Of a stretch of 43,619 bases of DNA, positions 1 to 43,619 are shown piece by piece. This DNA comes from Alphaproteobacteria bacterium (GTDB taxonomy: Bacteria; Pseudomonadota; Alphaproteobacteria; Rs-D84): contig WRHR01000007.1 of the NCBI GenBank assembly GCA_009783145.1, positions 1 through 43,619 of the forward strand. The letters run 5' to 3'. The translations under genes and the position numbers were made by a program. Every line of letters begins with the position of its first letter. Within the stretch, counting starts at the first letter, position 1. The notes beneath the pieces are model-generated. The model searched no databases. It saw only the letters and a program-made list of their open reading frames with translations, and was not told the origin of the DNA.

Positions 1-37
1 ATCTGCTCGGCCTGCGGAACGAAATAGGACGAAATGC

Positions 38-159
38 GTGACGCGAAACGCGAGACGCGTAGTTGGATGCAACAATGCGCAATGTCCATTATAATGGACA
101 ACGTTATTTAGCTATCCGAACCACGCGTTTCGCGTTTCGCGTTTCGCGTTTCGCGTCAC
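38..159. repeat. Palindromic element, copy 1: tandem-repeat arms around a conserved core
   Basis: The left arm (38-60) is about three 7-bp units of the CGCGAAA/CGCGAGA type. The right arm (123-159) is about five units of CGCGTTT ending CGCGTCAC, and it is the reverse complement of the left arm apart from copy number and one substitution. The core between them has GCAACAAT (69-76) and the perfect 18-bp palindrome TGTCCATTATAATGGACA (83-100). The right arm ends five bases before the plsX start, so no ordinary Shine-Dalgarno site fits there. Copies 2 and 3 share the core but have different arms. Confidence 0.85.
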
Positions 160-163
160 GATT

Positions 164-1231
164 ATGCAAAACGCAAAAAAAATCATTTCAATTGATGCGA
201 TGGGGGGCGACAGCGCCCCGCGGTCCGTTTTGGGCGGTATGAACCAGTTCTTGTTTCAAAACGGCGAAAACAGCGTTTTCTTTCGCGTTTTCGGGGACGA
301 ACCGCGGCTGCGCCGCATGCTCCGCAAATATCCCCGCGTCGCGCGCAGCTGTGAAATCATCCATGCGCCCGACAAAATAAAGCCCACCGACAAAGTGGCC
401 GAAGTCATTCGCCATGCCGGCGATACATCCATGTATATGGCTATAAAGGACGTTCGCGCGGGAAACTCGCTGGCAATCGTATCTGCCGGAAATACCGGCG
501 TTTTGATGGCACTAAGCAAGCTTGCGCTGAAAACAGTCGAAGGGATTTCGCGGCCCGCGATCACGACCATGCTCCCTTCCGGGGGCGGCGACCAGCGCGT
601 CGTGATGCTGGACTTGGGCGCGAATGTCATATGCGACGAGGAAAATCTTTTCGACTTCGCGCTGATGGGCGCGATTTATGCCGAAACTATCGGGAAAATG
701 CCGCGGCCAAAACTCGGCATATTGAATATCGGCGAAGAAGATACCAAAGGCGACGACGTCCTGCAGCTCTTGCACAAAGTCCTGTCCGAGCATAAAGAGT
801 CCTTGCCCTATGAATATATCGGTTTCGTGGAAGGCACGGATATCAGCGGCGGGCGAGTGCAAGTCGTCGTGACGGACGGCTTTACCGGGAACATAGTTCT
901 GAAAACCGTGGAAGGCACGGCAAAACTGATTAAACGCGTCTTGATGGATACCTTCAAAAAATCTTGGATTGCGGTTGCGATTTCGTTCATGCTGATTCAT
1001 GTGTTCAAGCGCCTGAAAAACAAGATGGATCCCCGGTCTTATGCGGGCGCAGTATTTTTGGGGCTGAATGGGTTCAGCGTGAAGACTCACGGAAATAGCG
1101 ACGCGCTGGCGTTTGCAAATTCTATAAAATATGCTGCGGACCTTGCGAAAGCAGACTTTAATAACCGCATCCGCGACGAAGCAGCGCGCTTGGCAGACAT
1201 CAAAGCGGAATTGAAAGAAGATCGCAGTTAA
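164..1231 (+). CDS. plsX: Phosphate acyltransferase PlsX
   Basis: PlsX converts acyl-ACP to acyl-phosphate, the donor that PlsY uses to make lysophosphatidic acid at the membrane, so it starts phospholipid synthesis. The 355-residue protein has the family's usual length. It carries the N-terminal IDAMGGD signature (residues 10-16), the SAGNTGVLMAL segment and the conserved TDGFTGNIVLKT stretch in the C-terminal half. The ATG at 164 lies five bases after the arm of a palindromic element and has no visible Shine-Dalgarno site, so initiation may be leaderless or structure-dependent. fabH and ihfA follow on the same strand, an arrangement common in Alphaproteobacteria. The family assignment is secure; the start is fairly sure because the signature begins almost immediately. 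Confidence 0.96.
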   Translation: MQNAKKIISIDAMGGDSAPRSVLGGMNQFLFQNGENSVFFRVFGDEPRLRRMLRKYPRVARSCEIIHAPDKIKPTDKVAEVIRHAGDTSMYMAIKDVRAGNSLAIVSAGNTGVLMALSKLALKTVEGISRPAITTMLPSGGGDQRVVMLDLGANVICDEENLFDFALMGAIYAETIGKMPRPKLGILNIGEEDTKGDDVLQLLHKVLSEHKESLPYEYIGFVEGTDISGGRVQVVVTDGFTGNIVLKTVEGTAKLIKRVLMDTFKKSWIAVAISFMLIHVFKRLKNKMDPRSYAGAVFLGLNGFSVKTHGNSDALAFANSIKYAADLAKADFNNRIRDEAARLADIKAELKEDRS

Positions 1232-1238
1232 ATTCCCA

Positions 1239-1266
1239 TTGCTTATTGATTCTACCAGTGTATAAT
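1239..1266 (+). promoter_or_regulatory. Putative sigma-70 promoter for fabH-ihfA
   Basis: TTGCTT (1239-1244), a 16-bp spacer and TATAAT (1261-1266) preceded by TG lie in the short gap after plsX. It would give fabH-ihfA a promoter in addition to read-through from plsX. Predicted by eye only. Confidence 0.5.
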
Positions 1267-1293
1267 TTGCCGGCCGAGAAAGAAGGATATATT

Positions 1294-2232
1294 ATGGGAA
1301 ACCGATTGGTTGGTTATGGTTCGTATTTGCCGGAAAAAATTTTAACCAACAGCGACTTTGAAAAAATTCTGGATACTTCCGAAGAATGGATCGTCACCCG
1401 TACCGGAATAAAACAACGCCACATCGCCCGCGATGACGAGACTGTTTCAGACATGGCGACTGCGGCCGCGCGCGCCGCTCTGGCCAATGCAAAACTTCAA
1501 CCTGATGATATTGATTTAATCATTGTCGCAACCACTTCGTCGGAAATGGCGTTTCCTTCGGTCGCCGCAATGGTGTCGCGTGATCTGGGGATGACCAACA
1601 ACGCGCCGGTATTCGACGTGCGCGCGGCTTGCACCGGATATGTTTATGCTCTGCACTCGGCGCGGGCTTTCTTTAACGCCGGCATGCACAACCGCATCAT
1701 GGTTATCGGCGCGGAGAAAATGTCTCGCTATATCGACTGGACTGACCGCAGCACCGCCGTGCTTTTCGGCGACGGCGCGGGCGCCATGATTTTTGAGCAT
1801 TCCTCATCCAACTATTCGGGAATCATCGACACCGTAGTATACGCCGACGGGCGGGGGTACGGCATGCTGCACGAAAGCATCAAGCACACTGTCGAAATGA
1901 ACGGCCCCGAGACTTACAAGCACGCCGTGCAATTAATGCCACAGGCCGCGAACTTTATAATGGACCACGCGGGCATTCACGCCGACGATATAAACTGGAT
2001 TATTCCGCACCAGGCGAACCAGCGCATTATCGAAAGCGGCGCGCAGCGCCTGGGCTTTCCGATGGAAAAAATTATCATGACCGTGGATCAGCATGCGAAC
2101 ACCAGCGGCGCGTCGGGCGCGCTTGCATTCGCATGGGGGATGGATAACGGAAAAATAAAACATGGGCAGCTGATTATGTACCCGGCGTTCGGTTCGGGAC
2201 TTACCTGGGGCGCTGCAATGATTAGAGTATAA
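1294..2232 (+). CDS. fabH: 3-oxoacyl-ACP synthase III (KAS III)
   Basis: FabH condenses acetyl-CoA with malonyl-ACP to begin type II fatty acid synthesis. The protein is 312 residues from the chosen start. The catalytic triad is visible: Cys113 in RAACTGYVYAL, His239 in IPHQANQRI and Asn269 in HANTSGASGAL. The C-terminal GSGLTWGA motif is also present. The ATG at 1294 follows AGAAGGA at a normal distance, and the protein then begins at the usual family N-terminus. An in-frame TTG at 1246 would add 16 unconserved residues and is rejected. It lies between plsX and ihfA and presumably shares their transcription. Confidence 0.97.
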   Translation: MGNRLVGYGSYLPEKILTNSDFEKILDTSEEWIVTRTGIKQRHIARDDETVSDMATAAARAALANAKLQPDDIDLIIVATTSSEMAFPSVAAMVSRDLGMTNNAPVFDVRAACTGYVYALHSARAFFNAGMHNRIMVIGAEKMSRYIDWTDRSTAVLFGDGAGAMIFEHSSSNYSGIIDTVVYADGRGYGMLHESIKHTVEMNGPETYKHAVQLMPQAANFIMDHAGIHADDINWIIPHQANQRIIESGAQRLGFPMEKIIMTVDQHANTSGASGALAFAWGMDNGKIKHGQLIMYPAFGSGLTWGAAMIRV

Positions 2233-2251
2233 GAGTAGGAGAGTAAAAGAT

Positions 2252-2530
2252 ATGGCAACAATAACAAGAGCGGATTTTGCAAACCGATTAAAAGAATCTT
2301 CGGGTTTAACGGCAGCCGAGGCTTATAAGCTGGTGGACTTGATATTTTCCGAAATCGGAGAATCGTTAATCAGGGGCGAGCAGGTAAAGGTCGCGAACCT
2401 AGGCACTTTCAAAATATTGGAAAAAAGCGCGCGCATGGGACGCAATCCTAAAACCGGCGCGCCTGCAGTCATTTCCGCCCGCAGAACCGTATCATTCAAG
2501 CCAAGCGCCGAGTTTAAGAATAAACTTTAA
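2252..2530 (+). CDS. ihfA: Integration host factor alpha subunit (HU/IHF family)
   Basis: A DNA-bending protein of 92 residues with the HU/IHF fold: an N-terminal helical dimerisation part, VKVANLGTF, then the beta-arm region with GRNPKTGAP and the C-terminal FKPSAEFKNKL. The GRNPKTG arm and its place directly after fabH fit IHF-alpha better than HU, although single-sequence inspection cannot fully separate the two. A clear AGGAG site precedes the ATG. The stop codon lies only six bases from the stop of the convergent M13 peptidase gene, and no intrinsic terminator is visible between them. Confidence 0.88.
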   Translation: MATITRADFANRLKESSGLTAAEAYKLVDLIFSEIGESLIRGEQVKVANLGTFKILEKSARMGRNPKTGAPAVISARRTVSFKPSAEFKNKL

Positions 2531-2536
2531 GCGGTT

Positions 2537-4528
2537 TTACCAAACCTTTACCCTATCTTCCGGCGCGACATAAAGCTTGTCGGCGGGAGTAATATCAAAC
2601 GCTTCATACCAAGCATCAATATGCGGCAAGATTCCGTTCACGCGCCATTCGCCCAGCGGATGCACGCCCGTCTTTGTGCGGCGCACCACTTCTTCGGAGC
2701 GGATATTATCAACAAAAGTAAAAGCATGCGCGATCACAAATATCTGTTCCGCAGTGAATTGACCCGCGACTGTCTCATTCGGATTTGCAAGTTTCCACGC
2801 ATCGAACGCTATTACTATCCCGCCGTAATCCGCCAGAGTTTCGCCCAGCGAAAATTCCCCGTTCGCATACAAACCCGGCGCGACTTCTATCTTATCAAAA
2901 AATTCTTTCATGACTTTCGCGCGTTTTTCAAACGCCGTCGCATCCTTTGCGGTCCACCAGTCCTTCAAGTTTCCCTGCCAGTCGAACTGCCGTCCCTTGT
3001 CGTCAAAGCCGTGCGTCATCTCGTGTCCTATAATGGAACCTATCGCTCCGTAATTAAACGCGTCCGGCGCGCTCATATCAAAAAACGGGGGCTGCAGAAT
3101 TCCCGCCGGAAAGCAAATCTCGTTAGTCGGCGGATTGTAATACGCGTTAACCGTCTGAGGATTCATATACCAATAGTCCTTATCAACCGGGCCGTCCGCT
3201 TTTTCCATCCAGAACGCGTCTTCGAACGTTTGTGCCGCACGCAGGTTTTCATAAAGCGAAACTTGCTCGGAAATTTCCAGCTTCGAGTAATCGCGCCACC
3301 TGTCCGGATATCCGATCTTCACGCGGAAAGCGCTTAGTTTTTCCAGAGCCCGTTTCTTTGTTTCCGGCGACATCCATTCAAGATTTTCAATTCGCGCGCC
3401 GTACGCGCGGCGCAAGTTATCAACCAGGTTCAGCATTTTTGCTTTCGCCTGGGGCGGGAAATATTTCTTTACATATTCTTGTCCCACCGCTTCGCCCAGC
3501 ACGCTGTCCGCCGTGGCTACCGCGTCTTTCCAACGCGGGCGCCGCTCGGTCTTGCCCGATAACGTTTTGCCGTAAAAATCAAACTGCAATTCGTATTGCG
3601 CGTCCCCCAGCGCCGTCATCGCGCCGTTCGCAATCTTCCATTTCATATAAGCGCGCAAGTTTTCCAACGGCGCGGTTTTTATAATTTCCAAGGCCGCCGC
3701 GAACGCTTCGGGTTGCGACACGTCTATGTTTTTAGGCTCTACGGCGCGAATCTCAAAATAGTTTTCCCAGTCAAAACCCGCATATTTTTCTGCGAATTGA
3801 TCGCGAGTCATTTTGTGATAGTTCGCATGCGGGTCGCGCAGCTTTTCTTTTTTGAAATGCGCGCGCGCGAGTTTTTCCTCTATCTCGTAAACCGCCGCCA
3901 CGTCGCTTTTGATTTCGAACATCTCAAAAACATCGCTCATGTATTTCTTATACTTCTTGCGAATATCCTTGGACTTTTCATCGTCGTCAAAATAATACTC
4001 GCGTTCCGGCAGTCCGATTCCGCCCTGACCCATCGAATATATATAATGCTCGCTGTCCATTATATCCTCTTCGACGCCGTCGCCCCAAAAAGCGCCGCCG
4101 AATTTGTGCGAGTTCGCCAGAGCCGCAAAAAATTCCTCGCGAGATTCCAGCGCATCGATTTTCTGCAAATGCGGGATTACTGGCGCGATGCCGTCCGCGT
4201 TCAATTTCTTCGCATCCATCGCTTGATTGTAAAGAGTCGCGATTTTCTTATCGCCGGCATTCTTTACTATCTTATGCAGCTTTTCCAAATTTTCCTGGCC
4301 CAGCTTATCAAAAACGCCATAGCGGGAATACTCGCCCGTCAGCGGATTCGCCGCGCGCCACCCGCCGCCCGCGAAGTTGTAAAAGTCATCGCCCGGACGT
4401 ACCGATAAATCCATGTTCTTGATATCAATTCCTGTTGTCATTCTGGGTTCCTTCAGTTTATACGCCATGAAAAAGGCGGCGATAACTACCGCCAAAATTC
4501 CAATAATATTTAAAGTTTTATTACGCAT
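2537..4528 (-). CDS. M13 family zinc metallopeptidase (neprilysin/PepO-like)
   Basis: An endopeptidase of the neprilysin family, 663 residues. A single N-terminal hydrophobic segment (about residues 6-22) acts as a signal anchor, so the catalytic domain should face the periplasm. Zinc and catalytic residues are plain: GHEMTHGFDDKG gives His502, Glu503 and His506, and the downstream GETLADYGG motif supplies the third zinc ligand. The N-terminal PGDDFYNFAGGGW and the substrate-cleft motif VNAYYNPPTNEICFPAGI are typical. The ATG at 4528 overlaps the hemW stop as TGATG, indicating translational coupling; a GTG one codon upstream is less likely. It is the last gene of a leftward set with hemW. The natural substrate cannot be told from sequence. 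Confidence 0.94.
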   Translation of the reverse strand: MRNKTLNIIGILAVVIAAFFMAYKLKEPRMTTGIDIKNMDLSVRPGDDFYNFAGGGWRAANPLTGEYSRYGVFDKLGQENLEKLHKIVKNAGDKKIATLYNQAMDAKKLNADGIAPVIPHLQKIDALESREEFFAALANSHKFGGAFWGDGVEEDIMDSEHYIYSMGQGGIGLPEREYYFDDDEKSKDIRKKYKKYMSDVFEMFEIKSDVAAVYEIEEKLARAHFKKEKLRDPHANYHKMTRDQFAEKYAGFDWENYFEIRAVEPKNIDVSQPEAFAAALEIIKTAPLENLRAYMKWKIANGAMTALGDAQYELQFDFYGKTLSGKTERRPRWKDAVATADSVLGEAVGQEYVKKYFPPQAKAKMLNLVDNLRRAYGARIENLEWMSPETKKRALEKLSAFRVKIGYPDRWRDYSKLEISEQVSLYENLRAAQTFEDAFWMEKADGPVDKDYWYMNPQTVNAYYNPPTNEICFPAGILQPPFFDMSAPDAFNYGAIGSIIGHEMTHGFDDKGRQFDWQGNLKDWWTAKDATAFEKRAKVMKEFFDKIEVAPGLYANGEFSLGETLADYGGIVIAFDAWKLANPNETVAGQFTAEQIFVIAHAFTFVDNIRSEEVVRRTKTGVHPLGEWRVNGILPHIDAWYEAFDITPADKLYVAPEDRVKVW

Positions 4529-5607
4529 CACTTTACCAACTTTACCAATAAATTATCCAAAAGCAAGATTCCGTTTTTTGTCGCGCTTAATCTATTGTCT
4601 TTAATTTCCAACTGCTCGTTGCTTATTGCCAGTTCCACAGCCCCCCAATCAATAATATCGCGGATTTCCGGGGTAAGCTTAACGCCGCGCGCGGTGCGCA
4701 AGCCCGTCATCAGTATTTCCGTCGCCCGCTGACGCTTTGACAGCATCTGTCCTTCGCACCCGGATTTCGTTTCCCACCACTGGCCGTCTATCAGCACCCT
4801 GCCCGCGGCGGATTGGCCCATTCCTATATAAGGCGCCCCATCCCAGATGTTCGCGTTATGTTTGCAAGGCGTGCCGTAATTCGAGACTTCATATCGCGGA
4901 AGACTCAGCGTTTCACCGATCGCCTCGTACATTTGCGCGCAGATTTCATTGTCCGGCATTCTTAAATTTTGCCGCGCAAGCGGCGTGCCGGGTTCTATCG
5001 ATAATTCGTACATCGAGCAATGTTCAAGATTTAGTTTATTTATTTCGCGGCACATCGCGCGGACATCCGCTATTGTCTGTTCCCCCTTCGCCAAGGCTCC
5101 GGGGGACAGGCCCGGCAAGCCGTAAATGAAATCCGCGCTGACGCGAATGCCGGCCCCCTGCGCCTTTGCAATCAATTCGCGCGCGGCCGCGGCATCATGG
5201 ATGCGACCCAAGAATTTCAATTCTTCGTCGTTTAACGACTGCACGCCGATTGAGATTCTGTTCACGCCCGCCGCAATGAATTCTTGCAGCCGCGCTGCAT
5301 TCAATGTTCCGGGATTTGCTTCTATCGTAATCTCGCAATCAGGCGCGACATTAAACTTTTCACGCAAAGCCGCAATGATTTCCGCGAAGATTTTCGTCGG
5401 CATCAGACTTGGCGTGCCTCCGCCGAAAAAGATTGTCGGCACATCGGCTCGCCCGATTTTCCCCGCCCAAAAGTTAATCTGGGATAAGATTTGATTTTTA
5501 TAATCTTCCCAATCGGGCGCGCTGCAAACCGTGGAATAAAACGCGCAATAATTGCATTTCTTTATGCAGAACGGGACATGGATATAGATGTTATGCGGGA
5601 CAACCAT
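4528..5607 (-). CDS. hemW: Radical SAM protein HemW (heme chaperone, formerly called oxygen-independent coproporphyrinogen oxidase-like)
   Basis: The 359-residue protein begins with a short strand followed by the radical-SAM cluster motif CIKKCNYC (Cys14, Cys18, Cys21). It continues with FFGGGTPSL and RISIGVQSLNDEELKFLGRIH, both diagnostic of the HemN/HemW group. It lacks the N-terminal extension of true HemN, and the short N-terminus with CX3CX2C fits HemW, which binds heme and transfers it to recipient proteins. The start lies four bases after the stop of the upstream cysteine-rich secreted-protein gene. Its own stop overlaps the M13 peptidase start, so the three genes look like one operon. 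Whether it chaperones heme here is inferred from the family. Confidence 0.93.
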   Translation of the reverse strand: MVVPHNIYIHVPFCIKKCNYCAFYSTVCSAPDWEDYKNQILSQINFWAGKIGRADVPTIFFGGGTPSLMPTKIFAEIIAALREKFNVAPDCEITIEANPGTLNAARLQEFIAAGVNRISIGVQSLNDEELKFLGRIHDAAAARELIAKAQGAGIRVSADFIYGLPGLSPGALAKGEQTIADVRAMCREINKLNLEHCSMYELSIEPGTPLARQNLRMPDNEICAQMYEAIGETLSLPRYEVSNYGTPCKHNANIWDGAPYIGMGQSAAGRVLIDGQWWETKSGCEGQMLSKRQRATEILMTGLRTARGVKLTPEIRDIIDWGAVELAISNEQLEIKDNRLSATKNGILLLDNLLVKLVK

Positions 5608-5611
5608 TAAA

Positions 5612-8245
5612 CTAATATATCGCTTCTGGAACTTTCTCTAAAATTAAATCAATACTAGCCTCAGTATCACAGAGACAAGGTGGAGTGCAAGTACAAGTAC
5701 CCTCTTTACAAGTACCATCGGTATTCGCGCCGAATGGGCATATCTTGTTCTTGTCTTTTGGTTTATCTCCGCGATAGACGCCCCGTTCGCAATTGGCGGG
5801 TGGGGTGCCCACCGCAGACACGCATTCGGTTCCTCCGCCCTTATCCGACCATGCCGGAGAGCTTGAAGTAGTATAAAACCGCCCCGGAACGCATTTCAAC
5901 GATCTGCCGTCGTCGCTGCGCCGTCCTCCGTTCTCCCAGCAATTACACACGCCCCAGGACAAAGTATCCACCTTTCTCCAATAATTCATCGGGCAGAAGT
6001 TTTCCTTGCCGTCGCAATCGTCGCCCGCGCATCCGGCGGGACCTATCCTATACGGAACGACCAGAATGGCCATAAGCAACTGCTCGTCATTGATGTCCAG
6101 CGCATTAAAGTTCGAACTGCAGAATCCTTTTTCTTCTTCCTGCTGATTCCGCGGATAACTGTCTTGGTCCAAAAACCTCTTCTGCACGAACCGGCCGCCA
6201 TAGTTCTGGCAGTCCGCCGAAAGGCTGTTCGCTATCTGGTTATAAATTTCCGTCGCCACTCCGCTCTTGTACATTTGGCTGGGGTCTATCCGGCTGGCTT
6301 CGCTTCTATGAAGCCCGTATTCAGGATACCCAGTGCTTGGGTAAAATCTGTCGAATCCGCCGAAGATGCTTCTTGCAAATTTATGCGGGTTTTTGTCGTC
6401 ATCCCCATCCTCATTCTTTGGGTCACAAGCACTAACATCCAACAGCCGCTTCGCGCAGGGAGATATCGGCTCCGACTCCCAATCTCCTTTCGTTTTGTCA
6501 TAGCCACGGAATGTAAACCAATCCAATGCATGGCCCGTCGAAAATATCCCGCTGACCGGATTATAGAAATTGCTGTACGCCACCCCGCCGAAGTCGTCAA
6601 AGCACTGCTTCACCACCGCGCGGCACGAATCCGTCAGATCCTGATTCTTTCTGTTCTCTATATATTGCGCGATTATGCAGCTTTCCCCCGGTTCGCAGAA
6701 CATATGGTCGCAAGCCGCGACATATTTGCTGCATGTGGCGTCCAGCAGCTCTATCGTCCCGGGAACCATTCCGATGCTGCCGCTGATTATGCCGGACATC
6801 GCCGCCGTTATAGCCTTTGACCCGTTCATATAGCACGCCGACACAAAGTCCATGCACCCAAGTTTTATCTCGGCCACTTTTTCCCTCTGCGCGTAGTAAA
6901 TTTCCAGCATCGCCTTGTCCAGATAATCCGCCCAGACCTGGTCCGCTATCTCCACGCACTTGTCCAGCGCGGGCTGCGCGAATTGGCGCACCTTTTTTTC
7001 AAAGGCGGTCACGAAAGTCCGATTGGCCGGAATGCGCGCCAGCTTTTGGTCTCCCAATGAAATATCCTTGGAAAACGCAAGCAGTTCCTGCAGCCTGTAA
7101 AACTCCACCACTCCTTCCATCGGCCGCCCCGTCGTCACGTCTATATACTTCCCGTTGTCCAGGCATCTGCGATATCCCGCGCCGCAAACCTCTTCGCTTA
7201 ATACCGCCTTCTCGACATTATGCAAACAAGCCGTCGCGTCCGACGAGTTCCTTTCCTGCCTGTCCTTTACCCGCGCCAGGTCCAACATAGCGCTGCCTTC
7301 GCGCACCGCCGCCGTCATTTTCTTCTTCATATCGTCCAACTGCTTTTGCACCGTGTTGCAGTCTTGCTCCACCGCCATCAGATAAGCCGTAACCGCGCGC
7401 TGCAGAGACGCGTCGGTGCAATCATCGCGCACCGCTTCGCGGCACTTTCCATATATCGCGGTATAAAGGTTTTTCCCGTTATACGACGCGATCGCCTGGC
7501 CGCTGTCCATATAGCCGAATCCTGCGGAATCATCCAACCTTATGTTTATGGTATTAAGGCCCTCATAAGCGCCGCCGACGCTGGTACTTTCGCCCTTTAT
7601 GGAATTCATTATCGCCTGCAGCAACGCTTTGGAAGCGGACTTGTCGCCGGTCAGCGCCAGCTCGCCCTCGCTGGCCTTGCGCATCGCCGCGGCCTGCGCC
7701 GCGCTTAATCCGACTACATCCAGATTCTCCGTAAATGTCGTCAGATGCGCGCCCGCGTCCTGCATAACGCCTTGGGCCGCCGTTATGTCGTAAATCCTGT
7801 CGCTGCACGAACACCGCTGATAACTGGCGTTTTTTATAGTGCAGAACTGATCCATGCAGGCGAAATAAACCGACTTGCACTGCTCATAAGCAGCGCCGGT
7901 GCGCGTGCCGGTAGTCATATCCTCGGCCGTTGCAGCACGTGCCAACAGCCCCCCGCGAAGAGTCGGAGCCGCAGCGCCGGGACGCGCGCTTCGGCTGGTT
8001 ACTTCCGGGGCGGCGGGATTAGTCGCGGGACGCGCGGAAACGGCGCTGCGTGCAGAAACTTGCGGCGATGCGGCAGGACGCGCTGCAACCCTTGGCTGAC
8101 TTGCAGAACGCGGCGCAACCTCGGCCGCACTGCGCGGCATCTGTGATTGCGATTGCGACTGCGCGGCGCGCGACACGGCTGCGGCATAAACCGCGGGTGC
8201 GCAAAGCACGCAGAAAACCGCGCAAAAAGCGAATACCTTTCTCAT
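5612..8245 (-). CDS. Large cysteine-rich secreted protein of unknown function
   Basis: An 877-residue protein with a clear Sec signal peptide (MRKVFAFCAVFCVLCAPAVYA, cleavage about residue 22). A low-complexity Ala/Ser/Arg/Pro/Gln region of roughly 85 residues follows. The remainder is rich in cysteine, with many spaced pairs such as CKSVYFACMDQFC, CSCSD, CGAGYRRC and a C-terminal cluster CTCTPPCLC. Such spacing in a secreted protein suggests disulfide-stabilised domains in the periplasm or at the surface. I do not recognise a domain family. The ATG at 8245 is chosen because the signal peptide starts there; an upstream start would put polar residues before it. It precedes hemW by four bases, but a shared function is not obvious. 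Confidence 0.8.
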   Translation of the reverse strand: MRKVFAFCAVFCVLCAPAVYAAAVSRAAQSQSQSQMPRSAAEVAPRSASQPRVAARPAASPQVSARSAVSARPATNPAAPEVTSRSARPGAAAPTLRGGLLARAATAEDMTTGTRTGAAYEQCKSVYFACMDQFCTIKNASYQRCSCSDRIYDITAAQGVMQDAGAHLTTFTENLDVVGLSAAQAAAMRKASEGELALTGDKSASKALLQAIMNSIKGESTSVGGAYEGLNTINIRLDDSAGFGYMDSGQAIASYNGKNLYTAIYGKCREAVRDDCTDASLQRAVTAYLMAVEQDCNTVQKQLDDMKKKMTAAVREGSAMLDLARVKDRQERNSSDATACLHNVEKAVLSEEVCGAGYRRCLDNGKYIDVTTGRPMEGVVEFYRLQELLAFSKDISLGDQKLARIPANRTFVTAFEKKVRQFAQPALDKCVEIADQVWADYLDKAMLEIYYAQREKVAEIKLGCMDFVSACYMNGSKAITAAMSGIISGSIGMVPGTIELLDATCSKYVAACDHMFCEPGESCIIAQYIENRKNQDLTDSCRAVVKQCFDDFGGVAYSNFYNPVSGIFSTGHALDWFTFRGYDKTKGDWESEPISPCAKRLLDVSACDPKNEDGDDDKNPHKFARSIFGGFDRFYPSTGYPEYGLHRSEASRIDPSQMYKSGVATEIYNQIANSLSADCQNYGGRFVQKRFLDQDSYPRNQQEEEKGFCSSNFNALDINDEQLLMAILVVPYRIGPAGCAGDDCDGKENFCPMNYWRKVDTLSWGVCNCWENGGRRSDDGRSLKCVPGRFYTTSSSPAWSDKGGGTECVSAVGTPPANCERGVYRGDKPKDKNKICPFGANTDGTCKEGTCTCTPPCLCDTEASIDLILEKVPEAIY

Positions 8246-8299
8246 CCTTGATGAATTGTAGCGAATTTGAACGCCACCGGTCAATCGCTTAATTTATTG

Positions 8300-8328
8300 T
8301 TGCAAAACGCGAAAACATAAGTTATTAT
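8300..8328 (+). promoter_or_regulatory. Promoter of the tRNA-Leu(CAG)/tRNA-Ala locus
   Basis: TTGCAA (8300-8305), a 17-bp spacer and TATTAT (8323-8328). Transcription should start near 8335, directly before the interrupted tRNA-Leu copy at 8340. The intact tRNA-Leu would therefore be transcribed behind a leader of about 180 bases. Confidence 0.65.
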
Positions 8329-8339
8329 AGCGCCTGCTT

Positions 8340-8513
8340 GCGGATATGGCGGAATCCGAGTATATGAGAACGAGCGTAGCGAAGTTCGAGTAACTACGAG
8401 GATACGCGCAGACGCGAACCGAGGGTCCCACAGGCGAGTGTAAGCGCAGCCAGTGGGCATGAGGAAGCGGCGAGCGAATTGGTAGACGCGCGCGTCGGTG
8501 CAAGCAATCTTAT
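8340..8513 (+). pseudogene. Interrupted tRNA-Leu remnant with an insertion
   Basis: GCGGATATGGCGGAA at 8340-8354 is identical to the 5' end of the intact tRNA-Leu at 8514. About 120 unrelated bases follow, then GAATTGGTAGACGCGC (8475-8490), which resumes the same tRNA sequence through the D-arm. It then degenerates and ends in TAT, just before the intact gene. The insert contains GCGTAGCGAAG, also found in the palindrome after tRNA-Leu(UAA), and an imperfect hairpin with CCCACAGGC and GCCAGTGGG arms. The best reading is a duplicated tRNA-Leu disrupted by a palindromic insertion. Confidence 0.65.
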
Positions 8514-8598
8514 GCGGATATGGCGGAATTGGTAGACGCGCTAGTTTCAGGTACTAGTGGGGCGACCCTTGGAAGTTCGAGTCTTCTTATCCGCACCA
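8514..8598 (+). tRNA. tRNA-Leu(CAG)
   Basis: The acceptor stem GCGGATA pairs with TATCCGC. The anticodon stem CTAGT/ACTAG holds loop TTCAGGT, giving anticodon CAG for codon CTG. A long variable arm, typical of leucine tRNAs, is present. CCA is encoded at 8596-8598. Confidence 0.95.
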
Positions 8599-8628
8599 CC
8601 CTTCGCCAAGGCTTTGGGTGGCAGGCCA
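8596..8628. repeat. Hairpin starting on the tRNA-Leu(CAG) CCA end
   Basis: CCACCC (8596-8601), which includes the encoded CCA, pairs with GGGTGG (8616-8621). GGGTGGCAGGCCA (8616-8628) is repeated exactly after the tRNA-Ala gene. Confidence 0.6.
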
Positions 8629-8634
8629 TTTTTC

Positions 8635-8710
8635 GGGGTTGTAGCTCAGTTGGTAGAGCGCTACGTTCGCATCGTAGAGGTCGTGAGTTCGAGTCTCATC
8701 AGCTCCACCA
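8635..8710 (+). tRNA. tRNA-Ala(CGC)
   Basis: The acceptor stem GGGGTTG pairs with CAGCTCC. The D-arm is GCTC/GAGC. The anticodon stem CTACG/CGTAG holds loop TTCGCAT, giving anticodon CGC for codon GCG. The T-loop is TTCGAGT, and CCA is encoded at 8708-8710. Confidence 0.95.
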
Positions 8711-8773
8711 CCCTTCGCACTTCGTGCTACGGGTGGCAGGCCACCTATCTTCGCGCTATCGCGTTTCGGGTGG
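8708..8773. repeat. Palindromic repeat starting on the tRNA-Ala CCA end
   Basis: CCACCC (8708-8713, including the encoded CCA) can pair with GGGTGG at 8731-8736 or again at 8768-8773. An inner GCAC-TTC-GTGC hairpin lies between. The CCACCCTTCGC start and the GGGTGGCAGGCCA block match the repeat after tRNA-Leu(CAG). Confidence 0.6.
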
Positions 8774-8788
8774 CTGATGCCAGATTTT

Positions 8789-8811
8789 ACCGCCATTTTG
8801 GCGGTTTTTTA
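8789..8811 (+). terminator. Intrinsic terminator after the tRNA pair
   Basis: ACCGCC (8789-8794), loop ATTTT, GGCGGT (8800-8805), then a run of T. Confidence 0.85.
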
Positions 8812-8871
8812 TTTTCCCAACACTATACCAACACCCCAGATGAAAAACTTTGCTTTTCTTGACAAAATATG

Positions 8872-8899
8872 TTGACAATCGTATTTTTAGTGCTATTAT
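8872..8899 (+). promoter_or_regulatory. Promoter of the subtilase gene, implying a leaderless mRNA
   Basis: TTGACA (8872-8877), 16 bp, TATTAT (8894-8899). The ATG at 8907 is seven bases after the -10 box and no Shine-Dalgarno site is visible. A second TTGACA lies at 8859-8864. Confidence 0.65.
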
Positions 8900-8906
8900 T
8901 TTGTCA

Positions 8907-10748
8907 ATGAAGCTTATATCTAGGATTTTCGTTGGTCTTTTGGGCGCCTTTATGTGCGCCATGCCCGCGTTTGCCGCGGACCTGGACTGCGACAACGAAT
9001 ATTACCGCACAATAAACCCGAAAGAATGCGAGCACTCTGAAACTTCTTTCGCATTACCGGCTCCTCTGATAGCGGGGCCCCTTGCGCTGGGCGCCAGCGT
9101 GGCGTTGACGCTGATGCTGGGCAGCAACAACTCCAACGGGCATACATCCGGCGAAAAAACCCGCCAGCCGACAACTAAAGTTTACGATACCGTCGGCTAT
9201 GTCGATCCTGACGCCTTGAACGCCATCCTGTCCGATCCGAATTACATCGCCAATTTTGCCCACTATAATGAAATCAGGCTGGCGTATTCGCTGGCGCGCG
9301 GGTTTACCGGAAAAAACTCGACCATAGCTATATTGGACACGGGCGATTACGGCTGGCACGGGACCGCCGTCGCCACTGTCGCTGGCGGCGTCATCGCGCC
9401 GGATGCCACCATAGTCCCGGTCAAGGTCGTAAATAATTACGGCGAATTTCTTCCTTATTCCGAAATAGGCAACATCATATCTTCCGCTACGGGCGCCAAT
9501 ATTTTCAATTCAAGCTGGGGAATTCCGGTTAATGGAACTTATAATGCCGCCAAAATCAAGACTCGCGCCCAGATGGCCTCTATCACCGGCGAAAACTTTA
9601 TCCAAAGTATAGTCGATGCCGCAAACCGCGACGCCATCTTCGTTTGGGCCGCCGGCAATGACGGCGCCGCGCAGAGCAACGCTTTGTCCGCCATGCCCCT
9701 GGTGATTCCGGAACTGGAAGGTCATTTCATAAACGTGGTTGCTTGGGATACTTCGACGGGCGCGCTGGCCGATTACAGCAATCAATGCGGCGTAACGAAA
9801 TTTTATTGCATAACCGCGCCAGGAACGAAAATAGATGTGGAAATCGGCTATGCCAGCGGCACCAGCTTTGCGACCCCGATGGTATCCGGCGCGATTGCCG
9901 TCATACAGGAAGCCTTCCCTTATATGCGCGCGGTCGAAATCACACAATTGCTGTTCGTAACGGCGCGCGACTTGGGCGAGGAAGGCGTTGATGAAGTCTA
10001 TGGCTGGGGCATGCTGGATCTGGAGCGCGCCACGCGCCCTGTAGGCAGCCCGCTGGTGCCGCTGAATGGGGGCATGCTGCCGATGCCGCGCGCAAGCGCA
10101 AGCGGAATCATCGGTCAGAAAATCGCCTCGGCGAACCTGAAATTCGCATTCTTCGACAGCTTCGGCCGCGCGTTCGAAGCGAAACTCAACGACAACGTAT
10201 CATTCATCGACCGTCCGCGCGGACTTGAAAGGCTTCGCGGGGACGATCAACAGATAGCGGTCAATTTCGGAGGTCTTGAAATCGGACTCAAGAATGACGA
10301 CCTGCTGTCTGCCGACGGATTCCTGGCGACAAGCGGAAACCATCCGATCAGCTTTGTCGGCGCGCGCAATGAATTCGAATACGGAAATTTCACGTTCTTC
10401 CAAAACGCGCGCATGGGATTTTCGCGGCCCGTCCCCGCGGCGGAATCTTTCATATCCGGATTTTCCGATGTCATCAGCGGGGAATTTCAGTTCGGCGCCA
10501 AATACCATGACTGGAAGCTGTCGGTATCCGCGCTGGATACTATAATTTCCGGCCGGATGAGCCTGAACTTGCCGGTCGGGCGCGCCGCATCCGGCGACTT
10601 ACTGTTCGCGAATAACGAGATCAATCTGGCCCAGCGCCCTCCGATGGAGTACTCGCTTGGATATAAATTCTTTACGGCGTCGTTCATCGATAACCCGATG
10701 GGAAGAAACGAATTCTTTATAATGGCGAAGACAAAGTTTATATTCTAG
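8907..10748 (+). CDS. Secreted S8 (subtilisin-like) serine protease with a C-terminal extension
   Basis: A 613-residue subtilase. It has a Sec signal peptide (MKLISRIFVGLLGAFMCAMPAFA) and a Gly/Ala-rich hydrophobic stretch near residues 50-72. The catalytic triad is visible: Asp144 in ILDTGDYG, His151 in WHGTAVATVAGG and Ser320 in GTSFATPMVSG. The oxyanion Asn is in WAAGNDG. Asp and His are only seven residues apart, whereas subtilases usually have tens of residues between them, so the segment carrying a calcium/substrate loop is missing. After the protease domain about 240 residues alternate polar and aromatic positions and end in KFIF. That resembles an outer-membrane beta domain, but this is inference. 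The start is chosen for the signal peptide; the promoter placement agrees. Confidence 0.86.
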   Translation: MKLISRIFVGLLGAFMCAMPAFAADLDCDNEYYRTINPKECEHSETSFALPAPLIAGPLALGASVALTLMLGSNNSNGHTSGEKTRQPTTKVYDTVGYVDPDALNAILSDPNYIANFAHYNEIRLAYSLARGFTGKNSTIAILDTGDYGWHGTAVATVAGGVIAPDATIVPVKVVNNYGEFLPYSEIGNIISSATGANIFNSSWGIPVNGTYNAAKIKTRAQMASITGENFIQSIVDAANRDAIFVWAAGNDGAAQSNALSAMPLVIPELEGHFINVVAWDTSTGALADYSNQCGVTKFYCITAPGTKIDVEIGYASGTSFATPMVSGAIAVIQEAFPYMRAVEITQLLFVTARDLGEEGVDEVYGWGMLDLERATRPVGSPLVPLNGGMLPMPRASASGIIGQKIASANLKFAFFDSFGRAFEAKLNDNVSFIDRPRGLERLRGDDQQIAVNFGGLEIGLKNDDLLSADGFLATSGNHPISFVGARNEFEYGNFTFFQNARMGFSRPVPAAESFISGFSDVISGEFQFGAKYHDWKLSVSALDTIISGRMSLNLPVGRAASGDLLFANNEINLAQRPPMEYSLGYKFFTASFIDNPMGRNEFFIMAKTKFIF

Positions 10749-10761
10749 GCGCTGTTAGCAG

Positions 10762-10790
10762 TTGATTTTTGCGGTGAAATGTAGTATAAA
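10762..10790 (+). promoter_or_regulatory. Promoter of tRNA-Leu(UAA)
   Basis: TTGATT (10762-10767), 17 bp, TATAAA (10785-10790), ten bases before the mature tRNA 5' end. Confidence 0.65.
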
Positions 10791-10799
10791 CCGCGCCAT

Positions 10800-10886
10800 G
10801 GGCTTGTGGCGGAATGGTAGACGCTGAGGACTTAAAATCCTTTGACTATTGCAGTCGTGCGGGTTCAAGTCCCGCCAAGCCCACCA
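10800..10886 (+). tRNA. tRNA-Leu(UAA)
   Basis: The acceptor stem GGGCTTG pairs with CAAGCCC. The anticodon loop CTTAAAA gives anticodon TAA for codon TTA. It has a long variable arm, a GTTCAAG T-loop and CCA encoded at 10884-10886. Confidence 0.95.
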
Positions 10887-11007
10887 TCCGCCTTCGCTTA
10901 CGCTCCGGCGCGAAAGGCAAATAAAAACAAAAAATATGATTAAAGTAGACTTTGATTTTCTCCGTTCTTTCCACCAAGTCGCGCCGAAGCGTAGCGAAGG
11001 CGGATGG
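10884..11007. repeat. Long inverted repeat beginning on the tRNA-Leu(UAA) CCA
   Basis: The left arm 10884-10912 starts with the tRNA's encoded CCA. The right arm 10980-11007 is its reverse complement over about 28 bases, with one extra T and one C/T difference. The 67-base AT-rich centre holds no gene. The right arm contains GCGTAGCGAAGG, related to the insert in the tRNA-Leu remnant near 8368. Confidence 0.8.
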
Positions 11008-11100
11008 CGCTTTGCCGCCTGAACTCTTTTCTGCGCCCTTATTTTGCGCTTTTATTTTCATTAACAATCTAATATCATTAATAAATAATGGAGTTTTATT

Positions 11101-12150
11101 ATGTCTAAAGAAATTATTTTAACCGGCGAACGCTCTACCGGCCCCCTGCATATCGGACATTATGCGGGCGCTCTGCTAAGCCGCGTCAACATGCAAAACA
11201 GCGGAAAGTACAAGACTTTCGTAATCATCGCTGATGCTCAGGCGCTGACCGATAACGCCGACAACCCGCAAAAAGTTCGCGAGAATGTTTTGCAAGTCGC
11301 CTTGGACAATCTGGCCGTAGGAATCGACCCCGCAAAATCCACCTTGTTCATTCAATCGCAAGTTCCGGAGCTGACTGAACTGACCTTTTATTACATGAAC
11401 TTGGTAACCGTCGCGCGGCTGCAGCGCAATCCGACGGTAAAATCGGAAATCGCCGCTAATCGCGAAAAATTCGGCTCCAGCGTGCCCGTCGGGTTCTTTA
11501 CTTATCCTATATCCCAAGCGGCGGATATAACCGCATTCGACGCCACGGTCGTCCCGGTCGGTGAAGACCAAATGCCGGTCATAGAGCAGACTCAGGAAAT
11601 AGTGCATAAATTCAACGCGACCTATGGCGAGACCTTGGCGATGCCGCGTGGTTTGGTAGAGGCAAATGAAAAAGCCCGCCGAGTACCGGGCACCGACGGA
11701 AATGCAAAAATGGGAAAGTCCTTGGGCAACGTCATAAACTTGGGCGACAGCGCGGACACAATCGCTGCGCAGGTAAAAACCATGTTCACCGACCCGCTGC
11801 ATTTGCGCGTCGAAGACCCGGGGCATACCGAAAACAATCCGGTTTTCACTTATCTTTCCATATTCGCAAAGCCGGAGCATTTCACGGCATTTCTGCCGGA
11901 ATACAAAAACTATGCTGAACTGGCGGCGCATTATGAGCGCGGAGGGCTGGGCGACGTCAAAGTCAAAAAATTCCTGAACGAAGTATTGCAGGAAATCTTG
12001 CGCCCGATACGGCAACGGCGCGAAGAATTCGCAAAAGATCCGGGCGAAGTTATGGAAATTTTACGGCGCGGCACAATCCATGCTCGCGAGGTCGCCGCCG
12101 CCACTGTCGCCCGAGTAAAAAAAGCGATGAAACTGGATTATTTTGACTAA
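11101..12150 (+). CDS. trpS: Tryptophanyl-tRNA synthetase
   Basis: A class I aminoacyl-tRNA synthetase that charges tRNA-Trp, 349 residues. The HIGH-type motif is HIGH itself in [11 protein letters not shown] near residues 18-21. The KMSKS-type motif reads AKMGKS. The central block [24 protein letters not shown] is characteristic of TrpRS. The N-terminal [13 protein letters not shown] form is a known variant differing from the SGIQPSG form of E. coli TrpRS. A weak ATGGAG site precedes the ATG. The gene stands alone between the tRNA-Leu(UAA) inverted repeat and a convergent gene of unknown function, and its stop lies 18 bases before that gene's stop. Confidence 0.95.
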
Positions 12151-12167
12151 CTCTCTCAGGGATACAA

Positions 12168-13799
12168 TCATCTTCCGTATATCATTTCCGGATAGAGGGG
12201 GATTTGGCCTTTGCTTTTTTGCAGGTATTGCTCATACAATTCCGCTTTATGCTTGGCATCCAATTGCTCGCGATGCTTCGCCATTTCTTCTTTATACATG
12301 CAAACGGATTCCGACGTGCAAATAGCGCAATCATAAAATCTCGTGTCGGGTTTTTGCCCGAAGTTTATCATCTTGGTGAAGGTTGTGATTGCGTCGATTA
12401 CTTCTTTGACATGTGACAGTTCCGCCGGCGTTCCAATGTATGTTTCCATGGGAGCGGCGACCGGGGCGGGCTCTTCTCTACGCACCTCTGCAGCCGGGAG
12501 AGACGAAAGCCGGGGCGGTTTGAAATCGCACGCGTTTCCGCCTGTCTTTACATGTTCCCAAAGCGCGTCCATAATCCGGGGGTCGATCGGCACTGATGCG
12601 ACTTTTTTGCGACCGGCAGATTTTTTCCCAGCCTTGGCGCGCTTGCCCTCTGGGATGCGCAAATGTTCTATGACAAGGTCTGTGATTTTATCCGAATTGC
12701 GTCTAAACACGCATGATATCATTTTATGCGGCAGATATATTCTTTCTTTATCGCATTCGCAACTGGACGAGATTATACTTTTCAGCAATTTGAAAATCGT
12801 TTTTTTCAAAAGAGCGTATTTCGCGTAATCTTTATTATACTCTTTCTCATACGATATTATATCCAGAAAATCTTCGTTATGAGCCATGATATTGTTCAGG
12901 AAAAAAGTTTTTTTCGGGTCGTGCAATTCATAGCGCAGTCCGCCGCCGTCAAAAATCTTCGTCCCGTAATCCATCGGCCAGAACAGTTTATACCAATGGG
13001 GAATTTCGAAATCTTCTGAACGCAAAAGAAAATATTTCTGCCCGCGCGTCGTTTTATAATGCAATCTTTCGCCGTCGTATTTGAACCAGGATTTTACTTT
13101 TACCTCGCCGGTGTCGCGGTCCGCGTCCGTGTGCCAAGGCGCAAGCGGCAGCCCGGCAAGCAAGTCTTTGCCTTTGTATATGAATTCGCGGGCGCCGCGC
13201 AAGTTGTAATAGACTTCCTGGTCCCAATTCTTGTACTTCCATCCTTCAAAAAGTACAGTATTGTCGAACGGACGCAACACTTTGTAACCGTCGGATTCAT
13301 AAAGAAAATATTTTTTATCATCCGCCGCGTTTTTGATCAATATGATTTTTTCGGAATTGCCATTTTCATCGTCTACATAAGAATGAGTATAGTAACAGTT
13401 ATCGCGCAACGGCGCCAAATCATAATCGGCCAGAACATTTATGCCATTCACTATATATTCTTTGGGATTTTCTTCGGTATCTTCCTCTTTTCCTCCGAAT
13501 AACGCTTTCTTGGCTATGTCTTTTGAAGAACACCAGATAAAATCCGAATTCAAAGCCAGCCGATGTTCCTCTAATGGCGAGAACAAGCAAGTCAGAACTT
13601 CGGCGACAGGCGGCGCCACGCCATCAAACATCGCGCCAAAGAACGTGGCATCGTCCCTATATTCGTCCGCATAAAGACTTTTTCCGTTTTCCGGCGGGAA
13701 TATTTCATCAAGCTGTTCGGCCATGGCGAATTTGTCGGCGCCTTCGAAGAAGACTTCATTTTCGGTGGAAAAATCGCGGTTGTTTTCCAGTTCAGGCAT
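12168..13799 (-). CDS. Protein of unknown function, probably cytoplasmic
   Basis: 543 residues, no signal peptide and no transmembrane segment. The N-terminal two thirds are rich in Asp, Glu, Lys, Tyr and Trp, with repeated short Y/W-F patterns such as KYFLYESDGYKVLRPFDN and KYFLLRSEDFEIPHWYKLFWP. These look like WG- or MORN-style beta repeats, but I cannot assign them to a family. A basic linker (AKAGKKSAGRKK) follows near residue 390. The C-terminus has DCAICTSESVC and a charged helix rich in Lys, Glu and Gln. The ATG at 13799 lies nine bases after a -10 box with no Shine-Dalgarno site, so the mRNA is probably leaderless. It is monocistronic, convergent with trpS and divergent from rplM. 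Confidence 0.72.
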   Translation of the reverse strand: MPELENNRDFSTENEVFFEGADKFAMAEQLDEIFPPENGKSLYADEYRDDATFFGAMFDGVAPPVAEVLTCLFSPLEEHRLALNSDFIWCSSKDIAKKALFGGKEEDTEENPKEYIVNGINVLADYDLAPLRDNCYYTHSYVDDENGNSEKIILIKNAADDKKYFLYESDGYKVLRPFDNTVLFEGWKYKNWDQEVYYNLRGAREFIYKGKDLLAGLPLAPWHTDADRDTGEVKVKSWFKYDGERLHYKTTRGQKYFLLRSEDFEIPHWYKLFWPMDYGTKIFDGGGLRYELHDPKKTFFLNNIMAHNEDFLDIISYEKEYNKDYAKYALLKKTIFKLLKSIISSSCECDKERIYLPHKMISCVFRRNSDKITDLVIEHLRIPEGKRAKAGKKSAGRKKVASVPIDPRIMDALWEHVKTGGNACDFKPPRLSSLPAAEVRREEPAPVAAPMETYIGTPAELSHVKEVIDAITTFTKMINFGQKPDTRFYDCAICTSESVCMYKEEMAKHREQLDAKHKAELYEQYLQKSKGQIPLYPEMIYGR

Positions 13800-13808
13800 A
13801 ACACGAGA

Positions 13809-13836
13809 ACGATAGCACACTGCCGGTGTTTGTCAA
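13809..13836 (-). promoter_or_regulatory. Leftward promoter for the 543-residue protein gene
   Basis: On the minus strand TTGACA (13836-13831), 16 bp, TATCGT (13814-13809). The start codon lies nine bases further on, so little or no 5' leader is expected. Confidence 0.55.
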
Positions 13837-13889
13837 TAAATAATTTCCTGGCGCGATAGCGTGGTATTATAATACCTTATTAAAATTTC

Positions 13890-13918
13890 TTGACTTTTGG
13901 GCATTCGCAAGGCATAAT
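13890..13918 (+). promoter_or_regulatory. Promoter of the rplM-rpsI operon
   Basis: TTGACT (13890-13895), 17 bp, CATAAT (13913-13918). Transcription would begin near 13925, placing the whole palindromic element at 13933-14065 in the 5' untranslated leader of the L13-S9 mRNA. Confidence 0.65.
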
Positions 13919-13932
13919 TGGCCCAGAAAATC

Positions 13933-14065
13933 GTGATGCGAGACGCGAAACGCGTATTTCGTGCAACAATAAGCGTTGTTCATTATAATGGACAATATTG
14001 TTTAATGAACAGTATTGCTTGTAGTTCTATGAATCACGCGTCTCGCGTCTCGCGTCTCGCATTAC
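13933..14065. repeat. Palindromic element, copy 2, in the rplM leader
   Basis: The left arm 13933-13955 has about three 7-bp units (CGAGACG type). The right arm 14036-14065 has about four units of CGCGTCT; the arms are complementary apart from copy number. The core has GCAACAAT (13963-13970) and TGTTCATTATAATGGACA (13977-13994), the copy-1 palindrome with one change. TAATGAACA at 14003-14011 repeats a half-site and is the exact reverse complement of 13977-13985. It precedes the rplM Shine-Dalgarno site by a few bases. Confidence 0.85.
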
Positions 14066-14078
14066 GAACGAGGAAACA

Positions 14079-14561
14079 ATGCAACTAACCAAATCAACTA
14101 AATCGCTGAAAGCGAAAGAATTAAATGCCGATTGGTATTTAATCGACGCCACCGGCGTGACCCTGGGGCGCCTGGCCGCATATGCCGCCACCCTGCTCCG
14201 TGGGAAAAACAAGCCGACATTTACGCCCAACATGGATTGCGGCGATCATGTCATCATAATTAACGCTGAAAAAATCGCTTTGTCTGGCAAAAAAGCCGAA
14301 AACGAAAAGTTCTATTGGCACACCGGTTGGACCGGAAGCCTCAAAGAACGCACTTTCGGTCAGATGCGCGCCGAAAAGCCTGAAAAATTCATCTTCAACG
14401 CAGTCAAGCGCATGATGGGACGGCGCACTTCGGTGGCGCTGGCGGACAAGCGCTTGAAAAAACTGCACGTCTATGCGGGCGGCGAGCACAAGCACACCGC
14501 GCAAAACCCGAAAGTTATCGATTTCGCAAATATGAATCCTAAAAATAAAAGGGGCGAATAA
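14079..14561 (+). CDS. rplM: 50S ribosomal protein L13
   Basis: A 160-residue ribosomal protein of the 50S subunit. The family hallmarks are present: [16 protein letters not shown] near the N-terminus, [18 protein letters not shown], the [15 protein letters not shown] segment and [33 protein letters not shown] lies at a normal distance before the ATG. Its stop overlaps the rpsI start as TAATG, the usual coupling of L13 and S9. The long leader contains a palindromic element, so the expression of both ribosomal proteins could depend on that RNA structure. That regulatory role is inferred. Confidence 0.97.
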
Positions 14562-15136
14562 TGGCAGATAAAAAAATAGCAGATAGCAAAGAGCAAACAG
14601 CAAAAAAGCCGGTCGCGAAAAAAGCCCCCGCTAAAACCGTAGCGGAAAAACCAGCTAAAGTCGCCGCGCCAAAGGCGGCGGCTCCGAAGGTTGCACCAAA
14701 AGCAACTGCGCCAAAGACTGCATCAGCGGCAGGCAGCGCAACAAAACTGAACAACGCGACCTATGCCACCGGCAAGCGCAAGGATTCCGTTGCCCGCATT
14801 TATCTGATTCCTGGCAAAGGCAACATCACCGTCAATAACAAGCCGATTGCGGAATATTTCCGCCGTCCGGTTTTGCAGATGATTATCGCGCAGCCTTTCG
14901 GCGTTACAAAGCGCGACGGGCAATATGATGTCATTGCGATGTGCATGGGCGGCGGACTTTCCGGTCAGGCAGGCGCAGTAAAACACGGCATTTCCAAAGC
15001 ACTTGTGACGCGCGAGCCCGATTTGCGCAAACCGCTGAAGGCCGCCGGATTCCTGACGCGCGACAGCCGCGTGGTAGAGCGCAAGCACTATGGCTTCCAC
15101 AAGGCGCGCCGTTCGACTCAGTTCTCGAAACGCTAA
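14561..15136 (+). CDS. rpsI: 30S ribosomal protein S9 with a basic N-terminal extension
   Basis: 191 residues, about 60 longer than the E. coli protein. Residues 1-60 are a low-complexity Lys/Ala/Pro tail with [12 protein letters not shown] and [13 protein letters not shown]. The S9 core then starts at [20 protein letters not shown] and ends with the conserved RRSTQFSKR tail that reaches the P site. Some Alphaproteobacteria have extended S9 proteins. Its composition is close to that of the H1-like protein encoded at 31854, which may reflect convergent low-complexity expansion. The start overlaps the rplM stop. A hairpin without a T-run separates it from tig. Confidence 0.96.
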
Positions 15137-15143
15137 TGCGTTT

Positions 15144-15187
15144 AGTGCCAGTGCCGGTGCGATTATGCCTGCACCGACACTGGCACT
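15144..15187. repeat. Hairpin with 6-bp-repeat arms between rpsI and tig
   Basis: The left arm 15144-15160 (AGTGCCAGTGCCGGTGC) and right arm 15171-15187 are reverse complements with one mismatch, around a 10-base loop. The arms are built from AGTGCC-like units, as in the larger palindromic elements, but the GCAACAAT core is absent. There is no T-run, so it is not an ordinary terminator. Confidence 0.7.
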
Positions 15188-15202
15188 GATACGGAGAAAA
15201 TT

Positions 15203-16489
15203 ATGATTACAAAAGAAAAAATTAAAGATTTACATTATTCGCTGAATGGCGTTTTGATCGCGGCGGATATAAACGCCGCGGCGGATGAAATCCTGACCGA
15301 GCATGGCAAAAAAGCCAAAATGCCCGGCTTTCGTCCCGGAAAAATTCCGTTGAATATCCTGCGTCAGAAATTCGGCGCATCCGCCATCGGCGAGGCCGTC
15401 GATAAAATGATGAACGCCGATATGGAAAAATTCGTGGCGGATAAAAAGGTTCGTTTGGCGGGCAGTCCGAAAGCTGATGTCGCAAAATATGAATCCGGCA
15501 AAGATTTGGAATATACCTTAGAATTCGATATTCTTCCCTTTTTGCCGACCATCGAGCTGGATAAATTTTCCGTTACTAAAAAAGTCGCCCAGCTTCCGGA
15601 ATCCGAAGTTGAAAAGTCGCTTGAGAACTTGCGCAAGTCACGCGCTCAGGCCGAAAAGCAGGATGAAAAATATAAAGCCGAGGACGGCGATGTCGTTGTC
15701 ATCGATTTCAAAGGTTTTGTCGGAGATGAAGCGTTCGAAGGCGGCGAGGCTAAAAAGCATCATTTGATTCTGGGCAGCGGCAACTTTATCCCTGGCTTTG
15801 AAGAAAAGATCATCGGGCACAAGGTCGGAGAAGAGTTCGACATAAAAGTCAAATTCCCGAAAGAGTATCACAGCGAAGATTTGGCCGGAAAGGACGCCCG
15901 CTTTGAAATAAAAATTCATGAAATCCGACATCATATCCTGCCGGAATTGAACGACGAATTGGCAAAAGCGGTCGGACAGGAATCTGTCGCTGCGTTGAAA
16001 GACCATATTCGCAAGATTTTATCCGAGCAATATACCGAGGCCGCTCAGCGCGAGATGCGCAATGAATTGCTTGACTTGCTGGGCGAAAAGGTAAAGCTGG
16101 ACTTGCCGGAAACTTTGGTAGAGCAAGAGTTTGACTTGGCCAAGCGCGAGTTCGAGCGGTCGGAATCGGCGGAAAAATTTGATGAAAAGCAAGAGCGCCT
16201 TGATGCCGCCCGCCGCGTAAAGCTGGGACTTATCCTGGCGGAATGGGGCACTGCGAACAAAGTTGTAGTCACGAACGAAGACCTGCAGCGCGCGATTTGG
16301 GCGGAAGCCGCGCGCTATCCGGATCCGAACCGGATATTTGATTTTTACAATAAAAATCCGAACGCGGTGTCTATGGTACGCGGAATGCTGTTCGAGCAAA
16401 AGGCGCTGGACGCCATGCTGGAACATGTAAAAGTCAAAGAAAAAACCGTAAAACCGGACGAGCTGTTCAAACAGGCAAATCCGAAATAA
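15203..16489 (+). CDS. tig: Trigger factor, ribosome-associated chaperone
   Basis: A peptidyl-prolyl isomerase and chaperone that binds near the ribosome exit tunnel, 428 residues. The ribosome-binding loop reads GFRPGKIP (residues 33-40). The FKBP-type domain follows (about residues 145-230) with GDVVVIDFKGFVGDEAFEGG and LGSGNFIPGFEEKIIGHKVGE. The remainder is the helical C-terminal chaperone arm. GGAG precedes the ATG. It lies directly downstream of rpsI across a repeat-arm hairpin without a T-run, so read-through from the ribosomal operon is plausible. A UUCG-loop terminator follows the stop. Confidence 0.97.
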   Translation: MITKEKIKDLHYSLNGVLIAADINAAADEILTEHGKKAKMPGFRPGKIPLNILRQKFGASAIGEAVDKMMNADMEKFVADKKVRLAGSPKADVAKYESGKDLEYTLEFDILPFLPTIELDKFSVTKKVAQLPESEVEKSLENLRKSRAQAEKQDEKYKAEDGDVVVIDFKGFVGDEAFEGGEAKKHHLILGSGNFIPGFEEKIIGHKVGEEFDIKVKFPKEYHSEDLAGKDARFEIKIHEIRHHILPELNDELAKAVGQESVAALKDHIRKILSEQYTEAAQREMRNELLDLLGEKVKLDLPETLVEQEFDLAKREFERSESAEKFDEKQERLDAARRVKLGLILAEWGTANKVVVTNEDLQRAIWAEAARYPDPNRIFDFYNKNPNAVSMVRGMLFEQKALDAMLEHVKVKEKTVKPDELFKQANPK

Positions 16490-16490
16490 A

Positions 16491-16515
16491 AATCGCGCTT
16501 CGGCGCGATTTTTTA
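16491..16515. terminator. Bidirectional intrinsic terminator
   Basis: AATCGCGC (16491-16498), loop TTCG, GCGCGATT (16503-16510), flanked by A-rich and T-rich runs. It serves tig and the convergent HAD gene. Confidence 0.88.
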
Positions 16516-16520
16516 TTAAA

Positions 16521-17414
16521 CTATAAATCCTCAGCTGGGACTTTTTCGATTATATAATCCACGCGGGCGCCGATTTTCTCTCCGGCCGCGATAATATTTT
16601 CTTCGGTGAGCGCGATGCCAGCAGACATCAAATCATCCGCGCTGATGCCGGTGGCCAATGTTAAACAAGTCTTTATTCCCGCGCGCGTCGCGCCCAAAAT
16701 ATCCGTCTCCAGAGTATCGCCTATCATCAAGGTGCGCATCGGTTCCAAATCACCCAGCGTCGACATTGCCGATGTATAAATTTCCGGATACGGCTTGCCA
16801 TAATAAATCACTTTCAGACCGCGCTGTTCGAAAATCTTACAAGGAAAGCCTGGCGTTATAACGGATTCGCCATTATTAAACACCCGCATATCAGGATTTG
16901 CGCATACAACCGGCAAGCCCGCCGCTATAACCCTGCTTAATTCCGGCTCCAGCTTTTTTTCATCCGAAAACGGCGCGCCATTTATATTCGGATTGCAGCA
17001 ATACACAAAATCCGCATCATCGATGGATTCTACTTTCTGATAATCCAAGCCGTCCAGTAAACCTGTAAAACTTTTGAAAGCGGGATTGTCTATATTCCAT
17101 GCTATGTAATATCTTTTGCCGGGCACGGGCAATTCGCCCCTGGCCGCCGCGTCTCTATACAATCCGCCCCCAGAGAAAATATGTCCGTAATGAGTGCCCT
17201 GAATCAGCCCTTGTTTGCTATATTTTTGGCCAATAACATCCGGGGTCTGCGCCGCGTTTGATATCAGCGACACGGATTTGCCGCGCGCGACCAAATCCGC
17301 CATTACCGCAATCGCAGACTGCGACAGGCCGCCGCCTATATTAAACACTCCCCATGCATCAAAGAAAAAAGTATCGAAATTATCCGCTATATCCAACAAA
17401 GACTTATAAATCAT
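16521..17414 (-). CDS. HAD-superfamily hydrolase, subclass IIA (NagD-like)
   Basis: A 297-residue phosphatase-fold protein. Motif I is FFFDAWGVF, in which DAWG replaces the usual DxDG, as is common in one alphaproteobacterial group of this subclass. Motif II is SLISNAAQ. The IIA cap follows, and motif III/IV is MIGDTLETDILGATRAG near the C-terminus. The substrate is unknown. The ATG at 17414 follows AAGGA and puts motif I at residues 15-20. Extending upstream would add about 39 basic residues and overlap the divergent gene. Its promoter shares its -35 box with the divergent gene's promoter, so the two may be regulated together. Confidence 0.87.
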   Translation of the reverse strand: MIYKSLLDIADNFDTFFFDAWGVFNIGGGLSQSAIAVMADLVARGKSVSLISNAAQTPDVIGQKYSKQGLIQGTHYGHIFSGGGLYRDAAARGELPVPGKRYYIAWNIDNPAFKSFTGLLDGLDYQKVESIDDADFVYCCNPNINGAPFSDEKKLEPELSRVIAAGLPVVCANPDMRVFNNGESVITPGFPCKIFEQRGLKVIYYGKPYPEIYTSAMSTLGDLEPMRTLMIGDTLETDILGATRAGIKTCLTLATGISADDLMSAGIALTEENIIAAGEKIGARVDYIIEKVPAEDL

Positions 17415-17439
17415 GCCCGGTTCCTTCTTGTCAAACAAG

Positions 17440-17489
17440 AACATAACACATTTATAAAAACTTGACAACCAGAATTTGTTTGCTAACCT
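17440..17489. promoter_or_regulatory. Back-to-back promoters sharing one -35 region
   Basis: TTGACA on the plus strand (17462-17467) is followed after 16 bp by TAACCT (17484-17489). On the minus strand TTGTCA (17468-17463) is followed after 17 bp by TATGTT (17445-17440). The two -35 boxes overlap by five bases, so RNA polymerase cannot occupy both at once. Confidence 0.55.
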
Positions 17490-17525
17490 TCTGCGTGGAG
17501 AGCGACAGATAAAAGGCGCCCTGAG

Positions 17526-18512
17526 ATGCATATTTTAGAGTACTTGGCCAAAATCGGCAAAGCCGATCAATCGTCTCCGACCTACTTGGGTCTACTAAAT
17601 CCCGTGCTGAAAGACGCGCCGTTTTTGGATTTTTCAGGCATTAAAAAGATTCATTACCTTTATTTAGCCGGGTATAACTGGAATTTGGTCCTTCCTGATG
17701 TGGAAGAAATCAATAACTTCGAATTGGCCGGGTATGACAAACATTTACAAGCGGATAAATTAAGAAAGACCGGAACACTTGGCCTGGACGGTTGCAGAAG
17801 CGATGTTTCGTTGCCGGGTCTGCAAAGCACATACAACCTTGCGCTTTATGATTTTCCTCACAAATTTAATGCGCCGTTATTGAACTCGGTGGGCCAGCTT
17901 TATTTCGATAACAAAACGCAATTGACGCTGGCATCGGGGCAAAAACTCATCAGCTTGCCGGGTTACGAAGAAAGGGGATTCTACAAGACCCACAACATAA
18001 GGGGCGGAGATTTCAAGAACCATGCTTTTCGGGGCGGTGTAAATGCCCAAGCGCGCCCGGGAATTTACAATGTGTATGGGAAAACTGTATTTATGGAGAA
18101 TGGTTATTATTATCACGTGGATACGGTTGGTCCGGGCACTTACGAAATTACATGGAACCTTGATGAAAAGCTTTTGTTATTGCAAAATGGCGATGCCATG
18201 AAATTCATCCTTTTGTGCGGCAATAAATTTTTCGAAGGCGCGGATTTCGGCGAATGCCACAAAAAATACCTTAACTGGCAGAAAACCGTATTTATTACCG
18301 ATATCAGGCTTGAGAAAAGTATTGGATTATCCCCTATCCCCGGTGGTGATTACGGACACGAACTATTTATCCACGCATTTTACAGCGACGGCACTTTGGC
18401 CGCGTATAACGTGCGCGTCGGTTTTGATCGAATGGAAGCGAAAAGAAAATTGCTGAAATTAAAACTCGCAAAAAATTTAACCTTGCATCAGTTTTGGAAT
18501 ATCGTTCGGTAA
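17526..18512 (+). CDS. Protein of unknown function with beta-repeat pattern
   Basis: 328 residues, no signal peptide. The first 150 residues repeat a loose pattern of about 20-23 residues with a hydrophobic-x-hydrophobic core and LP or AGY turns (IHYLYLAGYNWNLVLPDVEEINNF, FELAGYDKH, LGLDGCRSDVSLPGLQSTYNL). This resembles an irregular leucine-rich or beta-helix solenoid. Residues 160-328 are a mixed segment rich in Tyr, Gly and Phe with PGIYNVYGKTVFMENGYYYHV. I do not recognise a family. It is divergent from the HAD phosphatase, with an overlapping promoter. The start is the first ATG in frame; no strong Shine-Dalgarno site is visible. Confidence 0.7.
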   Translation: MHILEYLAKIGKADQSSPTYLGLLNPVLKDAPFLDFSGIKKIHYLYLAGYNWNLVLPDVEEINNFELAGYDKHLQADKLRKTGTLGLDGCRSDVSLPGLQSTYNLALYDFPHKFNAPLLNSVGQLYFDNKTQLTLASGQKLISLPGYEERGFYKTHNIRGGDFKNHAFRGGVNAQARPGIYNVYGKTVFMENGYYYHVDTVGPGTYEITWNLDEKLLLLQNGDAMKFILLCGNKFFEGADFGECHKKYLNWQKTVFITDIRLEKSIGLSPIPGGDYGHELFIHAFYSDGTLAAYNVRVGFDRMEAKRKLLKLKLAKNLTLHQFWNIVR

Positions 18513-18527
18513 AAAATCAATAAAAAC

Positions 18528-18556
18528 TTGCAATTGGTGATTCTTTCCCCTATAAT
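18528..18556 (+). promoter_or_regulatory. Promoter of rpsA
   Basis: TTGCAA (18528-18533), 17 bp, TATAAT (18551-18556). The implied leader before the ATG at 18647 is about 85 bases. Confidence 0.72.
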
Positions 18557-18646
18557 CCCTTGGCTTTCGCGGGTGGGCGTGATTGCAATCAGAATAATCC
18601 CACAAGACCTCGTATCTATGCGACGGCAAACTTTGTGTATTTTCTT

Positions 18647-20335
18647 ATGAAAGATTTATCCAAAGAATTATTTAACCCAATATCCAACGAAAACTTTGCG
18701 GAACTGTTCGACGAATCATACGGCAAACAAGAGACCCTGCAGGGCTATGCCACCAAGGGTACCGTTAAAGATATTCGTACCGACTTCGTACTTGTCGATG
18801 TCGGCCTGAAATCCGAAGGCCGCGTGCCATTGCGTGAATTCGGCGCGAACCCTCCGAAAGTCGGCGACATTATCGATGTTTTTGTAGAGCGCTATGAATC
18901 CCGCGAAGGCACTGCAATTCTGTCTTATACCAAGGCACGCGCTGAAAAGGCTTGGAAAGAGCTGGAGAAAGCCGTCGCCGACGGAACCGACCCCACCGGC
19001 ACAATTATGGAAGCCGTTCGCGGCGGATATACCGTCGACCTTGGCGGAGTGTTTGCATTCATGCCCAGCAGCCAAGCCGACAGCCGTCCTATTCGCGATG
19101 CGAAATCACTTGTTGGCGTTACCGACAAATTCCGCGTTCTGAAAATGGACGCCTTGCGCACCAATGCTATTGTTTCCCGCCGCGCGATTCAGTCTGATTC
19201 AATCGCCGCCGCACAAAAAGAAGCAATGAAAAATATCGCTCTGGGCGCGATCATCGAAGGCACTGTCAAGAACATTACCGATTATGGCGTGTTCGTTGAT
19301 TTGGGCGGCATCGATGGCCTTTTGCATGTCACCGACCTGTCCTGGAAGCGCGTCAATCACCCGCGCGAGCTGGTGCATGTCGGACAGAAAATCAAAGTCA
19401 AAGTCATTCAATTCGACCCGGAATCTCACCGCGTATCCCTGGGCGTGAAGCAATTGGAAGAAGACCCATGGAACACTGCCTCGCGCGCGTTCAACATCGG
19501 CGACACTGTGACCGGTAAAGTTTCTTCGCTTACCGATTACGGCGCGTTCATCGATCTGGGCGGCGGCATCGAAGGTCTTGTTCACATGTCCGAGCTGTCT
19601 TGGACCAACAAGAACGTCCACCCCGGCAAAGTCTTGCAAAACGGTCAGGAAATCAACATTATCGTATTGGGCATCGATCAGGACAAGCGCCGCATCTCGC
19701 TGGGATACAAGCAATTGCAGGGCAACCCTTGGAAGGAATTCGCCGAAGCTCACAATGTCGGCGATGTCGTCACCGGCCCGATTAAGAACACCACTGAATT
19801 CGGCTTGTTTGTTCAATTGACGCCGGACTTGGACGGAATGGTGCATATCTCTGATTTGTCGTGGGACAAACTGGACGAGGAAGAGCTGAAAAAGTTCGTT
19901 CGCGGCCAGGAAGTCACTGCGAAAATCTTGGACATCAATCCCGAGAAAGAGCGCATCACCTTGGGCATCAAACAGATGACCGCGGGTTCCGGCGATGGCA
20001 AGGTAGCGCTGAAGAAAGGCGCAGTGTTAAGCGGAACTGTGTCCGAGGTTACACCGGACGAGCTGGTTGTTGCACTGCCCGGTGACGCGCGCGGCATCAT
20101 CCGCAAGACCGACCTGTCACGCGACAAGGAAGGCCAAGCTACCTCGAAGTTCAAAGTTGGCGATACTGTTGAGGCCAGTGTGGTCTCCGTAGAAGGCAGC
20201 GAGGTAAAGCTGTCCGTACGCGCGCTGCAGGTTGCGATGGAAAAACAGGCGGTTAAAGATTACGCGAACCAGGCCGACAGCGGCTCGGTATTGGGCGATA
20301 TTCTTGGCGCCGCGATAGAACAGAGCAAAAAATAA
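18647..20335 (+). CDS. rpsA: 30S ribosomal protein S1
   Basis: 562 residues with six S1 RNA-binding repeats, the usual alphaproteobacterial size. S1 captures structured mRNAs on the 30S subunit. Repeats are marked by YGVFVDLGGIDGLLHVTDLSW, then YGAFIDLGGGIEGLVHMSELSW, and FGLFVQLTPDLDGMVHISDLSW, each followed by KVIQFDPESHRVSLG-type strands. The ATG at 18647 has no Shine-Dalgarno site, which is common for rpsA and linked to its autoregulation. Upstream in-frame TTG codons would add about 29 residues, but the predicted promoter (-10 at 18551-18556) lies almost on them. A terminator follows immediately. No cmk gene precedes it, unlike in many Proteobacteria. Confidence 0.96.
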   Translation: MKDLSKELFNPISNENFAELFDESYGKQETLQGYATKGTVKDIRTDFVLVDVGLKSEGRVPLREFGANPPKVGDIIDVFVERYESREGTAILSYTKARAEKAWKELEKAVADGTDPTGTIMEAVRGGYTVDLGGVFAFMPSSQADSRPIRDAKSLVGVTDKFRVLKMDALRTNAIVSRRAIQSDSIAAAQKEAMKNIALGAIIEGTVKNITDYGVFVDLGGIDGLLHVTDLSWKRVNHPRELVHVGQKIKVKVIQFDPESHRVSLGVKQLEEDPWNTASRAFNIGDTVTGKVSSLTDYGAFIDLGGGIEGLVHMSELSWTNKNVHPGKVLQNGQEINIIVLGIDQDKRRISLGYKQLQGNPWKEFAEAHNVGDVVTGPIKNTTEFGLFVQLTPDLDGMVHISDLSWDKLDEEELKKFVRGQEVTAKILDINPEKERITLGIKQMTAGSGDGKVALKKGAVLSGTVSEVTPDELVVALPGDARGIIRKTDLSRDKEGQATSKFKVGDTVEASVVSVEGSEVKLSVRALQVAMEKQAVKDYANQADSGSVLGDILGAAIEQSKK

Positions 20336-20336
20336 A

Positions 20337-20362
20337 AATCCGGCGGAAGCCGGATTTTTTAA
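20337..20362 (+). terminator. Intrinsic terminator of rpsA
   Basis: AATCCGGC (20337-20344), a short GGAA loop, GCCGGATT, then a run of T. Confidence 0.88.
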
Positions 20363-20400
20363 TGAAAAATTAATGTGTTCGCGTTGCTCACGGTTTTATA

Positions 20401-20517
20401 ACTGGATTGCTTCGTCGCTTTGCTCCTCGCAATGACAAGGAAGAGTTTATTCGGGACGCACAGCCAAAAACAAATACCGAATTGTCATTGCGAGCCCAAA
20501 GGGCGCGGCAATCCAGT
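20401..20517. repeat. Long inverted repeat (ACTGGATTGC ... GCAATGACA type)
   Basis: The left arm 20401-20437 begins ACTGGATTGC and ends CGCAATGACA. The right arm 20483-20517 begins TGTCATTGCG and ends GCAATCCAGT. The outer ends are exact inverted repeats; the inner parts are looser. The 45-base centre has no gene. Repeats of this general sequence recur in many bacterial genomes, which suggests a non-autonomous mobile palindrome. Confidence 0.75.
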
Positions 20518-20528
20518 TGATAAAAAGC

Positions 20529-20550
20529 CGCGCTTTAGCGCGATTTTTTT
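20529..20550. terminator. Bidirectional terminator at the XRE gene end
   Basis: CGCGC (20529-20533), loop TTTA, GCGCG (20538-20542), then seven T on the plus strand. On the minus strand the hairpin is followed by CTTTTTA and lies just after the XRE stop codon. Confidence 0.7.
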
Positions 20551-20797
20551 AAATTAACTTCTCAATTATTTTTAATATTTCTGATTTTGAAAATCCCAAA
20601 GTTTTCATCAAATCTATGGTTTCAATTAAATCCAGCCTGCGCTCTTTTATTTCAGTTCTTGCAATAAAACAATGAGATGTTTGAAATTTCTCGGCTAAAT
20701 CCCGCTGAGTTAGCTTTTTGGCTTTTCGCATTTTAACCAGCTCGGCAACAAGTCGGTTGTATCGGGGATTATGTATGGTTTTTGGACTGGTTTTCAT
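20549..20797 (-). CDS. Small XRE-family helix-turn-helix regulator
   Basis: 82 residues. The Cro/CI-type helix-turn-helix spans about residues 26-60 with LTQRDLAEKFQTSHCFIARTE, a canonical XRE helix-2/helix-3 pair. A C-terminal helix ending LKIIEKLI follows. The ATG at 20797 is preferred because the longer open frame upstream only mirrors the divergent gene. It is divergent from the HsdR-N-like gene across 87 bases. By analogy with controller proteins of restriction systems or antitoxins it may repress both genes; this is inferred. TTGAACTCAA (20826-20835), overlapping the neighbour's -35 box, is an imperfect palindrome and a candidate operator. Confidence 0.82.
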   Translation of the reverse strand: MKTSPKTIHNPRYNRLVAELVKMRKAKKLTQRDLAEKFQTSHCFIARTEIKERRLDLIETIDLMKTLGFSKSEILKIIEKLI

Positions 20798-20825
20798 TTG
20801 ATAGCATTTTGATTGCAAAAACACC

Positions 20826-20854
20826 TTGAACTCAAATTGATATCGGAGTAAAAT
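20826..20854 (+). promoter_or_regulatory. Promoter of the HsdR-N-like gene
   Basis: TTGAAC (20826-20831), 17 bp, TAAAAT (20849-20854). An imperfect palindrome TTGAACTCAA overlaps the -35 box. Confidence 0.55.
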
Positions 20855-20884
20855 AAGAAAAATAACCTTAGTTAGGAGTAAAAA

Positions 20885-21742
20885 ATGAACTTTCCCGCAA
20901 GATTTAAAAACCGCATAAATGAAAAACTTAAACAATGCCAAAAACTTGTTCAATCGCTTGATGAACGGCAGGTTGATGAATCCAACACTGTCAGGTGCAT
21001 AACCCAAATACTGGAAATAATCTTCGGCTATGACCCATATGGGGATATTACTTCGGAGTTTGCGATAAAAAAGACTTTTAATACCGCATATTGCGATCTG
21101 GCCATAAAAGGTAAAAGCGGCAAAGTCCGTATTATGCTGGAAGCCAAAGGCATAACGATAGACCTGAATGAAAAACATCTGAAACAAGTTGTGGATTACG
21201 GCGCCGACACAGGCACAAAATGGATCATATTAACAAATCTTAAAACATGGAAACTTTATAAACTAACAGACGCAAGACCGGTGGATAAAGAGCTTATTTG
21301 CGAATTTAATTTTATGGATTTGAATTCTAAAAATGAAAAAGATTTGGAGAATCTGTTCATAATAAGCAAGGAAGGAGAAGAGCAAGACAGCTTGGAAGAA
21401 TACTATTCCCAAAAACAAATTAAGAATAAATATATGATTGGCGCTCTTTTGGCATCCGAAGATGTCTATTATGTTATAAGGCGAAATATAAAAAGATTGT
21501 TTGATGATGTGAAAGTATCTATGGAAGAAATAGAAAATATAATAAAAAATGAAATTGTGCTTAAAGAGGTGCTTAACAGCGAAGAAGCCGTTCAAACCAG
21601 AAAAGAAATTGCAAAAGCTAATAAAAAACTTGAAAAAATTGATATGAAAGAAAAACCGCAAAGAAAAGAAGTTAAACAAGAGCTAGTGAAGAAAGACGAC
21701 CCTGATGTTCTGTCAGCATCCGAAATAAGTATCCCTGAATGA
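20885..21742 (+). CDS. Type I restriction enzyme R-subunit N-terminal-like protein (stand-alone nuclease domain)
   Basis: 285 residues. Residues 20-135 match the HsdR N-terminal nuclease type: VDESNTVRCITQILEIIFGYDP, then YCDLAIKGKSGKVRIMLEAKG, and TGTKWIILTNLKTWKLYKL. The D...ExK pattern (Asp in CDLAIK, Glu and Lys in LEAKG) fits a PD-(D/E)xK nuclease core. There is no helicase domain and no HsdM or HsdS neighbour, so it is not a complete type I enzyme. The C-terminal 130 residues are charged helices, with a Lys/Glu-rich tail. TTAGGAG precedes the ATG. The gene is AT-richer than its neighbours, which suggests transfer. With the divergent XRE gene it could form a defence or toxin-antitoxin module; that is inference. 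Confidence 0.8.
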   Translation: MNFPARFKNRINEKLKQCQKLVQSLDERQVDESNTVRCITQILEIIFGYDPYGDITSEFAIKKTFNTAYCDLAIKGKSGKVRIMLEAKGITIDLNEKHLKQVVDYGADTGTKWIILTNLKTWKLYKLTDARPVDKELICEFNFMDLNSKNEKDLENLFIISKEGEEQDSLEEYYSQKQIKNKYMIGALLASEDVYYVIRRNIKRLFDDVKVSMEEIENIIKNEIVLKEVLNSEEAVQTRKEIAKANKKLEKIDMKEKPQRKEVKQELVKKDDPDVLSASEISIPE

Positions 21743-21750
21743 TTAAAAAA

Positions 21751-21773
21751 AGGGGCGAGTAATATTCGCCCCT
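21751..21773. repeat. Hairpin between the HsdR-N-like gene and adk
   Basis: AGGGGCGA (21751-21758) pairs exactly with TCGCCCCT (21766-21773). The minus strand then reads seven T, so it could terminate leftward transcripts; on the plus strand there is no T-run. Confidence 0.65.
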
Positions 21774-21792
21774 ACAAAGTTTCTATTTTTTA

Positions 21793-21801
21793 TGTTATAA
21801 T
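21793..21801 (+). promoter_or_regulatory. Extended -10 promoter of adk
   Basis: TGTTATAAT (21793-21801) is an extended -10 box. The ATG is ten bases after it and no Shine-Dalgarno site is present, so the mRNA is probably leaderless. Confidence 0.6.
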
Positions 21802-21811
21802 ATCATCCGTC

Positions 21812-22351
21812 ATGAAAAATATAACTATCATTATGGGTGGGCCGGGAAGCGGCAAGGGCAGAATTTCTGGCATGCTGATGGATGGCCGCGAGTTTAACTA
21901 TATTGAAACCGGCTCTTTATTGCGCAGCCTGCCCGGCGATTCCGAGATTGCCCAAATCATGAAATCCGGCGCTCTGGTTCCGGACGAGAAAATGTTCGCG
22001 CTGATAGAGAGCAAAGCTAACAACAGTAATCACGATATTATGTTTGATGGCTTTCCACGCACCCTGCCCCAGGCCCAATGGCTGGTGAAGAATTTTACGG
22101 ACCCCATAACAGTGATTTATTTGAACTTGCCAGAGTCCATAATGATTCAGCGAATTCATACGCGAATTTCCGAGGGCTCTGCCCGCGCGGACGACGCGAA
22201 AGAAGATATCATTCGCAGCCGGATTAAGAATTTTGAAAAACAGACTTTGCCGGCGATTGAGTTTCTGCGCACTGCGCCCGGCGTAAAGTTCCTGGACATT
22301 GACGCCCGCCCAATGCCGGAAGAGATTGTAGCAGAGATTAAAGCGCGCTGA
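21812..22351 (+). CDS. adk: Adenylate kinase-like nucleotide kinase, short form
   Basis: 179 residues. The P-loop GGPGSGKG is at residues 9-16. The AMP-binding YIETGSLLR and the FDGFPRTLPQA motif are those of adenylate kinases, which interconvert ATP, AMP and ADP. The segment after RIHTRISEGSARADDAKEDIIRSRI lacks a zinc-type or long LID, so this is the short variant. Full-length bacterial Adk is about 215 residues. Specificity for AMP rather than UMP/CMP is likely from FDGFPRT but not proven. The gene appears leaderless. Its 3' end overlaps the convergent ispH stop by 14 bases. Confidence 0.85.
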   Translation: MKNITIIMGGPGSGKGRISGMLMDGREFNYIETGSLLRSLPGDSEIAQIMKSGALVPDEKMFALIESKANNSNHDIMFDGFPRTLPQAQWLVKNFTDPITVIYLNLPESIMIQRIHTRISEGSARADDAKEDIIRSRIKNFEKQTLPAIEFLRTAPGVKFLDIDARPMPEEIVAEIKAR

Positions 22352-23204
22352 TTTTAGCAACTATTTCATCTATAAGAATCTGCGGAGTGCTGGCGCCGGC
22401 GGTTATGCCGATTCTGTCCGGTATCGGAAAATCTATATCTCCCGCGCTTCCGACAAGCCAGACATTCTTTGCGCCCGCATCCCTTGCGACCTGCGCAAGA
22501 TTTTTCGTATTAGACGAAGTGCTTGAGCCTATTACTATCACATCGCTCAATTTATTTTTCTGAACCAAATCCCAAACTGCTTGCTGCCTTTGCGAGGTCG
22601 CGGCGCATACGCCGGACCTTGACTGACACTCCGCTTCGGGGAAACGCAAAAATATTGCCTGGGCGATTTCTTCAAACTCGGCGCGCGAAAGCGTCGTCTG
22701 GCCTACAAAACACACCTTGGCGCCTTCCGCTATCGGGAGCTTCGCAACATCATCAGCGGATTTCACAAAAAATATATTATGATTCGATTGTCCCATCGTA
22801 CCGGTGACTTCATCATGCTTTTCATCGTTGCCGATGACGATTACATTAAAGCTTTCCGCTATTTGCGCGCGGACATATTCATGAATGCGCTTCACCAGCG
22901 GGCAGACGGAATCAATCACCGTTTTTATCCCGCGATTTTCAGCCTCGGCCACCAGCGCTAGCGACGAGCCATGAGCCGATAAAACCAGCGGCCGCGACAA
23001 ATCCTGCATATCAGCCAAGGCATCTATAAATATCACGCCTTGATTTTCAAGGTCTGATACCACCCGCTCGTTATGCACGATCTTGTGATACACGTAAATC
23101 GGAGCGCCGTATTTATGCAAGGCAGCGCCGATAATTCTCAACGCGCCTATGACGCCGCCGCAAAAGCCGTAAGTTTGTGCGAAAAAGATTTCTGCTTCGC
23201 GCAT
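22338..23204 (-). CDS. ispH: 4-hydroxy-3-methylbut-2-enyl diphosphate reductase
   Basis: The last enzyme of the MEP isoprenoid pathway. It reduces HMBPP to IPP and DMAPP using a 4Fe-4S cluster. The 288-residue protein has the three cluster cysteines at the expected places: Cys15 in YGFCGGV, Cys101 in DSVCPLV and Cys200 in SGVCAATSQRQ. The active-site motif VIGNDEKHDEVTGTMGQ and SSTSSNTKNLAQVA are also present. It lies 12 bases downstream of the M48 lipoprotein protease gene on the same strand and could be cotranscribed with it. It overlaps adk tail to tail. Confidence 0.96.
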   Translation of the reverse strand: MREAEIFFAQTYGFCGGVIGALRIIGAALHKYGAPIYVYHKIVHNERVVSDLENQGVIFIDALADMQDLSRPLVLSAHGSSLALVAEAENRGIKTVIDSVCPLVKRIHEYVRAQIAESFNVIVIGNDEKHDEVTGTMGQSNHNIFFVKSADDVAKLPIAEGAKVCFVGQTTLSRAEFEEIAQAIFLRFPEAECQSRSGVCAATSQRQQAVWDLVQKNKLSDVIVIGSSTSSNTKNLAQVARDAGAKNVWLVGSAGDIDFPIPDRIGITAGASTPQILIDEIVAKISAL

Positions 23205-23216
23205 GATTTGCGAACT

Positions 23217-24047
23217 CTAAACGCCGAACCCGGCGGCGGTCTGCTGTGCCTTTGGAATCGAATCTTTAAGATTTTTAATTCTATCTTTATGCGACGGATG
23301 AGTGCTGAGCCATGCGGGGCCGCTGCTGCTGCCGCCGCTTAACGCGTTCATGCGTTCCCAGAACTTGGGCGCCTCGTTCGGATCATAACCCGCAACGGCC
23401 ATAAGTATAAGCCCCAGCAAGTCGGCCTCATCTTCATGTTTCCGGCTGAAAGGCAGCGTGCCGAAGACGTTCGAGCCCACCCCGAACGCGGTCATCGACA
23501 AGTCTTGAGCTGTTTTCGACATGCCGGTGCCGCTCAATGCCAGCGATGCCCCCGCCATCCCAGCCTGTTGGAGAAGTCCGGCGCTCATGCGCTGCTGTCC
23601 ATGGTTAAGAATTGCGTGAGCAATTTCGTGTCCCATCACCACCGCGATCCCGGCTTCGTTTTGCGTAACACCCAGAATGCCGGTATAGAACGCTATCTGG
23701 CCCCCGGGCATGGCCCAGGCGTTTATATTTTTATCTTCTATCAAAGTGAACGCCCATTTATAGTCTTTAAAGTGGTTGGGCGAACCCTTGGCGGCAACCC
23801 ATTTTTCTGCAGCCTTTACCAGTTTCCAACCAACCTTTGATAGCATTTCAGCTTCCGGCGTACCCTTTACTACTTTGCTTTTATTAAGCACTTGGGCGTA
23901 CTGAGTGGACGCAGAAGATATAATCTGGTTATTCGGAATAAAGGCCATGGTGCTCTTGCCGGTCATAAGGTCTGTCGCGCAACCGCACAACAACAAGGCG
24001 CCTGCCAAAAAAATATATGGAATTTTAAGCATAGATGAAATCTTCAT
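23217..24047 (-). CDS. M48 family metalloprotease lipoprotein
   Basis: 276 residues. The signal peptide ends in a lipobox, LLLCGC, with lipidation expected at the second Cys near residue 24, so the protein is periplasm-facing and membrane-anchored. The zinc motif is VMGHEIAHAILNHG and the third ligand lies in SRKHEDEADLLGL, both typical of peptidase M48 of the LoiP/BepA type, which cleaves misfolded outer-membrane proteins. The conserved THPSHKDRIKNL near the C-terminus is typical too. The ATG at 24047 follows GGGGA; an in-frame TTG two codons upstream is less likely. ispH follows on the same strand. Confidence 0.93.
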   Translation of the reverse strand: MKISSMLKIPYIFLAGALLLCGCATDLMTGKSTMAFIPNNQIISSASTQYAQVLNKSKVVKGTPEAEMLSKVGWKLVKAAEKWVAAKGSPNHFKDYKWAFTLIEDKNINAWAMPGGQIAFYTGILGVTQNEAGIAVVMGHEIAHAILNHGQQRMSAGLLQQAGMAGASLALSGTGMSKTAQDLSMTAFGVGSNVFGTLPFSRKHEDEADLLGLILMAVAGYDPNEAPKFWERMNALSGGSSSGPAWLSTHPSHKDRIKNLKDSIPKAQQTAAGFGV

Positions 24048-24084
24048 ATTCAAAGTCCCCCTTCGCCCTATGGGCTTCGGGCGA

Positions 24085-24156
24085 CACTACTTCGCTGTAA
24101 ACTGCTCGCTATTCGCGTGGCAAAGCCACATGAAGCTGCGCAGCAGCGAAGTGTGG
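24085..24156. repeat. Palindromic repeat starting on the tRNA-Pro CCA end
   Basis: Read from the tRNA (minus strand), CCACACTTCGCTG begins on the encoded CCA and finds an imperfect inverted copy at 24085-24099. A nearer CCACA (24126-24130) pairs with TGTGG (24152-24156). An exact GTGGC-AAA-GCCAC hairpin lies at 24118-24130. Confidence 0.6.
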
Positions 24157-24230
24157 TCGGGGTGACAAGAATCGAACTTGCGACCCCTTGCACCCCATGC
24201 AAGTACTCTACCAGGCTGAGCTACACCCCG
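24154..24230 (-). tRNA. tRNA-Pro(GGG)
   Basis: The acceptor stem CGGGGTG pairs with CACCCCG. The anticodon stem CTTGC/GCAAG holds loop ATGGGGT, giving anticodon GGG for codon CCC. The T-loop is TTCGATT, and CCA is encoded (24156-24154). Confidence 0.95.
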
Positions 24231-24241
24231 ACACGCGCCGG

Positions 24242-24269
24242 ATTATACAAAATAATTTCGGTAAAGCAA
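24242..24269 (-). promoter_or_regulatory. Promoter of tRNA-Pro
   Basis: On the minus strand TTGCTT (24269-24264), 16 bp, TATAAT (24247-24242), twelve bases before the mature tRNA start. Confidence 0.65.
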
Positions 24270-24273
24270 GATA

Positions 24274-25350
24274 TTAAAGCATCACAGTAAAACGCAAGGT
24301 TGCGGCCATTGCCGCGCCGCGGTTTCTATCATTTCCAGGGTTTATAAAAAATTGTATATCAGGTGTAATAATAACATATTTCGTTATGCCAAAGGTCCAA
24401 TAAACTTCCAAAATATTTTCATAGGCGCGCTGGGTTATTTCCGTATTCAATCTATTCAATGCATATGCAAAACCCAGCTGATCCAGCGGATTTTCGCCCA
24501 GCAGATTATTATAGACCGTCCCCAGCACATAAGATTGTTTGATAGGCAGATATGTTTCGCTCGTTCCATTTATTCGGCCGAAAAGCCCCCATCTGCCGAG
24601 ATTTTGGAGGACATTAAAACTATAACCAAAAGACTCTTCCGGCTGCAGTTCAACCGACGGCTGATAATACAGCAGCAAGCTGTACTGCCCGTCTTTCGAC
24701 GGCTGGTACGACGCGTATCCAAAGCTGGTGATTCTTTTATCGCCCAAATTCGACGCATCGACGCGGCCGCCGGATATATTCGTAGCATCTTGCGCGCCAA
24801 CCGTAAAAGTCCATTCCTGATTCGGGGAAAAAGACAGATATCCACCAATGCTTGCCTGGGGATATGCTTGACTTCCGTTCTGGGACAGCGAATAGTTTAT
24901 GAAGTTTATCTGCTGGTCGCTGTCTATTGCCCTCCCATCAAAGCCATCTATCGGGAATTGCCCCAGCGTTAAAGAAAAGCCTCTCAGTTCATAGGTTAAG
25001 CTTAGCTTTTCAAAAATATGCAAATTATTCGGATAATCGTTTATCGGCGAAACTATGCCCATGCTATCCGATACCGCCTTGGCGTCCGTGCCGAAGTATC
25101 GGACCCAGGTATATCCCCATTGCGCGGACAAACCCTGCGTTATATCCAGATTTGCGTCGGAGCGATACATATTCTGCCAAGATGCACGCGCGCCCGGTAT
25201 TCCATATTGCGGCAAGGTCGAGATATTAAGTAAGTAATCAAGCCCGATGTTTTCTTTTAGATCTTTTTTGAATTCTTCATACCGGTCCGTAGCAAACGCC
25301 GGCGATGCCAAAAAGAGCAATACAAAACATATCGGAAATTTATTTGCCAT
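24274..25350 (-). CDS. OprB-like carbohydrate-selective porin
   Basis: 358 residues with a Sec signal peptide (MANKFPICFVLLFLASPAFA). The mature part consists of alternating strands with aromatic girdle residues, as in an outer-membrane beta-barrel: LSLTYELRGFSLTLGQFPIDGFDG, YGYASYQPSKDGQYSLLLYYQPS, FSYNVLQNLGRWGLFGRINGT. The C-terminal TKYVIITPDIQFFINPGND followed by AMAATLRFTVML fits the OprB family, which takes sugars across the outer membrane. It is somewhat shorter than Pseudomonas OprB. Upstream lies palindromic element copy 3, beyond which acpS runs the other way. No clear Shine-Dalgarno site is visible. Confidence 0.85.
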   Translation of the reverse strand: MANKFPICFVLLFLASPAFATDRYEEFKKDLKENIGLDYLLNISTLPQYGIPGARASWQNMYRSDANLDITQGLSAQWGYTWVRYFGTDAKAVSDSMGIVSPINDYPNNLHIFEKLSLTYELRGFSLTLGQFPIDGFDGRAIDSDQQINFINYSLSQNGSQAYPQASIGGYLSFSPNQEWTFTVGAQDATNISGGRVDASNLGDKRITSFGYASYQPSKDGQYSLLLYYQPSVELQPEESFGYSFNVLQNLGRWGLFGRINGTSETYLPIKQSYVLGTVYNNLLGENPLDQLGFAYALNRLNTEITQRAYENILEVYWTFGITKYVIITPDIQFFINPGNDRNRGAAMAATLRFTVML

Positions 25351-25393
25351 TAAAAAACTTTATTAATTTTTTGATGGACGATACATAGGTATA

Positions 25394-25512
25394 AATTCGT
25401 GCAGGTGAAGGTGCAAGTGCAGGTGGGTTAGAGAACACGAATGCGGTTGTCCATTATAATGGACAATGCATATTGTTGCACTCATTCACCTGCACTTGCA
25501 CCTGCACGAATT
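25394..25512. repeat. Palindromic element, copy 3, between the porin gene and acpS
   Basis: The left arm 25394-25425 has five 6-bp units of the GTGCAG/GTGCAA type. The right arm 25487-25512 has four units, CACCTG, CACTTG, CACCTG, CACGAA. They are exact complements apart from the missing unit. The core holds the perfect palindrome TGTCCATTATAATGGACA (25448-25465) and ATTGTTGC (25472-25479), the reverse complement of GCAACAAT, so this copy is inverted relative to copies 1 and 2 and points toward the porin gene. Confidence 0.85.
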
Positions 25513-25518
25513 TTCTTC

Positions 25519-25548
25519 TTGCACGAATCGGAATGATTTGGTTAGTAT
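25519..25548 (+). promoter_or_regulatory. Possible acpS promoter
   Basis: TTGCAC (25519-25524), 18 bp, TAGTAT (25543-25548), between the palindromic element and acpS. Weak by sequence. Confidence 0.4.
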
Positions 25549-25577
25549 TTCGGCATACGTCATAACGGAGTATCGCG

Positions 25578-25952
25578 ATGATTGTCGGAATCGGTTTGGA
25601 CTTGGTGGATTGCGGGCGCTTTTTGGATTGGTCGCCTTTTAAAAAATCCCGCATATTTACAAAAAAAGAACTGGAGTTCGCGGAAAACGATTCCGCCAAC
25701 AGCGAAAAACACCTGGCCAACTTCTGGGCAGCGCGCGAAGCCTTTCTGAAAGCCCTGGGCACCGGATTCGGCGACAGCATAAACTTTTCCGATGTTTCCG
25801 TGACTCATGACGACGCAGGCAAGCCCGACCTGATTATTGCGGGCGGCGCCAAGGCGGCCATGAAAACCGCCGCGGGCCCGGACGCGAAAATTCACGTTTC
25901 CATCAGCGACCAAGGCGATTATTGCGCCGCGATGGTGATTATAGAAAAGTAA
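25578..25952 (+). CDS. acpS: Holo-[acyl-carrier-protein] synthase
   Basis: AcpS transfers the 4'-phosphopantetheine arm from CoA to apo-ACP, activating the fatty acid carrier. At 124 residues it is of usual size. The N-terminal IVGIGLDLVD contains the magnesium-binding Asp8. FWAAREAFLKALGTGFG contains the second metal ligand Glu and the CoA-binding Lys. VSISDQGDYCAAMVI is the C-terminal strand. GGAG lies before the ATG. It is monocistronic, with a terminator after it. plsX, another lipid-synthesis gene, also has the palindromic element upstream. Confidence 0.95.
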   Translation: MIVGIGLDLVDCGRFLDWSPFKKSRIFTKKELEFAENDSANSEKHLANFWAAREAFLKALGTGFGDSINFSDVSVTHDDAGKPDLIIAGGAKAAMKTAAGPDAKIHVSISDQGDYCAAMVIIEK

Positions 25953-25977
25953 AACCGCCAAGACAGGCGGTTTTTTC
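25953..25977 (+). terminator. Intrinsic terminator of acpS
   Basis: ACCGCC (25954-25959), loop AAGACA, GGCGGT (25966-25971), then a T-run. Confidence 0.88.
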
Positions 25978-26036
25978 TTGCCTTTTCTTTTACATTTCTT
26001 TATATTCTGCGCGCGATTAACTAAGGAGAAAATTTT

Positions 26037-28691
26037 ATGGCCAAATACGTGTATACTTTCGGAAACGGCGCGGCAGAGGGCAGCGCGAAAGACAAAAACT
26101 TGCTGGGCGGCAAAGGTGCCAATCTGGCCGAGATGAATCTTATCGGACTGGCCGTGCCCGCGGGCTTTACGGTCACCACCGACGCTTGCGTTCATTATTA
26201 TTCGAACAACAAAACTTATCCGGCCGAGATGATGGACCAGGTAAAGGCCGGCGTTGCTTATGTGGAATCCGTTATGGGACATAAATTCGGCGATTTGGAA
26301 AATCCTCTGTTGTTCTCCGTTCGCAGCGGCGCGCGAACCTCTATGCCCGGCATGATGAATACTATTTTGAATTTGGGTTTGAATGATGAAACGGTCAAAG
26401 CGTTGGCGAAATTTACCAATAACGAGCGGATGGCTTACGATTCTTACCGCCGCTTTCTGATGATGTTTTCCGACGTCGTTCTGGGCGCGGATATGGATTT
26501 GTTCGAGCATACCCTGGAACGCATGAAGGAAGACAAAGGGTACAAATTCGATACCGAGCTGACTGTGGCCGACTTGCAAGAGCTTATCGTAAAATTCAAA
26601 GAAATCGGAGAAAAAATCGGTAAGCCCGTTCCGCAGGATCCCTGGGTGCAGCTGGAGGCCGGCATCGGTGCGGTATTCGATTCCTGGATGTCGAAAAAAG
26701 CAATCGTTTATCGCAAGCTGAACAACATTCCCGGCGATTGGGGCACCGCAGTCAATGTGCAAGCGATGGTGTTTGGAAACTCCGGAGACACCTCCGCGAC
26801 CGGCGTATGCTTTTCGCGCGATCCCTCCACCGGCGAAAATAAATTCTATGGCGAATATCTGATCAACGCGCAAGGCGAAGACGTTGTTGCAGGAATACGC
26901 ACCCCGCAGCCTATGGCAAAAGATGATTCGGGACGCTTGTCGCTGGAAGAAGCTATGCCGGAGGTTTATACCGAGCTGGTCGCCGCACGCGACAAGTTGG
27001 AAAAGCATTACAAAGATATGCAAGACATGGAATTCACCATCGAGCATAAAAAGTTGTGGATTCTGCAGACCCGCAATGGCAAGCGCACTGCAACCGCCGC
27101 CGTCCGCATTGCGGTGGAGATGGTTGAAGAAAAATTACTGACGAAAGAAGAGGCGATCCTGCGCGTCGGCGCGGATCAGCTGGACCACCTTTTGCATCCT
27201 ATGCTGGACCCGAAGGCTGCAAAGAAAGTTATCGCGAACGGCCTTCCCGCGTCCCCCGGCGCCGCCGTCGGACGCGCGGTATTCAACGCCGAAGATGCCG
27301 TTGAATGGGCCAAACGCGGCGAAAAAGCAATGCTTATCCGCATTGAAACTTCGCCCGAAGACATCGCGGGCATGGATGCCGCCCAAGGAATCATCACCGC
27401 GCGCGGCGGAATGACATCTCACGCAGCAGTGGTTGCGCGCGGAATGGGGAAGCCTTGCGTTTCCGGATCCGCCGATATAAAAATCGATTATGCCGCAAAG
27501 ACCTTGAAGACCACTTCGGGCGCGGTGATTAACGAAGGCGATTGGATATCCATCGACGGCGCCAAAGGCGAAATCATCGAAGGCCAGGTTCCGACCGTAT
27601 CCGCCGAGATGACCGGGAACTTCGGGAAATTAATGGAATGGGTCGATTCCATAAAGACGCTGGAAATTCGCGCCAATGCGGAAACTCCGCGCGACGCCCG
27701 ACAAGCGCGCGAATTCGGCTGCGAAGGAATCGGTCTGGCCCGCACCGAGCATATGTTCTTTGATCCGGCCCGCATCATGGATATGCGCGAGATGATTCTT
27801 GCCCAAACCACCGAAGGACGCCGCAACGCTTTGAACAAACTTTTACCGTATCAGCGCGCGGACTTTGCTGATCTGTTTAAAATCATGGACGGCCTGCCCG
27901 TTACCGTGCGCCTTATCGACCCGCCGTTGCATGAATTTCTGCCACACACGGACGAAGACACCAAAGCGCTGGCCGATCATATCGGGAAATCGGTAGAGTT
28001 CGTGAAAGAGCGCGCCGCCGAGTTGCACGAACAAAACCCGATGCTGGGCCATCGCGGCTGCCGTTTGTGCATTACTTATCCCGAGATTTGCGAAATGCAG
28101 ACTCGCGCGATTCTGGAGGCCGCGCTGGAATGCAAATCCGCCGGCGTGAAAGTCTTGCCGGAAATTGAAATCCCGCTGGTCGGTTCCAAGAAAGAAGTCG
28201 ATTTGGTAAAGGCCGTCATCGATGCCACCGCGACGACGATTTTTGCCGAGAAAGGCGCGTCCGTCGAATATAAAGTCGGGAGCATGATAGAGCTGCCGCG
28301 CGCGGCGCTGTTGGCGGACGAGATTGCGGAGTCTTGCGAGTTCTTTGGCTTCGGCACGAATGACTTGACTCAGACAACGTTGGGGATGTCGCGCGACGAT
28401 ACCGCCGTGATCTTGGACGAATACCGCGCGCGCGGAGTTTATGTCGCCGACCCGTTCGCGTCCATCGATGTTGCGGGCGTGGGGAAGCTGATCGACACCG
28501 CGGTGCAGTTGGCGCGCAAGGCCAAGGGACATAGTATACACCTTGGCGTTTGCGGCGAGCATGGCGGCGACCCGGAGTCCATCCAATTCTTCCACAAGGT
28601 CGGAATGGATTTCGTATCGTGCAGCCCGTTCCGCGTGCCGATTGCAAGACTTGCGGCCGCACAAGCCGCGGTTAAAAATCCGAAAAAATAA
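26037..28691 (+). CDS. ppdK: Pyruvate, phosphate dikinase
   Basis: PPDK interconverts pyruvate, ATP and phosphate with phosphoenolpyruvate, AMP and pyrophosphate, serving PEP-linked glycolysis or gluconeogenesis. The 884-residue protein has the ATP-grasp N-domain (LLGGKGANLAEMN, LFSVRSGARTSMPGMMNTILNLG). The central swivelling domain carries catalytic His462 in GGMTSHAAVVARGMGKPC. The C-terminal PEP barrel has GCEGIGLARTEHMFF and Cys839 in GVCGEHGGDP. AAGGAG precedes the ATG. Flanked by terminators, it is transcribed alone. No adjacent PPDK regulatory kinase/phosphatase gene is visible. Confidence 0.97.
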   Translation: MAKYVYTFGNGAAEGSAKDKNLLGGKGANLAEMNLIGLAVPAGFTVTTDACVHYYSNNKTYPAEMMDQVKAGVAYVESVMGHKFGDLENPLLFSVRSGARTSMPGMMNTILNLGLNDETVKALAKFTNNERMAYDSYRRFLMMFSDVVLGADMDLFEHTLERMKEDKGYKFDTELTVADLQELIVKFKEIGEKIGKPVPQDPWVQLEAGIGAVFDSWMSKKAIVYRKLNNIPGDWGTAVNVQAMVFGNSGDTSATGVCFSRDPSTGENKFYGEYLINAQGEDVVAGIRTPQPMAKDDSGRLSLEEAMPEVYTELVAARDKLEKHYKDMQDMEFTIEHKKLWILQTRNGKRTATAAVRIAVEMVEEKLLTKEEAILRVGADQLDHLLHPMLDPKAAKKVIANGLPASPGAAVGRAVFNAEDAVEWAKRGEKAMLIRIETSPEDIAGMDAAQGIITARGGMTSHAAVVARGMGKPCVSGSADIKIDYAAKTLKTTSGAVINEGDWISIDGAKGEIIEGQVPTVSAEMTGNFGKLMEWVDSIKTLEIRANAETPRDARQAREFGCEGIGLARTEHMFFDPARIMDMREMILAQTTEGRRNALNKLLPYQRADFADLFKIMDGLPVTVRLIDPPLHEFLPHTDEDTKALADHIGKSVEFVKERAAELHEQNPMLGHRGCRLCITYPEICEMQTRAILEAALECKSAGVKVLPEIEIPLVGSKKEVDLVKAVIDATATTIFAEKGASVEYKVGSMIELPRAALLADEIAESCEFFGFGTNDLTQTTLGMSRDDTAVILDEYRARGVYVADPFASIDVAGVGKLIDTAVQLARKAKGHSIHLGVCGEHGGDPESIQFFHKVGMDFVSCSPFRVPIARLAAAQAAVKNPKK

Positions 28692-28718
28692 AACAGCGCC
28701 GAATGGCGCTGTTTTATT
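28692..28718. terminator. Intrinsic terminator between ppdK and the lysine-rich gene
   Basis: AACAGCGCC (28692-28700), loop GAAT, GGCGCTGTT (28705-28713), then TTATTTT. A-rich sequence on the other side makes it usable in both directions. Confidence 0.88.
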
Positions 28719-28725
28719 TTATTAT

Positions 28726-29067
28726 TTATCTGTAATGCTCTATCGCTTGTGCTTGCATAGCTGTCAAAGAACTATTCATTAGCACAAATAATTCCCCCGC
28801 AACCTTCAAACTAGCCTGTAATTCGGGGGAGTCATATTCCATATCCAGTTCAGATCGCAACTCGTCAATCAATCCGATGATTTTGGTAAGCTTCTTATTA
28901 TAAGAACCAATATTTGATTTATTGATTTCTTTTTTTTCTATTTTGATTTCGGGTTTCAATTTTTTCTCGATCTTAATCGCGCTTTGCTTTATCAATTTTG
29001 TGAATTTAATTTCTGGTTTCTGTCTTTTGTTAATTTTGATTTCGTTTTTCTTGACTATTGATACCAT
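28726..29067 (-). CDS. Lysine-rich small protein of unknown function
   Basis: 113 residues, no signal peptide. The N-terminal 50 residues are dominated by Lys, Ile, Glu and Asn with near-repeats (KKNEIKINKRQKPEIK, KKLKPEIKIEKKEIN), probably one basic helix or an extended nucleic-acid-binding tail. Residues 55-113 form a predicted helical pair (LTKIIGLIDELRSEL, LQASLKVAGELFVLMNSSLTAMQAQAIEHY). AGAGG lies before the ATG, which supports a real gene. The 5' leader contains a hairpin followed by a T-run, which could attenuate transcription. The function is unknown; the Lys/Ile-rich composition is unlike its Ala-rich neighbours. Confidence 0.68.
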   Translation of the reverse strand: MVSIVKKNEIKINKRQKPEIKFTKLIKQSAIKIEKKLKPEIKIEKKEINKSNIGSYNKKLTKIIGLIDELRSELDMEYDSPELQASLKVAGELFVLMNSSLTAMQAQAIEHYR

Positions 29068-29084
29068 GATTGCCTCTTTTGTTA

Positions 29085-29113
29085 TAAAAAACGTCCCCTA
29101 TTTTTGGGCGTTT
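29085..29113 (-). terminator. Attenuator-like hairpin in the leader of the lysine-rich gene
   Basis: An eight-pair stem (AAACGTCC with GGGCGTTT, one G-U pair) lies between the predicted start site and the ATG of the lysine-rich gene. On the minus strand six T follow it; on the plus strand it also runs into T. Confidence 0.55.
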
Positions 29114-29185
29114 TTTTGTTGTGTTTTTCCTTGTTTTCTCTCTTCCACCCCCTGCTAGAAACAAAGGGACGTTTCTTTTATGCAT

Positions 29186-29194
29186 ATTATAACA
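29186..29194 (-). promoter_or_regulatory. Extended -10 promoter of the lysine-rich gene
   Basis: On the minus strand TGTTATAAT (29194-29186), the same extended -10 sequence as before adk. The leader to the ATG at 29067 would be about 110 bases. Confidence 0.5.
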
Positions 29195-29222
29195 TAAATT
29201 TATTGGAATTGACATATAATTA

Positions 29223-29252
29223 TTGCACGGGGCGGTCTTTTTGTCCTATAAT
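29223..29252 (+). promoter_or_regulatory. Promoter of the winged-helix/birA pair
   Basis: TTGCAC (29223-29228), 18 bp, TATAAT (29247-29252). The ATG at 29259 is six bases further on, so the transcript should begin at or next to the start codon. Confidence 0.65.
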
Positions 29253-29258
29253 CCCCCT

Positions 29259-29672
29259 ATGCTTAATGGAATCACATTTTGGACGGATGACGCGGTATGG
29301 CGGCATATTTTAGTCGACCTGGGCGCAGAGTTCGCGGAAAAGAAATCCGCGGATGTGGTTTTCTCATCCGGCAAAAAACTCTCGCCCTTGGAATTAAAAC
29401 AAGAAATCCTGCGGCTGGCGTCCGCCCGCGAAAACGAAGTCATTAAAAAAATCTGCGGAGATTCCGCACCGCTTTCCGGACCGCAAAGAAAAATTCTCGT
29501 CGCCCTGCACCGCGCCGGTCCGAACGGCGTCGCTGCCGAAGACTTGCAGCAGCAGCTTGGCTATGCATCCGATGCCGCGACTAATGCCGTAAACACCGCA
29601 ATTTATCAATTACGGAAAATTTTAGGCCGGGACTTTATAATAAACGACAATGGAAAATACAAACTTGGCTAA
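29259..29672 (+). CDS. Winged-helix protein (OmpR-type effector fold)
   Basis: 137 residues. The C-terminal 75 residues resemble the OmpR/PhoB DNA-binding winged helix: LSGPQRKILVALHRAGPNGVAAEDL, then AVNTAIYQLRKILGRDFIINDNGKYKLG, with the recognition helix and terminal hairpin in place. The N-terminal 60 residues (FWTDDAVWRHILVDLGAEFAEKK) are not a normal receiver domain; they are too short and lack a phospho-acceptor pattern. Its last 23 bases overlap the birA start, so translation is coupled. It could be a dedicated regulator replacing the DNA-binding domain that BirA lacks here, but no target is visible. The start at 29259 fits a leaderless mRNA. Confidence 0.78.
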   Translation: MLNGITFWTDDAVWRHILVDLGAEFAEKKSADVVFSSGKKLSPLELKQEILRLASARENEVIKKICGDSAPLSGPQRKILVALHRAGPNGVAAEDLQQQLGYASDAATNAVNTAIYQLRKILGRDFIINDNGKYKLG

Positions 29673-30333
29673 TTATAAATTGATTTCTTTCGATAAAATC
29701 CCCAGCACCCAGGTTTATGCGCAAGAGACTATTCGCGCCGGCAACGGCGCCGACCGCACCATTATCCTGGCCGACGCGCAAAGCGCCGGGCGCGGCCGAT
29801 ATCGGCGGACTTGGGTCTCGCACCACGGCAACCTTTACGCCAGTTTCATTTACAAGGCCGAGCATCGCGACCCGCGCCTTTCCTATGCCGTCGCCGTCGC
29901 CGTCGCCGAATCTTTGATTTCATTCGGTATCAACCCTGCCATCAAATGGCCCAACGACATTCTGATAGACGGCAAAAAAATCAGCGGCGTTTTAATAGAA
30001 TACGCAAAGGACTTCGTAATCGTCGGAATTGGTATAAATATAACAACTAACCCGACCGTTCGGTCTTATCAGACCGGACGCGCCGCGGATTATGCGCCCC
30101 ATATTACGCGCGACAAATTGCTGGCAGAGCTGATGCAGAAAATGGACGCCTGGCTGCCGCGCGATTTTCCCGCCGTGCGAAAGCGCTGGACTCAGCTGGC
30201 TGCGAACTTGAACAAAACTATTACTTATCGCGGCCGCGATGCGGTGCTGTGCGGGCTTAACGACGATGGCGCTTTGGTGCTGCGTTCGGGCCGCGAATAT
30301 ATAATGGCGTACGGGGACGAAATCAGCATATAG
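29650..30333 (+). CDS. birA: Biotin--[acetyl-CoA-carboxylase] ligase, group I
   Basis: BirA makes biotinyl-AMP and attaches biotin to the carrier subunit of acetyl-CoA carboxylase. At 227 residues it has only the ligase and C-terminal domains, with no N-terminal helix-turn-helix. Motifs are the nucleotide-binding AGRGRYRRTWVSHHGNLYAS, the catalytic KWPNDILIDGKKISGVLIE and GIGINI. It overlaps the preceding winged-helix gene by 23 bases. The prophage-like region starts directly after it. Confidence 0.94.
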   Translation: MENTNLANYKLISFDKIPSTQVYAQETIRAGNGADRTIILADAQSAGRGRYRRTWVSHHGNLYASFIYKAEHRDPRLSYAVAVAVAESLISFGINPAIKWPNDILIDGKKISGVLIEYAKDFVIVGIGINITTNPTVRSYQTGRAADYAPHITRDKLLAELMQKMDAWLPRDFPAVRKRWTQLAANLNKTITYRGRDAVLCGLNDDGALVLRSGREYIMAYGDEISI

Positions 30334-30353
30334 CCCCCAGAAAAATTTTTCTA

Positions 30354-30382
30354 TTGATTTTTATGCGAATTTGTGATATGCT
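30354..30382 (+). promoter_or_regulatory. Promoter at the left end of the phage region
   Basis: TTGATT (30354-30359), 17 bp, TATGCT (30377-30382) with an upstream TG. Two terminator hairpins lie between it and the first phage gene. Confidence 0.6.
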
Positions 30383-30410
30383 TATCTTACCAAATAATAA
30401 AGAATAAATC

Positions 30411-30430
30411 GCGCCGCCGGCGCATTTTTT
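30411..30430 (+). terminator. First terminator of the phage leader
   Basis: GCGCC, loop GCC, GGCGC (30411-30423), then A and six T. Confidence 0.75.
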
Positions 30431-30446
30431 ATTGCGTTTTTTCATC

Positions 30447-30470
30447 CCCGTCTTTTGCGACGGGTTTTTT
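30447..30470 (+). terminator. Second terminator of the phage leader
   Basis: CCCGTC (30447-30452), loop TTTTGC, GACGGG (30459-30464), then six T, 20 bases before the first phage start codon. Confidence 0.78.
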
Positions 30471-30490
30471 TATAACCAAAAGGAATCCGC

Positions 30491-30913
30491 ATGCAACTGA
30501 CGCTTATCAAGAATAACGACGACGAAAAAATAGCTCTATATAAACTTGCGCGGATTATTTATGCCGAAACGCGCGCCGTCAGCCTGCCCGCTGTCGAAGC
30601 CCTTTGCTCGATGGTCGGAAACCTTTGCAGGAAATCTGGCCGGCCGCTTGCCGACATTATCGCGGACGAATCCGTTTTTGAGTCCTTGGATAAAAAATCC
30701 CAACGCCACTGCGACCTGCTGATAAGCTCGGACGATCCAAAATTCCAAATGTGCCTGCGAGTCGTTAAAAGAATGGCTGCCCACCAGCTTGCGGATACCA
30801 TCCGCGGCGCCGCGCGCTTTCACCGCACGGAAAATTCCCCCGAATGGGCGCGAAACCGCGGCTGGGTCGCGGAAATCGACGGGCTGTTGTTTTACCCAGG
30901 AGAACCTATATGA
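30491..30913 (+). CDS. SleB-type cell wall hydrolase (phage endolysin-like)
   Basis: 140 residues of the Hydrolase_2/SleB fold, a lysozyme-like lytic transglycosylase. The catalytic Glu is Glu26 in ARIIYAETRA. The family's C-terminal FHRTENSPEWARNRGWVAEIDGLLFY pattern, with a WAR and the closing FY, is complete. There is no signal peptide, so export would rely on a holin, which agrees with the small membrane protein encoded next (ATGA overlap). AAGGA precedes the ATG. Similar hydrolases occur in phages and in alphaproteobacterial gene transfer agents. Confidence 0.85.
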   Translation: MQLTLIKNNDDEKIALYKLARIIYAETRAVSLPAVEALCSMVGNLCRKSGRPLADIIADESVFESLDKKSQRHCDLLISSDDPKFQMCLRVVKRMAAHQLADTIRGAARFHRTENSPEWARNRGWVAEIDGLLFYPGEPI

Positions 30914-31131
30914 ACATCATAAAAATAATCAAAGGCGGCTTCGTCGCGGGTCGCCGCACTTACATCGTCTCCGGTATCGGCATAATCTCCGCCGTCGCCG
31001 CTTATCTTATAGGCGACGAAAATATTTTCAATGTCATGAACACTATCTTTACCTTGGGCGGGATTTACTTCTTGCGCAAATCAACAGAAAGGAACCAGAA
31101 TGCAAATTCCAGAAAAATTCCAAAACGATGA
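30910..31131 (+). CDS. Small membrane protein, holin-like
   Basis: 73 residues with two hydrophobic segments (about 17-36, YIVSGIGIISAVAAYLIG, and 42-56, FNVMNTIFTLGGIYFL) and a basic tail (RKSTERNQNANSRKIPKR). Size, topology and position directly after the cell wall hydrolase, with an ATGA overlap, fit a phage holin that releases the hydrolase. Holins share no diagnostic motif, so this call rests on context. Its 3' end overlaps the scaffold gene by 32 bases. Confidence 0.68.
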   Translation: MNIIKIIKGGFVAGRRTYIVSGIGIISAVAAYLIGDENIFNVMNTIFTLGGIYFLRKSTERNQNANSRKIPKR

Positions 31132-31753
31132 CGGAACCCTGAACGCGGACGCTCTGATGAAGTCATATTCCGAGCTGGAAAAGAAAATCGGAACGATGAT
31201 TTCCGTCCCCGGCGACGATTCCGAACCTGACGCGCGCGAAAAATTCATGCGCGCGATCGGCGTTCCGGAAAACGCCGGCGATTACCCCATCAACGCTTTA
31301 TTCGACGACGAAGCGATTCGTGAGAAATTTCGCGATGCCGGGCTTACCTCGTCGCAAGTCGAAAAAATTTACGCGATCGCGGAAGAATTTTTATCGCCCG
31401 CCTTGTCGGAAATCTTCTTGGCCAAACATGAATCCGACGCCGTCGCCGAATTGAAATCGTTCTTTGGGAGCGATGAAAAACTAAAGGACGCCCTGCAGGC
31501 AATACATGCGTTCGGCGAGAAGTTTCTGCCCCTTGAGGCGTTCGAGTCGCTATGCGCCACACCCCTTGGAATCCGCAGCGTCTGGACCATGATGCAGTCG
31601 ATGGAGCCATCCGTTTCGACCGGCAGCCACGCGGGAGAAAACTTGTCCGACAACGACCTGCGGAATATGATGCGCGACCCTAAATATTGGCGCGACCGCG
31701 ATCCCGAATACGTTCGCAAGATAGAAAGCGGCTTTAAAAAATTATATTCGTAA
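31100..31753 (+). CDS. Capsid scaffolding/assembly protein (T7 gp9-like)
   Basis: 217 residues, acidic and mostly helical with charged repeats, the usual look of a scaffolding protein that guides procapsid assembly and is then lost. It starts MQIPEKFQNDDGTLNADALMKSYSELEKKIG, and this KSYSELEKK segment recurs in phage capsid-assembly proteins. It ends LRNMMRDPKYWRDRDPEYVRKIESGFKKLYS, also characteristic. AAAGG lies before the ATG. It precedes the major capsid gene, as in T7, though the H1-like gene intervenes. No portal gene precedes it. Confidence 0.8.
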   Translation: MQIPEKFQNDDGTLNADALMKSYSELEKKIGTMISVPGDDSEPDAREKFMRAIGVPENAGDYPINALFDDEAIREKFRDAGLTSSQVEKIYAIAEEFLSPALSEIFLAKHESDAVAELKSFFGSDEKLKDALQAIHAFGEKFLPLEAFESLCATPLGIRSVWTMMQSMEPSVSTGSHAGENLSDNDLRNMMRDPKYWRDRDPEYVRKIESGFKKLYS

Positions 31754-31768
31754 AAAATTTCTTTTCGC

Positions 31769-31798
31769 TTTACTATTTTTTCAGTTTCAGATACAATA
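31769..31798 (+). promoter_or_regulatory. Own promoter of the H1-like gene
   Basis: TTTACT (31769-31774), 18 bp, TACAAT (31793-31798), followed by a leader with AAGGAAGGAG before the ATG. Confidence 0.55.
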
Positions 31799-31853
31799 GT
31801 AAGCAAGAACAAAATTTTTTGTTCTATGAAAACAAAAAAGGAAGGAGAGAAGA

Positions 31854-32309
31854 ATGGCATTTTCATTCTTGAAACCAGCGGTGAAGAAAGCTCCGGCGAA
31901 AAAACCGGCGGCGAAGAAACCGGCGGCAAAAAAGCCGGCGGCGAAAAAACCTGCTGCAAAGAAACCGGCAGTGAAGAAAGTCGCGGTTAAAAAACCCGCG
32001 GTCAAAAAACCTGTCGCAAAGAAAGCTCCGGCGAAGAAAAAGCCGGCTGCGAAAAAAGTCATGAAACTGGCGGTGAAAGCCCCGGTTGCAAAAAAGGCTG
32101 TCAAAAAGGCTCCGGCGAAGAAAAAGCCGGCGGTGAAGAAACCGGTTGCTAAAAAAGCTCCGGCGAAAAAACCGGCGGTAAAAAAGCCTGTCGCGAAAAA
32201 AGCTCCGGCGAAGAAAAAGCCGGTTGCGAAAAAACCGACAGTGAAAAAGCTGGCCGTTAAAAAGCCTGTCGCCAAAAAGGCCGTAAAAAAGCCGGCGAAA
32301 AAGAAATAA
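31854..32309 (+). CDS. Histone H1-like Lys/Ala/Pro-rich DNA-binding protein
   Basis: 151 residues, almost entirely KKPAAKK, KKAPAKK and KKPVAKK-type repeats of five to ten residues after MAFSFLKPAV. This is the composition of bacterial H1-like proteins (such as Hc1/Hc2 and AlgP-type tails), which bind DNA without sequence preference. It lies inside the phage structural cluster between scaffold and capsid, and has its own promoter and terminator, so it is an independently expressed insert (a 'moron'). It could compact DNA in the host nucleoid or in virions; neither is shown by sequence. A strong Shine-Dalgarno site supports it. The opposite-strand frame is only its shadow. Confidence 0.85.
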   Translation: MAFSFLKPAVKKAPAKKPAAKKPAAKKPAAKKPAAKKPAVKKVAVKKPAVKKPVAKKAPAKKKPAAKKVMKLAVKAPVAKKAVKKAPAKKKPAVKKPVAKKAPAKKPAVKKPVAKKAPAKKKPVAKKPTVKKLAVKKPVAKKAVKKPAKKK

Positions 32310-32333
32310 TGCAATCGCATTGTTGAAATAAAA

Positions 32334-32356
32334 AATCCCGCTATGCGGGATTTTTT
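32334..32356 (+). terminator. Terminator of the H1-like gene
   Basis: AATCCCGC (32334-32341), loop TAT, GCGGGATT (32345-32352), then T-run. Confidence 0.88.
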
Positions 32357-32424
32357 ATTTCATATTTGCGGACAATTCCTATGAACCCGCATATTTTATC
32401 AAACGGCGCGTTCGCATAACCGTA

Positions 32425-32433
32425 TGATAAAAT
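32425..32433 (+). promoter_or_regulatory. Possible extended -10 promoter for the capsid operon
   Basis: TGATAAAAT (TAAAAT at 32428-32433) resembles an extended -10 box; no clear -35 box. It lies directly before a terminator hairpin. Confidence 0.35.
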
Positions 32434-32440
32434 CTTTCAC

Positions 32441-32462
32441 AGGCGCATTTGCGCCTTTTTAT
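32441..32462 (+). terminator. Terminator hairpin just before the capsid gene
   Basis: AGGCGC, loop ATTT, GCGCCT (32441-32456), then five T and ATTTTT. It lies 14 bases before the capsid gene's AAGGAGG. Confidence 0.75.
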
Positions 32463-32487
32463 TTTTACTTTAATAAAAGGAGGACTT

Positions 32488-33303
32488 ATGTCTGACTCAA
32501 TAACTCAGGTATTCGTAAAACAATTCGAAGCCGACGTTCATCTTGCTTATCAGCAGATGGGCACAAAGCTGCGCAATACAATTCGCAGCAAATCCGGCGT
32601 TATCGGCTCCAGCACCACTTTCCAGAAAGTAGGCAAAGGCGCCGCCAACACCAAAACCCGTCATGGCCTGGTTCCGGTCATGAACTTGAACCACGAGCCG
32701 GTCGTATGCAACCTTACGGACTATTACGCGGGCGACTGGATTGACGCTTTGGACGAACTCAAAACCAACATCGACGAGCGTCGCGTCGTAGCAAGCGCAG
32801 GCGCGTACGCGCTGGGGCGCAAGACCGACGATTTGATCATCGCGTCCATGGCGGCGGCAACGAACCTTATCGGAACCGGCGCAACCGGTTTGACCAAGAC
32901 CTTGATTCTGTCCGCTGTCAAAGCCCTGAATGCCAAAGACGTGCCGGATGACGGACGCAGATTCTGCGTCGTCGGAGTTCAGCAATGGAACGAGTTGTTG
33001 GCCATCGATGAATTCGTATCCGCCGAATATGTCGGAAACGAAACCCCGTTGGTCGGCGGGTATGAAACTCGCAAGTGGCTGGGTATCAACTGGATTATGC
33101 ATAACAGCCTGCCGGTTGCTTCCAGCAAGCGCGACTGCTTTATGTACCACGCATCCAGCGTCGGACACGCCTGCGGCCAGGAAGTCAAAAGCGACATAAC
33201 TTGGCACGGCGAGCGCGCCGCCCACTTCATCAGCAACTGCATGTCTCAAGGCAGCGTGCTGATCGATCAGGACGGCATTGTCAAAGTACCATGCGCTGAG
33301 TAA
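32488..33303 (+). CDS. Phage major capsid protein
   Basis: 271 residues. The pattern fits the HK97-fold coat protein group often labelled Phage_capsid_2: an N-terminal arm (ITQVFVKQFEADVHLAYQQMGTKLRN), an E-loop-like strand (TFQKVGKGAANTKTRHGLVPVMNLNHEPV), and a central DYYAGDWIDALDELKTNIDERRVVASAGAYALGRKTDDLIIASM. That last segment is diagnostic of coat proteins of T7-like and related podoviruses. A perfect AAGGAGG sets the ATG at 32488. It is followed by a repeat-arm hairpin and then the tail genes. A terminator hairpin lies just upstream, so its transcription may need read-through or a local promoter. Confidence 0.85.
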   Translation: MSDSITQVFVKQFEADVHLAYQQMGTKLRNTIRSKSGVIGSSTTFQKVGKGAANTKTRHGLVPVMNLNHEPVVCNLTDYYAGDWIDALDELKTNIDERRVVASAGAYALGRKTDDLIIASMAAATNLIGTGATGLTKTLILSAVKALNAKDVPDDGRRFCVVGVQQWNELLAIDEFVSAEYVGNETPLVGGYETRKWLGINWIMHNSLPVASSKRDCFMYHASSVGHACGQEVKSDITWHGERAAHFISNCMSQGSVLIDQDGIVKVPCAE

Positions 33304-33307
33304 AAAC

Positions 33308-33422
33308 AAGTAGGAAGTAGGAGGTAGGAAGTAGGAAGTTGGTGACTAAGAACTTATTCTATAAATTGAAAGAATGCTCTTATTCTATTTACCTCCTACC
33401 TCCTACTTCCTACCTCCTACTT
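33308..33422. repeat. Arm-only palindromic element inside the prophage
   Basis: The left arm 33308-33342 is five 7-bp units (AAGTAGG/AGGTAGG). The right arm 33391-33422 is the inverted array (CCTCCTA/CTTCCTA). The 48-base AT-rich centre has a direct repeat of CTTATTCTAT and an ATTCT...AGAAT inverted pair, but not the GCAACAAT/TGTCCATTA core of the chromosomal copies. Confidence 0.8.
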
Positions 33423-33440
33423 AAAAAAACGGAGTTTTTC

Positions 33441-33668
33441 ATGTCTTTTCAAAACAAAAACTTATCCGTAATCGCGTATGCGAACGGATTCACTCTTTGG
33501 CATTACGCCGCCAACGAGACCATGGCGACTATTTCCGCCAGCGGATATTTCAACAATGTCCGCACTCTGATGAATATCGGAGACATAGTCATCATCAACG
33601 CGTCCGACAATACGGCGATTAAAAAAATTAACGTCACGGCCCAGAATATAACGACTGCCGCCATATAA
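33441..33668 (+). CDS. Small virion-associated protein of unknown function
   Basis: 75 residues starting MSFQNKNLSVIAYANGFTLWHY, continuing with mixed strands (GYFNNVRTLMNIGDIVIINASDN) and ending NVTAQNITTAAI. Similar short proteins follow the capsid gene in several podoviruses, but the role is unknown; a head decoration or fibre protein is possible. GGAG precedes the ATG at 33441. A longer frame starting at 33339 would translate through the right arm of the palindromic element and is rejected. It lies between capsid and the gp11-like adaptor. Confidence 0.65.
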   Translation: MSFQNKNLSVIAYANGFTLWHYAANETMATISASGYFNNVRTLMNIGDIVIINASDNTAIKKINVTAQNITTAAI

Positions 33669-33679
33669 AGGTTTTCCCT

Positions 33680-34207
33680 ATGCTTACAAAAATCGACATC
33701 TGCTCCATCGCCTTGCTGAAGCTGGGCGAAAAGCCCATTCAGTCCTTTAACGACGATTCTTCCGCCGCGCAAGTCGCGCGGACTCTGTTTGAGACCGCCA
33801 TCGATTCGCTGCTGGCGTCGCATCCTTGGAAATTCGCGCAGAAAAAATTCACGCTAAGCAAAACTTCCGAGGGCGATTTTCTGCTGCCTGTCGAAGTGCT
33901 GCGCGTTTTGGACTGCGACTGTCTGCTTTATCAAATAAGCGGAAACAGGCTTACCGCGCCGGCGGATAAAGTTTCAATTTCCGCCATCGTGCGTGTCGGC
34001 GCCGAAAGTTACCCGCCATATTTCGCGAATGTAGCTGCGCTGGCGCTGGCGCGCGAGTTCTGCATGCCGCTTATCGGCGACCAGAACCTGCTGCGCACCA
34101 TCGCCGCGCTGTTCGAGTCCGAGCTGCGCGCCGCCAAATTCATAGACAGCACCATGACCGCGGGCAGTGACATTCCGGATTTCTCTTTAATCTCAACGAG
34201 ATATTAA
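33680..34207 (+). CDS. Tail tubular protein A-like head-tail adaptor (T7 gp11-like)
   Basis: 175 residues. The N-terminus MLTKIDICSIALLKLGEKPIQSFNDDSSAAQVARTLF is the typical opening of gp11/gp4-type adaptors that join the portal to the tail nozzle. LASHPWKFAQKKFTL, the conserved WxFA segment, and the helical YFANVAALALAREFCMPL follow. It lies 12 bases after the small protein gene and 30 before the gp12-like gene, in the same order as T7. A partner portal protein is not encoded in the window. Confidence 0.82.
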   Translation: MLTKIDICSIALLKLGEKPIQSFNDDSSAAQVARTLFETAIDSLLASHPWKFAQKKFTLSKTSEGDFLLPVEVLRVLDCDCLLYQISGNRLTAPADKVSISAIVRVGAESYPPYFANVAALALAREFCMPLIGDQNLLRTIAALFESELRAAKFIDSTMTAGSDIPDFSLISTRY

Positions 34208-34237
34208 TCTCTTTTTTAATTATTTAAGGAGACTAAA

Positions 34238-35962
34238 ATGGGTAAATTTATTCACAATCAGAACTCTTTCGCACTGGGCGAAATATCGCCGGAGTTTTTC
34301 GCGCGCGGAGATTTGGCCGTCGCAGCCCGCGGCTTGTCCCGGCTGGAGAACATGGACGTGCTGGCCTCGGGCGCGATTTCGCGCCGGCCGGCTTTGGCTC
34401 GAATCGCAGCGGCAGACACCGATGCCGTGCTGATACCTTTTTCCATCTCCGATTCGGAAAACTATCTGCTGGCGCTCTCCGACGGGCATATCAAAATTTA
34501 CGACGGCCAGAATTTCATTCAGAACTTAATCGCGCCGTGGAATGCCGAAGCTCTGCGAAGCCTGCAATACGCTCAGCGATTCGGAACTATGATTTTCGTG
34601 CATCCCGACTTTCAGCCGCAAGTCTTGAAAAAAGACGGCAGCATATTTTCGCTTACCCCGTTCGATTTCTCAACGAACGACGATATGTCGCGCAACATGC
34701 CGTTTATGAAATTCGACGATGCTGCGAATATCAAAATTACGGTCACCACCAGTTCAATGGGCAACAGCTTCGCTACCTTTACGACCCAAGCGCCGTTCTG
34801 GACGCCGGAAAATGTAAACGGCAGGCTGCTGGCCCTAAACAGGCAATGGACGATTTATCAATACGTGAGTCCGACCGTGATTATCGTCAGCACGAACGGA
34901 ACCTACACCCTGCCCGGAGCGCCGGTATCCGACTGGCGCGAAGCCGCGTTCGGCGTGCGCCGCGGATGGCCGCGCAGCATAACCTTTCACCAGGACCGCT
35001 TGGTGTTCGGCGGATCGCGCGAATGGCCTTGCGGAGTTTGGATGTCGCGCGTCGGAGATCACCATAACTTCAGCGTCGGGACCGGTCTGGACGACGAAGC
35101 GATTTTCTTGACCTTACTGTCGTCCGCGCGCCAGCAGATATGCACCGTGGTCAGCAGCGACAACTTGCAAATCCTGACCACCGCGGGCGAATGGGCGATA
35201 AGCGCAAAGCCGCTGACCCCGTCCACCATAGATATCCGCCAGCACACCAGCGCCGGCAGCGTTTCCGAAATCTATCTGCCTCCGCAGAAAATAGACCGCG
35301 GGACCGTATTCGTATCCAAAGGCGGCACCGAGATCCGCGAGATGGTTCTGGACGAGCTGGGCGAAAACTACAACGCGCCGAATCTTTGCGCTTTGGCCGC
35401 GCATTTGATAAACGACCCCGTGGACCTGGCCTATAACGACCGCTTGCGCCAGTTATTCATCGTGATGACGGACGGCTCTATGGCGGTTCTGAACAAGAAT
35501 TCCGCTTTGGAGATTTCCGCATGGGGGTCTTATAAAACCCTGGGGCAATTCAAATCCGTCGCAGTTATGAATGGCGAGACCTTCGTAACCGTCACAAGAG
35601 CGGGCGACACCTTTATAGAAAAATTCGACGCGGGCGAAGCGCTTGATTCCGGCGAATTCGGATTTTCGCATACCGCCGCCGCAATGCCATTGTTCGCGGG
35701 CGGAAACGCGCCGAAAAAAATCCGCGTTCATAAAATTTCCGCGCGCGTTCTGGACACTAAATCTTTGTTCATAAACCAACGCCGAGCAAAGCTGCCGAAT
35801 GAAATCTACGCCGCTGGAGAACCAGGGTTTTCCGGCGACGTCGCGGTAGGAATGCTGGGCACGACAATGGACACGATAAATCCGCTTTGGACGATCACAG
35901 GCAGCGAACCGCTGCCGCTTAGCGTCTTAAGCATCGCCGTCGAAGGATGGTATTTAATCTAA
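34238..35962 (+). CDS. Tail tubular protein B-like nozzle protein (T7 gp12-like)
   Basis: 574 residues, mainly beta-strand. The N-terminus NSFALGEISPEFFARGDLAVAARGLSRLENMDVLASGAISRRPAL is typical of phage nozzle/tube proteins, which keep a G(E/Q)(I/L)SP..(Y/F)..R.D....G...L.N....G...(R)RPG pattern. Later segments include GWPRSITFHQDRLVFGGS, TAGEWAISA and the repeated beta-propeller-like strands. AAGGAG precedes the ATG. It follows the gp11-like gene and precedes the gp14-like gene by 10 bases, so it is part of the tail operon. The assignment is by motif and position. Confidence 0.8.
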   Translation: MGKFIHNQNSFALGEISPEFFARGDLAVAARGLSRLENMDVLASGAISRRPALARIAAADTDAVLIPFSISDSENYLLALSDGHIKIYDGQNFIQNLIAPWNAEALRSLQYAQRFGTMIFVHPDFQPQVLKKDGSIFSLTPFDFSTNDDMSRNMPFMKFDDAANIKITVTTSSMGNSFATFTTQAPFWTPENVNGRLLALNRQWTIYQYVSPTVIIVSTNGTYTLPGAPVSDWREAAFGVRRGWPRSITFHQDRLVFGGSREWPCGVWMSRVGDHHNFSVGTGLDDEAIFLTLLSSARQQICTVVSSDNLQILTTAGEWAISAKPLTPSTIDIRQHTSAGSVSEIYLPPQKIDRGTVFVSKGGTEIREMVLDELGENYNAPNLCALAAHLINDPVDLAYNDRLRQLFIVMTDGSMAVLNKNSALEISAWGSYKTLGQFKSVAVMNGETFVTVTRAGDTFIEKFDAGEALDSGEFGFSHTAAAMPLFAGGNAPKKIRVHKISARVLDTKSLFINQRRAKLPNEIYAAGEPGFSGDVAVGMLGTTMDTINPLWTITGSEPLPLSVLSIAVEGWYLI

Positions 35963-35972
35963 GGAGAAAAAA

Positions 35973-36317
35973 ATGGGACAACTGGTATCGGATGTAACCG
36001 ATGTATTAAATTACAATAAAGGCAAAAAGACTGCCGCGACCGAGCGCCAAAAAATCTTGGAGCAAATGGCGGCCGATGAAAAGGCAAAAACCAACCTGGT
36101 CAAAAAAACCTTGGCGACCCAGCGCGCGAAATACGGCGCCGGCGGAATGTCCGGCAAAGGAATGACCGAAGAAGCGGTTCTTAAACGCCTCCGCGAAGAA
36201 ACCGAAGAACCGTTCGATTTAAGAAAAAAAGCAAACAAGGAAAGACTTTCTAAAATCAAGGTTAAAAAACCAAATTTATTGAAAATGATAATTTCAAAAA
36301 TCGACGGAATGTTTTGA
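35973..36317 (+). CDS. Small basic phage protein, internal-virion-like (gp14 position)
   Basis: 114 residues, highly charged. It has a helical KKTAATERQKILEQMAADEKAKTNLVKKTLATQRAKYGAGGMSGKGMTEEAVLKRL core and a basic C-terminal tail. Proteins of this kind, with a glycine-rich turn after a long helix, follow the nozzle gene in many alphaproteobacterial podoviruses, where T7 has internal virion protein gp14. The role is inferred from position. AAGGAG lies before the ATG. Next comes a GC-rich hairpin and AT-richer cargo instead of gp15 and gp16. Confidence 0.65.
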   Translation: MGQLVSDVTDVLNYNKGKKTAATERQKILEQMAADEKAKTNLVKKTLATQRAKYGAGGMSGKGMTEEAVLKRLREETEEPFDLRKKANKERLSKIKVKKPNLLKMIISKIDGMF

Positions 36318-36335
36318 TTGTTTTTGCTGAATCAA

Positions 36336-36359
36336 TTCCCCCGGTAGAGGCCGGGGGAA
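36336..36359. promoter_or_regulatory. GC-rich stem-loop before the L,D-transpeptidase gene
   Basis: TTCCCCCGG (36336-36344), loop TAGAGG, CCGGGGGAA (36351-36359): a perfect nine-pair stem without a T-run. It may be a processing or stabilising structure, or the scar of an insertion boundary. Confidence 0.6.
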
Positions 36360-36383
36360 CAACAAAACGGAAAGGGAATAGTT

Positions 36384-37388
36384 ATGTCCTATTTTAAACC
36401 AGATTTTGAAGATTATGTTACGATGGCCAGCATTCTTGCGAAGATTTATATGGGCGCAGGCGGGCCAATTCCCGGTATCGGCGGATCGGATGCCATCAAG
36501 AAGGAAATGCCGGATGGCAAAGATTGCAATGGCATAATAAAAGTCAGCGGATATACCAAGGGAAATGGGACAGAAGTAGAGCCTTATGAGCGAATCTGCC
36601 CATATCCGCATGATGGCAAGGGACAGGAAAACATCGAAAAAAGTTTTGAAGTCAAACAGGACATCTCTTCGAATCGGCCGGCAAATACGGGCGATGTGAT
36701 AAATGTAAAACAGAACTTATCAAAACTCGGCTATTATAAATCCGATCCGCGAAGCGAACCAGACGGGAAATTTCACGGATATCCGAATGATAATTTAATG
36801 ACCGCAATCAAAGGTTTCCAACGCGACAACAAACTGGTGGCAGATGGAGTGATAATGAAAGGCGGCCCGACGGAAAGAGCGCTGAATGATAAATTCGAAT
36901 TCAAAGGCTTTACATTCAAAGACCCAATAAATGTAAATAAAAATCAGATTGCTGTTTTTGATGGTAAATCTCTATCCATTTATGAAAATGATAAAAAGAT
37001 ACAATCTTGGAATGGGGTGGCCGGCAAAGATGGTTTTCAGACAAAAGAATTTCAAAATATTAAAGACAAAGGACCTTTGCCAGAAGGCATTTATATAGCA
37101 AAGCAAGAAGGGTACCAGGAACATAAGGATATTTCTTGGCTTGATAAAAGAATATCTTCAACTGGATTAGCCGGTTCATGGCGTGGTGGAACTGATTCGT
37201 GGGGCAATCAGCGTGTTTGGTTAGAACCGGCAAAACAAAACAATATGTTCGGTCGATCTGGATTTTCTATCCATGGCGGAAAAGACCCGGGCTCTTTAGG
37301 GTGTATTGACTTGACGTCCCTTATGAGTGCGTTTTCTAAATGGTTCAAAAGCAATGGAAAAGATGTTATACTTAAGGTGAGGTACTAA
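36384..37388 (+). CDS. Peptidoglycan-binding and YkuD/Tlde1-like L,D-transpeptidase domain protein
   Basis: 334 residues, no signal peptide. Residues 110-175 resemble a type 1 peptidoglycan-binding domain (VNVKQNLSKLGYY, LMTAIKGFQRDNKLVADGVI). The C-terminal 145 residues match the DUF2778/Tlde1 branch of L,D-transpeptidases: IAVFDGKSLSIYENDKKIQSWNGVAGK, GPLPEGIYIAKQ, and the active site SIHGGKDPGSLGCIDL with His297 and Cys307. Such enzymes exchange or cut peptidoglycan side chains, and Tlde1 is an interbacterial toxin. It stands where T7 has its internal virion proteins, including the transglycosylase gp16. The gene is clearly AT-richer than the structural genes, suggesting later acquisition. 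It could be a virion entry enzyme or an anti-competitor toxin. Confidence 0.82.
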   Translation: MSYFKPDFEDYVTMASILAKIYMGAGGPIPGIGGSDAIKKEMPDGKDCNGIIKVSGYTKGNGTEVEPYERICPYPHDGKGQENIEKSFEVKQDISSNRPANTGDVINVKQNLSKLGYYKSDPRSEPDGKFHGYPNDNLMTAIKGFQRDNKLVADGVIMKGGPTERALNDKFEFKGFTFKDPINVNKNQIAVFDGKSLSIYENDKKIQSWNGVAGKDGFQTKEFQNIKDKGPLPEGIYIAKQEGYQEHKDISWLDKRISSTGLAGSWRGGTDSWGNQRVWLEPAKQNNMFGRSGFSIHGGKDPGSLGCIDLTSLMSAFSKWFKSNGKDVILKVRY

Positions 37389-37404
37389 AAATTAAGAGTA
37401 TAAA

Positions 37405-37755
37405 ATGAAAAGATTGAAACAATATTTTGTTATATTCTTATTTTCAATAATTAATATTACCAATCTATTGTTTGTTTTCGCATTTAGTTATGACTTATTT
37501 GATGTACTCACTACTGACTGTACAGGTGGGTTCAATCCTACCAAGGGGTGTTATTGGGGCGCAGAGTCTATGGGCTGGGTTTGGGGCAGTCCAACAATTT
37601 ATTTGATTCACGGACTTCTGATAATAACCATAATAAGTTTATTTACCGGCTTGAGTATGTATAAAATGATAAAAAAACAATATGGAAAAGCTCTTTTGTG
37701 GTCAATATGCCCTGGTATACTGTTAATAGCGTCTTTATTTGCATTAAGCTTTTGA
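37405..37755 (+). CDS. Small membrane protein, candidate immunity partner
   Basis: 116 residues with three predicted transmembrane segments (about 7-30, 66-88 and 97-115) and a Cys/Gly-containing loop between the first two (DCTGGFNPTKGCYWGAES). It starts 17 bases after the L,D-transpeptidase gene on the same strand and shares its AT-rich composition, so it probably moved with it. A membrane protein next to a periplasm-acting peptidoglycan enzyme could be an immunity protein, a holin-like exporter or a regulator. No family was recognised, so the role is inference from position. Confidence 0.65.
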   Translation: MKRLKQYFVIFLFSIINITNLLFVFAFSYDLFDVLTTDCTGGFNPTKGCYWGAESMGWVWGSPTIYLIHGLLIITIISLFTGLSMYKMIKKQYGKALLWSICPGILLIASLFALSF

Positions 37756-37774
37756 CCCGCTTCCTCAAAATGGT

Positions 37775-38032
37775 TCAAAGAGTTAACTCTTCTGGTAAAA
37801 TCTCGTAATTAAGGAAATCTACGATATTTGTTCCGACAGAATCCACAACGGGCACTTTTTTAGTTTTTGTTTCGGCATCCGCGCAGTTTTCTTCTTTGCA
37901 CGGCTTTGTTTTGTTCTCTTTCGGCTGTGCACGGTTTATATTTATCGTCGTTAACGACTTAGCAAAGTCATCCGATGCCCTGCATGAACACAACGTTAGC
38001 AAACAAATTAAAACTAAAAACAATTTTTTCAT
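37775..38032 (-). CDS. Small lipoprotein
   Basis: 85 residues starting MKKLFLVLICLLTLCSCRASDD: a lipoprotein signal peptide with lipobox LCSC, so the mature part should be lipid-anchored and face the periplasm. The mature region is polar and has a CKEENC pair. It is the only leftward gene inside the rightward structural cluster and ends 20 bases from the convergent membrane protein gene. It belongs to the AT-richer cargo. A phage Rz1-type spanin subunit is an alternative, but no Rz partner overlaps it, and Rz1 is usually proline-rich. The ATG at 38032 is chosen for the signal peptide. Confidence 0.68.
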   Translation of the reverse strand: MKKLFLVLICLLTLCSCRASDDFAKSLTTININRAQPKENKTKPCKEENCADAETKTKKVPVVDSVGTNIVDFLNYEILPEELTL

Positions 38033-38089
38033 ATGCGGATTATATTCCGTCAGCATCGATATGTAAAGACTATCATTAAAATTTCACTG

Positions 38090-38113
38090 CCGCCGGTTTC
38101 CGGCGGTTTTTAT
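38090..38113 (+). terminator. Terminator hairpin just before the tail-fibre gene
   Basis: CCGCCGG (38090-38096), loop TTT, CCGGCGG (38100-38106), then five T and ATT. The palindrome CCTAGCTAGG (38117-38126) follows and overlaps the tail-fibre Shine-Dalgarno site TAGGAG. Confidence 0.8.
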
Positions 38114-38135
38114 TAACCTAGCTAGGAGTTACATT

Positions 38136-38678
38136 ATGTATAAAATCTCTTACACCGGCGATGGGGAAGCGCTGCAGTTCGCATTCGCTTTTCCCTTCTT
38201 TCAGCCGGATGACGTTCGCGTCGCGCTGGACGAAGTCTTGCTGGACGCTTCGCAATACAATCTGCAATATGCCGAGGATTTATCCGGCGGAACGATAACT
38301 TTCGCAACCGCTCCCGATGCCGGCGTGCGAATCGATATATTTCGCAAAATAAATCTGTCGCGATTCATCGACTATCAGCCCGTCGCTAAAATCGACCCGG
38401 AAAATCTGAACGCGGATTTCAACTTTCTGCTGGAAGCCTTTCGCGACCTGAACGCCATCGACATGGACTTGACCCAATGGAAAAACATTCATGATAACGT
38501 CATCCGGCAGATGGAAGCGATCAAAGAATTAATCGAAGACAAGACGGGGGCGGCGCCGCTGGGACTTTATAACAACCTGCTGGCGGTGCTGAGCACGGCC
38601 CTGCCGCGGATGATAAGCGACTATGGCCTTGTTTCGGAATCGGCGGAAGAAAACATAGACGACTATGGAACTGTATGA
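38136..38678 (+). CDS. Tail-fibre N-terminal domain protein (T7 gp17 N-terminus-like)
   Basis: 180 residues. It begins MYKISYTGDGEALQFAFAFPFFQPDDVRVALDEVLLDASQYNLQ, then GTITFATAPDAGVRIDIFRKINLSRFIDY. This is the classic phage T7 tail-fibre attachment domain that docks on the tail. About 70 helical residues follow and the protein stops, so the receptor-binding distal part is missing or is supplied by another protein. T7 gp17 is about 550 residues. TAGGAG precedes the ATG. The gene overlaps the terminase start by 14 bases. Confidence 0.82.
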   Translation: MYKISYTGDGEALQFAFAFPFFQPDDVRVALDEVLLDASQYNLQYAEDLSGGTITFATAPDAGVRIDIFRKINLSRFIDYQPVAKIDPENLNADFNFLLEAFRDLNAIDMDLTQWKNIHDNVIRQMEAIKELIEDKTGAAPLGLYNNLLAVLSTALPRMISDYGLVSESAEENIDDYGTV

Positions 38679-39270
38679 ATCAGCCCAATCATTTCTTGCC
38701 GCATGGAACCAGATGCTGGGCTTCGAAACGCCAAAGCATCACCAAGACATCCTGCGGTTTTTGGTAGATGCGTATCTAACCCCGCCGCATCGCGCACTTT
38801 TGCTGGCGTTCCGGCATTCGGGAAAATCATCGGTCGTCGGAATATTCGCCGCCTGGGCTTTGATGGTTCGGCCAAAGACGAGAATCCTTGTACTAAGCGC
38901 CGAATCAAATTTGGCCTCGCGAATGGTATCGCATATAAAGCATATCTTGGAAAATCACCCAAGCTGCCGCGACTTGCTTCCCTCTGTAAAAAAAGAATGG
39001 GGCGCGCATAAAATCACCATAACTCGCCCCATTGGCATTCGCGAGCCTTCGGTAATCTGCCAAGGCGTTCAGGGAAATATCACGGGGCTGCGCGCCGATA
39101 TGATAATCTGCGACGACGTCGAGGTTCCCAACACCAGCAATACCGTCCAGAAACGACAAATCCTGAGGACAAGGCTGCGCGAGTTGGACTTCATCCTCTC
39201 CCCCGAAGGCACGATGATCTACATCGGCACGCCGCACACCAGCGATACGATTTACAGGACTGAAATTTAG
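38665..39270 (+). CDS. Large terminase subunit, truncated after the ATPase domain
   Basis: 201 residues, where T7-like large terminases are usually about 500-600. The ATPase part is recognisable: a Walker A variant LLAFRHSGKSS (residues 46-56), Walker B ADMIICDDVE (144-153) and the coupling motif YIGTPHTSDTIY (186-197). The reading frame then ends at TAG 39268, and no nuclease-domain remnant is visible downstream; the next gene is unrelated. As encoded it could bind and hydrolyse ATP but could not cut concatemers. Either the phage is defective or a nuclease is supplied elsewhere. It overlaps the tail-fibre stop by 14 bases. Confidence 0.8.
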   Translation: MELYESAQSFLAAWNQMLGFETPKHHQDILRFLVDAYLTPPHRALLLAFRHSGKSSVVGIFAAWALMVRPKTRILVLSAESNLASRMVSHIKHILENHPSCRDLLPSVKKEWGAHKITITRPIGIREPSVICQGVQGNITGLRADMIICDDVEVPNTSNTVQKRQILRTRLRELDFILSPEGTMIYIGTPHTSDTIYRTEI

Positions 39271-39337
39271 CTCCGATATTTCCCACCCATGCGCTGCGTT
39301 CCTCACGCGCGGGGCCCGCGAACCACCGGAGCTTTTT
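39269..39337. promoter_or_regulatory. Structured GC-rich spacer after the terminase stop
   Basis: AGCTCCG (39269-39275) pairs with CGGAGCT (39327-39333), enclosing an inner GC-rich hairpin around CGCGGGGCCCGCG (39308-39320). Four T follow the outer stem, so it may act as a terminator. It marks the join between the truncated terminase and the AT-rich cargo. Confidence 0.5.
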
Positions 39338-39359
39338 CCATTACCAAAAGGCTTAAACT

Positions 39360-40517
39360 ATGATAAAAATGCCTAAATTTTTAAGAAAAATGATTCAATC
39401 GGATGCATACATAAACAAAAGCAATCCGGATTATGAAAGCACCAATGAAAAAGTTACTAATTACTTAGAAATATTTTACCCAGGCCAAATGGAATACGAC
39501 CCTACGGGCAGAATGAAAGAGCCAAACTATGATATGACTGAAACGGAATTTATAGAAGCCCGGAATGAATTAGACCATGACCTGGAAGAAGCGATTGCCG
39601 AGATTGAAGCGGAAATGGAAGAAAACGGCATCATAATAGATGTAAGCCAATATATCGAATTGGAAGAGTCCATACCAGTTAAAGTCTTGCATCCGGACGG
39701 AAGAATAGATATAGATTATTTGGAAGTTTATGACATTGATCTGCCGGATGATAATCTGGAGCCAGATGATGATGACGAGGAAGATTCAGAAGATGACCAA
39801 ATAATCTATGTGTGGTCAGAAGGTGGAGAATGCGATTTCTGCGCAAGCATGGCGGGAACCATCCTTGACGGTCCAGGAGATGTTGGCGCACATCCGAATT
39901 GCGGATGCACTGCCGTTCCGATGACCAAGGAAGAATACGAAGAACTATATGGCAAACCTGATCCGGAAAAACAGAAGAAGTACGAAGATTTGAAAGCAAA
40001 GAAAATGGAATGGGGGGCCTCAAAAACTTATTCATATAAACAAACATATACAAATGAATTGAAAAAGGAAGAGGAAATGAAAAATGGTGAAAAAGAGTTA
40101 GAAATCAGAAAACAGGACGATCAAGGCAATGGCGAATACGGCAAAAGCCGCGACGGCGGTATCCGCGAACATACCGGAATTGATATTATAAGCAAACCCG
40201 GCGCCCCAGTTTATGCTCTGAAAGACGGGAAATACATGCATGAACATAGACCTTACACAAATGACCCTAATTATAACGGATTAAATATTAAAGATTCTGT
40301 GGGTAACATAAATTTGTATTTTTACGTAACCCCAGCCATCGTTCCAGGAACAAATGTGAATCAGGGCGATCTTATCGGATATACGCAAAACATCGCAGAT
40401 AAATATCCGGGAATAACATCGCATTATCATTTCGAAGTACGAACGCCGGAGTGGACCAGAGAAAATCGGGAAACTATAAACCCGAAAGAATATCTTGACG
40501 GATTTACATTCAAATAG
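39360..40517 (+). CDS. MuF-like head protein fragment fused to an M23 (LytM) metallopeptidase
   Basis: 385 residues. The centre has the cysteine motif of phage MuF/minor-head proteins: GECDFCASMAGT with Cys158 and Cys161, then AHPNCGC with His178, Cys181 and Cys183. A very acidic stretch precedes it (DDNLEPDDDDEEDSEDD). A Lys/Glu-rich linker leads to a complete M23 peptidase: HTGID gives the HxxxD pair His271 and Asp275, and HYHFEV gives HxH His355 and His357. M23 enzymes cut peptide cross-bridges in peptidoglycan. MuF domains joined to C-terminal toxin domains are known in temperate phages, so this may be a virion-delivered effector or an entry enzyme. The full N-terminal MuF helical domain is not obvious. 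The gene is AT-richer than the structural genes. Confidence 0.8.
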   Translation: MIKMPKFLRKMIQSDAYINKSNPDYESTNEKVTNYLEIFYPGQMEYDPTGRMKEPNYDMTETEFIEARNELDHDLEEAIAEIEAEMEENGIIIDVSQYIELEESIPVKVLHPDGRIDIDYLEVYDIDLPDDNLEPDDDDEEDSEDDQIIYVWSEGGECDFCASMAGTILDGPGDVGAHPNCGCTAVPMTKEEYEELYGKPDPEKQKKYEDLKAKKMEWGASKTYSYKQTYTNELKKEEEMKNGEKELEIRKQDDQGNGEYGKSRDGGIREHTGIDIISKPGAPVYALKDGKYMHEHRPYTNDPNYNGLNIKDSVGNINLYFYVTPAIVPGTNVNQGDLIGYTQNIADKYPGITSHYHFEVRTPEWTRENRETINPKEYLDGFTFK

Positions 40518-40554
40518 ATTGACCAAGTAATAAGCAATATGGCAGAATTCGCTT

Positions 40555-41277
40555 ATGAAAAAAGCCATATTGTTTTTATCTTGTTTTCTGCTTACTGCTT
40601 GCGGCAAAGGAGCAATGACCGAGCCTATGTTTAATAACGCTAATCCCGTGGCTTTTTTTGAAGTCGACGGCAATAAATATACAATCCGATTTGAATCCAA
40701 TCATTCATGGAATATGAAAGGACGATTATTTAGAAACGACCAGGAGTTGCCATCAGAAGTATTATTTACAATGAGCGGGTTTCATGTTCTATCATTCATC
40801 GAGCTTGAAGGCAAAATCATTATGCGGGAATACTGGTCAGATGAACCGGGATGCCGTTCGACATTTTTTTTGGTAGATGATGACCGAGTGCAAAAACTTT
40901 TTTATCGCGGAGATTGCAGCGGTGGAGAATTTGCATATGTAATGCCCGAAACCAGTAAAAAGCTTATAAATATCAATACCGCCCGCGAAATATCAAAATT
41001 GGATAAAGATGGAAAATTTATACTCCTTGCATGGGAAATGGCAGACGGGTCAACATATTCACAAGAATGCTACGAAGCATATTCGAATTATTTGGAATAT
41101 CATAAAATACATAAACAAGAAAATCGACAATGTAATGAAATCCACCTGGAAGACGTTGTTGGCGAATTTGGCGTATATGCCGCAATAACCGGTGATGAAG
41201 ATTATATGAAAACAAAGTGCGAAGAATCTGAAAAGCTTAACATTCATGATTTCTGTAACAATTATCCCGAAAAATAA
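40555..41277 (+). CDS. Lipoprotein, candidate immunity partner of the M23 protein
   Basis: 240 residues with a lipoprotein signal peptide (MKKAILFLSCFLLTACG, lipidation at Cys16), so it should sit in a membrane facing the periplasm, where an M23 enzyme would act. The mature part is mixed alpha/beta with several Cys (CRSTFF, GDCSGGE, QECYEAY, FCNNYPEK) and no recognised domain. It starts 38 bases after the MuF-M23 stop and has the same AT-rich composition. A toxin/immunity pair is one explanation; a superinfection-exclusion lipoprotein is another. Both are inferred from location. Confidence 0.7.
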   Translation: MKKAILFLSCFLLTACGKGAMTEPMFNNANPVAFFEVDGNKYTIRFESNHSWNMKGRLFRNDQELPSEVLFTMSGFHVLSFIELEGKIIMREYWSDEPGCRSTFFLVDDDRVQKLFYRGDCSGGEFAYVMPETSKKLININTAREISKLDKDGKFILLAWEMADGSTYSQECYEAYSNYLEYHKIHKQENRQCNEIHLEDVVGEFGVYAAITGDEDYMKTKCEESEKLNIHDFCNNYPEK

Positions 41278-41336
41278 TTTCTTGGACTAATAAACCGCAG
41301 AAATGATGATTGGAGTTTATTTCAAAATGGCACATA

Positions 41337-41792
41337 TTAAGGTAAATCAAACCTTTCAGCGCGCTGATCCAATATCAATGTTTCGCCCCTATATACTTGT
41401 ATACTATAGGGGCCCATTATTTCTGTATATACTCCATGTAATCTGTCAGAAACTATGTATATATATTCCCCATTTTTAAATTTGTATTGATAGTATTTGT
41501 ATCCGCTGCCACCTCCATTAAGTACCAATTCGCCGTTATAAATAATTATATCCGGCGTTTCGCCCATTGATTTATTGATGTCCCACGCAGCATAACGATA
41601 CTTATTTTCATCCCGCATATTTGGCCGAAGTATTTCTTCCGTTGTATCAACACGAATTAAAAACTTTTCCGTTTTCAAAACAAGTTCATTTTTTATGAAT
41701 TCTTTTAATGATGGGTGTAGGGTTTTGGACTGTTCGTTAGCCGAAGACGAAAAGGCGAATAATAAGATAAAAATTACAAATATATTTTTCAT
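41337..41792 (-). CDS. Secreted protein of unknown function
   Basis: 151 residues starting MKNIFVIFILLFAFSSSANEQ, a Sec signal peptide cleaved near residue 18. The mature part is a beta-rich segment (NGELVLNGGGSGYKYYQYKFKNGEYIYIVSDRLHGVYTEIMGPYSIQVYRG) and no family is recognised. The ATG at 41792 is chosen for the signal peptide; upstream in-frame residues (MCSY) would overlap the preceding stop. It lies four bases after the 211-residue gene, so it is the third gene of the repressor transcript. It could be a lysogenic conversion or exclusion protein, since it would be made from a repressor operon. Confidence 0.7.
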   Translation of the reverse strand: MKNIFVIFILLFAFSSSANEQSKTLHPSLKEFIKNELVLKTEKFLIRVDTTEEILRPNMRDENKYRYAAWDINKSMGETPDIIIYNGELVLNGGGSGYKYYQYKFKNGEYIYIVSDRLHGVYTEIMGPYSIQVYRGETLILDQRAERFDLP

Positions 41793-41796
41793 ATAG

Positions 41797-42432
41797 CTAC
41801 ACACTGCTGACGAATGCGCGCAGGCGTGCCAATAGCTTCATACCCTCTTCCCCGAACATCGGAAGATAGGTTTCGTATTCGGACAACTCCGCCTGTATCT
41901 CCGCGCGCGCCCGATCGGACACCGGCGGCTCTAACATAGCATATCCGCGATTCCACAGCTCATATGCCCTTGACGCTTGCTGCACCTGGCGCCATTGCTC
42001 AACCAATCCCGGATGTCCGGCAATCGCCGCACGCACCCCGCTTGCCCATTTTTCCCCGAACGACTGCACAAAAGGCAAGTTTCTGATTTCTTCGAGGTGA
42101 TCCTCATCCGGTTGGAACCGGGCCAATGCGCTTTCTAATTCTTTCAAATCGCTTGTGGAAATCTGCGTTCCCTTTGCCGCGCGATCCATCATGCCCCCAT
42201 AAGGCATCAGCTCGCGCTCTATCCCGTCCATGGGCGTTCTTCCCGACTGCAAGTTTCTGATATGCGCGGACAGCTTTTCGCCGTTCGGCAGCTTCAGCAG
42301 CTCTTCAAGAATCTGGGAGTCGGATTCGGCGACCAGCGCGCGATTAACAACCGCCCAGCCGCCTTCGATCACATGCGCCTGACGATAAAGGTTCGCCAAT
42401 CGCTGGGCTATTATGGAAGCTCTCTCTCTCAT
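41797..42432 (-). CDS. Protein of unknown function in the repressor operon
   Basis: 211 residues, soluble and mostly helical, with charged segments MRERASIIAQRLANLYRQAH and IQAELSEYETYLPMFGEEGMKLLARLRAF. No signal peptide or membrane segment, and no family recognised. It starts eight bases after the repressor stop and ends four before the secreted-protein start. Its GC content and codon use match the structural genes rather than the AT-rich cargo beside it, so it is probably an original phage gene. Confidence 0.65.
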   Translation of the reverse strand: MRERASIIAQRLANLYRQAHVIEGGWAVVNRALVAESDSQILEELLKLPNGEKLSAHIRNLQSGRTPMDGIERELMPYGGMMDRAAKGTQISTSDLKELESALARFQPDEDHLEEIRNLPFVQSFGEKWASGVRAAIAGHPGLVEQWRQVQQASRAYELWNRGYAMLEPPVSDRARAEIQAELSEYETYLPMFGEEGMKLLARLRAFVSSV

Positions 42433-42440
42433 TTTATCTC

Positions 42441-43460
42441 TTATTCCAGCACGACCTGCACGACTTTATGCAAGCGATTCTTCGGATTCTTAATCTGTAT
42501 CTTTTCTTCCGGATTAGTCAGAACTCCGATCAGATTGCCGCTTTTGTCTTCTTTCAGCATAACGACGCGCGCCGACGCTTTGGCACCGGGCTTTATTTTC
42601 TCGAAATCTTCTTCGAACACAACCGCCAGATCGCCCGCGGACGGCATCAAGCTTGGACTCACGAACAGATAAGAGTTCGCCGGAAACATCGCGCCCAAGC
42701 GATTCGCCGGCGCGCGCACCGCATAGACCGATCCGCCGTTCTTCAGCTTTGCCGGCAGCGCTATCATATTCTCGTCGGACTTCGCGAACGAAAGATTCTT
42801 TCCTTCTGGCGTTCCGTATACCGGAACCAAGTTCTTGCGCACCGAATCATACACCGTCGCGCCGTAAATAGACGCGCCGATATCCGAACCCGTCGCGGAT
42901 TTTCCGACGGTCAGCGCTTCGCGGACCCGCTCTTCGGCCTTGTCGATCTGTTTCGCTAACGCTCCGGAATTATAAAGTTCCGCAATCGCCTTGAACATTC
43001 CGTCCACGGTTTTGCCCAACGCTTTCGCCAAGTTATCGATCTCGCGCTCGTAAACTTCGCGCTGGCCGATTTCTATCTTATGATATACCGACAAAGTCAT
43101 CTTGGCATCTTTCGCAGCCTGGGCTATCGTCTTGCCCAACCCGCGGCGCAGTATCCTTATCCCGGCGCCGAATACTTTCAGCCCCGAAGTTTCGTTTTCT
43201 ACCAAGCGGCGCTGCATCTCGGACTTCCACAAAGAAGCCTTGCTATCATCCGCCTTGATAAAGATATCCGAAAGCTTGCAGCCCAAGATTCCGCAAAGCT
43301 GCATCAGCTGGCTTTGCTTCAGCCTGCGCACGCCTTTTTCAACCTTGGACATTGCCGACAGCGACAAGCCCGATTTCTTTGCCAGAGCCGTCATGCGCAT
43401 CCCGCGCGACAGCCTGATGTTTCTGATGTTGTTTGGAAAACAGATTTCTTCCAATGCCAT
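42441..43460 (-). CDS. Phage repressor-like protein with two XRE domains and an S24-like C-terminus
   Basis: 339 residues. The first helix-turn-helix is at about residues 11-62 (GMRMTALAKKSGLSLSAMSKVEKGVRRLKQSQLMQLCGIL). A second follows at about 98-153 (GLGKTIAQAAKDAKMTLSVYHKIEIGQREVYEREIDNLAKALG). CI-type repressors normally have one. Residues 215-339 look like the LexA/CI S24 fold (YAVRAPANRLGAMFPANSYLFVSPSLMPSAGDLAVV, then RVVMLKED), but the usual catalytic Ser-Met pair is not at its place, where RLGAMFP is read. Self-cleavage may therefore be lost. GAGG precedes the ATG. It probably controls the phage region and is cotranscribed with two downstream genes. Confidence 0.83.
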   Translation of the reverse strand: MALEEICFPNNIRNIRLSRGMRMTALAKKSGLSLSAMSKVEKGVRRLKQSQLMQLCGILGCKLSDIFIKADDSKASLWKSEMQRRLVENETSGLKVFGAGIRILRRGLGKTIAQAAKDAKMTLSVYHKIEIGQREVYEREIDNLAKALGKTVDGMFKAIAELYNSGALAKQIDKAEERVREALTVGKSATGSDIGASIYGATVYDSVRKNLVPVYGTPEGKNLSFAKSDENMIALPAKLKNGGSVYAVRAPANRLGAMFPANSYLFVSPSLMPSAGDLAVVFEEDFEKIKPGAKASARVVMLKEDKSGNLIGVLTNPEEKIQIKNPKNRLHKVVQVVLE

Positions 43461-43497
43461 TTTGACACCTCTTCTTTCTCTCTTGACAAAAGTTAGC

Positions 43498-43587
43498 GAT
43501 TTTTTCCTTGCAAAGCAAGGAAAAAATCAGAGTGATGATTTTGCTTCGCAAAATCTAGAGTTACTCGCGCTTTGTTCGCAGAGCGAC
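43498..43587. promoter_or_regulatory. Three stacked small-loop hairpins upstream of the repressor
   Basis: A perfect inverted repeat with 14-bp arms around AAA (43498-43528) is followed by GATTTTGC-TTC-GCAAAATC (43537-43555). A third, imperfect hairpin lies at about 43568-43587 (CGCTTTG and CAGAGCG). On the minus strand TTGCTT, 17 bp and TAACTT form a possible repressor promoter overlapping the first hairpin. No gene is seen from 43461 to the end. Confidence 0.65.
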
Positions 43588-43619
43588 AGTGTTTTTTTTC
43601 TATATAAAATCTTTCGGTT

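Follow-up and report, generated by a model that had tools for sequence, protein, structure and literature searches.

The gene for the major head (capsid) protein of a phage-derived cluster is separated from the gene that follows it, in an alphaproteobacterial genome, by a hairpin built of 7-bp repeats, and the question raised by this locus is whether such a structure is a regulatory region of the phage, a mobile element or something made in place. The stretch of DNA analysed (43,619 nt, hereafter the window) is contig 7 of that genome (G000; 946,699 bp in 24 contigs). The hairpin covers 115 nt of the forward strand (33308-33422) and consists of two inverted heptad arrays (GTAGGAR, about 4.5 units each) enclosing a 50-nt centre. 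Its left arm (33308..33339) holds 4.6 tandem heptads of the forms AAGTAGG and AGGTAGG, its right arm (33390..33422) 4.4 inverted heptads (TACCTCC/TACTTCC), and the arms are 93% complementary in the best 28-nt register; the centre (33340..33389, here called core A) is an AT-rich, imperfect palindrome with two copies of CTTATTCTAT. Allowing up to one mismatch, GTAGGARGTAGGA occurs six times in the window, always inside the hairpin, against 0.01 occurrences expected. The RNA fold predicted for the element has an energy of -52.3 kcal/mol (z = -7.9), a stability that none of 200 shuffles equalled. The arrays, their complementarity and the fold thus confirm the hairpin with 7-bp repeat arms that a first-pass annotation had placed between the two genes.

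The upstream neighbour (32488..33303, forward strand) is identified as the capsid gene by PHROG 3437 (E=4e-73) and by the Pfam family Phage_capsid_2 (PF19821, E=2e-69); just upstream of it lies a gene for an HC2 histone-like protein rich in lysine, alanine and proline (31854-32309). The downstream neighbour (33441..33668, same strand) is supported by PHROG 18004 and by alignment in relatives. The right arm of the hairpin stops a few bases short of CGGAG, a putative Shine-Dalgarno-like site of the downstream gene which, with its spacer, takes up 33429..33440 on the same strand. No Rfam family scored above its gathering threshold for the hairpin, and an intrinsic terminator was considered and rejected, no terminator-like site being called at this position.

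Both genes belong to a structural gene cluster of phage origin (29223..41277, forward strand), with endolysin-like, T7-type capsid assembly, HC2-like, capsid, tail, tail fibre and M23 peptidase genes and a terminase fragment, the terminase match spanning just the middle of the profile. The capsid gene is present in 29 of the 36 genomes of the order that were searched, mostly as a single copy, and its identity declines with kinship (about 80% within the genus, 68-78% within the family and 62-69% within the order). In the sister species of the same genus (G001), the cluster has the same gene order and follows the same pyruvate-phosphate-dikinase-like host gene. Judged by sequence comparison, the supposed prophage is a syntenic cluster of phage origin that has been passed on vertically; it may be a gene transfer agent or a domesticated phage. 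The proposal that the element is active in or captured by a phage finds no support at this locus, because the cluster is vertically inherited, and a mobile element borne by a prophage was rejected on the same grounds of vertical inheritance and synteny. Four phage contigs (L307-L310) do carry such elements, each with 3-4 pairs, and one of these contigs has an element immediately downstream of a major head protein gene; the capture idea therefore holds elsewhere.

A sequence belonging to the normal regulation of the phage should recur at the same junction in related phages. In 26 viral contigs whose capsid is 71-78% identical, the spacer downstream of the capsid gene is only about 24-45 nt long and contains no hairpin of this kind; likewise, no heptad pair was found in any of 80 viral loci (603 kb). 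The same junction measures 58 nt in G001, with an 11-bp hairpin, and in another member of the family (G005) it bears a hairpin of a different heptad, AGGTTTR. Since the viral contigs have short junctions and the sister species only a small hairpin, the 115-bp unit is, by this comparison, a lineage-specific gain, and the reading as an insertion is upheld. A conserved phage regulatory region was rejected on the strength of the 26 viral relatives, some relatives having unrelated hairpins there. The use of the same site in different genomes (the capsid junction in G005, the RsmA gene in G003) was seen, at an element density at which an excess over chance is not demonstrable.

The hairpin had also been described as an arm-only relative of the chromosomal copies, with a centre of its own. 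This proved wrong, because the centre recurs, with the same GTAGGAR arms, at four other places in G000 (C2:84298, C2:88167, C2:33334 and C4:30795). The five copies, arms and centre together, are 75-100% identical, and two of the other core-A copies (e35 and e37) have added a net 126 and 138 bp relative to the aligned sites of G001. The centre is indeed AT-rich and unlike that of the other copies in the window, as had been stated; it is not peculiar to this copy. The design common to the hairpin and the chromosomal copies was borne out by two further hairpins of the window (30..160, upstream of a plsX-like gene, and 13931..14067, upstream of an rplM-like gene, both names read from sequence), which have arms of another heptad, CGARACG, around a different palindrome, core B (TTGTCCATTATAATGGACAA type). 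A net 130 bp of the second of these is missing from G001. At 25393..25513, hexad-like arms (GTGCAG/GTGAAG/GTGCAA) enclose an exact core B palindrome (25447-25466).

A mechanical search of 415 kb of G000 (the window and 20 further stretches, 44% of the genome) identified 65 inverted pairs of period-7 arrays, with none in 767 kb of G001 and none in Markov shuffles. For periods from 4 to 12, there are 88 arrays of period 7 against six of all others together, and 59 of these 88 strong arrays are paired and 29 single. The arrays draw on more than ten heptads (GTAGGAR, CGARACG, RATTAGC, ATTTACG, YAATGAC, ATAAGTT, AGAGCAY, AGTGWAT, AAAGAAT, GGATGAT, AGAGTGR and TTATYCG), the median arm is 4.3-4.4 units long, the median loop is 50 nt, and several copies are located just upstream of start codons. 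Variation within a class falls on very few positions: in GTAGGAA-type units (n=93) it reaches 32% at position 7 and 14% at position 5 (at most 1% elsewhere), in CGAAACG-type units (n=58) 50% at position 4 (at most 3% elsewhere; CGA[A/G]ACG) and in AGAGCA[C/T/A] units 63% at the last position (at most 4% elsewhere). Copying of one arm from the other via the hairpin is unsupported in the CGARACG and ATTTACG classes, where arms within an element resemble each other no more than arms of different elements do; in the GTAGGAR class, arm likeness within elements gives it weak support (3 of 500 permutations). When aligned to G001, 45 of the 65 elements could be placed, with 23 gains of about the length of the element, 20 smaller or negative net changes and two larger ones.

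The claim that arms and core are separable stands, with one palindromic core in several arm types and arms around native sequence. Core B and its close variants occur at 31 places in G000, as well as in 13 of 59 other genomes searched, and are found in CGARACG, RATTAGC, GTAGGAR and AATCGT arms, besides the hexad-like arms of the window. In the RsmA gene, arms enclose the native NLPYN motif, with a net 12 and 18 nt added, and the MurG and PAP2 genes have heptad arms around native sequence, in all three cases in frame; these and similar gene names rest on conserved motifs and on aligned G001 sequence rather than on a family scan. The same two loops around NLPYN bear inverted heptad-like arms in both G000 (L341) and G003 (L343), with different heptads (AGAGTGR and a decayed GGATRAT, respectively). 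The reading frame also stays open with elements inside the UvrC (+41 aa), ThrRS, QueH, ComF-like, UvrD-like and TopA genes, so that even core enzymes, UvrC and ThrRS among them, tolerate in-frame insertions in this reduced genome.

In the 92%-complete G000, no DDE_Tnp_1 (PF01609), rve (PF00665) or Y1 (PF01797) transposase was found; despite the GTAG motif, a RAYT/REP element was rejected for want of a Y1 (RAYT) match. Direct repeats at the flanks, a feature that wanes with age, did not reveal target-site duplication above chance (2.96 versus 2.82; 294 of 1000 permutations). G000 has a stand-alone reverse transcriptase (RVT_1) gene (C1:39297-40313, L030/L031), and RVT_1 matches were obtained in 15 of the 36 genomes searched. 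A 99-aa ORF belonging to no Pfam family lies upstream of this gene.

The reading of the observed architecture, multi-copy spread, lineage-specific gain and empty sites that we favour, and hold to be probable, is that the hairpin at the capsid junction is a copy of a short, non-autonomous, MITE-like class of hairpin insertions, which spreads as a unit, was gained after the split from the sister species and probably acts on mRNA. On this reading the whole unit, GTAGGAR arms together with core A, entered the spacer of the inherited cluster after that split; it spreads in one piece within G000, where there are five core-A copies, and would presumably move in trans. Other palindromic elements of bacteria suggest, by analogy, that it probably acts on the mRNA, where a stem of about 33 bp after the capsid stop codon, ending beside the ribosome-binding site of the downstream gene, would likely alter the stability or the relative expression of both genes. 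Against this reading count the finding of no target-site duplication above chance and the negative search for DDE_Tnp_1, rve and Y1 transposases. In addition, 20 of the 45 elements that could be placed are something other than simple gains, several having arms that flank native sequence, an outcome that ordinary transposition of a single unit does not produce, and about a third of the strong arrays (29/88) are single. Elements with native centres need another process, perhaps, though we think it unlikely, enzymatic writing of heptads at both borders of a segment. A polymerase or reverse transcriptase would then add 4-5 lineage-specific heptads at each of two borders, leaving inverted arrays around native or mobile DNA and replacing some native sequence. 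The arms around conserved native motifs in RsmA, MurG and PAP2 speak for such writing, as do the occurrence of one palindromic core inside different arm types, the lack, in two large classes, of any greater likeness between arms of the same element than between arms of different ones, the tight unit number and the confinement of variation to one or two heptad positions. It is nonetheless a doubtful explanation of the present hairpin, given that core-A elements clearly spread as units and that no enzyme is tied to writing; the reverse transcriptase is not diagnostic as a writer because element-free G001 has one too. In its widest form, the idea is that of a widespread, undescribed activity writing 4-5 lineage-specific heptads with a specified degenerate position, inverted at the borders of a segment and overwriting native DNA in frame, with heptads changing from genus to genus under a constant design and GTAGGAR being reused in Clostridia, phage contigs and this unrelated lineage; we put this forward with low confidence.

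Two explanations do without mobility, and we judge both improbable, the second marginally more so. A pre-existing hairpin may have been converted in place to heptad arms by local slippage and template switching, in keeping with the different hairpin of G001 and the AGGTTTR hairpin of G005 at the same capsid junction and with the PAP2 element (e19), which differs from G001 by a net 6 bp only; but slippage would predict neither identical heptads at dozens of unrelated loci, or one centre at five, nor an exclusive period of 7 with a single degenerate position. Alternatively, the arrays may be immobile sites for protein binding or regulation, favoured by selection at gene borders; this is the reading given for Geobacter, where paired hepta/octanucleotide arrays are interpreted as IHF/HU sites (PMC2700814). 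Such a role would suit the copies just upstream of start codons, but not the absence of any from the sister species, the many different heptads, the in-frame copies inside core genes or the lack of the hairpin in capsid relatives. Set beside its element-free sister, G000 has gains that can be dated to a lineage, sites seen empty, arms that enclose native catalytic motifs and degeneracy at single positions, and this contrast therefore makes it testable whether heptad arrays were transposed, written or slipped.

The insertion class that we favour can be compared with several known systems. Over-represented heptad repeats have been noted in bacteria since at least 2007, without a mechanism (cited in PMC4692102). 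In Xanthomonas, the available portion of the report by Rehm et al. (2015, PMC4692102) describes paired inverted GGGAATC heptad arrays, with 70-75 convergent, stem-loop-capable pairs per genome; heptad units (with a clear preference for four there) and inverted pairs are thus common to both cases. Those arrays differ in using one G-rich heptad, read as quadruplex-forming, and in that 83% of repeats are common to the two species compared, and the same portion reports neither shared cores nor arms around native gene segments. In Geobacter metallireducens, paired "global regulator binding sites" of 3-5 tandem hepta/octanucleotides are described in the accessible part of the paper (PMC2700814), which resemble the G000 elements in forming opposite-strand pairs at variable distance, in having several unit sequences per genome and in being missing from G. 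sulfurreducens; unlike here, they are taken as fixed IHF/HU sites, and empty sites and core swapping are not analysed in that part. G000 shares with these two systems closely spaced arrays of 4-5 tandem heptads, on opposite strands and at many loci. Prokaryotic MITEs and Rickettsia palindromic elements (PMC10969869) are also short and multi-copy, with inverted repeats, stable transcripts and in-frame gene insertions. The G000 elements likewise have terminal inverted repeats, measure less than 500 bp, lack coding capacity, are multi-copy and occupy sites empty in relatives, and copies other than the intergenic one at the capsid junction form in-frame palindromes in genes (UvrC, ThrRS, QueH and ComF-like). 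They differ in that G000 showed no target duplication above chance and no partner transposase of the DDE_Tnp_1, rve or Y1 families, in their stems of many kinds of tandem heptads and in their exchangeable or native cores. TAACTGA heptamer arrays of Beggiatoaceae and cyanobacteria (PMC4679880) are similar in lying near start codons and in their patchy spread across phyla, but are direct repeats with inverted pairs almost absent (1 of 170 sets). Within the literature searched, paired heptad arrays are therefore already known, and what is new is the many heptads per genome, the core swapping, the native centres and the lineage-dated gains.

Beyond G000, inverted pairs of other heptads were found in other genera of the family (G002, G003, G005, G008, G009, G013, G014 and G028), and none in the short stretches sampled from the remaining genomes. 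The AATTAGC pair pattern had no match in viral contigs. GTAGGAR arrays occur in many phyla, with inverted pairs frequent in Clostridia and Christensenellaceae MAGs; the clostridial GTAGGAR units vary at the same position as those of G000 (28%, and at most 3% elsewhere), a result that the search pattern retrieving these loci favours. In the Clostridia MAG RGIG3310 (L104, L126, L129, L158 and L177), GTAGGAR hairpins lie within a larger, terminator-like inverted repeat, AAGGACACTTTAA..TTAAAGTGTCCTT. The same design is seen with octads (AGTGACAA) in place of heptads in G008 (L074 and L093). Finally, clusters of a TTGTCCTTTATAAAGGACAA palindrome, spaced by a few hundred bases, are present in G000 (C15:16527-17805) and in G012 (C34:112775-128740), and resemble repeated recombination or operator sites.
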